Below, in pieces: positions 1-36,073 of a stretch of 36,073 nucleotides of DNA. The stretch comes from Nitrospirota bacterium (lineage in GTDB: Bacteria; Nitrospirota; Nitrospiria; Nitrospirales; UBA8639): positions 1-36,073 of the forward strand of contig JAQBUF010000033.1 of NCBI GenBank assembly GCA_027623995.1. Reading direction: 5' to 3'. The number at the start of each line of letters is the position of its first letter. Within the stretch, counting starts at the first letter, position 1. The notes under the pieces were generated by a model that was not told the origin of the DNA, made no database searches, and saw only the letters and a list, made by a program, of their open reading frames with translations. A program made the position numbers and the translations under genes.

Positions 1-210
1 GGTTTGGAAGGAGGAGAAGTCTTCATGGCCGCCACCATACCGGGGATCCTTCATTTCGGGCAAACCCCAACTGCCGGATTTAGGTTGAAAGGACTCCCAT
101 GGAAGCTCATTGAACGGTAATTCCTGTGGGCGTGTTACGACGGGTAGGCGAACAACTGTTTCGGGTGGAACCCAGACTTTAGATACTGACTTAGTAACAT
201 TTGTCCGCAT
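1..210 (-). CDS. Partial hypothetical protein (N-terminal 70 residues)
   Basis: An open frame starts with ATG at 210 and runs without a stop off the left edge of the window. An in-frame TAG lies 30 bases upstream of the ATG, so the start is well bounded. The peptide begins MRTNVTKSVSKVWVPPET and is rich in Pro, Trp and Gly, with no signal peptide or membrane segment in the visible part. I recognise no family. The codon pattern looks genuine, but no strong Shine-Dalgarno sequence precedes the ATG. Confidence 0.5.
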   Translation of the reverse strand, partial: MRTNVTKSVSKVWVPPETVVRLPVVTRPQELPFNELPWESFQPKSGSWGLPEMKDPRYGGGHEDFSSFQT

Positions 211-544
211 GGGAAGCAGTATACAGTAAACTTCTCTGTTCTAAAATTTCTCAGCACCTGAGGAATTATTACATCCCCTAACAACCTTTTCTGTAGAAAT
301 GTAGAATAGAAGGGTATCTTTTTTCCTTACTATCAAGCCTGCGCAAGTTAAGACCCTAATTACATTCTTTTAGATCCTCTCGACTCTTATATGATGCTGA
401 GAATACTTTAAAAGGGATAGTAATGAGATATACCGGGATAAAAAGATGAGCAGTTCTGGGCATTCCAAACCCCAAAAACAGGTCTAAAACAGTTTTTTCG
501 TCAGAGAGGCTACCGGCTGGACCTACGTAAGTGCCTGAAAAATA
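211..544. other. Intergenic stretch, no gene seen
   Basis: AT-rich sequence between the partial gene and the tRNA remnant. No convincing frame, hairpin terminator or repeat is visible. It probably contains the promoter of the leftmost gene, but I cannot place it. Confidence 0.5.
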
Positions 545-618
545 TGGTGGGTCGTACAGGGATCAAACCTGTGGCCGGCTGATTAAGAGTTAGCTCCCCT
601 ACTGGAACCCAGCGACAT
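545..618 (-). pseudogene. Degenerate tRNA-Lys(CUU) remnant
   Basis: Read on the minus strand, the 3' half is a clear tRNA. The last bases are ACGACCC-A-CCA (545-555). The T arm is ACAGG / TTTGATC / CCTGT. The anticodon loop is CTCTTAA (583-589), giving anticodon CUU (Lys). The 5' half is degraded: only the middle of the 5' acceptor strand pairs, the D loop is too short, one anticodon-stem pair is A-C, and the T loop has T where the invariant C56 should be. I infer a pseudogene or the 3' remnant left at a tRNA-type integration site. A functional copy must exist elsewhere. Confidence 0.7.
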
Positions 619-628
619 TTATCATTTT

Positions 629-840
629 CTAGCGAAGTCCGGAAAATGCTTTCAATTCTTGTTCCCGGGATTTTCCGGGTTTGACGATGGGCTTAGGATA
701 ATCTTCCCCAAGCTTCACACCTGCTTCTGCTAGTACCTCTCCCGGTGCTTCCCAGGGTTGGTGCAGGTATTTCACGGGCATCTTTTTTAGTTCAGGTAGG
801 AACCGTCGAATGTATTCACCGTCCGCATCGAATTTTGGCC
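629..840 (-). pseudogene. 3' fragment of a photolyase gene
   Basis: The fragment encodes about 66 residues that align end to end with the C-terminus of the intact photolyase at 1450-2880. About 49 of 66 residues are identical by eye, including KYLH-PWEAP and VLAEAGVKLGE-YPKPIV. There is no FAD-binding core and no own ribosome-binding site, and the similarity begins immediately beyond the brnA stop codon. It is too diverged to be a recent tandem copy. It therefore looks like the tail of an older resident phr gene, or of a second paralogue, truncated when the neighbouring segment arrived. It is not expected to make a functional protein. Confidence 0.8.
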
Positions 841-846
841 TCAGCC

Positions 847-1140
847 TCAAGCAGCGCGGGAAGCTGCCTTTTCCAATAATTCATGGATCAGCGTCTGGTA
901 GGGTTTCTTTTGCTTGGCGGCCATTCGTCGGATCGTCTCTAATAGTTTTGGTGACAAGCGAATGGCAATGAGTTGTTTCCCTGTTTGACTCTTGGGTCGT
1001 CCCACACGACGCGCCTTTTTGAGTTCGTCATCGGTGGATTCCGGAATATCGGAAAAATCAAGCTTCCGGTCTGGAATAGGCCGCGCGTTCTTTGCGGCTA
1101 GCTTGCCTCGCCCCAATGATTCGGATGGTTTCTTTGCCAT
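847..1140 (-). CDS. brnA: BrnA-family antitoxin (CopG/RHH-like)
   Basis: A basic 97-residue protein downstream of, and overlapping, a BrnT-type toxin gene. The N-terminal half holds an acidic stretch (DFSDIPESTDDEL) that typically contacts BrnT. The C-terminal part (KQLIAIRLSPKLLETIRRMAAKQ) followed by PYQTLIHELLEKAA is the ribbon-helix-helix DNA-binding domain of the BrnA/DUF4415 family. In characterised BrnTA systems the antitoxin neutralises the BrnT ribonuclease and the complex represses its own promoter. The gene starts inside brnT (83-base overlap), so translation is probably coupled. The ATG has AAGGAG-like bases (ATAAGGAGAAC) just upstream. The stop codon abuts the phr fragment. Confidence 0.85.
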   Translation of the reverse strand: MAKKPSESLGRGKLAAKNARPIPDRKLDFSDIPESTDDELKKARRVGRPKSQTGKQLIAIRLSPKLLETIRRMAAKQKKPYQTLIHELLEKAASRAA

Positions 1141-1348
1141 GTTCCGTTCTCCTTATTGTATAGACTACTAAAAGAATTCGTCCTTGGATGGATTGCCCTA
1201 ACCGTCTGGAACGTTTTTCTTGCTGGGAATGTTTCAGGTCCTCCCAATCAAGCCCATCAGGGTCCGAGAAAACAGTTGCCGCTTCCTCAAAGGGAACCCC
1301 ATGTTTTTCAAAATTGATAATCGCTTTTTGAATATCCCAGGTAAACAC
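1058..1348 (-). CDS. brnT: BrnT-family ribonuclease toxin (DUF497)
   Basis: A 96-residue protein starting with GTG at 1348. It carries the BrnT hallmarks: FTWDIQKAIINFEKHGVPFEEAATVF near the N-terminus (the 'F.WD..K...N..KHGV.F' motif), then ILLVVYT and ETIRIIGARQASRKERAAY at the C-terminus (the 'IRIISAR.A...ER..Y' motif). BrnT has a RelE-like fold and cleaves RNA; BrnA is the cognate antitoxin. The order toxin-antitoxin with overlap is usual for this family. A short palindrome sits 6 bases upstream of the start and could be the autoregulatory operator. The pair lies between a phr fragment and the intact phr gene, consistent with acquisition together with flanking DNA. Confidence 0.88.
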   Translation of the reverse strand: MFTWDIQKAIINFEKHGVPFEEAATVFSDPDGLDWEDLKHSQQEKRSRRLGQSIQGRILLVVYTIRRTEHGKETIRIIGARQASRKERAAYSRPEA

Positions 1349-1353
1349 ATTTC

Positions 1354-1363
1354 TGTATATACA
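1354..1363. promoter_or_regulatory. Candidate BrnTA operator palindrome
   Basis: TGTATATACA is a perfect 10-base palindrome just upstream of the brnT GTG, and the similarity extends outward as TTC...GAA. On the minus strand TTGCCA lies about 17-18 bases before GTATAT/TATATA, so the palindrome overlaps a plausible -10 box. This is where a ribbon-helix-helix autorepressor would be expected to bind. The placement is inference. Confidence 0.45.
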
Positions 1364-1449
1364 TGAATTATGTTAAAAGTGGCAATTGCTTAGCTTTTGA
1401 GGAAGGAAGGGATATGATGAAGGGAAAATCCCTGACCAATTCGGTGAGA

Positions 1450-2880
1450 CTAGGCAAGCCGAGAGAATGCTTCTAAGGCTCGTTCTCGGGAATCTCCGAG
1501 GTTGACGATGGGCTTGGGATAATTTTCCCCAAGCTTCACACCTGCCTCAGCTAATACCTTTTCCGGTGCTTCCCAGGGGTTGTGCAGGTATTTGGCTGGC
1601 ATCTTTTTTAGACCAGGGATGAACCGTCGAACGTATTTGCCGTCCGGATCGAATTTTTGGCCTTGGGTGACGGGGTTGAAAATTCTGAAGTAGGGCGCGG
1701 CATCGGCTCCGCAGCCTGCGATCCATTGCCAGCTTGCGCTGTTGTTGGCCAGGTCTGCATCCACCAACGTATCCCAAAACCAGTCCTCCCCGTGATGCCA
1801 GTGCAACAACAGGTTTTTGACGAGAAACGATCCGACGATCATGCGCACCCGGTTATGCATGTAGCCGGTTTCCCAGAGTTCGCGCATCCCGGCATCGACG
1901 ATGGGATAACCCGTTCGGCCTTGTTGCCAACGCTTCAGCGCTTTTTCATCCTTGCGCCAGGGGAAGGCATTGAATTTGGTTTGAAGGTTTTTTCGGGGCA
2001 GATTGGGAAAATGAAAAAGCAGATTGTTGGAAAACTCCCGCCAGCCTAATTCACTATGAAAGGTTTCTCCATCAGTCCTCATGCCTCCCTGGCTCATTAC
2101 GTGTTTGGCCGCATGCCACACGTCGTTGGGTGAGATTTCGCCAAAGTGCAGATGCGGCGATAATCGGGAGACATTATTCCTGTCAGGAAAATTCCGGCCT
2201 TCCTTGTAGCCGTGAAGTCCCTTTTTCAGAAACGCTTTTAGTCGGGCCTGAGCTCCGGCTTCGCCGGGTTGCCAATGTTTCGCCAGTTTCTTATGCCAGG
2301 GAATGGTGGGGAGCAGTGTTAAATCCTTAAGCGCTACACCCTTGTGGCTGACGAGTGATAAGTCTTTCGGGGCCTTCTCTGGCCTTCGAGGTTCGTTTCC
2401 CTTCCTCAGGTATCTATTTTTAAAGAAGGGTGTGAAGACCTTATATGGCGTGCCGTCGCTTTTGCGCGTGGCTTGGGGTTCAAACAGCAGGGCACCATTA
2501 AAGGTGTGGACTTCCATGCCTGCTTGGGTCAATGTTTTTTGAATGCCCGCGTCGCGTGTGATTCGCCAGGGTTCGTAACATCGATTCCAGTAAATCGCAG
2601 TTGCTCCCGACTTTTTGATGATGTCTTTTAAGACCTCTTGCGCTGGTCCTGCCCGGAGGCACAGTTTTTTCTCCAGTGCATCGTTCAGTGCTTTGAGACT
2701 TTCATGCAACCACCAGCGGCTGGCCGCGCCTAATTTCCACTCTCCGCTCGATTCATCATCAAGAATACATACCGGAATAATGGGCTGCCCGGTTTGATGC
2801 GCGGCGAGGAGGGCTGGATTGTCTCTAATTCTTAAATCTTGACGGAACCAGACGACGACGGGCGAGTTTTTTGTTGTCAT
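1450..2880 (-). CDS. phr: Deoxyribodipyrimidine photolyase (class I CPD type)
   Basis: A 476-residue FAD-dependent DNA photolyase that uses blue/near-UV light to split cyclobutane pyrimidine dimers. The N-terminal antenna domain begins VVVWFRQDLRIRDNPALL. The FAD/DNA-binding core includes GRTGYPIVDAGMREL, TGYMHNRVRM, WFWDTLVDADLANN and WQWIAGCGADAAPYFRIFNP, all diagnostic of the class I family. I place the start at the ATG at 2880, with AAGAAG just upstream, because this gives the standard family length. The frame remains open to 3111, but that extension reads through a REP-like repeat and has no family counterpart. In E. coli phr is co-transcribed with ybgA (DUF1722); a TudS-DUF1722 gene lies 2.3 kb upstream here on the same strand. 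A diverged copy of the C-terminus lies at 629-840. Confidence 0.95.
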   Translation of the reverse strand: MTTKNSPVVVWFRQDLRIRDNPALLAAHQTGQPIIPVCILDDESSGEWKLGAASRWWLHESLKALNDALEKKLCLRAGPAQEVLKDIIKKSGATAIYWNRCYEPWRITRDAGIQKTLTQAGMEVHTFNGALLFEPQATRKSDGTPYKVFTPFFKNRYLRKGNEPRRPEKAPKDLSLVSHKGVALKDLTLLPTIPWHKKLAKHWQPGEAGAQARLKAFLKKGLHGYKEGRNFPDRNNVSRLSPHLHFGEISPNDVWHAAKHVMSQGGMRTDGETFHSELGWREFSNNLLFHFPNLPRKNLQTKFNAFPWRKDEKALKRWQQGRTGYPIVDAGMRELWETGYMHNRVRMIVGSFLVKNLLLHWHHGEDWFWDTLVDADLANNSASWQWIAGCGADAAPYFRIFNPVTQGQKFDPDGKYVRRFIPGLKKMPAKYLHNPWEAPEKVLAEAGVKLGENYPKPIVNLGDSRERALEAFSRLA

Positions 2881-2893
2881 GTCTTCTTGCGTG

Positions 2894-3051
2894 TGTAGCT
2901 GCGGCATCTCATGCCGCCTCTTCTTTTGTTTTTCTAGGAGGTGGGAAGATCGGAAGAGGGCACGACCTGCCTGCGCGCTTGCGCGTTGAAGTGCTTCGGC
3001 GCGTAAACGCGAAGCCGCTTCGGCGGAGGCAGGTGAGATCGTGCAGCGACA
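2894..3051. repeat. Composite REP-like palindromic repeat
   Basis: The left unit (2894-2923) runs TGTAGCTGC - stem GGCAT, loop CTC, stem ATGCC - GCCTCTTC. The right unit is its inverted partner (GGAAGAGG ... GCAGCGACA, ending at 3051), with hairpin GCACGAT-GAG-ATCGTGC, but it is interrupted by a 68-base insertion. The same bipartite element recurs intact at 29096-29182. The outer bases are conserved between copies while stem bases change in compensating pairs. This is the pattern of a REP/BIME family. It begins 13 bases upstream of the phr ATG. Confidence 0.8.
2966..3033. repeat. Small palindromic element nested in the REP hairpin
   Basis: A 68-base insert bounded by inverted ends CCTGCCT (2966-2972) and AGGCAGG (3027-3033). 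It is filled with GC-rich mini-hairpins such as CGCG-TAAA-CGCG and GAAG-CCG-CTTC. Removing it restores a perfect 7-base-pair REP stem, GCACGAT-GAG-ATCGTGC, so it inserted between the A and T of that stem without visible target duplication. Confidence 0.7.
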
Positions 3052-3098
3052 AAAGATTCTCCCTTCGTTCCCAAAGGGCACGATGGGAAGAATTTCTT

Positions 3099-3986
3099 CT
3101 ACTCTTTCCAATCGAAGCCGGAGGCGTTGGCGAGTTCACGGGGTTTGATCAGGCCGGTGAGTCGTTTTTCACCGATGACCCATGTGGGATAACTTTTGAT
3201 GTCGTTCTTTACGCATGGCGCGGTGAGTGCGCTGCCCCGTCCGCCTGAGCTGCATTCGACATAGGGGAGTCGTTTAGCGGATGACGCAAAGACGGATTTC
3301 TGTTCTTGGCAGCGGGGGCACCAGTAGGCGCCATAGAATTTGACCCCGGTTTTTTCCAAATGCATGGCCAGGGCCTGAAGCTGGGGATCTTCGGGACCGG
3401 CTGAAGCGTCGAAGACGCCGCTATAGTGCATGTGTAGCGCCGCTACGATGAGGACTGCCACGACAGCGGCTTCTTTGACCGATGTCAGCCATTCGGGCGG
3501 TTGCCGCACCATGGTCAGGATCATAATCGTCGTGATGATCAGGAATGAGGCCAGGCAATACGGGCAGGTCGCTTCGATTTCTATCACTGAGACGATGGTC
3601 AGGTAGGCACTGATGGCGAAGCCGCAAACCGCGAAGAAAATTAGCGGCGTCCAGCTTCCAATCTTGGTGCGTGCCCGCCATGCGAGTCCCGCAATGAGGA
3701 TGTAGGTGAGGCATCCCCAGAGAGCCATGGGGACGCTAAGGAAGGTGGCCCAACGACTGCTCTGCACGATGTCACACCCAGAGCCTTCGCTACAAAACGC
3801 GGGGTGTTCTCCAAACGAGGCGGTAAATGTCAGATACGCGGTCAATAGGGTTCCAGCTACTGACAGTACAAGGACAACCATATCAATGGGGGACATTTTC
3901 TTTGAAGCCGGAGTAGCAGGCGTGCTGGAAACTTTTTGAGTCCCATCCGCACTTCCTGTTTTTTCACGTTTATTTCGTTTGGCCAT
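3099..3986 (-). CDS. VKOR-family disulfide-forming protein fused to a thioredoxin-like domain
   Basis: A 295-residue integral membrane protein. A Lys-rich cytoplasmic N-terminus precedes four to five membrane helices (about 35-56, 80-102, 113-135, 144-162, 171-186). VKOR catalytic features are a loop cysteine pair at residues 65 and 71 (FCSEGSGC), the S/T-containing segment before VPMALWG, and the quinone-side CPYC at 141-144. A periplasmic thioredoxin-like domain follows, with CPRC at 223-226, a second Cys pair at 245/258 and cis-proline in SYPTW. Bacterial VKOR-Trx fusions re-oxidise secreted proteins by passing electrons to quinone, in place of DsbA/DsbB. The ATG at 3986 is preceded by AAAGGAAG. 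Several neighbours are exported proteins that could be substrates. Confidence 0.92.
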   Translation of the reverse strand: MAKRNKREKTGSADGTQKVSSTPATPASKKMSPIDMVVLVLSVAGTLLTAYLTFTASFGEHPAFCSEGSGCDIVQSSRWATFLSVPMALWGCLTYILIAGLAWRARTKIGSWTPLIFFAVCGFAISAYLTIVSVIEIEATCPYCLASFLIITTIMILTMVRQPPEWLTSVKEAAVVAVLIVAALHMHYSGVFDASAGPEDPQLQALAMHLEKTGVKFYGAYWCPRCQEQKSVFASSAKRLPYVECSSGGRGSALTAPCVKNDIKSYPTWVIGEKRLTGLIKPRELANASGFDWKE

Positions 3987-4076
3987 TACGACTTCCTTTG
4001 CTGGTTGAACTTGGATTCGGTGTGTCGAAGACTTTTCCCGCTTACTGGAAGTTGAGAGGATTAAATCACAATTGGA

Positions 4077-4547
4077 TCATTCTTCCAAGCGAGCACGAGT
4101 CTTGCTGGAATTGGGGATAAACACCTGTTGCCTGGCAATAATGTAGGTACCGAATAGAAGACTGACGACTATCATAGTGGTACGAGTTTGGTGAAAGCCA
4201 AGCGCGAGTTGATTGATGACTTCACTGAGGCAGGCCAAGGTGAGATATCCAAGATACGACCAAAATGCCCATTGTCTGGTATGCCATAATCCATAGCCGA
4301 TCAACCAATGAATGAGGGGGTGTTGAAATTTCACTGCTTCGCCAGCCCACCCGGAAAACGTCGTTCCAAACACTCTCAGCGAATATTCCGGGTAGGCGAG
4401 AATCCACATGAGGTCGATGCCGCCAGAAATGACAAACAGAAGGCCGAGAACCTTGATGTCTTGTCCGGCCCTCAATCCATGGAAGAGTCTATGAGTGTTC
4501 CAGGACCTTCGTCCCATTGGTGTTGAGGATGTTCCCATGGTCACCAT
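4077..4547 (-). CDS. Hypothetical membrane protein
   Basis: A 156-residue protein with about four hydrophobic helices: KVLGLLFVISGGIDLMWILAY, the PLIHWLIGYGLW region, YLGYLTLACLSEVINQLAL, and MIVVSLLFGTYII. Its N- and C-termini are polar. I recognise no named family. Three in-frame ATGs occur in the first 11 codons. The first at 4547 is listed; the ATG at 4538 is equally possible because no Shine-Dalgarno sequence is decisive. It lies 31 bases downstream of the CbiX-like gene and 90 bases upstream of the VKOR gene on the same strand, so it is probably co-transcribed. Confidence 0.75.
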   Translation of the reverse strand: MVTMGTSSTPMGRRSWNTHRLFHGLRAGQDIKVLGLLFVISGGIDLMWILAYPEYSLRVFGTTFSGWAGEAVKFQHPLIHWLIGYGLWHTRQWAFWSYLGYLTLACLSEVINQLALGFHQTRTTMIVVSLLFGTYIIARQQVFIPNSSKTRARLEE

Positions 4548-4578
4548 CGCCGATCTGGGGTGAGTCCTTATGCGAGTA

Positions 4579-5109
4579 TTATGATGTGTGTGCCGGTGCT
4601 GTTTGAAACTGTTTTAAATGGGCCGCCAGCATTTCCGCGACTTTGCCAAGATCAAATGGCCAGGCATAGGTGAGGGTGATTCCAGGATGCTTCTTTCGCA
4701 ATTCTACCATTTCCTCAGGGATTTCATATTCCGAATGAGATCCGCCTGGGGTGAACATGGTGGAAACCACCGTGATGTCTTTTGCGCCCTCGGCAATCTG
4801 TGTTTCAATCGCTTCTTCTAAGGTCGGAGTGCAGAACTCGTTATACGCCGTTGAAAAATGGGCACCATCGATCAAGGGCTTTAATTGGGAGGCGAGTTTT
4901 TCCAGCCCTGCTTGATAGGGATCGGTTTCCGGGGTTCGTGGCCAGAGCCGAATGTGTTGGTCAAGTTCGTGTTCTTCGGAAGACATGGGTTGTCCCGCCG
5001 CTCGTCGTTGTGCTTCCAGGCGTTTTAATTTTGTGACTTTATCTCCAGGATACCCTTTCGGAATCCCTCCGTGACCGACAAGCACTACTCCTCGTTCTGC
5101 TTTAGACAT
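4579..5109 (-). CDS. CbiX/SirB-like chelatase-family protein
   Basis: A 176-residue protein with VVLVGHGGIPKG at the N-terminus, the beta-strand and metal-ligand histidine characteristic of sirohydrochlorin/anaerobic cobalt chelatases, and VVSTMFTPGGSHSEYEIPEEM in the second half, where such enzymes carry the second ligand histidine. A polar insert (about 25-55) is unusual for short CbiX-S proteins. The substrate cannot be told from sequence; siroheme or cobalamin metallation are family precedents. The start is fixed by AAGGAG, which lies 8 bases before the ATG at 5109 but only 2 bases before the alternative ATG at 5115. Confidence 0.8.
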   Translation of the reverse strand: MSKAERGVVLVGHGGIPKGYPGDKVTKLKRLEAQRRAAGQPMSSEEHELDQHIRLWPRTPETDPYQAGLEKLASQLKPLIDGAHFSTAYNEFCTPTLEEAIETQIAEGAKDITVVSTMFTPGGSHSEYEIPEEMVELRKKHPGITLTYAWPFDLGKVAEMLAAHLKQFQTAPAHTS

Positions 5110-5212
5110 GATCATGACTCCTTGGTCTACAGATTATGGTTTTCTCAATTCTTCCAATCATACAAAACTTTACTTCTCTCTGCCGAATGTTTCTGGGGAC
5201 ACCTCTTGGGGA

Positions 5213-6214
5213 TTACACATGATTCCGCAACATGAGTTCCTTGGGATGTGGCGTCAGGTACACCTGATCGAGTAAATAGCTGATCTGGTGGATTCTGACA
5301 TAATGAACAATAAGCGTGAGGGGCACGATAAGGGGAGTGAGCCCTCGATGATAGTCTTCAATGACCTCGACCAATTCCTGGCGTTCCTCTCGTGACAGTT
5401 CCTTTTTTAAAAATCCCGCCAGGTGTTGGAGGACATCGACATGTTTTCTGGTGGTGACCTTGACCTTGAGAGCTTCCATGAACAGAGTTCCATACTCGGC
5501 CATCAATTCGCTTGGAGAATATTTTTTGCTATTTGCAACGAGTTGACCCAACTTTTGATAATGGGTCCGACCATGGGCCAACAACAAAAATTTGTGTCGG
5601 GTATGAAAGTCGATGAGAGCCCGTCGGCTGACTCGCGTTTGATTCAGGAGACGCCATCGTTGGTAGCAAAAGACACGTTCGACAAAATTCTCCCTCAAGA
5701 TGGGATCATTTAAACGCCCGTCTTCCTCAACGGGAATCAGGGGATTGTTCTCGATAAATCTTTGGGCGAACAGTCCTCTTCCATGAGGGTTGGGCATTCC
5801 ATGATCATTATAGATGCGCACCCGATGGACTCCACAGCTTGGCGAATCCTTTTTAAAGACAAAGCCATCTAAATTCATCGTTCCAAGTTCTTGTACTTTT
5901 TTCTGGGAATATTTTTTCAGGAGGGAGGTGTGATCTTTCTTTGTCTTGATGGTGAGCAGGGTTGGATCGCTGGAACTTCCTACTAAGCGCATAGCCTCTC
6001 TGGGAATACCCAACCCCGCCTCGTATTCCGGGCAGACAGGGACCCATTCGACGAATTGGCTGAAGGTATCGGTTAAAAACCTGTCACGTTTGTGTCCCCC
6101 ATCAAATCTCACTTCATCTCCCAGTAGGCACCGACTGATACCGATGCGGAGTGTTGAGGGAAGCGCACCGTTTGCGCCTTCAGGTGTTTCGGGTTTCGTA
6201 AGTTTCTTCTTCAT
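5213..6214 (-). CDS. TudS-like (DUF523) / DUF1722 (YbgA) fusion protein
   Basis: A 333-residue two-domain protein. Residues 23-165 are DUF523/TudS: GISRCLLGDEVRFDGGHKRD (Cys29), VPVCPEYEAGLGIPRE (Cys61) and FKKDSPSCGVHRV (Cys127). The three cysteines match the ligands of the [4Fe-4S] cluster in thiouracil desulfidases. Residues about 205-325 are DUF1722, the E. coli YbgA domain (FHTRHKFLLLAHGRTHYQKLG; LTLIVHYV). The fusion is common, and this family is often encoded beside photolyase genes, as is phr here. It may act in handling sulfur-modified or photodamaged nucleobases, but no function is proven for the DUF1722 half. Confidence 0.92.
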   Translation of the reverse strand: MKKKLTKPETPEGANGALPSTLRIGISRCLLGDEVRFDGGHKRDRFLTDTFSQFVEWVPVCPEYEAGLGIPREAMRLVGSSSDPTLLTIKTKKDHTSLLKKYSQKKVQELGTMNLDGFVFKKDSPSCGVHRVRIYNDHGMPNPHGRGLFAQRFIENNPLIPVEEDGRLNDPILRENFVERVFCYQRWRLLNQTRVSRRALIDFHTRHKFLLLAHGRTHYQKLGQLVANSKKYSPSELMAEYGTLFMEALKVKVTTRKHVDVLQHLAGFLKKELSREERQELVEVIEDYHRGLTPLIVPLTLIVHYVRIHQISYLLDQVYLTPHPKELMLRNHV

Positions 6215-6314
6215 GGAGTGATCGGTTTCGGTTTTCTATAAATGTTCGATGAAAATGCAGAAAGAGAAAGTCACCGTTGTTTTGTGCGGCAATTGGTTCG
6301 TCATGTTCCGTGAC

Positions 6315-6794
6315 TCAGGTGTGTTTTTCTTCCGATAACATGTCTTCACTTACGCGGATGACCTTCACTTCCCGAACCTCGGAAAATGTTTTCACCGTTA
6401 GCGTGACGGATGTCCCAATCTCTCCCCGTATGATGGCCACGACTTCTCGATATGTTTTGCCTTTCACCGGCTGTCCATCCACGGCCAAAATTTCCTGTCC
6501 ATGAGTGAGTCCCGCTCTGGTTGCCGGTCCTGCCGGGTGTGTGGCCCGAATAAACAAACCTGCCGGATCACCGATGCGCTCGGCGGTGAGGTGCAATGCC
6601 ACCCCAATAATGCCGGGTGGAGGAAGCATCGGTTCTTCCATGTCCCCATGAGGAATTCCCTGCTGGGGATAGACCTCCTGCCCATGGCTCATGATGGGAA
6701 GCAGGAGAAGGATGCCGATGATACTGCTGAGCAGAATCCAATTTTCCACATGTGTAGAGTATGGAAGAGTTCTTGCCTGTGCTGTTGTTCTCAT
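6315..6794 (-). CDS. Exported PDZ-domain protein
   Basis: A 159-residue protein. The start is the ATG at 6794, preceded by AAAGGAGAAAATT; the frame extends upstream to 6842 without a better ribosome-binding site. It has an N-terminal hydrophobic signal or anchor (WILLSSIIGILLLLPIMSHG), a Pro-rich linker, then a single PDZ domain of about 90 residues: GVALHLTAERIGDPAGLFI, then AGPATRAGLTHGQEILAVDG and TYREVVAIIRGEIGTSVTLT. No protease domain is attached, so it probably scaffolds or tethers partners in the periplasm. It follows the DUF4149 gene by 26 bases. Confidence 0.85.
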   Translation of the reverse strand: MRTTAQARTLPYSTHVENWILLSSIIGILLLLPIMSHGQEVYPQQGIPHGDMEEPMLPPPGIIGVALHLTAERIGDPAGLFIRATHPAGPATRAGLTHGQEILAVDGQPVKGKTYREVVAIIRGEIGTSVTLTVKTFSEVREVKVIRVSEDMLSEEKHT

Positions 6795-6820
6795 AATTTT
6801 CTCCTTTTTGAGACGTAACC

Positions 6821-7282
6821 TTATATCAATCCTATCAAGCAAAATCCGATGATCAGTACCAGACTGTTGAGTTGCACTGACAAGCGATGAAGGGCATCTC
6901 GATCTTTTCGTAGAGAAACGATTTTAATCCCGAGTCTTTCAGTTTCTTTGAGCTGATCACTCAATGCATTGATCTTGGGCGTCAATGGAGATCGACAATA
7001 ATTTTCGATAGCTAAGATTCCAAGCCACAGGGTGGAGGAAATCAAGTCAATTGGCCCGAATCCGTTCAGAAGCCCGATACTCGTGATGGTTGCCCATCCC
7101 ACGATTGCGGCAACCATGCCCAGTGCATAGTAGCGAGGAAAGAGTTGTCGAACGACTTTGGCAAAGGAATCTGCATCCAAGGTTCGTGCGAGGACAGGAG
7201 CCGTGATGAAGGACAAAAACACGATCTTCCCTACTAAGACGGCAATCGCCACCACATGAAGATAAGCTAGGCTTTCTATCAT
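6821..7282 (-). CDS. DUF4149 membrane protein
   Basis: About 153 residues with four predicted helices (residues about 6-30, 50-75, 78-95, 135-153). It shows the DUF4149 pattern of an N-terminal LHVVAIAVLVGKIVFLSFITAPVL and a C-terminal RDALHRLSVQLNSLVLIIGF. No function is established for the family. The ATG at 7282 is chosen; an in-frame GTG at 7288 is the alternative. Either lies 5-11 bases beyond the stop of the thiol peroxidase gene, so translation is probably coupled. Confidence 0.8.
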   Translation of the reverse strand: MIESLAYLHVVAIAVLVGKIVFLSFITAPVLARTLDADSFAKVVRQLFPRYYALGMVAAIVGWATITSIGLLNGFGPIDLISSTLWLGILAIENYCRSPLTPKINALSDQLKETERLGIKIVSLRKDRDALHRLSVQLNSLVLIIGFCLIGLI

Positions 7283-7293
7283 GACCACACTTT

Positions 7294-7868
7294 TCAGGAC
7301 TCTTGTCCTAGAACGCGACGGGCCGCATCAAATGCAGCTCGAAAGTTTGGCAGTTGGCTCATGGGTACAATTTCAATATACCGGATCATATTCTCCTCAT
7401 CCACAACGAGCACAGCTCGCTGCAAGATTTGATGCATGGGATGAAGTAGACCTGTTTTTTGCCAAAATCAAAATGAGGAGAGTCAGATAAAAACCTGATA
7501 TTGGCAATATTGGCCTTTTCTGAGAAAATTTTTTGGTCCTTGTGTGTATTTGTGCTGATGGTGACAATCTCAAGGTATTGATCCAATCCTTCATTCTTTT
7601 CGCTAAACCGATGTGTCTGTTCATCGCACACAGGGGTGTTGAGCTGAGGAACCATGCTAAGAATTTTCACATGGCCCTTGAGTTCGCTCAGTTGGATCGT
7701 GGAATTATCCGCGCCAAGGAGGTTGGCGTCAGGAAGTTCCTGCCCACGGGAAAGGTTCGTCGCGATCGACCAGGCAGGAACACTGAAAAGCAATAGAGCA
7801 AAGAGACTGATGACATTCATCTGGAAATATCTCATCAACAGACGCTTGAAGTAGAACCTATCGTGCAT
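7294..7868 (-). pseudogene. Exported thiol peroxidase (Tpx-like), frameshifted
   Basis: A peroxiredoxin of the Tpx type with an N-terminal signal sequence (NVISLFALLLFSVPAWS). The peroxidatic cysteine is in LNTPVCDEQTHRF (Cys81), and IVTISTNTHKDQKIF and FLSDSPHFDFGKK follow the family. After GKK the reading frame is lost. If one base is added to the A6 run (T6 at 7455-7460 on the plus strand) it continues TGLLHPMHQILQRAVLVVDEE and ends at 7294, giving a normal Tpx C-terminus and 191 residues. As written, the frame ends at 7386 with an unrelated tail. I see no resolving Cys at the usual helix position. The cause may be a homopolymer sequencing error, a true mutation, or slippage. The start at 7868 is supported by AAAGGAAA. 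Confidence 0.85.
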
Positions 7869-7905
7869 AAAAATTTCCTTTCACCAAGGTTCAAGAACGT
7901 GGCAA

Positions 7906-8832
7906 TCATGAACCTTTTTCCAGTATTGCATAAAGAGCAGACTGGAGATGGGGATATGTAAAAGAAAACCCAAGTTTTTGAGCAATCAAAGGATTCACCA
8001 ATTGACCATGGGTCATCAGTGTAGACAATTCACCCAATACGATGTTTAGCATAAACGCAGGGACTGGAAGCCAGGATGGTCTCCCCAATGCCTTTCCCAG
8101 TTGAACACAAAATTCTTTCATCGTGACCGGATGGGGAGAGGCTGCGTTGATGGGACCTTTGTAGGAATCATGTTCAAGAATGGTCGCGATGAGGCGAACG
8201 AGATCCTCCACGTGAATCCAACTGACAGGTTGAGTCTCATCGCCAATGGGCCCTCCCAAAAAGAGTTGAAAAGGGAGTAGCATTTTTTTGAGTGCCCCAC
8301 CATCTTTCCCTAACACCATACTCGTCCGTAGGCAGACGGTCCGAACTCCATAGTCGGTTGCCCTGAAGGCTTCTTCTTCCCATTCCACACACAACTCAGC
8401 CAGAAAACCCTTTCCAGGCTTGGCTAATTCATCGACAGCGTTCTTCCCTTCAAGACCATAATAGCCAATCCCGGATGCGTTGATGAGCACTTTTGGTCGA
8501 TCGGTTATGGGAAGATTGGACAACGCATTCACAATCATGCGAGTTGTATCGATCCGGCTCGACCGAAGCATTTCCTTTCGTGATGGCGTCCATCGGCCAT
8601 CCGCGATTGATCCTCCGGCCAGATTGATGACGGCATCCTGCCCCAATAAATTTTTCTCCAGTCCCCCCCATTTCAGGCGGTCCCACTCATGAAGGTGAAC
8701 TTGCGTGGGAAGCACCTTTTGCCCTCGTGAAGTATTTCGTGTGAGAACGGTCACTTCGTGTTGTCGTTGGAGTAATTGAGGACAAAGGTGTCTCCCGATA
8801 AAACCAGTTCCTCCTGCAATGACGATATTCAT
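7906..8832 (-). CDS. TIGR01777-family NAD(P)-binding epimerase-like protein
   Basis: A 308-residue extended short-chain dehydrogenase-like protein of the YfcH/SDR39U1 group. It has a Rossmann motif (IVIAGGTGFIGRHL) at the N-terminus, INLAGGSIADGRWT, INASGIGYYG and the C-terminal DUF1731-like region (GRPSWLPVPAFMLNIVLGE). The substrate is unknown for the family. The ATG at 8832 overlaps the stop of the upstream SUMF1-like gene as ATGA, so the two are translationally coupled. The longer frame to 8883 reads into that gene and is rejected. Homologues occur beside photolyase/TudS genes in other bacteria, which fits this neighbourhood. Confidence 0.9.
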   Translation of the reverse strand: MNIVIAGGTGFIGRHLCPQLLQRQHEVTVLTRNTSRGQKVLPTQVHLHEWDRLKWGGLEKNLLGQDAVINLAGGSIADGRWTPSRKEMLRSSRIDTTRMIVNALSNLPITDRPKVLINASGIGYYGLEGKNAVDELAKPGKGFLAELCVEWEEEAFRATDYGVRTVCLRTSMVLGKDGGALKKMLLPFQLFLGGPIGDETQPVSWIHVEDLVRLIATILEHDSYKGPINAASPHPVTMKEFCVQLGKALGRPSWLPVPAFMLNIVLGELSTLMTHGQLVNPLIAQKLGFSFTYPHLQSALYAILEKGS

Positions 8833-9653
8833 CTGGATTTTCCTATCGTTGGTTGCGCCTCTGTAGAAAGATCTTTGGCGCAACGGAACCCTGTTCCATG
8901 AGTTTTGAGTGCGAATCCTCCCTTCCCCCTTGCTGCTGCTCTGATGTCTGCGTCGAAGCTTCGCCAGGAACCTCCTCGGATGACCTTGAGTAGACTCTTC
9001 TCGGGCCCTTTGGGATTTCGTTGGGGAGCCTGTTGATAATAATCTTTGTCATACCAATCCTGGACCCACTCCCTTGCATTGCCAGACATGTCATGTACTC
9101 CATAAGCTGAGGCGCCTTTGGGCTGTGATCCCACTGGCTTGAGGGTATCTTTGTCTGCCCAATCATGATCATAGTTGGCATGTAAGGGAGATGGTTCCTG
9201 GTCACCCCAGGGATACATTCTGCCATCCGTGCCTCTTGCAGCCTTTTCCCATTCGGCTTCTGTGGGCAGCCGCTTTCCTCCCCATTGACAGTAGTCAGCG
9301 GCATCATGCCATGTCACTTGGACCACAGGGAGATTCTCAATCCCTGGCGCTGTGGATAGAGAACCCTCCGCATAGACGTTGAATGGTTCTTTGTGTCCGG
9401 TGGCAGCAATGAAGGCCAGATAACGTGAATTGGTCACTTCATATTTATCAATTGAAAACGCATTCAAAAATATCTTAGTTCTTGGCATTTCGTCCGCACG
9501 TCCCGCTCCCTCGCTACTCCCTCGAATAAAACTGCCGGCTGGAATGTTCACCATGGGAACATCATCCCTTTCCACCACCGGATGGTCAGCCAATGCAGGG
9601 AGATGGCAAAGGAGCAGGCCAATCGCCAGTTTTGTGATTCGTGTCAGGTTCAT
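8829..9653 (-). CDS. Exported SUMF1-like (FGE-sulfatase domain) protein A
   Basis: A 274-residue protein with a signal peptide (LAIGLLLCHLPALA) followed by one formylglycine-generating-enzyme-like domain: MVNIPAGSFIRGS, IDKYEVTNSRYLAFIAATGH, VTWHDAADYCQWGGKRLPTE, MYPWGD, GVHDMSGNAREWVQDWYD, VIRGGSWRS and GTGFRCAKD. The two catalytic cysteines found near GGS in true FGE are absent (GGSWRSFDADIRAAARG). It is therefore unlikely to convert sulfatase cysteines and fits the wider SUMF1/EgtB/PvdO/NirV group. It overlaps the next gene downstream and the one upstream by 4 bases each, so the three genes form a tight operon. Confidence 0.9.
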   Translation of the reverse strand: MNLTRITKLAIGLLLCHLPALADHPVVERDDVPMVNIPAGSFIRGSSEGAGRADEMPRTKIFLNAFSIDKYEVTNSRYLAFIAATGHKEPFNVYAEGSLSTAPGIENLPVVQVTWHDAADYCQWGGKRLPTEAEWEKAARGTDGRMYPWGDQEPSPLHANYDHDWADKDTLKPVGSQPKGASAYGVHDMSGNAREWVQDWYDKDYYQQAPQRNPKGPEKSLLKVIRGGSWRSFDADIRAAARGKGGFALKTHGTGFRCAKDLSTEAQPTIGKSR

Positions 9654-10021
9654 TGTTTTTGCCTTTGACTATCTTCCTTAATTTGATGAGATATTTTTTT
9701 AATTCGATCGGTGATTTCGAATACGGTCAACGTGTCATTTGCTCTAGCCGCGTTACGGGCATCAACTAATAAGAGACGAGATTCATGCAAGGCTTGTTCA
9801 ATCTTCGTCTGCATATCTGGGGACGCCAGGGTGCCACCCAGTGCGGCATGATGGAACGCTTCCCATGCTTCCTCGACGCTTTTCCCCGCAAGATACAATG
9901 ATTCCTCTACAGGATTCTGTGGGGTGAACTGTCCCCCCGCGGGGACGGCCCAGGCCAGACCCATCCCCCACGTCATGCTCAAGGCTATAAAGGTGATTTT
10001 TATAAGAGTTAGATTTTTCAC
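9650..10021 (-). CDS. Small exported helical protein of unknown function
   Basis: A 123-residue protein with a GTG start at 10021 preceded by AGAGGTGA. It has a signal peptide (ITFIALSMTWGMGLAWAVPAGG), then a mostly helical, charged domain (SLYLAGKSVEEAWEAFHHAA; KIEQALHESRLLLVDARNAARAND) with no cysteines. I recognise no family. Its stop overlaps the SUMF1-like A start (ATGA), so the products are probably made together and may interact in the periplasm. Confidence 0.75.
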   Translation of the reverse strand: MKNLTLIKITFIALSMTWGMGLAWAVPAGGQFTPQNPVEESLYLAGKSVEEAWEAFHHAALGGTLASPDMQTKIEQALHESRLLLVDARNAARANDTLTVFEITDRIKKISHQIKEDSQRQKQ

Positions 10022-10099
10022 GGTTCACCTCTCGATCTTCTTGCAAAAGCGATACGCTATGTTTTCTTCAATGAATACGTTCATTAACATTAGGACGGT

Positions 10100-11197
10100 C
10101 TACGGTTCCCTTTTGCCTTTTTCGACAATTTTCTTAAGCCGCAATAAATTTTCATTACGTGGATCAATTTTTAGAGCTTGGTCAATGTAGGTTTCTGCTT
10201 CTTTGTACCGCTCCAGGCCCACTTCCTTCATTGCTTCGATGGCGTAGGTTCGAATAGCATCCTCGATTTCTTGCGAGGCGGTCTTGGCGCATCTGAAACC
10301 CAGTCCCACGCCATAACTATTGTTCATGGGGTGATTCCAAAATCTGTGGGTCGTAGTCACGGTATGGTCCGCCGCAATCCAGGATCCACCACGCACAACC
10401 TTTTTTTCGCCGACTGTCAGACGATCGACATAGGTTCCCGTTCCACCCAACCACACAGCTTTAGGCGGTCCAGTAGGATTCGGAGGAAGCGGTCGTTGGG
10501 AATAATAGTTAGGGTCATACCAATCGTGGACCCATTCGAAGACATTCCCAGCCATGTGGTGAAGACCATAAGGACTCACCGCCTCCGGGAGCGAATCAAT
10601 GGGCATGGTGGATTTATTCCGCTTGCCATTGTTCACATGCTTTGCATTAAATGTATTCCCCCAGGGATATCGAAGGCCTTCAGGGCCTCGAGCGGCATGC
10701 TCCCACTCGGCTTCTGTCGGCAGGCGTTTGCCCTCCCATTCACAAAAGGCTTTCGCGTCATTCCAATTGACTCCCACCACCGGCTGCATGGCTCCGTTTA
10801 ATCGTGGATCGTCCCAGTAGGCCGGAGCCGCATGCCCCGTGGCTTTCATGAATTGACCAAATTTGCGATTCGACACTTCGTATTTATCTATTAAGTAGGA
10901 GCTTAGTAAGACCCAATGAGCAGGACCCTCGTCCTGAAATGCCGACTTTGACCAGGGCATGGACATTCTTCGTTGATACAAGGAGGGTGTTTCAGCTTTG
11001 AAAGATGGAATTGTATCCGGATTTTTATCGAGTCCTATGATAACGACGCCAAAGGGTATGTAGGCCATGTCCTCTGGAATGGCATTGAGAGATTCTGCTT
11101 GGGCGGAGGGAATAATATTGAATGATAGGCTCAGGGTAATCATAAATACCCAAAACATATTGAAACTCGTTGTTTTATGGATGCGTGTTTCAGTCAT
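10100..11197 (-). CDS. Exported SUMF1-like protein B with TPR-like tail
   Basis: A 365-residue protein. The ATG at 11197 is chosen because AAAAGGGAAATTCAC precedes it; ATGs at 11221 and 11215 lack this. It has a signal peptide (VFMITLSLSFNIIPSAQA), an FGE-sulfatase domain (IDKYEVSNRKFGQFMKATGH, VNWNDAKAFCEWEGKRLPTE, MAGNVFEWVHDWYDPNYY, VVRGGSWIAADHTVTTTHRF, GVGLGFRCAK) and a C-terminal TPR-like helix pair (ERYKEAETYIDQALKIDPRN). No FGE cysteine pair is present. It is clearly paralogous to protein C over its whole length, including the tail. Confidence 0.9.
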   Translation of the reverse strand: MTETRIHKTTSFNMFWVFMITLSLSFNIIPSAQAESLNAIPEDMAYIPFGVVIIGLDKNPDTIPSFKAETPSLYQRRMSMPWSKSAFQDEGPAHWVLLSSYLIDKYEVSNRKFGQFMKATGHAAPAYWDDPRLNGAMQPVVGVNWNDAKAFCEWEGKRLPTEAEWEHAARGPEGLRYPWGNTFNAKHVNNGKRNKSTMPIDSLPEAVSPYGLHHMAGNVFEWVHDWYDPNYYSQRPLPPNPTGPPKAVWLGGTGTYVDRLTVGEKKVVRGGSWIAADHTVTTTHRFWNHPMNNSYGVGLGFRCAKTASQEIEDAIRTYAIEAMKEVGLERYKEAETYIDQALKIDPRNENLLRLKKIVEKGKREP

Positions 11198-11232
11198 GTG
11201 AATTTCCCTTTTCATTAACATTCAAGCCCCAA

Positions 11233-11263
11233 TTCTGGGAGGACCATATTAGTCCTCCCAGAA
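11233..11263. promoter_or_regulatory. Strong hairpin between SUMF1-like genes C and B
   Basis: CTGGGAGGAC (11235-11244), loop CATATTA, then GTCCTCCCAG (11252-11261), extended by two T-A pairs to a 12-pair stem. No U run follows on the minus strand, so it is not a classic intrinsic terminator. It could stabilise the upstream mRNA or partially attenuate, giving more of protein C than of downstream products. Confidence 0.6.
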
Positions 11264-11273
11264 GCTGCCCCAT

Positions 11274-12218
11274 TTAGTTCTTGATCTCTTTCAAAATCAT
11301 TTTTCGGGTTTCTTGATATTCCCTATTTTCTGGATCGTTCTCCAGGGCTTTGTCGATGGACATCAATGCGTCATTCCATCTCTCTTTGCCCATGCTGATG
11401 AGAGAATGCATGAAGTGGTAGCGAACCATTTCCATGCTGTCACCATCCGCGGATTTCGCACATCGGAATCCCAGACCCACTCCATAGGAGTTGTTTTCTG
11501 GTTGATTCCAGAATCGATGACTGGTGTGCAGGGAAGTTTGCGGAGCCAACCATGATCCACCCTTCAGCACCTTCACTGGACCCTGGTTCGCGAAGTTGTA
11601 TCCACCTGCTGGTCCTTGAGGGTTCAGTGCTGGGCTTACTTGAAAGTAATTTGGGTCATACCAATCATTCACCCATTCGAATACATTGCCGGCCATGTTG
11701 TACAACCCATATCCACTCACTCCCTCGGGATAGGAATCCACGGGTTTGGTTTTGCCAACATTTTGTCCGTAATTTGCTCGTGTAGGATCTATCTTGTGTC
11801 CCCAGGGGTAATGACTTTCATCAGGGCCTTTGGCCGCGCGTTCCCATTCAGCTTCGGTGGGAAGTCTTTTACCCTTCCATTCACAGAAGGCGTTGGAGTC
11901 GTACCAATTTACTCCGACCACAGGTTGGTTTGGACTGTTCAGGCGGGGGTCATCCCAATACGCCGGGGCCGGGTGTTTGGTGGCCTTCATAAACTCTCGA
12001 TACTGCGCGTTCGACACCTCGTATTTATCAATGTGGTAACCGCCTACCACCACCTTATGAGGAGCTTCATCGCTATGATCTTTGCTTCCCATGTTGAATT
12101 CACCTTGGGGAATGAACACCATGTCATCGGTATTTGCTGCCAGGGCGGTGGCCCCTGGAGCGACTGTCAAGGATAATGACATGAGAATCGCGTTGGTGGA
12201 TGTGAAGAGTTTGTTCAT
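11274..12218 (-). CDS. Exported SUMF1-like protein C with TPR-like tail
   Basis: A 314-residue protein. The ATG at 12218 has AAAGGAGAT 8 bases upstream; the frame's upstream extension to 12269 has no ribosome-binding site. It has a signal peptide (ILMSLSLTVAPGATALA) and an FGE-sulfatase domain (MVFIPQGEFNMGSKDHSDEA, IDKYEVSNAQYREFMKATKH, VNWYDSNAFCEWKGKRLPTE, MAGNVFEWVNDWYDPNYF, KGGSWLAPQTSLHTSHRFW, GVGLGFRCAKS). A helical tail resembles one TPR (KERWNDALMSIDKALENDPE). The FGE active-site cysteines are absent. HRFWN-P-NNSYGVGLGFRCAK is shared almost exactly with protein B, which points to a gene duplication. Confidence 0.9.
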   Translation of the reverse strand: MNKLFTSTNAILMSLSLTVAPGATALAANTDDMVFIPQGEFNMGSKDHSDEAPHKVVVGGYHIDKYEVSNAQYREFMKATKHPAPAYWDDPRLNSPNQPVVGVNWYDSNAFCEWKGKRLPTEAEWERAAKGPDESHYPWGHKIDPTRANYGQNVGKTKPVDSYPEGVSGYGLYNMAGNVFEWVNDWYDPNYFQVSPALNPQGPAGGYNFANQGPVKVLKGGSWLAPQTSLHTSHRFWNQPENNSYGVGLGFRCAKSADGDSMEMVRYHFMHSLISMGKERWNDALMSIDKALENDPENREYQETRKMILKEIKN

Positions 12219-12271
12219 GATTTGATCTCCTTTTTTGAAACAATTGGTTTGTGGTTGACTGTATTTCATTG

Positions 12272-12559
12272 TTAATTACTGACTGACTGCATCTTTCCCC
12301 AGCGTCGTCGGTGTTCCTGCTTGGGGTTTGGAAGCTCGGCGCGGGTCCGATTTTCGAGAATGAGCGAATCCACGACATCCCCACATTGCACGCACCGAAG
12401 AGCCCACCGACGCATTTGGCCCGTTTGGTCGTAGAGATCAAAAAGGCTTTCCCTGATGAACAGGCCACCGCATCGCGTGCAGGGGAATGAGTTCTGTTCC
12501 CCTTGATGCATCCCATCTGACACCAGGGGGCTGGTTTGGGTTGCTAGGTAGGTCGCCAT
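12272..12559 (-). CDS. Small zinc-ribbon protein
   Basis: A 95-residue protein beginning MATYLATQTSPLVSDG. Two CxxC knuckles (PCTRCGG and RCVQCGD), separated by about 25 residues, form a probable zinc ribbon. The Arg-rich C-terminus (KQEHRRRWGK) could contact nucleic acid. In-frame ATGs exist at 12610 and 12601. However, the predicted sigma-54 start site near 12613 would leave those almost leaderless, so the ATG at 12559, preceded by a purine-rich AAAGAAAAGAAAAAG tract, is preferred. It is the first gene of the SUMF1-like unit. Its role is unknown. Confidence 0.75.
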   Translation of the reverse strand: MATYLATQTSPLVSDGMHQGEQNSFPCTRCGGLFIRESLFDLYDQTGQMRRWALRCVQCGDVVDSLILENRTRAELPNPKQEHRRRWGKMQSVSN

Positions 12560-12623
12560 GACTTTTTCTTTTCTTTCTATGAGACAGTGTGTGTTTTTCA
12601 TTTCCTTCATGTTCGTTACTTAA

Positions 12624-12640
12624 TCCAATTCTCGTGCCAA
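12624..12640 (-). promoter_or_regulatory. Sigma-54 promoter upstream of the SUMF1-like operon
   Basis: On the minus strand the sequence is TTGGCACGAGAATTGGA. The sigma-54 consensus is TTGGCACG-N4-TTGCW, and spacing and bases match except C to G in the -12 GC. Transcription should begin near 12613. The only paired palindromes in this intergenic region lie about 85-130 bases upstream, the usual distance for enhancer-binding proteins, and such an activator is encoded 1 kb away. Confidence 0.75.
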
Positions 12641-12721
12641 AATTTTAAATACAAAAAATACGTTTAAAGACAATATCTTATGAATTGTTTTATAAAAATG
12701 TTATTGAGAAGCCACAAAAGC

Positions 12722-12769
12722 TGAGACAGAGTTATGTCTTATTAAAATGTCTCATGTATTACTGAGACA
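12722..12769. promoter_or_regulatory. Upstream activator sites, TGAGACA / TGTCTCA family
   Basis: Four half-sites: TGAGACA (12722-12728), TGTCTTA (12735-12741), TGTCTCA (12748-12754) and TGAGACA (12763-12769). The first two form a palindrome with a 6-base spacer. The same half-site and the same 6-base spacer recur upstream of the response-regulator promoter at 13622-13662. I infer binding sites for the Fis-type activator encoded at 13677-15422. Confidence 0.65.
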
Positions 12770-13001
12770 CATATTTAAGTCTGCGTTGGTTATGGGCGTA
12801 TGAGTGGATGAGGAGGGAGGCAAAAACCCCAAATGGTTTTCGAAACTAAAAAAGGACCACAGGGAAAGATGATGTTGTGGAAATGAAGAAGGAGTGAGTT
12901 GGCCTGTTGAATATTACATGTCGAGGGCCCAGAAATGCTTCAGGACAGACGGCTCGCAGCAGGGAGAGGGAATGTCCAAAAGCATGCCCTGAGTCGTAAT
13001 T
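12770..13001. other. Intergenic sequence between operon and response regulator gene
   Basis: Apart from the activator sites and promoter annotated separately, this stretch shows no credible coding frame. It would hold the transcription end of the response regulator gene, but no hairpin followed by a U run is obvious. Confidence 0.5.
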
Positions 13002-13442
13002 CTAGCCCTTGGAGGAAAAAGGAAGCCTGGCTAATTGGAACCAGAAATATTCTACGGCTTTGACAATTTCGAAAAACGGTTCAAGGTCCACAGGCTTGGT
13101 GAGGTAGCAATTCGCATGCAGTTCATAGGCTTTGGCAATATCATCTGGGTTTTGGGAAGAGCTGAGAACAATGACCGGGATTCGCTTGAGGGTTTTATCA
13201 TCCTTGATGTGTTTGAGAATTTCAAAACCATTTTTTTGGGGGAGATTCAAATCCAGCAAGATTAAATGGGGAAGGCCTTGAGAATTTTTACCTTTGACCT
13301 CATCGAGAAACCGAATGGCTATGGATCCATCAGCTAGGACGTACAAGGTTGGGTTCAGTGTTGATTCCTTTAAGGCTTCTTCAAGGAGCCGCACGTCTGC
13401 CGGGTTATCTTCTATAATGAGAATGTTCGTTTTGTCCTTCAT
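13002..13442 (-). CDS. Single-domain response regulator (CheY/Rcp1-like)
   Basis: A 146-residue receiver domain without output domain. Acidic pocket IIEDNPADVRLLEEAL, phosphoacceptor Asp in LILLDLNLPQKNGFEIL, Thr/Ser in VIVLSSS and Lys in CYLTKPVDLE are all present. The sequence style (EDNPADVRLL, LDLNLPQKNG) is that of Rcp1-type regulators paired with phytochrome-type kinases, whose HisKA motif (HDLQEPLR) is the one in the kinase at 15520-17634. It probably acts as a phosphate shuttle or sink for that kinase. The gene has its own predicted sigma-54 promoter. Confidence 0.92.
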   Translation of the reverse strand: MKDKTNILIIEDNPADVRLLEEALKESTLNPTLYVLADGSIAIRFLDEVKGKNSQGLPHLILLDLNLPQKNGFEILKHIKDDKTLKRIPVIVLSSSQNPDDIAKAYELHANCYLTKPVDLEPFFEIVKAVEYFWFQLARLPFSSKG

Positions 13443-13533
13443 ATCATTTCATTTCCACTGTGGTGTAGCCCAGATTTGAAATTTCTACCGTAGGACCAAC
13501 GAAGAATCTTCCATTGATCTTAGAGGACAGCTA

Positions 13534-13550
13534 TACAATGTTTATGCCAA
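13534..13550 (-). promoter_or_regulatory. Sigma-54 promoter upstream of the response regulator gene
   Basis: On the minus strand TTGGCATAAACATTGTA matches TTGGCACG-N4-TTGCW at the -24 GG, the following CA and the -12 TTG, with T replacing the -12 C. Start would be near 13522, giving an 80-base leader. The palindromic activator sites lie 75-130 bases upstream, the same arrangement as at 12624-12769. Confidence 0.6.
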
Positions 13551-13621
13551 CCTTGTTTTCGAAAAAACATTATTAAAAACAGTATGTTGTAAGTTTATGT
13601 GGAAGGAGAATCTTTCTAGTT

Positions 13622-13662
13622 TGAGACACCTTCGAGACAGGTTATCGTCTCATAGTGTCTCG
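13622..13662. promoter_or_regulatory. Upstream activator sites, GAGACA / GTCTC family
   Basis: Half-sites are TGAGACA (13622-13628), CGAGACA (13633-13639), CGTCTCA (13646-13652) and TGTCTCG (13656-13662). The inner pair is a palindrome with a 6-base spacer, as at 12722-12741; the outer pair is a second, wider palindrome. The sites lie just past the stop codon of the activator gene. Confidence 0.65.
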
Positions 13663-13676
13663 CATGGTGGGGAGGT

Positions 13677-15422
13677 TCAAGAAAGGTCTTGTGTGGAAAT
13701 GTTTAGATCATCCAACCACCGGTAGAAGGTGGCGCGGCTGATACCCATAAGTTTTGCGGCTTTAACTCGATTGCCTTTGGTTTGTTGAAGAGCGGACAGG
13801 ATCTGTTCCCTATTTTTCTCTGGTAGGGCAGTGGGCAATTCCAGGTGTTCTTGGTGGGCTGTAGGGCTGGGTTGCTCAAGGAGCTCAGGTGGAAAATGCT
13901 GGGGTTGAATGGTGGAGCCCTCACATTGGAGAACCGCATATTCAATGACGCTTTTAAATTCTCGCACATTACCTGGCCATGCATACTCGGTGAGTAAGTG
14001 TAAGGCTGAAGGGCTTATATCTTGAACAAATAATTTGCCCATGGCTTGACGGCATTGGCTCAGAGTGGCCGAGACTAAGAGCGGAATATCTTCTTTTCGT
14101 TCTCGAAGACCCGGCAGGCGGATTCGACCAACACGAATCCGGTACAATAGATCGGCTCGAAACTGATTGTGCGCTACTTGTTCATTTAAGTTTTGATGCG
14201 TGGCGCAGATGATACGAACATCGACCTTTCTCGGTTGCGATTCCCCCAGTCGAGTGATTTCCTTTTCTTGCAACACCCGGAGTAAATTGGTTTGGACGGT
14301 AGCAGGCATGTCTCCAATTTCATCGAGAAAGAGCGTCCCACCCTGCGCAGATTCAAAAAATCCCCGGTGGTCGGAGCTGGCTCCGGTAAACGCGCCTTTT
14401 TTGTGACCAAACAATTGGCTGCCTAACAGCGACTCCGTCAGCCCCGCACAATTCACCGCGAGAAAGGGTTTATCTTTTCTGGGGCTTGAATAGTGAAGAG
14501 CCCGCGCCACCAGTTCTTTCCCCGTGCCTGTTTCCCCTTCGATTAACACCGTCGTTTCGACCTGGGAGAGGTTTTGAATTTGCCTGTACACCTCTTGCAT
14601 GGGTTTGCACTTCCCGATCATATCGTGAAATTGGGATTTTTCATCCAGTTGTTTTCGGAGGGTATGAACCTCGGTGACATCATAGAGAAAAAACATTTTA
14701 GCTCGAGGGTCACGAGGGTCATCTTGAATGTCGATTTCCAGCCAATGTTGTGAATTTCCTGGAGTGGTGAAATGGACCAAAACCTTTTGGCGCTCTTCGA
14801 CCGGTTGATTCATGAGATGGGCCAGGACTTGGATGTCGTCGTCTGCTAACCCCAACGCATGTTGCCAGAGTTGCCCTTCGAGGCCATTATCTGTTTTTCC
14901 CAATAGCCGGATGGCGGACACACTCATGTGGAGAATCCGGCCTTCGGGGTTGGTCAAAATCGTGCCGATGTGCAGTTGATTCAAAATCGAATGGAGGTCG
15001 TCCGCGCTTTTTTTGACTTGGGCATTCACCCTTTCTAATTCAGCCTGGATGCGTTTCCTTTCAATGGCATAGTCGATGGCCCGAATGAGGACTTGGCCAT
15101 CCACTTCTCCCTTATTCAGGTAGTCTTGGGCGCCTTCTCGAACCGCCTGAATAGCGAGTTCTTGGTCGTTGAGGCCTGTGAGTAACACGAGTGGGAGCGA
15201 AGGGTAGGACTCGGCAAGTTTTCGGAATGTTTCTAACCCATGGCTATCGGGCAAGGAGAGGTCCACGAGTGCTACATCAAAATTGGCTTCTTTGAGGTGG
15301 TCAAAGGCTTGTGCAAGAGATTCGGCGTTGATGATATCCAACGAGCGACCTTGAATATCACGAAAGAGCTCCTGAATAAGGCGAGCATCCCCCGGGTTAT
15401 CTTCGAGTAAAAGGATTTTCAT
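13677..15422 (-). CDS. Sigma-54-dependent response regulator (REC-PAS-AAA+-Fis)
   Basis: A 581-residue enhancer-binding protein. The receiver domain (about 1-120) has the phosphoacceptor in VALVDLSLPDSHG. A PAS domain (about 140-255) follows. The AAA+ sigma-54 interaction domain carries Walker A GETGTGKE, the sigma-54-contact loop GAFTGA (about 343-348) and Walker B GGTLFLDEIGD. The C-terminus is a Fis-type helix-turn-helix (GNRVKAAKLMGISRATFYRW). It would activate sigma-54 promoters from distant sites after phosphorylation. The ATG at 15422 is chosen over an in-frame TTG at 15431. It lies directly downstream of the LOV kinase gene (about 100 bases), its likely partner. Confidence 0.95.
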   Translation of the reverse strand: MKILLLEDNPGDARLIQELFRDIQGRSLDIINAESLAQAFDHLKEANFDVALVDLSLPDSHGLETFRKLAESYPSLPLVLLTGLNDQELAIQAVREGAQDYLNKGEVDGQVLIRAIDYAIERKRIQAELERVNAQVKKSADDLHSILNQLHIGTILTNPEGRILHMSVSAIRLLGKTDNGLEGQLWQHALGLADDDIQVLAHLMNQPVEERQKVLVHFTTPGNSQHWLEIDIQDDPRDPRAKMFFLYDVTEVHTLRKQLDEKSQFHDMIGKCKPMQEVYRQIQNLSQVETTVLIEGETGTGKELVARALHYSSPRKDKPFLAVNCAGLTESLLGSQLFGHKKGAFTGASSDHRGFFESAQGGTLFLDEIGDMPATVQTNLLRVLQEKEITRLGESQPRKVDVRIICATHQNLNEQVAHNQFRADLLYRIRVGRIRLPGLRERKEDIPLLVSATLSQCRQAMGKLFVQDISPSALHLLTEYAWPGNVREFKSVIEYAVLQCEGSTIQPQHFPPELLEQPSPTAHQEHLELPTALPEKNREQILSALQQTKGNRVKAAKLMGISRATFYRWLDDLNISTQDLS

Positions 15423-15519
15423 TGAATCCAACTTGCTGAAGGTTGTGAACTTTCTATTTCTTTACAAAAAGATCTTAGCATATAGCAGTTCTTATAAGAG
15501 AGGGTGGCTCCAGAATCGA

Positions 15520-17634
15520 TTAAGCTCCAACTGGTGATTTGATCGTGAAATAAAATGTCGATCCTTTTCCTTGTTCAGATTCCACCCATATGCTCCCGCC
15601 ATGTTTTTCCACGATCCTTTTGCAGGTGGCCAACCCAATTCCGGTTCCGGGATATTCTTCTCGACTATGTAAACGTTGAAAAATCAAAAAGATCCGATCG
15701 AGTTGGTCGGGTGGGATGCCTATCCCATTATCACTGACAGAAAATTCCCACCCATTCGTAAGTGCCTTCGCTCCTACGTGTATTTTGGGTGCAGCATTTC
15801 CTTTAAATTTTAAGGCATTCCCAATCAAGTTTTGAAAGACTTGAGTTAAAAGCGTTGGATTCGCTTGAACACACGGAAGCGCATCATGGGTAATGTCGGC
15901 ATGATGTTCTTGTACCGAAGCCGTGAGATTTTTTATGACATGTTGACACACAAGTTCGCAGTCGGTTTTCTCGAAGGGTTTGGTTTCTGCCCCTACTCGC
16001 GAGTATTCCAGAAGATCACGAATAAGGCGTTGCATTCTGTTGGCGCCATCGACCGCGAACTCGATAAATTCATTGGCATCATCATCTAACTTCCCCTTAT
16101 AACGTTTTCTAAGTAACTGAGTGTAGCTGGCGACCATGCGCAGTGGCTCTTGAAGATCGTGCGAAGCTACATAAGCAAATTGTTGAAGCTCGTCGTTGGA
16201 TCGAGCAAGGTCCACGGTCTTTTTCGCCAGCTCGGCTTCTTGTCGTTTGCGGTGGGTGATGTCTGTTTGTACCCCAATGAAATGAGTGAGATTTCCGTAA
16301 GCATCCCTCACAGGGGCAATATAAAATTCATTCCAAAATAACGTCCCATCCTTTTTATAATTTCTCAGCTCGGCTTTCCCTTCCGTGCCTTCGCGTATAG
16401 CCTGGCGAATGTCGTCTAGTCCCGGTTGAGCACGATCCTTTCCCTGGAGAAAACGGCAGTTTTGGCCAATAACCTCTTCTCTTGTAAACCCCGTAATTTT
16501 TTCAAAAGCGGCATTACAATAGATCGTAGGCATATCTGGCTTGCGAGCATCGGCAATGAGAATTCCGTTGGTGGCGGAATTAATTGAACGATCACGAAGT
16601 GCCAGCTCTTCCTCATACAATTTGCGGCTGGTAACATTTCTTGCTGTAGCATAAATTACCTGGTCTTTTGGGCTGGGCATTGCATTCCACAGCAGCCATT
16701 TATGGGAACCATCTTTGGTGACGTATCGATTTTCAAATTGAATCGTCGGTTTGCCTTCCCTCAAGGATTCAAGCTCATTGATGGTAGACATTTTGTCTTC
16801 GGGATGTACATATTTCATGAAAGGTTGATGTTGCAATTCTTCAATGGAGTAACCGATCTCACGTTCCCAAGCAGGATTTAGTGCCTTAAATCTCCCATCC
16901 AATCCGGCGATGCAAAATAAATCCGGAGAGAGCGCAAAGAAGCGATTGCGTTCATCTTCGGCTTTTATCCGTTTTTCGATTTCTTGTTCCAGTCGTTTTC
17001 TTTTCACCACAACTTGGCGAGCGAGGATAACACTCAAAATAATGACCACTAGTCCAATGAATGGCGCGTCTCTCAATAATTTCAGTGCTTTTTCTCGAGA
17101 GTGAGTACTGAGCAATTTGACCACTTCGTCCGCATTTTGTTGAAGGTCATTTTGGATTTGAATAAGTAATGAAAATGATTCAGACGAGGGAGAGTGATCT
17201 GGGGCTTCGAATAATAAGGTTTTAGTTTTGGTGAAATATCCTTCCAAAAGGGAACGTTGTCGATCCAAGAGTTCCCGAATTTGGTCTGTCGGGGCTGGGG
17301 GGATCGAAATCCTTTCCCCGGTATAGAGGTTTACAATGACGGTTCCTCCATTTTTTAACGCATCGACGGAGACCAACAGCATATCTTGGGTTTTTTGAAG
17401 GTCGGACTGAACCCCATGAGACGCCAACATCATTTTATTAAAATACTGTTGAATCATCATTCGTTGGCGGCCTGCTATATCCACAACCATCCCATCGAGT
17501 TCGAGGTGTTTTAACGTATTAAAGATGAAGGCAAATATGGACCCCAGAGCCAGGATGAAAATCAGCACCATGGCGATCATTCTCTGCCCAATGTTCAACG
17601 GAAACGTTATTCCCAATTTGGATAATGGATTCAT
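15520..17634 (-). CDS. Membrane LOV-type sensor histidine kinase
   Basis: A 704-residue hybrid-input kinase. TM1 (about 18-40) precedes a periplasmic domain with a NarX/PilJ-like box (DIAGRQRMMIQQYFNKMM) and TM2 at about 190-210. PAS 1 spans about 230-340. PAS 2 (about 350-465) has the LOV signature: NCRFLQ with the photoactive Cys at 393, FMN-contacting Asn in IYCNAAF and LFWNEFYIAPV, and Gln in IGVQTDIT. HisKA follows with His492 in SHDLQEPLR, then HATPase_c with NLIGNALKFKG, DNGIGIPPDQ and GTGIGLATCKRIVEKHGG. LOV domains form a flavin-cysteinyl adduct in blue light. The protein may integrate light with a periplasmic ligand or membrane signal. Confidence 0.93.
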   Translation of the reverse strand: MNPLSKLGITFPLNIGQRMIAMVLIFILALGSIFAFIFNTLKHLELDGMVVDIAGRQRMMIQQYFNKMMLASHGVQSDLQKTQDMLLVSVDALKNGGTVIVNLYTGERISIPPAPTDQIRELLDRQRSLLEGYFTKTKTLLFEAPDHSPSSESFSLLIQIQNDLQQNADEVVKLLSTHSREKALKLLRDAPFIGLVVIILSVILARQVVVKRKRLEQEIEKRIKAEDERNRFFALSPDLFCIAGLDGRFKALNPAWEREIGYSIEELQHQPFMKYVHPEDKMSTINELESLREGKPTIQFENRYVTKDGSHKWLLWNAMPSPKDQVIYATARNVTSRKLYEEELALRDRSINSATNGILIADARKPDMPTIYCNAAFEKITGFTREEVIGQNCRFLQGKDRAQPGLDDIRQAIREGTEGKAELRNYKKDGTLFWNEFYIAPVRDAYGNLTHFIGVQTDITHRKRQEAELAKKTVDLARSNDELQQFAYVASHDLQEPLRMVASYTQLLRKRYKGKLDDDANEFIEFAVDGANRMQRLIRDLLEYSRVGAETKPFEKTDCELVCQHVIKNLTASVQEHHADITHDALPCVQANPTLLTQVFQNLIGNALKFKGNAAPKIHVGAKALTNGWEFSVSDNGIGIPPDQLDRIFLIFQRLHSREEYPGTGIGLATCKRIVEKHGGSIWVESEQGKGSTFYFTIKSPVGA

Positions 17635-17899
17635 GGATTAATACCCCTTGGGGGAAGATGGTCGAACCATTTTCTCAACAAACATGTTGAAATGGTACCA
17701 ATTATGAGGTGAGTTATTGTCTTGTACAACCAAAATCACTTCAACTCGTTTTTTAACAGGTTGCCATGAAAGGTCAAGGATTCGTGAGTAGCAAACCGGG
17801 GGCGTTCATTAGCTTAACCCAAAACAGCGTTGATCAGGAAAAAGATCCGGAGGATTGTCAGTGTGGAAGATTACGAGAAAGTCTCCCTGGTCTTTTTGC

Positions 17900-18763
17900 T
17901 CAACGTTTAGCATTAAATCCTTCCTGGCTGACCCCGACTCGAGTAACCTCACGAAAAACTTCTTTGAAAATCCCCACGATTTCCTCAAACTTTTCTAACG
18001 TATTCCATTCATGAAAGCCTGTGTCGCTCAACAGTTGAGGAAGCGCCGTCTGTTTCGTGCGTTTCCCATCTTGGCTTCCATCGCCAAGTAAGTAATGGTC
18101 GAGGATCGCGCGATCACAGCTGGCTTCGAGATCTGTCGCAAATTGCCAGGGATTATTTAAGGGTAGTAAGGGACTCACTGTTGCAACGGTGTGTAACCCG
18201 GCGGCTCGTAAGGTTCGAAGGGCATGGATGCGGGATTCTGGTGAGTGTGCATGCGGTTGAAATGGCCTTGGCCATTTTGCTCGGTCGGTCTCGACGGTGA
18301 TGTTGATGTGGAGCCGACATTGTTCATTGAGTTTCAGTAGCACAGGGAGGTCTTCAGTGACCATCGGTGTGTGTGTCTGAATGACCAATGAGTCTGGGGG
18401 GCGAGCAATCATGTCTTCTAAAAGTCGTCGTGTACGACGAGTGGTCCGTTCCTGTGGTGGATAGGGCTCCGTGACACTCGACATGAAAATGTGAATGGGT
18501 TTGGCTTCACCAGATTTAGGATGTTTCAATCGATCGTATTGTGTGCGATAGGCGTCAAGGACTCTTTCCTTCACATCCAAAAAACTTCCCCACCGACGTC
18601 CTTGTAAGTGAAACGAATTCCACTGCGCGTAGCAGTACACTCCACAAAGTGTATTCCCAAGCGCACACCCACGATAGAGATTAATCGAGTGCGTAAAACC
18701 TTCGCCTAAAAATCCACCCGTGGGATTGAGAATCGTTCGGCATGGAATATCTTGGACCTTCAT
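17900..18763 (-). CDS. SplB-like (spore photoproduct lyase family) radical SAM protein
   Basis: A 287-residue protein. The Cys cluster YRGCALGNTLCGVYCYAQ (Cys33, Cys40, Cys44) would bind the radical-SAM [4Fe-4S] cluster. It is C-x6-C-x3-C rather than the usual C-x3-C-x2-C spacing, with an extended first gap. IFMSSVTEPYPPQE, LVIQTHTPMV, INITVETD and VATVSPLLPL match the COG1533 family. Members resemble spore photoproduct lyase, but most have unknown substrates. The start ATG at 18763 has no clear Shine-Dalgarno sequence. Its location beside the LOV kinase locus and with phr in the same window hints at photodamage repair, which is unproven. Confidence 0.88.
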   Translation of the reverse strand: MKVQDIPCRTILNPTGGFLGEGFTHSINLYRGCALGNTLCGVYCYAQWNSFHLQGRRWGSFLDVKERVLDAYRTQYDRLKHPKSGEAKPIHIFMSSVTEPYPPQERTTRRTRRLLEDMIARPPDSLVIQTHTPMVTEDLPVLLKLNEQCRLHINITVETDRAKWPRPFQPHAHSPESRIHALRTLRAAGLHTVATVSPLLPLNNPWQFATDLEASCDRAILDHYLLGDGSQDGKRTKQTALPQLLSDTGFHEWNTLEKFEEIVGIFKEVFREVTRVGVSQEGFNAKR

Positions 18764-18811
18764 GTTTGGTCAGGGCCCGGGGGGTTCCAGAGGAATGTGT
18801 GCTTCCATGAA

Positions 18812-19285
18812 TTATTGTAAAACAGCGGCCAGAAGATTGCTTACGGTTTCGCCACCGTTTGCTTTCACGTAGTTCAAAATGACTGGCACGAATTGGTTGA
18901 CCATATCCGGTGAGAGCCCGAGTTGAGAGAATGAACTGGCGAGGCTGGCCAATCCTTCAAGGCTACTCCCGCCACCTCCGAACATTGATGTTGCACCACC
19001 AAGCATTCCCCCCATGCTCGTTTCTTTTTTCGGAGCCGCATCGAGCAGCCCATTCATATCTGGCACAGTATTGGAGACCTGGGAAAATTCTTGCGGGCTG
19101 AGTTTCTCTTTCGCGAGATTGAAGATGGACCCGGTGCCGCCTTGGGCTTGTGGTTCTGTGACACCAAGTTGTTGGGTGAGAAGACTGATAAGGCTGGTGT
19201 CTTGGGCGAAAAGAGGCGTATTGCTGAAAAAGAACATGAAGGACGCCAATAATATTGTGGAAAAACCGAACTGAAGTCTCGACAT
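18812..19285 (-). CDS. DUF2780 exported protein
   Basis: A 157-residue protein with a signal peptide (ILLASFMFFFSNTPLFA). The body matches the DUF2780 (VcgC/VcgE) layout: LLTQQLGVTEPQAQGGTGSI, FNLAKEKLSPQEFSQV, a Gly-rich linker, LSPDMVNQFVPVILNYVKAN and a C-terminal VSNLLAAVLQ. The family is periplasmic with unknown function. The ATG at 19285 is preceded by ACGGAGGCACGCG. It is divergent from the secreted protein gene at 19396. Confidence 0.85.
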   Translation of the reverse strand: MSRLQFGFSTILLASFMFFFSNTPLFAQDTSLISLLTQQLGVTEPQAQGGTGSIFNLAKEKLSPQEFSQVSNTVPDMNGLLDAAPKKETSMGGMLGGATSMFGGGGSSLEGLASLASSFSQLGLSPDMVNQFVPVILNYVKANGGETVSNLLAAVLQ

Positions 19286-19315
19286 CGCGTGCCTCCGTTT
19301 TTTAATGAGATTGAG

Positions 19316-19345
19316 TTGGCCAGGGGTACTATCCGGCCCTATAAG
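19316..19345 (+). promoter_or_regulatory. Possible sigma-70 promoter for the gene at 19396
   Basis: TTGGCC (19316-19321) and TATAAG (19340-19345) with an 18-base spacer lie 50 bases before the ATG. The -10 match is good and the -35 match is moderate. Confidence 0.35.
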
Positions 19346-19395
19346 AGAGTACCATATTTAAAGAGAAGAAATTGTGAATTCAAATGGAGAGCGAT

Positions 19396-19899
19396 ATGAA
19401 ACTTCTTAATTGCTGGGGTCTGTTGGCCCTTTTCGTTCTGGCCTTTGGGTTGGTCCTTCCGGTGGCTGACGCATCTCAACTAGGAAGCGAGCGTGGGCAG
19501 AGTGTATTGGTCTCAGAATGTTCTGAGAACCTTGCGCATCTTGAGGGCGAAATGGAGGACCTTCTAAAGTCGGTGCATGTCCAAGAATTTCGGGAAACCA
19601 TGCGGCGTTCTTTAAGAGCCTCGATTCCAGAAGCTGTCAGCCATATTGATGGGCTTACACAAGAAATCGACTCTCTGAAACGGGAGATACAACATCAAGT
19701 TCGTGTGGAAAAAAGCGCGGAATTTATTCTTCGCGATATAACCAAGACCTCTGACGGTCCCTTCAAGCCTTGTCGGCGAACGGAAGAGGGTGGATATTGC
19801 GAAACGCTTGAACGATACTACATGGCCAAAGCCGCAAATCTGGCGAACCTCGGATTTCTCCAAGCGCTGGAATGTCATCAGGACAACGGGAAAAATTGA
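19396..19899 (+). CDS. Secreted protein of unknown function
   Basis: A 167-residue protein. The ATG at 19396 is chosen because GGAGAGCGAT precedes it with good spacing; the ATG at 19384 lacks a site. It has a signal peptide (LLALFVLAFGLVLPVADA), a long helical, charged domain and four cysteines in the mature part (SECSEN, KPCRR, GYCETL, LECHQ) that could form disulfides. No family was recognised. Confidence 0.75.
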   Translation: MKLLNCWGLLALFVLAFGLVLPVADASQLGSERGQSVLVSECSENLAHLEGEMEDLLKSVHVQEFRETMRRSLRASIPEAVSHIDGLTQEIDSLKREIQHQVRVEKSAEFILRDITKTSDGPFKPCRRTEEGGYCETLERYYMAKAANLANLGFLQALECHQDNGKN

Positions 19900-20232
19900 G
19901 CAGCTCGCAAGTTATCTAGGTTAATTTACCTAATTATTTTGTTATCTTCTTTCCTTATTTTTTCGACAATTCTATGGTCCTTCTTTGGCTTGACACCCTT
20001 GCCTTTGAATGCCACTGTACACTCCTATAGAGAAGGGAAGAGCCAGTAGTTATGGCCTTCTGACTTTGATGCAATGTTCTAATTTATCAAACAGTTCGGT
20101 GGGAAATCCGTTGATGTTCGAGGATGGCCCCAAGAAGACCTGGTGGCCAAACGAAAAGCCTGGATCAACGCGTATTCCGATCACGCGTTGTTATATTTTG
20201 AAATTCAAAAAGTTTCTTGAGGTATAGAGGCT
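19900..20232. other. Intergenic region with a possible gene remnant (20083-20220)
   Basis: The plus-strand frame 20083-20220 reads 45 codons with protein-like composition (VDVRGWPQEDLVAKRKAWIN, then ALLYFEIQKVS) and ends in TGA, but it has a stop directly upstream and no start codon. It may be the tail of a decayed gene. I recognise no homologue. A T-rich patch follows the gene ending at 19899. Confidence 0.3.
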
Positions 20233-21660
20233 GTGTCAGGCTTACTTCGTTGCATTTCTCGGGGGAGACTTTGTGTGCATCTTCTTTTGGTGTTGATAAG
20301 CCTCTTGTGGGTTCCTGCGCTTTTGTTTGGAAAGACTGACGCCTCTCCTGCTCAACCACCTTCGAATCCTCAGGCCATGCCGACCTTCGAAACCCTTCAC
20401 CCTGCGCCAGCGAAGACCCTCTTACCTTTCGATTTGCTCAAAAGCGATCATCACGACATTGGCGGTGAAAGTATCCCGGATGGATGGTGGTATCGCTATA
20501 CCCTGAATTCACCATTCGGAAAATTGGAGGTGTTAGGCGAGGACATGCTTCGCATTCGCGTTCATGAGGTGCAGGCATTAGCGAAGATGGACCAAGAGAT
20601 GAGTCAACCCATCGCCTTTGGCTATGGCGTGCTAGATACCGTGGTCAGTCCATTTAAATTTCTTTGGTCGCTAATCACTGAACCCAAAGAGACGTTGACG
20701 GGAGTGCCCAAGGGTATGAAGCGCGTGGGAACAAGAATTAGTGAGATGGTGACGGGAGAACGTGGAAAATTGGATGGTGGGGAAGGTTCTGAATTGATCG
20801 GATATGCAGGAGTGAAGCGAACGGTGGCCGCTGCCGCTGGGGTGAATGTGTATTCTTCCAATCTCGCACTACAGGAGCAGCTCGATCACATTGCGGTTGC
20901 AGGATATTCCGGTGGGGTGGGGTCGCGCATTGCGTTAATTCCGGTGAGTGGCCCTGTGGGCCTTGCACTGACCACTACCTCATTTAGCCGTGCTATGAAC
21001 GAAATGTTGTTGGAATATGCCCCTGAGGATTTGCGACGAATCAATCGTAAAACCCTTGAAACCATTGGCGTGCGAAAAGAGATTCGTGAGTCGTTTCTTG
21101 AGCATCCGTGGTTCTCGCCGAGACATGAAACCATTCTTGTTCAAGCCTTGGATGAAATGAAAGGGGTGGCTGATCGAAGCTTAGCACTGCAAGTGGCGAT
21201 GAACGCAAAGTCAGAGGAAGAAGCGTTGTTTATTCAACGCCTCGTAGAAATGTTTGCAAGTTATCATCAAACCGTGGTTCCGCTTGGGGAATTTATTCTG
21301 ATCGATGACCGTTTGTTGGTGGGGTATACCACGGATCACACGTTGATGTGCGCCTTGCCTTTGGCGCATGTGGCGTGGACGCAAGAGCTGGCCACTGCTG
21401 TGGATACGGTCGTCAGTTGGCACTCGCGTGCGCATCCCATTCGGCGGGTAGAATTATGGGCATCAGGAGAACTTACCCCACGAGCTCAAAATGAGTTGAA
21501 GACGCGAGGCGTCATGCTCTTTCAGAAAAAGCGGGAACGTCTGTTGCCATCGGTTCTTCCCGAACCCTTGGCATTATCGAAAAAAGTGGATGCGGTCGCC
21601 GCATCAGAAATTAATGCACCGCAAGGAACGGTGCCTGCCAAAGACCATGATAAGAAATGA
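20233..21660 (+). CDS. Exported protein of unknown function
   Basis: A 475-residue protein starting with GTG at 20233; a stop lies four codons upstream, so the start is bounded. It has an N-terminal hydrophobic segment (LCVHLLLVLISLLWVPALLF), a Pro-rich linker, and then a domain with conserved-looking segments: GWWYRYTLNSPFGKLEVLGE, VLDTVVSPFKFLWSLITEPK, TLTGVPKGMKRVGTRI and a hydrophobic stretch GPVGLALTTTSFSRAMNEM. The C-terminus is Lys-rich. I cannot assign a family. It is followed closely by a second exported protein gene on the same strand. Confidence 0.75.
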   Translation: MSGLLRCISRGRLCVHLLLVLISLLWVPALLFGKTDASPAQPPSNPQAMPTFETLHPAPAKTLLPFDLLKSDHHDIGGESIPDGWWYRYTLNSPFGKLEVLGEDMLRIRVHEVQALAKMDQEMSQPIAFGYGVLDTVVSPFKFLWSLITEPKETLTGVPKGMKRVGTRISEMVTGERGKLDGGEGSELIGYAGVKRTVAAAAGVNVYSSNLALQEQLDHIAVAGYSGGVGSRIALIPVSGPVGLALTTTSFSRAMNEMLLEYAPEDLRRINRKTLETIGVRKEIRESFLEHPWFSPRHETILVQALDEMKGVADRSLALQVAMNAKSEEEALFIQRLVEMFASYHQTVVPLGEFILIDDRLLVGYTTDHTLMCALPLAHVAWTQELATAVDTVVSWHSRAHPIRRVELWASGELTPRAQNELKTRGVMLFQKKRERLLPSVLPEPLALSKKVDAVAASEINAPQGTVPAKDHDKK

Positions 21661-21688
21661 ATCGAGGATGTGTACGGTGAATGAGATC

Positions 21689-22141
21689 ATGACCTTCAAA
21701 GTATTCAAACAAAAAACCTTTCCATCGCCCTGTCTTTTCTCCCCAAGGGCGACGAGAAGAACCATGAGCATGTGCGTCACGCTGTTGATGGTGTTGGGGA
21801 TGTGGAGCCCACTTCAGGCTCGTGATTTAGTTCAGCCGGCGTTATCTATTGAAGGGATGACTCAAGAACAACAACGCGTGTATCTCGATGGATTGGCGGA
21901 TGGTTTTCAAATTATTAACGCCAAAATTCAGAGGAAGGGACAGCCGCCAATGTATTGCATCCCTGAAAAAGTGGTCATTCTCGGCCGAGATTTGTTGGAA
22001 TTTGCGGCAGAGGATCTACAGGGGCCACAAGAGGATCTCACCATTGCCGTCTCGGGCCTCCTCGGGCTCATTGAGCGTTATCCATGTACAAAAGAGAATG
22101 GTGAAGCACCGCCTCCTACCCAAAAACCTACCACGAAATAA
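21689..22141 (+). CDS. Exported Rap1a/Tai-like protein
   Basis: About 150 residues. The start is uncertain: in-frame starts occur at 21668, 21677 (GTG), 21689 and 21764, and frames further upstream overlap the previous gene. A signal sequence (MSMCVTLLMVLGMWSPLQA) precedes a helical domain with YLDGLADGF, YCIPEKVVILGRDLLEFAAE and GLLGLIERYPC. The two cysteines and the 'C-P ... L-E... YPC' spacing match the Rap1a/Tai fold, known from type VI secretion immunity proteins but also widespread outside T6SS. No T6SS gene is visible here, so the function is open. Confidence 0.65.
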   Translation: MTFKVFKQKTFPSPCLFSPRATRRTMSMCVTLLMVLGMWSPLQARDLVQPALSIEGMTQEQQRVYLDGLADGFQIINAKIQRKGQPPMYCIPEKVVILGRDLLEFAAEDLQGPQEDLTIAVSGLLGLIERYPCTKENGEAPPPTQKPTTK

Positions 22142-22157
22142 TACCCTAGAATAATAT

Positions 22158-22298
22158 GGGCACCTCTAAAAACCGTTCTTTTCCGTGATGGCGGCGTCAG
22201 CCTCGTGCTCAAATCCTCATGTATTCGCCCATACACTCCGGTTTTCCGCGCGCGGCTTCCTTACCCTCACGAAAAATTCCTGGTTTTTAGAGGTGCCC
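22158..22298. mobile_element. MITE with 17-base terminal inverted repeats
   Basis: A 141-base element with perfect ends GGGCACCTCTAAAAACC (22158-22174) and GGTTTTTAGAGGTGCCC (22282-22298), flanked by the 4-base direct repeat ATAT on both sides (22154-22157 and 22299-22302). Inside it, TTCCGTGA and TCACGAAAA extend the symmetry. No transposase frame is present, so it must be mobilised in trans. It lies between convergent genes and may also act as a two-way transcription barrier. Confidence 0.85.
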
Positions 22299-22317
22299 AT
22301 ATGTTGTGCGATTTCCG

Positions 22318-23064
22318 CTATCCTTGAATTTGGGATTGGGGAGAGAGTTGTTTGACCAAGGCAATGTTTTTCAGGCAATCGGCTTTACGAGTATAGCCTT
22401 CTGAGGATGTGGCAAGGATGGCGTGTTTCTCGGTGCAGAGCCGCCAGCAGTATTTCTTCTTGGAATCTCGATACAGTTCGAACCACGCCACGGTCTTTGA
22501 CGCCGAAACAGGAAACGCCACGACATATTTCATGCGACGCATGAGCCCTGCACTGATGGCACTCTTCTTGTTCGCACTGAGAATGACCAATCCTGAATAA
22601 GACTCAATGCGTTGCAGCAAATAACTGACTTCCTGATTGGCATATCGATCGTGGCTGTCTTTCACACTCGTGCGTTTGCCAAACAACGCATCAGCCTCAT
22701 CAAAAAATAAAACCCAGCCTCGTTTAGTGCCTGCGTCAAACACGCGAGCGAGGTTTTTCTCCGTCTCCCCGATATAGCGACTTTTCAATTGTGTGAAATT
22801 TGCCATGACCAGTTTGGTGAGAAGCTCTCTAGCTAACACCTCAGCGGCTAGGGTTTTCCCTGTTCCATTTAGGCCATCAAAGAGCACTGTGAATCCGTGG
22901 TGTTGTACCGCTTGACAACCCACACTTTGCGTGATGCACATTTTTTGAGCTTCACGAGCGATCGTTTGAAGTGCTGTTCTCTGGTTGGACGAAAAGGGTG
23001 CGGAATCCCAGGTGGCTGTAGGAGTCTTGGTGTGATACAAAACTGGTTTTCGTGAGAGGGCCAT
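22318..23064 (-). CDS. Orphan AAA+ ATPase
   Basis: A 248-residue single AAA+ module. It has Walker A GLNGTGKT (64-71), substrate-pore-like segment [10 protein letters not shown], Walker [15 protein letters not shown] (118-131), sensor-1 Asn in ILSANKKSA and Arg fingers in [12 protein letters not shown]. This resembles the classical AAA group, including the ATPases of phage-tail-like injection systems, but no tail, baseplate or sheath gene is nearby. The C-terminal 60 residues do not look like the usual lid. The Walker A run GLNGTGKT is slightly atypical. The partner is unknown. Confidence 0.85.
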
Positions 23065-23366
23065 AGCAATGTGTGTCCTTTCTTGGCGAATGTTGAGCCC
23101 TAATGGCTCCTACTTCTCTCACAAAGAAACCAGAGTTTCAATATTGGAAATGTCAGTGTTGAATGTTGAGGCACGGATTCAATAGGACTGTGGCATATTT
23201 TGATTAGAGAAGGTATGGAACAGTGATCGTCTGTTTGGTGAGAGAGAAATGGGCAGTCTTGATAGGGAGGTGCTGCCTAGAAGACTTACGGCTGCGGATG
23301 GGGGAAGGACAAAGCCTTTCCCCTCCGCTGTTGTAAAAATTTCAGGCTTTGTCAAATGACGTATGT
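23065..23366. other. Intergenic region with a GC-rich hairpin
   Basis: No credible gene. An imperfect hairpin at 23294-23328 (GCGGATGGGGGAAGG, loop, CCTTTCCCCTCCGC) could mark the end of the SnoaL-like gene transcript, but no U run follows on that strand. Confidence 0.45.
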
Positions 23367-23744
23367 CTATGAACATTCTGGCATGGCAAAGAAAAATTCT
23401 TCTTTGGTGACCTTGCCATTCTTGACGGTGTAGAGGGCGACCTCTTCCATCGTCATTCGTTGGCCGGTGTGTTTGGGCGTGACATCGTATTTGAGGAAGA
23501 GGGCGAAACGGTCACCATTGGGGAAAGGCCCACGGATTTCTGCTCCGTGGACTTCATGATTATCCGTCCACCACTTGTTTTTACCCTTAATGGCCTCGAT
23601 CCCCTTTTGAGTTTGGTCCATGCCGGGCATACTGAAGGCTTCCACGCTGACAATGTCCTGGCTGTAGAACTTTTCAATTGCCTCAAGATTTTTGCCTTGT
23701 TGGCAGAGTGCAACAATTTCTTTTCCAATTTCCATGGCTGACAT
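23367..23744 (-). CDS. SnoaL-like (NTF2-fold) protein
   Basis: A 125-residue protein. The ATG at 23744 has a perfect AAAGGAGG upstream, which rules out the longer frame. It has the alpha+beta NTF2-like pattern: GKEIVALCQQGKNLEAIEKF, YSQDIVSVEA, KGIEAIKGKNKWW, GDRFALFLKYDVTPK, MEEVALYTVKNGKVTKEEFF. SnoaL-like domains act as small enzymes or binding proteins; the ligand is unknown. It is probably cytoplasmic. It has its own hairpin downstream. Confidence 0.88.
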   Translation of the reverse strand: MSAMEIGKEIVALCQQGKNLEAIEKFYSQDIVSVEAFSMPGMDQTQKGIEAIKGKNKWWTDNHEVHGAEIRGPFPNGDRFALFLKYDVTPKHTGQRMTMEEVALYTVKNGKVTKEEFFFAMPECS

Positions 23745-23874
23745 TGGGGGGCCTCCTTTAATGTTAAAAATCAATGAATTTGATAAACGAGTTTATTGTA
23801 CAAAGTCCGCGATAAGAATCCCAGGTTGAGAGGGATGAAATTTTTTGGAAGAAGAAATTCTACGAATAGCAAAA

Positions 23875-25050
23875 CTATGGAGTGGTCTTTGGTGCGGCTG
23901 GAGTCGTTTGGCCGGGAATTGGGAAAGGTTCAGGTGTTCCAAAGGGTAAGGTTTCCACATAGAGTGAAGTTGAGGGGAAAGCAAAAGCGGTGCCATGGCC
24001 TTCGACAATGTCTTTGACTTTATAGGCCAGGCGTTCCTTGCAAGCCAGCCAATCGCCCCAATCTGTGGTGACGGTAAAGCAATAGAGCATGATGTCGATA
24101 CTTGAGGCGCCAAACGAATCCATGAACACGAAGGTTTTAGTTCGCTCAGGATTGGTTTCAAAGTCGTCGCTCTCGTTGAGGTAGGCCAAGATGTCTTGAA
24201 TGATACCTTGTAGTTGCTCTTTGCTCGTACGGTATTCGACGCCAATTTTCCAATAAATACGACGGTTGGTCATACGAGAAAAATTAATGAGGGCTTCCCC
24301 GGCTAACCGCGCATTGGGGATGGTGACCAGTGCCTTGTCGAACCGACGAATTTTGGTGGCACGAAATCCAATGTCTTCCACAGTGCCATCTACGTCAGGC
24401 GTCTGAATCCAATTGCCTTTTTCAAACATGCGGTCGAGAAAGATGGTCAGGCCTGCAAACAAGTTGGCAATGAAGTCCTTCGCTCCTAAGGCCACAGCCA
24501 TCCCAACTAACCCTAAACTTCCAAGGACTGCGGCGACGTTGAAGCCCCATTCCTGAAAGACGGCTGCGACTCCCAGGCAAATCACGATAAACTTCGCCAG
24601 CTTCACGAAGAAGCCCTTCATGGTATCCCGCATACTCATACTGCCCATCAGTTCGATGCCACGATCCATGAGTGAGGACAAAGGATCGATGGAACGGAAG
24701 ATGGCCCAAAACAACACCAGGGCAATGAAGGAACGGATCAGTCTATCAAATATATTACCCACGTCATCGGAAAACGGTAACACTTGTCCTGCGACGTAGA
24801 TCCCGATAATAACGAATCCGAACTCGAGAGGTTTCTCGAGAGCGTTGAGGAGCTGGTCATCGAGATCGGTTTTAGTTCGCCGGGTGAGGCCTTTCAGGGA
24901 AGTGACGATAAATCGGAAAAATAACCGACGAATCCACAAAAATCCGAAAATAATCAGCAGGGCAGTGACAATTTCTCCCACGCTGATGCCAAAGACGCCG
25001 GTGTCCCAGACTGAGGTAAATTCTTTTCTGAAAGCTTTGAGGGGATTCAC
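23875..25050 (-). CDS. MscS-family mechanosensitive channel
   Basis: A 391-residue protein with a GTG start at 25050. Four to five membrane helices precede the pore helix (VLGSLGLVGMAVALGAKDFI) and the conserved beta domain (GLTIFLDRMFEKGNWIQTPD, GTVEDIGFRATKIRRFD, VTIPNARLAGEALINFSR). It ends in a soluble alpha/beta domain and a Pro-rich tail. It would release solutes on membrane tension. It precedes the ydbL-ynbE-ydbH envelope cluster by about 200 bases on the same strand. Confidence 0.93.
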   Translation of the reverse strand: MNPLKAFRKEFTSVWDTGVFGISVGEIVTALLIIFGFLWIRRLFFRFIVTSLKGLTRRTKTDLDDQLLNALEKPLEFGFVIIGIYVAGQVLPFSDDVGNIFDRLIRSFIALVLFWAIFRSIDPLSSLMDRGIELMGSMSMRDTMKGFFVKLAKFIVICLGVAAVFQEWGFNVAAVLGSLGLVGMAVALGAKDFIANLFAGLTIFLDRMFEKGNWIQTPDVDGTVEDIGFRATKIRRFDKALVTIPNARLAGEALINFSRMTNRRIYWKIGVEYRTSKEQLQGIIQDILAYLNESDDFETNPERTKTFVFMDSFGASSIDIMLYCFTVTTDWGDWLACKERLAYKVKDIVEGHGTAFAFPSTSLYVETLPFGTPEPFPIPGQTTPAAPKTTP

Positions 25051-25248
25051 GAAGTGGGATGATCCTTTTGAGGATGAATGATAAAGAAACCGAGGGAGAA
25101 TCGTTCGGTGATCTTCCCTGCCAGGATATCTACAATTGTATGCTATTTTTTCTTAAGAGCAATTCATTCTTTGGAGAGTTGGGCATGGACCACTGAATGG
25201 AGAACATGTAGTTTAGTTGATGAAGGAATTGACCCAATGGCATGCAGA

Positions 25249-25599
25249 TTATTTTTTTGTCCATTGGCCGGAGGGGAGTTGGATGAAGTTCCCCGGGCTT
25301 GTTTTCTTGATGGCGGTTTTGCCAGCAAGGACTTCAACAGCGGCTAAGGTGGTGTGATTTTTTTTGGCAATATCCTGATACCGTTGATGGCGTTGTTGAT
25401 TCACCGACTGTATTAGCGCGTCAACCTCAGGAGAGGATTGCCCCGCGACCGCTGCGAGATAGCCATTCGGTTGTTCGCCGACCAGGCCTTTGGCTTTGGC
25501 GTCGTCGAGTGATAGCGCCCAGGCGGTTGTGCAAGCCAGGATGAGTGTGCACAGGACGAGAACAGCTTGGCCGATCCTTGGTTGAACTCTTGAACGCAT
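25249..25599 (-). CDS. ydbL: YdbL-like protein (DUF1318)
   Basis: A 116-residue periplasmic protein. A signal peptide (AVLVLCTLILACTTAWA) is followed by the DUF1318 domain: LDDAKAKGLVGEQPNGYLA, ALIQSVNQQRHQRYQDIAKK, LAAVEVLAGKTAI and the C-terminal PSGQWTKK. The gene order ydbH-ynbE-ydbL is the same as in Enterobacteria. In E. coli YdbL is thought to act as a periplasmic partner that limits YnbE multimerisation and helps the YdbH-YnbE bridge. GGAG precedes the ATG at 25599. Confidence 0.92.
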   Translation of the reverse strand: MRSRVQPRIGQAVLVLCTLILACTTAWALSLDDAKAKGLVGEQPNGYLAAVAGQSSPEVDALIQSVNQQRHQRYQDIAKKNHTTLAAVEVLAGKTAIKKTSPGNFIQLPSGQWTKK

Positions 25600-25625
25600 C
25601 GCATTCGCTCCATTAAAAAAGATGA

Positions 25626-25829
25626 CTAGAACAATTTACTTTCTTCAGAGAACACAGCCTCTAAATCTTTTTCTACCTTCACTCGGATTTCGTGATCAAT
25701 TTTCACGTTCAAATTTATCGTAATAGGTTTTTCAGAAGGGGCAACTTCTATTCGAGGCGTGCAGCTTAAGAGCAGGAGGCCACTGAGGAGCAAGCCTATG
25801 CCCAAGCCTGGTGTTGGTCTGGTCTTCAT
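25626..25829 (-). CDS. ynbE: YnbE-like outer-membrane lipoprotein
   Basis: A 67-residue lipoprotein. A signal peptide with lipobox LLLSC precedes a short mature region (PITINLNVKIDHEIRVKVEK) that closely follows E. coli YnbE. In that system the lipoprotein forms beta-strand contacts with the C-terminus of YdbH and anchors the bridge to the outer membrane. It lies between ydbH (54 bases downstream of its stop) and ydbL. Confidence 0.9.
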   Translation of the reverse strand: MKTRPTPGLGIGLLLSGLLLLSCTPRIEVAPSEKPITINLNVKIDHEIRVKVEKDLEAVFSEESKLF

Positions 25830-25883
25830 GAGTGAATGGTTTTCTGTGCTTGAATGAAAATCAACACGATGTTGCGTCCTCTC

Positions 25884-28745
25884 CTAAAACAATGGCCCTT
25901 GAAAGAGTCGTTCGATCTTGTCTTCAATGCCTTTAATCACGCGTAAGGTTTTGAGTAGCGTGGGAATATTTTCTTCAACATTGAGGTTGAAGTGAATCGG
26001 ACGGCCTTCTTTGAGATCCGGGCTTTTCCCTTCAAGCTTCGTGGCCAGGGTCAAGGTGCCGTCAGCATCATAATTGACCTCAGCCTTGAGGACATCATAA
26101 TGGAAATTCCTCAGAGACTGCAAAACAATGTCCATTTGCGGGTTGGCTTTCCTTAGGGTTTGGGCCGTGCCTTCCTCGGGTTCAAAGTGAATGACACCAC
26201 CAGGTGGGCGAGCTTCAATGAGTCCATCATGTATTTCCACGGCCGTAGGATTCAGGGTGATAGGCACGACACCATCAAGAGTCCCTGAGCCTTCGAGACC
26301 TTTTTGCTGCTCAAGCTGCAAGAGTTGATCGAGTTGAAGCCCATCGAGTTTGACAGTAAACAACGATGGCAGGCGGGCCATATCGACATAGATGCTGGCG
26401 CTGGATACTTGACCACCCAAGAGGTGTGTTGAAAATTTCTCAATATCGACGGTGGGCAGGGAATCACCTTTCCCGAGTCGAAGAGTGATGTCGAATGTCG
26501 TGTCGGTTACTTCAATCCCAGTATTCACACTCCCTATCGTGACGGTTGCTGGAGAAAGCGTGGCAAAGTTATCGATGGCATTGGCCGTGATGGTCATTGT
26601 GGAGTTCACATCATCGATTAAGACGTTTTCATAGTACCCGCCAATGTGTGTAAGTGCGACCGTCACGTCCCCTCTTGCCAGAGTCATGGTTGGGGACTCA
26701 CTTGATGTGATCGCCTTCCACGCGCAGTCCAGCGAAATCCCAATGTGACCTGAGGTGATATCAAACGGATGTTTCCAGGGTTGAATCCATCGGCTGAGGG
26801 TCATTGTTGATGGTGAAAACTTTTCAGGGTTGAGCGTGGCCTGAAGCGTGCCTTGGTTGGTTTGGAAGTGATGTGCCAGGCGCCCCTTCGCGCGGATGGT
26901 TTTGTCTGTGGTTTCGGCCACAATCCCTGCGTGAAGTGTGTCGGGATTCGCATCAAAGCCAATGGCGAGATTCAGGGAGGGCGGGTTGAAGCCCTTCATG
27001 GCCGTACTCACACCAAGAAGTTTGACCGTCCCCTTACTGTTCCACGTATGTTCGTCACCCGTGGCTTCTTGCAGGTCTAGGGCAATTTTTGAAATCGAGA
27101 AGGATTGATCGCGCCAGTGCACCGTGGACAGCTGGATTTGTGCGCTGGTGGTTCCCACCATCAATTGATGTAAAGGCCAATCATAGGTCAGGGGAACAGG
27201 TTGATCGAATAGAAATGCAAATTGATCTGCGTGGCCTTGGTCCGCTTTGATAGTGCCGGTCTTTACTGAGGACCCTTTGGCGAACGAAACTTGGATAATC
27301 TGGTTTTCCAAACCTATCTGGCCTTTGAGATTCCAGCTAATATCATGTGCCTCTGAGTCCTGATGCTGGAAATGGGGCAACGACCCCCACAGGGAAAATG
27401 TGGCACTGGCTTGTGTGGATAACGGGTTCAATAATTGCCCAGCGGCATTCGTGAAGACCACATCCATGCCGATCGGCGATTCTTCCTCTCCGTAGCGAAT
27501 GTGCAAGGGACCATCGATATTCCATCGCGGGTCTTCCTTATCAAAAGAAATTCTGCTACGCACAATGTCGTTCAATTGAATATGGACGGGTTCTTTTTCA
27601 CGGAGATTGAGAAAGGGAAGCTGGTCCTTCAACGGAAATTCGAGAGGATGAAGGTTGACCATCATAGAAGTCGTTGGCGCGAGGGCCAGCTGTACTTCGG
27701 AGGCATTGGCGTCAACGGTTCCAGAGAGATTGATGGAAATATTGTCGCTGACTTTTCCCCAAGTCGGCAGTTCGACCTGGGCCTGAATCACACCATGAAG
27801 CTGCGAGGATGGGTCCTGCATCATCCCTTGTAATGAATCTAAGTGCTTCGAAGACCCGTCCCATTGAAAGTTCACCATGCCATTGACGCGCTCAAGGTCC
27901 GGTCCAAGCGGCATCAATAAGGCCAAAAAAGGTGCGGCGCGTTGTAAATTTGCCGTCATGGTCCCTTCCCATTGAATGCCAGAATTTTTGGAGACGGTCA
28001 TGGCAGACTCCAGATCCATCAGTGGATTGGTGTGGTCTTGTTGTGAATCCAGCACGATCTTCATCTTCCCCCGTGGATTGATGTTGACTTGCAAGGTGTA
28101 CGCCTCGCCTTGGATTCCTTGAAAGGTGACGGTGCCATTGAGCATGCCCTCTGTGTTGTGCAGTTGACTGGATACCGTCACGCGTCTGAGAGGGCCAGTG
28201 GCATGCTCTCGGAAGATCGTCGCCTTGGTGAGGGAGAACAGGCCGAACGGAAGAGTGGGGAGTGGTTTCGAAAATAATGCCAACGGTGCGGCTACTCTAT
28301 TTTCTGAAGACTGAGTGACACGTGGTTGGGACTCTTCAATGGGCACTCCTGTCATGTCAAAGTGCAATTCTTCGATTCGGATTTCTTTCATGAACCCCTC
28401 CAGCAATTGAGGCAGGTCATAGTTTAGTGTGAGATCACGAATTGTCAGGGATGCTGTTTCCGAGCCCATTTCTTTTTGAAAGGAAATCGAAGGAATGAGG
28501 GTTTGTTGTAGGCCAGGGTATTCTAACTCGACATTGACATTCTTGAGCCCAAAGGCTTCAAATTGTCGTTCGACAAAAAAAGAGGCGATTTTGGGTAAGG
28601 TAAGAAAGATGGCTAAATTAAAGGACACGGCGATGGTGAGCCACCACATCACCTTGCGCCATAATGATTTTGAGGATTTGCTCACAAGATTGAGAGAAAA
28701 GATACGGTGCGAGGTTGGGTATTGAACATTGAGATAGAATACCAC
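25884..28745 (-). CDS. ydbH: YdbH-like AsmA-family inter-membrane lipid-transport protein
   Basis: A protein of up to 953 residues with a single N-terminal membrane helix (WWLTIAVSFNLAIFLTLPKI) and a long beta-rich periplasmic body. The C-terminal part is typical of YdbH: GLQLDQLLQLEQQKGLEGSG, LDGVVPITLNP, and PPGGVIHFEPEEGTAQ. YdbH, TamB and YhdP together move phospholipid between the membranes in E. coli. The start is uncertain: GTG at 28745 is listed, but a GTG-ATG pair at codons 32-33 just before the membrane helix (28649-28652) is also reasonable and would leave a shorter cytoplasmic tail. Confidence 0.9.
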   Translation of the reverse strand: MVFYLNVQYPTSHRIFSLNLVSKSSKSLWRKVMWWLTIAVSFNLAIFLTLPKIASFFVERQFEAFGLKNVNVELEYPGLQQTLIPSISFQKEMGSETASLTIRDLTLNYDLPQLLEGFMKEIRIEELHFDMTGVPIEESQPRVTQSSENRVAAPLALFSKPLPTLPFGLFSLTKATIFREHATGPLRRVTVSSQLHNTEGMLNGTVTFQGIQGEAYTLQVNINPRGKMKIVLDSQQDHTNPLMDLESAMTVSKNSGIQWEGTMTANLQRAAPFLALLMPLGPDLERVNGMVNFQWDGSSKHLDSLQGMMQDPSSQLHGVIQAQVELPTWGKVSDNISINLSGTVDANASEVQLALAPTTSMMVNLHPLEFPLKDQLPFLNLREKEPVHIQLNDIVRSRISFDKEDPRWNIDGPLHIRYGEEESPIGMDVVFTNAAGQLLNPLSTQASATFSLWGSLPHFQHQDSEAHDISWNLKGQIGLENQIIQVSFAKGSSVKTGTIKADQGHADQFAFLFDQPVPLTYDWPLHQLMVGTTSAQIQLSTVHWRDQSFSISKIALDLQEATGDEHTWNSKGTVKLLGVSTAMKGFNPPSLNLAIGFDANPDTLHAGIVAETTDKTIRAKGRLAHHFQTNQGTLQATLNPEKFSPSTMTLSRWIQPWKHPFDITSGHIGISLDCAWKAITSSESPTMTLARGDVTVALTHIGGYYENVLIDDVNSTMTITANAIDNFATLSPATVTIGSVNTGIEVTDTTFDITLRLGKGDSLPTVDIEKFSTHLLGGQVSSASIYVDMARLPSLFTVKLDGLQLDQLLQLEQQKGLEGSGTLDGVVPITLNPTAVEIHDGLIEARPPGGVIHFEPEEGTAQTLRKANPQMDIVLQSLRNFHYDVLKAEVNYDADGTLTLATKLEGKSPDLKEGRPIHFNLNVEENIPTLLKTLRVIKGIEDKIERLFQGPLF

Positions 28746-28814
28746 CTATCTCGGACGTTTGGGCCGGCTCGTTGAATTGGCAGTGACCTTGCTGCGACTC
28801 CAAGGGAGCTTTAT

Positions 28815-29477
28815 ATGTCAGCCACCAGAATTGCCTGCTCTGATCTGGATTCCTTGAACTGGACATCCCTTCACCACTCGCTCCTCACAAGGGGATATGC
28901 GCATGTGCCTGGTCTCGTCAAACCTTCAGCCTGTCGAGCCCTTAGCAATCTATACGATCAGGATCGCTATTTTCGATCGCGGATTGATATCGCACTAGGG
29001 TTTTGGTTAGGGTGCCTATTCCTATTTTGCTGATCCTTTACCGGATCAATCGCAATTTTGGTGGAGGCGATGCCTCGTGTGGGCTCCCTCTCTTGTGTAG
29101 CTGCACGATCTCATCGTGCCTCTTCCCGCGCATCATAGGGCACTGACGTCTGGAAGAGGCAGCATGAGATGCTGCAGCTACAGGAAAGACTTGACCACGC
29201 GATGCGGTCGAAAGGGGGAGGAGGGGTGCCATGGGTTGGGGAACCCATCACGGGAACCAAACAAGGGGTTCGCCTGCCTCCATCAACATTGCGACTGATC
29301 CCCTTTACCAACGGTGGTCGCTCATCTTCGGACTCACTTATATACCCACCTTGTTCCGATTGCGAATCACATGATGGAAACGATGAATCGACTACAACGG
29401 TATCCTGCCACACATGTGGCGTTTAGAAAAGAATGTCAACAACAGGGGTAGACGCAGCGCACACCTTCACTGATGTG
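28815..29477 (+). pseudogene. Decayed 2OG-Fe(II) oxygenase gene (Oxygenase-NA type)
   Basis: The first segment, with a good ribosome-binding site (AAGGGAGC), encodes LHHSLLTRGYAHVPGLVKPS and CRALSNLYDQDRYFRSRIDI, typical of the N-terminus of this family. It then runs into unrelated repeat DNA (about 29000-29300). The family sequence resumes with YTHLVPIANHMMETMNRLQR and YPATHVAFRKECQQQG, then a TAG where Gln is expected (TQRTPSLM follows), and stops. The catalytic HxD and C-terminal half are absent. The gene has been disrupted by the repeat element at 29096-29182 and by point mutation. Confidence 0.75.
29096..29182. repeat. Intact REP-like inverted pair (BIME-like)
   Basis: The outer ends TGTAGCTGCA and TGCAGCTACA are exactly inverted, with two hairpins facing each other: GCACGAT-CTC-ATCGTGC on the left and GCAGCAT-GAG-ATGCTGC on the right. 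The two 31-base arms differ only at paired stem positions (CG versus GC swaps), showing selection for the hairpins. It is the same family as 2894-3051 and lies inside the decayed oxygenase gene. Confidence 0.85.
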
Positions 29478-29829
29478 AAAAAAAATCAAGACCAATCTTG
29501 GATGCCGCCACGACGGTTATTCCTCAAGCACGGATTGTGTCTTCAGCAAGGCGGTTGGCTTTCAGCACTCATTCGTTTGTCTGGAGAGCGGGAATTGAAG
29601 GCGAAGTCCTAGACAGTCAGACGGGGAACGGCTTGGTGCGATCGTTGATCGTCGTGCAGGAGGGAAAACACTTGAAGTGTCGCTCAACTCTTGGGACGAT
29701 GTGGAGCAGTTATTCAAGTTTTGGGCTCATCGCTTTGGTTATCGATTGTGCCGGGCCAAGGGAAAGAAGTTATTGTGTGCCGCTAGAATGAAGAGAGGCC
29801 GGATACTTAGGCAACAAATTGAGGGGTGA
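29478..29829 (+). pseudogene. Decayed open reading frame, family unknown
   Basis: Protein-like segments occur in two frames. The first is DQSWMPPRRLFLKHGLCLQQ then GGWLSALIRLSGERELKAK, ending at a TAG near 29611. The other is GAIVDRRAGGKTLEVSLNSW then DDVEQLFKFWAHRFGYRLCR, running to a TGA at 29827-29829. An indel near 29605 would join them. I cannot name the family. It overlaps the 3' end of the pentapeptide gene on the other strand by a few codons. Confidence 0.45.
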
Positions 29830-30679
29830 GCCACACGGCTTCTTCACTTTCTTTCCACCAAGATTCTTCTGATATGGCAAAAGCGTATGGAGGTGCCGTG
29901 GTTTCATCGGTGACTGCTACTCGAAGTTGTTCCGCACTCATCCCTGCCGCCTTCCCAAGATTCACTCCCCTGAGATCAGTATCCACCAGGATGGCATGTT
30001 GAAAATTTGTTTTGGCGACATCAGCCGCGATTAACGTGGCCTGAAAAAAACTGGCATAGGCAAGATTGGCTCGAGCGAGATTTGTCCCTTGGAGCACGGT
30101 TCTTGAGAGATTGGCCTTTTGAAGATTCGCGCAACGGAAATTGGCTCTCTCTAGATGCGCTCCTTCTAAGCTCGCCTTCCAAAGATCTGCGCGGGCAAAA
30201 TTCGCTTCAGTCAGAATCGCTTCCCCCAACAAAGCAAAGCTGAGGTCTGCGGCATTGAGGCTCGCATTCGTCAAATTGGCTTTGGCCAATGTGGCATTGG
30301 TCAATTTTGCGCCGACGAGGGTCGCATCTTGTAAATTCGCATTGGCTAATTGTCCTAACCAGAGTTGTGCTTCATCGAAATTGGTGTGTCTGAGATTGGC
30401 TCCCACCAGCAGCGCTTGATCCAAGTTGATGGCTCGGCATTGTGCTTCTGAAAGGTTCGCGCCATTGAGATTGGCTTGTGCCAAGTTGGCATGACTTAAA
30501 TCCGCTCCCTGTAGATCCGCATCAACCAGTGAAGCGCCTTGAAGGTTGACGCCAACAAGTCTTATCCCGCGCAATGAAGCCTGACTCAGATCGACTTGTA
30601 TGTTTGGATGCTCGGCGCGCCAGGCGTTCCATGTCGAAGCGCCCTGCTTAAGAATGGTGAGATGTTCGATGTTGGCCAT
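29807..30679 (-). CDS. Pentapeptide-repeat protein
   Basis: A 290-residue protein. The ATG at 30679 begins MANIEHLTILKQGASTWNAW, a common N-terminus of this family, and GGAAAA precedes it; the longer frame to 30763 is rejected. After a short helical N-terminus there are over 35 A(D/N)LXX-type repeats (LQGADLSHANLAQANLNGAN and so on), which would fold as a right-handed beta helix. The C-terminal 45 residues are not repetitive. No gyrase-inhibitor signature can be claimed. Confidence 0.92.
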   Translation of the reverse strand: MANIEHLTILKQGASTWNAWRAEHPNIQVDLSQASLRGIRLVGVNLQGASLVDADLQGADLSHANLAQANLNGANLSEAQCRAINLDQALLVGANLRHTNFDEAQLWLGQLANANLQDATLVGAKLTNATLAKANLTNASLNAADLSFALLGEAILTEANFARADLWKASLEGAHLERANFRCANLQKANLSRTVLQGTNLARANLAYASFFQATLIAADVAKTNFQHAILVDTDLRGVNLGKAAGMSAEQLRVAVTDETTAPPYAFAISEESWWKESEEAVWLTPQFVA

Positions 30680-31124
30680 GGCGAATTTTCCGACGTAAAA
30701 GGGTGTATTTTTTCTTAGTTCTACTCTCGGAAGTTCCTCAAAGACCTTGCTAAGATGAATCAATATGAATAAATGAGTCTTGAACTTCAGAAAACTCCAC
30801 AGTTTGTATGCTCGTCTCGTTATTCAGTTTTGGTTATCCCGCCTACCACTGAGATTTACTTGCAGAATCTTGGAAATTCAAGCAGTCATGAACGCTGTGA
30901 TGGGTCGAGCTTTCACGCCTTCGAAAGCGCTTTTTTTCTCTCATAAGCTTGCCTTAAACACACTCATTTAATACTAATTGCTAGGAATGGAATAGGCCGT
31001 GGAAGTCCACAATTTTCTAGGATTTATCACTAGTTAAGTCTGAAGATTTGACTGCCGAAGGTACCCTAATTCTGCTCGTTCCCCTTGGACAAGTTAATAG
31101 GCACATTTAAGGAATTAATACGCT
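30680..31124. other. Divergent intergenic region
   Basis: Between the pentapeptide gene and the REC-GGDEF-EAL gene. Short frames here lack ribosome-binding sites and protein-like composition. It should hold both divergent promoters; TTGACT at about 31047 is a possible -35 element without a convincing -10. The gene at 31125 is preceded by TAAGGAATTAATACGCT. Confidence 0.45.
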
Positions 31125-32843
31125 ATGTCTGATGCAACAATTACTAAAATCCTTTTCGTCGAAGACAATGCTGCTGATGCGTTGTGGGTTCATCGGGCGT
31201 TGGCGAGTTTTGAGGATTTTGCGTTTCAATGTGTGCATCAGAAGACCTTAGCGGAAGCATTGCTCCACCTGGAATTGAACAAAATGGATGTGATTCTGAT
31301 GGATCTTTCGCTTCCAGATTCCATGGGGTTGGACACTTTTCATCAGCTGCGGGCCAAGGTCCCTGATACGCCAATTCTCGTGTTGAGCGGTGTCAATGAC
31401 GAAGATGTGGCTGTAGCGGCGGTGCAACACGGAGCTCAGGATTACCTCGTGAAGGATCATGTGACGAAAGATTCGTTGCATCGTTCCATCCGGTACAGTA
31501 TTGAGCGAAATCGATCGCAGCAGCATCTCGCCTATCTCGCGCACTATGATCAACTGACCGGCCTTCCCAATCGTGGATTGTTTTTTGACCGATTTGGCCA
31601 GGCGGTAAAGCGAGCACGACGATCGGAACAACTGGTGGCGTTGCTCTTTGTTGACCTCGATCATTTTAAAGATATTAATGACTCCATTGGGCATCAGGCC
31701 GCCGATATTATGCTGAAGCGAGTTGCCGATCGTTTGCGGGCATGTTTGCGCGATTGCGATACGGTGTCTCGCATGGGGGGCGATGAATTTGCGCTCGTGC
31801 TGGAAGACATTGCGAGCATTCAACAGCTCAGTGTGGTGGCCAAGCGAATCCTACAGCATCTCGCGGAACCGTTTCTCATAGAAGATCGAGAAATATACAC
31901 CAGTGTGTCCGTGGGCATTACCATCTTCCCGTTCGATGACAACGAGGAAGGCATCTTGCTCCAACATGCGGATATCGCGATGCACCAAGCCAAGCATCAG
32001 GGTGGGAATACCTATCAATATTATTTGGGTGGAATGGGCGCACAGGTGGCGAATCGGTCGTCGTTGGCCAATGACCTCCGTCAAGGGTTGGCCAAGGATG
32101 AATTTTTTCTGCACTACCAACCGCTGGTTGATCTGAAGACGAGCCGGATCATTGGAGTGGAATCCTTAGCGCGATGGCAGCATCCAACTAGGGGTTTAAT
32201 TCCGCCTGGTCAATTCATCCCGGTTGCCGAACAAATTGGGTTTATTGGGCGATTGGGACAATGGGTTCTTCAGAAAGCTTGTACGGATATGGGGACGATT
32301 TCCCAGGATGGGATGCCTGAGATCCCGGTAGCGGTCAATGTCTCTGGTCGGCAATTCCGGAACAAAAATCTCGTTGAGAAAATTCAGATGGTTCTGGATC
32401 AATCGGCGATGGCACCTGGAATGTTGGAATTGGAACTCACAGAGAATGTGTTGATGGATGATTCTTCGAATCATGCAGCTACGTTAGACAAAATAAAAAA
32501 GATGGGGGTGAAAATTTCCATCGATGATTTTGGGACGGGCTATTCCTCGTTTCGATATCTTCAGACTTTTCCCATTGATACCCTGAAAATTGATCGGTCA
32601 TTTATCCTGGATCTTCCTCACAATGGTCACAATGCCAGTTTAGTGGCGTCGATGATTGATATGGGGCACAGCTTGGGACTGACGGTATTGGCAGAAGGCG
32701 TGGAAACCGAGGAACAAGTCAAATTTCTTCAAGCGCACGATTGTGATCGGGCGCAAGGTTTTTATTTTGCCAGACCTCAATCCTTGGACGCCCTGATGCC
32801 TACCCTCATGCATGGTCATGTTCCCGCGCCAGCACTGAACTAA
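31125..32843 (+). CDS. REC-GGDEF-EAL response regulator (c-di-GMP turnover)
   Basis: A 572-residue protein. The receiver domain (1-125) has Asp60 in ILMDLSLPDS. GGDEF domain (about 135-300): MGGDEF at 217-222 is intact, with a product-inhibition I-site RDCD at 209-212 five residues before it. EAL domain (about 315-560): the signature is ESL (346-348) instead of EAL, with ELTEN, IDDFGTGYSS, KIDRSF and LAEGVET all present, so phosphodiesterase activity is plausible. The receiver is strongly similar to that of the sigma-54 activator at 13677-15422 (LSLPDS-GL-TF, GAQDYL-K, Y-IERN/KR), suggesting a common ancestor and perhaps a common kinase. Confidence 0.95.
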   Translation: MSDATITKILFVEDNAADALWVHRALASFEDFAFQCVHQKTLAEALLHLELNKMDVILMDLSLPDSMGLDTFHQLRAKVPDTPILVLSGVNDEDVAVAAVQHGAQDYLVKDHVTKDSLHRSIRYSIERNRSQQHLAYLAHYDQLTGLPNRGLFFDRFGQAVKRARRSEQLVALLFVDLDHFKDINDSIGHQAADIMLKRVADRLRACLRDCDTVSRMGGDEFALVLEDIASIQQLSVVAKRILQHLAEPFLIEDREIYTSVSVGITIFPFDDNEEGILLQHADIAMHQAKHQGGNTYQYYLGGMGAQVANRSSLANDLRQGLAKDEFFLHYQPLVDLKTSRIIGVESLARWQHPTRGLIPPGQFIPVAEQIGFIGRLGQWVLQKACTDMGTISQDGMPEIPVAVNVSGRQFRNKNLVEKIQMVLDQSAMAPGMLELELTENVLMDDSSNHAATLDKIKKMGVKISIDDFGTGYSSFRYLQTFPIDTLKIDRSFILDLPHNGHNASLVASMIDMGHSLGLTVLAEGVETEEQVKFLQAHDCDRAQGFYFARPQSLDALMPTLMHGHVPAPALN

Positions 32844-32996
32844 TCACCTGCTTCTCATCTCTTCGATTTCCTGCTCCTTCAATACCTGTGCTCTCCTGTG
32901 GTACGGTGCGACCCCGTCTGTAGGTTCAGGCACTAGGTGATCTCACTTCCAGCGGGCCGCATTCCTCAACTTATCGTGTAAAAATCAAGAGATGGT

Positions 32997-34319
32997 ATGC
33001 CCACAATAGGACAATCGTATCGATGGATCATTTTGGCCTGTGGGATCTTGGCCTATGCGACGTCCTATTTGACGCGCTGGAGTTACACCGGTCTGGCCTC
33101 GTTCATCAGTGAAGATCTGCAGTTAGATAAAGCGGACCTGGGACTGTTGGGCAGCGCATTTTTTTATACCTACGCCATGGCGCAAGTCCCGTGGGGAAAA
33201 AGTGCGGATCGCTGGGGTGGGCGAACGGTGATCTCAATAGGCGTGCTGTTATCGGCCGTGGGCTTGATGGGATTTACCTTGGCGCAGACCTTTGGGGAGG
33301 CCGTGGGATGGCGCATGTTCGTTGGAGTGGTGGCTGCCAGTGTCTTTGTCCCTGTGGCCGGACTGCTGAGTCATTGGTTTGTGCCTAAGGAACGCGGGTT
33401 GGCCAACGGGCTGTATTATGGGTTGGGCGGAGGGTTAGGACAAATCACTGCGTTCTTGCTGCTTCCCCTGTTGCATCTCTATTTCCTTGACCGCGCAGTG
33501 CTGCCGATATTGGGGTGGCGTGGAGCGATGGGGTGTACAGCAGTAGTGGTGGCCGTCCTGGGACTGGCATGTTGGATCTTTCTTCGATCCTATCCTTCTT
33601 CAACAGATTCAGAAGTTCACTCAACAGGCTACTCTTCATCAAAAAGCTGTGCCACGTATTCTGATTCAGATTCCCCTATCACGCGCGATCCTGTCCTGTG
33701 GTGTCTCGGTGGCTATTTTGCCGCAGGCATTATTGCCCTTCGGTTGGTCCCTGGGTGGCTGACGATCTTTGCCAGTGAGTGGTATCGAGTTGAACAGGGA
33801 TTTACTCAGACTGACGCGGTGATTGCTGGCGGGGTGATTGGAACGGTGTATACCGTAGGACATGTGGTCGGTAGCCCGCTGTTAGGCAAGATGTCGGATC
33901 ATTTGTTACCCCATGGTGTCAGTCGATTCAAATGCGCTTCGGTCGTGTTAGGGTTAGGAGCCCTCTCGGTGAGTTGTTTAACCTTGCCGATGAGATCGTC
34001 CTGGATGTTAGGGGGGGTAGCGCTGCTCCTTGGTGTGACCCTGCATGCGTTCCCCATTGTGAATGCCGCCGTGTCGGATCGTTGGGGAGGAAGCCGGACT
34101 GGTCAGGCCCTTGGTTGGATTAATATGATGGGCCAGTTTGTTGGGGCGATCGCGTTGTCAGTGAGTGGGTACGTGGGAATAGCATGGGCGTCGGGAGCCA
34201 CAGGAACCATTGATGGGTATGCTGGGATTTGGTATTTGGCTTCAGCGGCATGTGTGGTTGGGGCGGGGTGTGGGTGGATGGCGCATCGACTGACAAAAAG
34301 CGTCGTTCGTATCTCGTGA
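32997..34319 (+). CDS. MFS transporter
   Basis: A 440-residue protein with 12 predicted membrane helices in two halves. The cytoplasmic loop after TM2 carries WGKSADRWGGRTVIS, the MFS motif A (G-x-x-x-D-R-x-G-x-R), and the second half has GSPLLGKMSDHLLPHGVSR. A Ser-rich loop (SSTDSEVHSTGYSSS) separates the halves. The substrate is unknown. AAGAGATGG precedes the ATG. The stop codon lies inside a long inverted repeat at 34301-34407. Confidence 0.9.
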   Translation: MPTIGQSYRWIILACGILAYATSYLTRWSYTGLASFISEDLQLDKADLGLLGSAFFYTYAMAQVPWGKSADRWGGRTVISIGVLLSAVGLMGFTLAQTFGEAVGWRMFVGVVAASVFVPVAGLLSHWFVPKERGLANGLYYGLGGGLGQITAFLLLPLLHLYFLDRAVLPILGWRGAMGCTAVVVAVLGLACWIFLRSYPSSTDSEVHSTGYSSSKSCATYSDSDSPITRDPVLWCLGGYFAAGIIALRLVPGWLTIFASEWYRVEQGFTQTDAVIAGGVIGTVYTVGHVVGSPLLGKMSDHLLPHGVSRFKCASVVLGLGALSVSCLTLPMRSSWMLGGVALLLGVTLHAFPIVNAAVSDRWGGSRTGQALGWINMMGQFVGAIALSVSGYVGIAWASGATGTIDGYAGIWYLASAACVVGAGCGWMAHRLTKSVVRIS

Positions 34320-34407
34320 AGCGTATCTCGTAAAGCATAAAGTCAAGGATAATAAACCGTTTTATTTTTACTCTTCACGAAATACGAGATACGAGATACG
34401 AACGACG
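34301..34407. repeat. Inverted repeat of ATACGAGAT units over the MFS stop codon
   Basis: CGTCGTTCGTATCTCG (34301-34316) and CGAGATACGAACGACG (34392-34407) are perfect 16-base inverted copies. Inside, GTATCTCGT and ACGAGATAC recur several times, so the arms are made of tandem 7-9-base units. A T-rich TTTTATTTTTA lies in the loop. It spans the end of the MFS gene and may act as its terminator. Confidence 0.75.
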
Positions 34408-34431
34408 ATGTATAAAAATGACTAGAGTATT

Positions 34432-35385
34432 GTGAAGGCGCAATCCCCAAATAATGACAACACGAGCAGCATTCCTCCTTGGATAAGAATTATCCAAGAC
34501 GGGTTTGTGGTGTGGGTGTTACTCGGAGCAGCGTGGGGGTGGTTTGCGCCGGACGTCGCGGCGTCTGGAAAAACGTGGATTCCTGAGGCACTGGCGGCTG
34601 TCATGCTTGGGATGGGCCTTACACTGACGCATCAAGAGGTGCTCAATCTTCGCTATTCAGGACGTATGCTGATGGTAGGAGTGGCGTTGCAGTATCTGGT
34701 GATGCCGCTTAGTGCATGGATGATTGCGATGGCCTTAGGGTTGCCGAAATTGTTGGCGCTTGGAGTTATTTTGGTGGGAGCCTGTCCTGGTGGAACAGCA
34801 TCAAATGTGGTGGCCTATCTTGCGCGAGGGGATGTGGCGTTGTCGGTGGGGATGACGACTGTTTCAACATTACTCAGTCCCATCTTGACTCCCTTATGGA
34901 TTTGGATTTTGGCTTCGACGTGGATCTCGATTGATTTCCTTCCCTTGTTGGGGACGGTCACAAAAATCGTGTTGTTGCCGGTGTTGATAGGGATGATTGT
35001 GCGGCGCTTTTGGCAGCCGACTCCTCGGTTCTTGGAAGGTCTTTTGCCAATATTCTCGATGGTCATTATAGCCTGGATTGTTGGGGTGATTGTGGGGTTG
35101 AATCATGATCAACTCAATATCGCTGGCGTGGTAGTGATTGCGGTGGTTGCCCATAACGCATTGGGATTGGGCCTTGGTTATTGGGTCTCTGGATTCACGA
35201 AGGCTGCTCATCAGCAACGGCGAACGGTGGCGATCGAAGTCGGCATGCAAAACTCAGGACTTGCTGTCGCATTAGCCATTGCGCATTTTGGACCAATTGC
35301 GGCGGTGCCTGGGGCCATCTTTAGTATTTGGCACAATGTGACGGGGCCGTTGTTGGCGAGTGTCTGGCGACGGCGAAAAGATTAG
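34432..35385 (+). CDS. Bile acid:sodium symporter (BASS) family transporter
   Basis: A 317-residue protein with a GTG start at 34432 and about 10 helices. It has BASS features: VMLGMGLTLTHQEV at the start of the core, VILVGACPGGTASNVVAYLA (sodium-site region) and EVGMQNSGLAVALAIAHFGP near the C-terminus. Substrates in this family include bile acids, pantoate and keto acids; none can be assigned. It lies downstream of the MFS gene on the same strand. Confidence 0.9.
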   Translation: MKAQSPNNDNTSSIPPWIRIIQDGFVVWVLLGAAWGWFAPDVAASGKTWIPEALAAVMLGMGLTLTHQEVLNLRYSGRMLMVGVALQYLVMPLSAWMIAMALGLPKLLALGVILVGACPGGTASNVVAYLARGDVALSVGMTTVSTLLSPILTPLWIWILASTWISIDFLPLLGTVTKIVLLPVLIGMIVRRFWQPTPRFLEGLLPIFSMVIIAWIVGVIVGLNHDQLNIAGVVVIAVVAHNALGLGLGYWVSGFTKAAHQQRRTVAIEVGMQNSGLAVALAIAHFGPIAAVPGAIFSIWHNVTGPLLASVWRRRKD

Positions 35386-36054
35386 GTAGGGTTTATTTTA
35401 TGCGGGGTGTCGCCCCCGCGCGACGAGTCCCTTTTGTTTCGGCAAAAGTGCCCAAAACCATTTCCGCCCGGGCGCAGCCCCTCCGGGGAGACTTTGCCAC
35501 GGAACCAAATTAAATGGCTCAGAAACTCGCTCCGCTCAAACAATCCTCACCAAAGAGTCGAATTTGGTTCCGCGGCAAAGCCGCGCCCGAAGGCGGAGAG
35601 AAATTCAAGACAAGACCAAATATTCAAACTGAGGCTCGGAAAGTAAATCCTACGAAATTTCCAAAGCCAGCCATTAAAGCCTTTCCCTGTCTCAATGATA
35701 GTTTCCACCTATAAGAATCGGTTGTTCAGTTGCATTTTTGCGGGAACGGGAAGTAGGAGGGGGGGTACTCAACGAGTCCTTCTCAAACCTTTGGTTAAGG
35801 AAAAGTATTATTTCATTCTATACAGATGTAATGATGTATTTTTACAATAAAAATATGATGAAATTAATAGACCGATTAAACTCCATGGCGGCATTGATAG
35901 CGCCAGTACTATGAAAAGGCAGAAAAATATTGAGTTTGAAAATATTTCAAACCGTCTAATGAAACAACATCGACAACCAATTCAACTTGAATTCACATAA
36001 TAAGTGCACCACCTCATTATTCGTTGACCAGTTGGTAGACTGCTGGCTCAACTC
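35386..36054. other. Gene-poor tail with degenerate repeats
   Basis: Open frames here are short and lack protein-like composition or ribosome-binding sites. The left part contains the repeat annotated at 35461-35611; the right part (35750-36050) is AT-rich and shows no clear feature. It includes a possible promoter for the gene starting at the edge. Confidence 0.5.
35461..35611. repeat. Imperfect inverted repeat
   Basis: CTTTGCCACGGAACCAAATT (35492-35511) pairs with AATTTGGTTCCGCGGCAAAG (35561-35580) at 19 of 20 positions. The similarity extends into flanking GC-rich blocks (CGCCCGGGCGCAGCCC versus GCCGCGCCCGAAGGCG). Together with the preceding GGCAAAAGTGCCCAAAACC it resembles dispersed extragenic repeats of environmental genomes. 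Confidence 0.6.
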
Positions 36055-36073
36055 AAGGAGGAGGTGCCAAGAT
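36055..36073 (+). promoter_or_regulatory. Ribosome-binding site and probable start of the next gene
   Basis: AAGGAGGAGG is followed by TGCCAAGAT at the end of the window. An ATG would start at 36072 if the next base is G. The spacing is right for a strong initiation site, but the gene itself is outside the window. Confidence 0.4.

Follow-up and report, generated by a model that had tools for sequence, protein, structure and literature searches.

A putative light switch of a LOV histidine kinase and an NtrC-type sigma-54 activator in place of CarH at a photoprotection operon of Nitrospira-type nitrite oxidizers

Enhancer-binding proteins (EBPs) of the NtrC type, such as NtrC, AtoC and ZraR, combine a receiver domain (REC), an AAA+ domain with a GAFTGA motif and a Fis-type DNA-binding domain, act from palindromic sites upstream of -24/-12 promoters, and are encoded beside the gene of a kinase. 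The locus described here shares this architecture, but has a palindrome of its own, TGAGACA-N6-TGTCTYA, an extra PAS domain in the activator, a sensor kinase with a LOV domain, and a target gene block of the photoprotection type. A photoreceptor kinase can feed a regulator of the NtrC family, as in the BphP-AlgB pair of Pseudomonas aeruginosa (PMC6932827), and the same type of connection is proposed here. BphP is, however, a bilin (far-red) receptor, whereas the present kinase carries a flavin LOV domain, and BphP-AlgB controls biofilm formation and virulence rather than a photoprotection block with two sigma-54 promoters and local enhancer arrays.

LOV histidine kinases are known from Caulobacter (LovK-LovR) and Brucella (LOV-HK), the Caulobacter pair also including a single-domain receiver, as does the present locus (PMC4844311, PMC4438053). 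These systems feed the general stress response, while the kinase described here adjoins a sigma-54 activator. The receiver gene of this locus is similar to the Rcp1/RcpA phytochrome response regulators, but its neighbouring kinase is LOV-based and the gene itself is located behind a sigma-54 element. Photolyase, RudS and SDR genes, all present here, also occur in LitR/CarH clusters, where they are under light control (PMC9758184, PMC11417400). In Pseudomonas (putida/mendocina) LOV together with LitR controls light clusters (PMC9758184); the LitR/CarH-type cluster of P. mendocina, too, is linked to a LOV protein. In contrast to these clusters, the present one has no CarH gene at its head, and a LOV kinase, a phosphorelay and sigma-54 activation would replace MerR-type derepression. 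No LOV kinase with sigma-54 control was found in the open-access literature, of which coverage was partial.

The analyzed window, a DNA stretch of 36,073 nucleotides, contains two promoters, P1 and P2, with sigma-54 -24/-12 elements on the minus strand: TGGCACGAGAATTG at 12626-12639, upstream of a block of genes beginning with those for a zinc-ribbon protein and a formylglycine-generating enzyme (FGE)-like protein, and TGGCATAAACATTG at 13536-13549, upstream of the Rcp1-like regulator. Both fit the TGGCAY-N5-TTG pattern; they are consensus matches without a mapped start site. The P1 element is conserved at the orthologous P1 promoters and the P2 element in 12 orthologs, and the genome contains one rpoN gene. 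An earlier note on this DNA had described a shared palindrome, YGAGACA-N6-YGTCTYA, within four half-sites upstream of each promoter, and inspection of the sequence bore this out. The P1 array has half-sites starting at 12722, 12735, 12748 and 12763, the first two forming the palindrome TGAGACA-GAGTTA-TGTCTTA (12722-12741), at positions -102 and -89 relative to the TGGCA base, and the others being TGTCTCA (12748-12754) and TGAGACA (12763-12769). The P2 array (13622-13662) has half-sites starting at 13622, 13633, 13646 and 13656, of which the inner pair forms the palindrome CGAGACA-GGTTAT-CGTCTCA (13633-13652). Counted in promoter orientation from the TGGCA base, the half-sites start 79-130 bp upstream, and the arrays as a whole occupy 73-130 bp upstream of the two elements; about 75-130 bases had been given before. 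At each of the two promoters, the stretch that separates it from its array contains IHF consensus matches with one mismatch; this evidence is weak, the sequence being AT-rich. A lone TGAGACA (12580-12586) was also seen downstream of P1, just before the likely true start (MATYL) of the zinc-ribbon protein, and occurs in genome G001 too.

The gene for an NtrC-type enhancer-binding protein (13677-15431, minus strand; probable start codon ATG 15422) terminates at 13677, leaving about 15 bp to the P2 array, in agreement with the earlier placement of a Fis-type activator gene beside one set of sites. Its product consists of REC, PAS, AAA+ and Fis HTH domains (Pfam: Response_reg, 2e-18; Sigma54_activat, 4e-70; HTH_8, 3e-8) and has the sequence hallmarks of an NtrC-type activator: a receiver with a phosphorylatable Asp in VDLSLPD, GAFTGA in the AAA+ domain, and a Fis-type HTH with the sequence ISRATFYRWL. 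That the arrays are sigma-54 enhancers of this adjacent activator, as the earlier note supposed, is the best reading of their conservation, their co-occurrence with the activator and the correlation with its recognition helix. It is the most secure part of the present interpretation and very probably correct, even in the absence of binding data.

Upstream of the activator gene, and beside it, is the gene for a sensor histidine kinase (15520-17634, minus strand), with PAS, LOV, HisKA (SHDLQEP) and HATPase domains. The LOV domain (16252-16596, minus strand; amino acids ~347-461) is preceded by an N-terminus of the membrane type and a further PAS domain. It contains the motifs GQNCRFLQG, RNYKKDGTLFWN and FIGVQTD and so has the sequence signature of a LOV photoreceptor domain, GxNCRFLQ with the photoactive Cys and the flavin-contacting N, N and Q. 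Among solved proteins it matches bacterial LOV domains first, followed by YtvA and the phototropins (best E-value 4e-34). The photoactive Cys is present in all 12 aligned orthologs and the flavin contacts are kept, except for NCRFLY in place of NCRFLQ in two orthologs of genus g4 (L180 and L013). The kinase core resembles, among other solved relatives, those of bacteriophytochrome kinases. Identification of the protein as a bacteriophytochrome (BphP) was rejected: no GAF/PHY match and no bilin domains were found, the similarity being confined to the kinase core.

The gene behind P2 (13002-13442, minus strand) codes for a single-domain response regulator of the Rcp1/RcpA type, with RcpA and Rcp1 as its best matches among solved proteins. 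It shares 28% identity and the EDNPxD start with the receiver of the activator, which is consistent with one kinase serving both receivers. This LOV sensor with its photoactive Cys, the Rcp1-like regulator and the light-response gene block described below are additions to the earlier note.

The block behind P1 is a same-strand run (minus strand throughout) that begins with a small zinc-ribbon-like protein without Pfam match (12272-12610), followed by FGE-like protein 1 with a SUMF1-like domain (11274-12269), FGE-like protein 2 (10100-11221), a conserved 123-aa protein of no family (9650-10021), FGE-like protein 3 (8829-9653), an SDR of the TIGR01777/ThyD type (7906-8883) and a peroxiredoxin-like protein (7386-7868). 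It continues with DUF4149 and PDZ proteins, a RudS-type tRNA 4-thiouridine desulfidase (TudS/DUF523 + DUF1722; 5213-6214), CbiX, a 156-aa protein, VKOR and a DNA photolyase/cryptochrome family protein (1450-3111). The RudS assignment is supported by both of its domains (2-thiour_desulf, 1e-39; DUF1722, 1e-40), and light-responsive operons are known to include RudS genes (PMC11417400). The stretch VLKGGSWLAPQTSLHTSHRFWNQPENNSYGVGLGFRCA of FGE1 was found by eye to lack the active-site Cys pair, so that the protein was not accepted as a true formylglycine-generating enzyme; the positions where the pair is expected are assumed here. Gene order is largely retained up to CbiX in genera g1 and g4. 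The photolyase gene, 9.5 kb from P1, did not turn up in those g4 regions that were examined. From P1 to this gene, the minus strand showed no convincing terminator, a result of little weight, as hits in this region remained below the level of shuffled sequence. The length of the operon is inferred, and the presence of photolyase and RudS on the P1 transcript is, together with the role of the Rcp1-like receiver, the least secure part of this interpretation. Elsewhere in the window, a 475-aa ORF without Pfam match (20233-21660) is located beside other unassigned genes.

Six genomes from other genera of the family (G003, G007, G010, G016, G017 and G025) have a divergent MerR-B12 gene, a CarH homolog, at the head of this block. 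In G007 it comprises zinc ribbon, FGE1, 123-aa protein, FGE3, photolyase and RudS (L202:6672-13097), and the product of the divergent gene matches CarH 5c8d (E-value 7e-29) with W, EH and GExH retained in the alignment, residues which are taken here to form the light-sensing site. The intergenic regions next to these CarH genes contain TTGACA-like -35 elements and TGTCTA repeats, while TGTCTYA and TGAGACA sites are absent from them. CarH operator-like TGTCTA repeats were also noted in CarH intergenic regions of six further genomes. Of the family genomes, 24 of the 36 that lack the activator have the gene found at the block head (CarH-1), as against none of the 13 that have the activator; with their clustering by lineage, these counts should be taken as a few events. 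The window genome (G000) has no CarH-1 at the block head and no match to CarH/LitR queries at E<=1e-25. These observations favor, with modest confidence, replacement of CarH by the circuit of LOV kinase, NtrC-type activator, TGAGACA sites and sigma-54 at one photoprotection operon of Nitrospira-type nitrite oxidizers.

Photoinhibition of nitrification is a field observation of long standing. It is documented (PMC9239080), and N. marina encodes photolyases and requires external B12 (PMC8115632); in a B12-dependent organism, a move from B12 to flavin as chromophore would make sense, although this is speculation. The window genome encodes the beta subunit of nitrite oxidoreductase (E-value 3e-176 to NxrB of 7b04), which makes nitrite oxidation by the organism very probable; by inference, it belongs in all likelihood to the Nitrospira group. 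Redox cues matter to such an organism, and redox state is a further signal to which LOV domains can respond. The arrays could be enhancers of the activator as proposed, with an input other than light, sensed either by the LOV domain, acting on redox state or oxygen, or by the membrane and PAS parts that precede it in the kinase, the light function being only inferred. The retention of the photoactive Cys and flavin contacts in the orthologs argues against a non-light input, as does the target block, which is headed by CarH in other genera and contains the light-operon gene RudS, and this explanation is considered unlikely. If the arrays are the enhancers of the activator, blue light is quite likely to be the signal, although photochemistry data are lacking.

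Activator orthologs with 71-92% identity are present in 12 other genomes of the two genera g1 and g4. All 12 have P2, with TGGCAYN5TTG and upstream TGAGACA-type half-sites between the activator and receiver genes, and most activator genomes have P1 before a nearby zinc-ribbon gene. In G028, P1 is found on a different contig, at its end, and in G012 it is ~10 kb away but retains the perfect palindrome; in G024 the contig ends just past the P1 sigma-54 element, making the sites unreadable. The half-sites of the P1 palindrome begin at -102 and -89 in most genomes. At P2 the half-site is retained but the layout is not: inverted pairs (> > < <) in g1 but, in most g4 genomes, three half-sites repeated directly at intervals of 10-13 bp, so that a single simple palindrome does not describe the binding mode. 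Exact TGAGACAN6TGTCTYA occurs in 9 of the 13 family genomes with the activator, the rest having more degenerate versions, as against 1 of 36 without an ortholog (Fisher 3e-6, uncorrected for phylogeny, the counts not being independent events). In the sole exception, G063, palindrome and sigma-54 element are adjacent to an EBP with 50% identity. In five genomes of family f3 (g12, g15), TGAGACA arrays and a sigma-54 element directly follow the stop codon of a related EBP. Related EBPs without a receiver domain (L209:4875-7451 and L207:5229-9184) also have the same palindrome and sigma-54 element; their neighbours are a Rab-like small GTPase, an OmpA-domain-like protein and a DUF481-like porin, with a zinc-ribbon homolog downstream in L209/L210, and the locus looks like a GTPase-linked sigma-54 system.

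The EBPs with such sites have the recognition helix SRATFYR or SRSTFYR, while no TGAGACA sites were found near EBPs with the helix ARLTLYRR. Nearby sites were likewise absent for a few SRSTFYR/SRSTLYR paralogs. The correlation between helix and motif, which rests on sequence comparison, can thus be called good but not perfect. No clustered TGAGACA sites surround a paralogous EBP of the window genome (C61:22173-23924). Three g4 genomes without the activator lack FGE1 as well. One of them, G018, was examined in detail: it has no palindrome closer than two mismatches, and FGE3 fragments (L235:9561-9693), which are all that is left of the FGE genes of the block, precede SDR, RudS, LitR and CbiX genes, as if the regulator and the regulated genes had been lost together.

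A second LitR-like gene, ~30% identical to CarH-1, follows RudS directly in G001, G012 and G021 (L173:14093-14956, L174:8824-9570 and L181:12500-13354), a place where the window has none. Its occurrence inside the block in these genomes and in G018, and the loose resemblance of the TGTCTA repeats in CarH-headed regions to TGTCTYA, leave room for a different regulator that would bind the sites and repress or co-activate P1 and P2, either a LitR/CarH paralog or a second EBP. However, G018 retains the paralog without any site closer than two mismatches, the window genome lacks a CarH/LitR match at the threshold given above, the CarH intergenic regions have no TGTCTYA, and the f3 EBPs have the motif without the light block, all of which makes such a regulator improbable.

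In 500 dinucleotide shuffles of the window, the palindrome averaged 0.004 copies per shuffle, against two observed, and no shuffle contained a 50-bp cluster with four YRAGACR half-sites, of which the actual sequence has two. Chance or repeat-derived similarity without regulatory role, for which only the presence of just two such promoters in the genome could be adduced, is hardly credible in view of these shuffles and of the conservation of the arrays at similar promoter distance in two genera despite divergence of the adjoining intergenic sequence.

The wider regulon expected in the earlier note did not materialize, genome scanning supporting P1 and P2 only. YGAGAC-N8-GTCTYA occurs three times in the 3.13-Mb genome, twice at this locus (none in the reversed control), and seven sites are within two mismatches of the perfect palindrome (one in the control); the 1.5-kb flanks of the other five contain no TGGCAYN5TTG, a pattern with 121 matches genome-wide as against 42 in the reversed control. 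Searches of G000 and G001 for palindromes with up to two mismatches and for triple GAGAC runs gave no extra regulon sites beside a sigma-54 element; half-sites were not inspected at every one of the 121 matches. The regulon thus rests on two promoters alone. G024:C69 has, outside the light block, a further array with a perfect palindrome and a sigma-54 element (L182:819-940), upstream of a secreted Calx-beta-like ORF, possibly an extra regulon member or an assembly artefact.

Taken as a whole, a light switch of LOV kinase, NtrC-type activator and sigma-54 standing in for CarH at the photoprotection operon is considered likely, though data on light, binding, phosphotransfer and expression are lacking. 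Its sites, promoter elements, domains and rpoN, together with conservation, synteny and the position of CarH in relatives, were observed computationally. On exposure to blue light, the LOV domain would form a flavin-cysteine adduct, which would shift the kinase/phosphatase balance of the sensor kinase, the direction of the light effect being inferred. By likewise inferred phosphotransfer, phosphate would reach the receiver domain of the activator, which may oligomerise on TGAGACA-N6-TGTCTYA and the flanking half-sites at about -80 to -130 (binding, too, is inferred) and remodel RNA polymerase-sigma-54 at P1 and P2. P1 would then drive the zinc-ribbon, FGE-like, SDR, peroxiredoxin and RudS genes, possibly also the photolyase, and P2 the Rcp1-like receiver, whose role is inferred and which could compete for phosphate of the same kinase as a feedback brake.

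If this is true, a LOV-to-sigma-54 transcription switch exists in nature, and its motif and activator would be a module ready for use where sigma-54 expression is to be controlled by light with little leak. Sister genera would offer a clean case of regulatory replacement, in which one operon is under two unrelated photoreceptor controls: chromophore, sigma factor and logic (activation versus derepression) would have changed, while the target genes were kept. For nitrite oxidizers, the circuit would provide a testable molecular handle on light sensing and survival.

Follow-up and report, generated by a model that had tools for sequence, protein, structure and literature searches.

The hairpins in this stretch of DNA are very probably REPs arranged as REPINs: short non-coding elements that are moved now, or were formerly moved, by a RAYT, which is a REP-associated tyrosine transposase of the Y1/HUH type. 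This places a REP/REPIN/RAYT system in the order Nitrospirales, whose members include nitrite oxidisers. The window (the whole stretch of 36,073 nt that was analysed) is contig C51 of the draft genome of the host, a Nitrospirota bacterium. The draft comprises 3.13 Mb in 110 contigs and is 99.7% complete. Small repeats of three kinds occur in the window, and they are nested within or inserted into each other (Table 1).

Table 1. Repeat elements in the window, with positions on the 36,073-nt stretch
Feature	Position	Strand	Details
REP, left arm of REPIN 1	29097..29125	+	stem ACG/CGT, hairpin 29103-29119; exact match to GTAGCTGCnnnATCTCATnnnGCCTCTTC
REP, right arm of REPIN 1	29153..29181	-	stem AGC/GCT, hairpin 29159-29175; exact match to GTAGCTGCnnnATCTCATnnnGCCTCTTC
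REPIN 1	29097..29181	.	convergent REP pair, 85 nt, arm stems differ
REP, left arm of REPIN 2	2895..2923	+	stem GGC/GCC; exact match to GTAGCTGCnnnATCTCATnnnGCCTCTTC
REP, right arm of REPIN 2	2952..3050	-	head GTCG at 3050, stem ACG, loop interrupted
Palindromic insert CCTGCCT...AGGCAGG in REP loop	2966..3033	.	68 bp, within right arm of REPIN 2
MITE holding REPIN 1	29043..29301	.	259 bp, inverted ends about 29043-29067 and 29277-29301; from DNA search of own genome
Left target-site duplication CCTTTACC	29035..29042	.	8 bp, perfect
Right target-site duplication CCTTTACC	29302..29309	.	8 bp, perfect

The initial annotation described three hairpins with constant outer bases, a constant CTC loop, and three stem pairs that differ while pairing is kept. 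The hairpins are real: GTAGCTGCnnnATCTCATnnnGCCTCTTC matches exactly at all three, and a search permitting up to 3 mismatches had no matches in 100 shuffles of the window. (A looser half-pattern does not discriminate, with 9 matches versus a shuffle mean of 4.06; 9 was reached in 4 of 100 shuffles.) Each stem triplet does face its own reverse complement across the loop. The two hairpins near 29 kb are the arms of one inverted pair. The hairpin near 2.9 kb also has a partner, on the minus strand, which is masked by the 68 bp inside its loop. Once this insert is subtracted, the heads of REPIN 2 are 87 bp apart, which is the spacing of the other REPINs. The CTC loop is constant in the window's copies but not across the family: the 156 listed sites have CTC (109), CTT (36), CTA (10), or CTG (1).

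Those sites come from a genome-wide search, as the initial annotation had proposed, and they form a dispersed family. Two patterns that leave the stem open had 63 and 106 matches in the host genome (100 of the 106 were listed), and reversed-pattern controls had none. The union of both patterns gives at least 156 REP sites, and up to 6 sites may be absent from this union. The patterns specify the head and the loop but not the stem triplets, so the constancy of the head and the loop is partly a selection effect. Among the 156 listed copies, the head is GTAG in 143, GTCG in 10, and something else in 3 (the pattern has GTAG, with mismatches permitted). The main stem types among these copies are AGC with its complementary partner (61 copies), ACG (47), GGC (14), GCC (12), and ACA (9). 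The position of the REPs relative to genes was another check that had been proposed: 6 of 97 REP centres lie within ORFs of at least 150 amino acids, versus 669 of 1,735 random positions from the same loci. With their GTAG foot and short hairpin, their dispersed and mostly extragenic copies, and their compensated palindrome, these are GTAG-type REP elements.

The stems of the family remain paired even as their letters change. Counting Watson-Crick pairs only, 140 of the 156 listed copies are without a mismatch, 11 have one, and 4 have two; one further copy has a 4-nt loop and is out of register. Taken one by one, the seven stem pairs are Watson-Crick in 149 to 155 of these copies. The in-register mismatches, as read on the GTAG strand, are 12 A.C, 4 G.T, and 3 others. 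Uncompensated stem changes, which the initial annotation had thought would speak against its claim, therefore do occur among the 16 copies that are not fully Watson-Crick. We read these as the decay of single copies, and the overall pairing pattern is not overturned.

To quantify covariation, we aligned 50 of the 51 distinct 23-mers from the host (one was omitted). Across these 50, 95.7% of stem cells are paired, and the covariation score is 0.401, versus 0.135 when shuffled; none of 500 shuffles reached either value. Two-sided changes are found in 56 cells (0 of 500 shuffles were as high), and sliding the partner destroys the covariation signal. The number of pairs with two-sided changes and the number of further pair types do not stand out clearly from the shuffles (74 and 127 of 500 reached them). 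Because none of these shuffles takes account of relatedness, the counts exceed the number of independent events. Positions T13, C14, T15, and A17 are invariant in the 50 rows, while position 16 is variable; the omitted row, which is out of register, would break A17. The 140 fully paired copies and a covariation score above all 500 shuffles support the original claim that pairing is kept rather than sequence.

The REPs of the host are also arranged in pairs. Among its 156 listed sites we found 43 convergent neighbours within 130 bp, and 40 of the 43 are spaced by 83–88 bp. Two inverted REPs at a fixed short distance constitute a REPIN or BIME. At the loci that we examined, there are 34 distinct convergent pairs from the host and 27 from relatives; 19 of the relatives' 27 pairs are 53–70 bp apart. 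There are also tandem arrays of REPs, with a period of 133–141 bp, on host contigs C21 and C59.

In every pair examined, a REPIN's two arms differ from each other, and we consider this to be our main addition to the open-access literature that was searched. Identical arms were found in 0 of the 61 distinct pairs from the host and relatives (a set that includes one relatives' pair from a Phycisphaerae-labelled contig, L167, and possibly duplicate genomes, the pairs being distinct by sequence), in 0 of the 43 convergent host neighbours among the 156 listed sites, and in 0 of 61 distinct REPIN sequences from 14 genomes. The two sets of 61 are different but overlapping selections; the 14-genome set used the 66 of 73 sites that were listed, of which 61 were distinct. 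In the 14-genome set there are 15 stem combinations, all heterodimeric, and the three free pairs are all complementary in 103 of the 122 arms. If the arms of this set are shuffled within genomes, then an average of 16 pairs become identical, and none of 5,000 shuffles gave fewer than 5. If the set is collapsed to 29 genome-by-combination classes, then 3.1 identical pairs are expected, and 0 was reached in 151 of 5,000 shuffles. By this strict count, the support for a rule of different arms is only moderate. Equal stems do occur among non-convergent neighbours: in 1 of 10 in the host (listed sites) and in at least 1 of 11 in the relatives (L155, among those listed). Assembly collapse is an unlikely cause of the unequal arms because the assemblies of four of the genomes (G001, G011, G012, and G017) consist of one or two contigs each.

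A link to a transposase comes from relatives of the host. In a genome from the same genus (G002), a gene for a 149-amino-acid protein (P0001) has a REPIN upstream of it and a REP plus a REPIN downstream, all of the host-type family. P0001 is assigned to Y1_Tnp and matches TnpA-REP from E. coli (4er8; E = 5.7e-11). It has the same residues as 4er8 at W94, Q95, E100, H101, and R104 (alignment numbering), and section 12 of PMC6006769 discusses these positions as GTAG-recognition residues. In a genome from another genus (G017), a gene that is 70% identical to P0001 is flanked by related REPs with other stems (this comparison had no shuffled control). Among the genomes searched, a close P0001-type gene (70% or more) was found in two only. 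To judge from this arrangement of genes and repeats, a RAYT like that of G002 may act on the host-type REP.

REPs next to a RAYT were thus seen in G002, and in related form in G017, and not in the host. Four Y1_Tnp genes are present in the host, and one of them scores above the REP_Tyr_transpos cut-off. We scanned the flanks of RAYT and Y1_Tnp genes up to about 1.5 kb (less at contig ends), and found the host-type REP at 0 of 8 loci for the host's four genes (each was fetched twice) and at none of 27 other RAYT loci. We found no homologue of P0001 in the host draft or in G001 at E = 1e-5. We also considered whether the cognate RAYT is among the host's Y1_Tnp genes by scanning four of these loci for GTAG or GTGG hairpins; there were scattered matches and no family, so we rejected these candidates. 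In two genomes we found no match to REP_Tyr_transpos at E = 0.001, yet there are 7 REPIN sites in G001 (same genus, 2 contigs) and 12 in G014. These are possibly orphan REPIN populations, and it seems that REPINs can persist where no RAYT is detected. Nine host contigs (C6, C11, C25, C37, C45, C47, C79, C82, and C97) have a REP within about 200 bp of their start. These are probably places where the repeats interrupted the assembly, so a RAYT could hide in an assembly gap. The mobility of the REPs in the host today is unproven. Separately, RAYT genes in other genomes of the taxonomic family (L210–L214) have GTAG hairpins of their own nearby, some of them within the stop-free matched frame (no shuffled control); REPs inside RAYT genes are already known for tnpAREP subclass 2.4 (PMC6006769, section 12).

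How would a transposase keep the stems paired while their letters change? Elsewhere, elements of this type are cleaved by a transposase that recognises single-stranded DNA in its folded form. In single-stranded form, each arm of a REPIN would fold as GTAG-C-n followed by a hairpin of 7 bp whose tip is T-CTN-A. What the RAYT would read is the foot (GTAG), the tip, and the pairedness of the stem, and hardly the stem's letters, so the stem could drift through compensated steps. In published experiments on one REP, swapping the whole stem had a moderate effect and a mismatch in the stem seriously lowered cleavage, while the loop was read as T-T-N-A with N free (PMC8266576, section 22). The tip of the host REP, T-C-T-N-A with N variable, is a close parallel. 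A transposase's need for a paired stem would be the best-supported reason for the covariation, and we infer that selection rather than mutation maintains the pairing.

Covariation by itself is not proof of selection, because the correction of hairpins by template switching could also yield it. In a quasi-palindrome, template switching rewrites one side of the hairpin with the other side as the template. It would give two-sided changes directly, in one event, and half-changed stems (ACA..CGT and GCC..TGT) are indeed rare among the listed host copies, although they exist. On the other hand, it leaves the constant GTAG foot and T-CTN-A tip unexplained (their constancy is partly due to how matches were selected). 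Also, template switching between neighbouring arms should make the arms equal, and none of the 61 pairs are, though homogenised arms might vanish quickly. We consider this explanation to be unlikely; it is compatible with moving REPs.

The initial annotation left open whether these are REPs or structured RNA. The GTAG heads, the inverted pairs, the extragenic positions, and the flanking of a RAYT gene in a relative all bear out the first part, and the second part is not supported. If the hairpins acted in transcripts at the ends of genes, as a structured RNA or as a transcription terminator, then one would expect them mostly outside long ORFs, as they are, and such hairpins can form in RNA; in addition, PMC12306157 reports many REP-containing small RNAs from E. 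coli, under a loose definition of REPs. However, the window has no match to Rfam at the gathering threshold, and the arms are found in both orientations. Gene context also argues against such a role. REPIN 1 has a YdbH-like gene on one side and a pentapeptide-repeat gene on the other. For REPIN 2, the neighbours are two genes of one strand, for a VKOR-family protein and for a photolyase, provided that the photolyase starts at an internal ATG near 2881; the longest ORF for the photolyase (with a TTG start) would run through REPIN 2. G-U accounts for 4 of 350 stem cells, but this is a weak argument because the 12 A.C mismatches on the GTAG strand would count as 12 G.U on the opposite strand. Overall, we consider a function in RNA to be very improbable.

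To return to REPs that are moved as DNA, the unequal arms might affect how a REPIN folds. Unequal stems would weaken pairing from arm to arm, and two separate hairpins (a clover, with the GTAG and CTAC ends paired) could then compete with one long hairpin. In predictions with DNA parameters, the fold with separate arms is more stable than the long arm-to-arm hairpin in 44 of the 61 natural pairs (22 of 34 from the host and 22 of 27 from the relatives; 23 and 22 for the other strand). If either arm is copied onto its partner, the separate-arm fold is predicted to be preferred in 0 of 61, and the median difference in fold energy shifts by about 15–17 kcal/mol. REPIN 1 itself is an exception, with a prediction of -25.5 for the long hairpin versus -22.1 for two hairpins, and 17 of the 61 pairs in all behave likewise.

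Tentatively, the arms of a REPIN could be under opposite pressures: each hairpin would need to be self-complementary, yet the two would need to be mutually non-complementary, which would give the transposase a clover fold. We see this as one possibility and not as the likeliest outcome. If true, it would account for a preference for heterodimers that earlier authors left unexplained. In PMC3733652, that preference is described as being without an obvious explanation, and protection against clearance by SbcCD is suggested. The legend of Figure S11 of PMC3116915 sets the clover fold against the long hairpin and suggests the clover as the form that is likely to be recognised. Our data on unequal arms fit recognition of the clover and protection from SbcCD alike. 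Because the stems vary and the arms of a REPIN were never found to be equal, these genomes are a natural data set, and the question of heterodimers is testable with substrates that have equal or unequal arms.

REPIN 1 lies inside a MITE, so this copy was probably placed by a different transposase. A DNA search of the host genome with 28900–29400 as the query found further copies of the 259-bp type with the ends GGATCAATCGCAATTTTGGTGGAGG. We examined 9 full copies of 258–375 bp. All 9 hold a two-arm REPIN (REP heads in both orientations), and 7 of the 9 have a perfect duplication of 8–9 bp. (Duplications were sought with the ends shifted by up to 3 bases, and for L307, L308, and L311, where two elements were possible, we used the longer one; the duplications of L306 and L308 are imperfect, and L310, a partial copy, is outside the count.) The 25-bp inverted ends, the target duplication, the small size, and the presence of several copies identify it as a MITE. 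This raises the possibility that the window's copies were carried along by the 259-bp MITE and that the REP family was spread by transposition of the MITE instead of by a RAYT. But among the 50 matches listed to 28900–29400 (from a search in which 40 of 128 candidates were scored), 40 do not span the MITE; these lie within about 145–322 of the query, around the REPIN, with two only partial and with some from the same site on both strands. Also, relatives carry REPINs, and among all loci examined, including theirs, an end of the MITE was seen outside the host only in L167. Spread by the MITE is thus improbable in our view, though less so than a function in RNA. L167 is a Phycisphaerae-labelled MAG contig that contains the MITE with a REPIN, and this is either a transfer or mis-binning.

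The third kind of repeat is a palindrome in the loop of the REP, of about 34 bp in many REPs and 68 bp in the window. In these REPs it sits at the same point of the loop (CTNA, insert, T). The junction of REP and insert was found at 25 host sites within 3 mismatches (1 for the control), and in relatives there are 5 matches, in three of 57 genomes. Among 20 host stretches around matches to the insert, it is inside a REP in 16 (L263–L277 and L281) and outside REPs in 4 (L278–L280 and L282). The palindrome occurs in both orientations, which for a quasi-palindrome could also reflect inversion. The copy of the MITE on contig C65 is filled with the palindrome where the window's copy is empty. We saw no target duplication in the host copies of the palindrome that we read. 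We also considered whether the palindrome is itself the REP of one of the host's Y1_Tnp genes, but there were no matches to its core at the 8 loci. REPs reportedly serve as targets for IS elements, according to the title of one published study.

Across the order, the full REPIN pattern was found at 73 sites in 14 of 235 genomes, from 4 of 37 genera. The narrow REP pattern was found in 10 of 59 related genomes, including the host. Of 80 listed loci with the motif, 64 are on contigs named Nitrospira, Nitrospirales, Nitrospirota, or Nitrospirae. On contigs with these names, the free triplets are complementary in 75 of 82 copies, versus 6 of 17 in other taxa (this count covers loci L087–L166, and the 11 stretches L167–L177 are outside it). 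The same REP motif was also seen on MAG contigs labelled as Omnitrophica, Omnitrophota, or Elusimicrobia (L094, L097, L104, L119, and L156).

How do these elements compare to known systems? The REPINs of Pseudomonas fluorescens SBW25 likewise consist of two inverted REPs around a spacer and are linked to a RAYT (Bertels and Rainey 2011, PMC3116915). In the description given there, the GI doublets of SBW25 are symmetrical, whereas here the arm stems differ in every pair examined. The GTAG-tagged REPs of PMC3733652 resemble ours in having a GTAG foot and sub-families with alternative complementary residues in the stem, and GTAG-24 from P. aeruginosa also forms dimers of elements with different stems. 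The word Nitrospira does not occur in the main text of that paper, while our 15 heterodimeric stem combinations are from Nitrospirales.

In Stenotrophomonas, as in G002, the RAYT gene is flanked by its own REPs, with GT(A/G)G (Nunvar 2010, PMC2817692). That paper reports that modified Stenotrophomonas REPs retain their palindromes, which it reads as suggesting selection for complementary mutations. Those REPs are from another phylum and have another sequence, and at that time qualifying RAYT homologues were, by its account, only in gammaproteobacteria. The Y/Z BIMEs of E. coli also combine two types of REP in inverted orientation, with a homologous transposase, 4er8 (PMC8266576, PMC6006769). 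As described in those sources, E. coli's REPs are long and bulged, unlike the short and perfect stems of the host, which are like group 3 of PMC8266576. In Nitrospira moscoviensis, 3,788 predicted REP-like palindromes have already been counted with RepRanger (PMC12306157), but the definition is very loose (palindromes of at least 10 nt), and neither RAYT nor TnpAREP occurs in the main text. Compensated REP stems are thus already known in print, and what we describe is a new example of a familiar type of element, from an unusual host.
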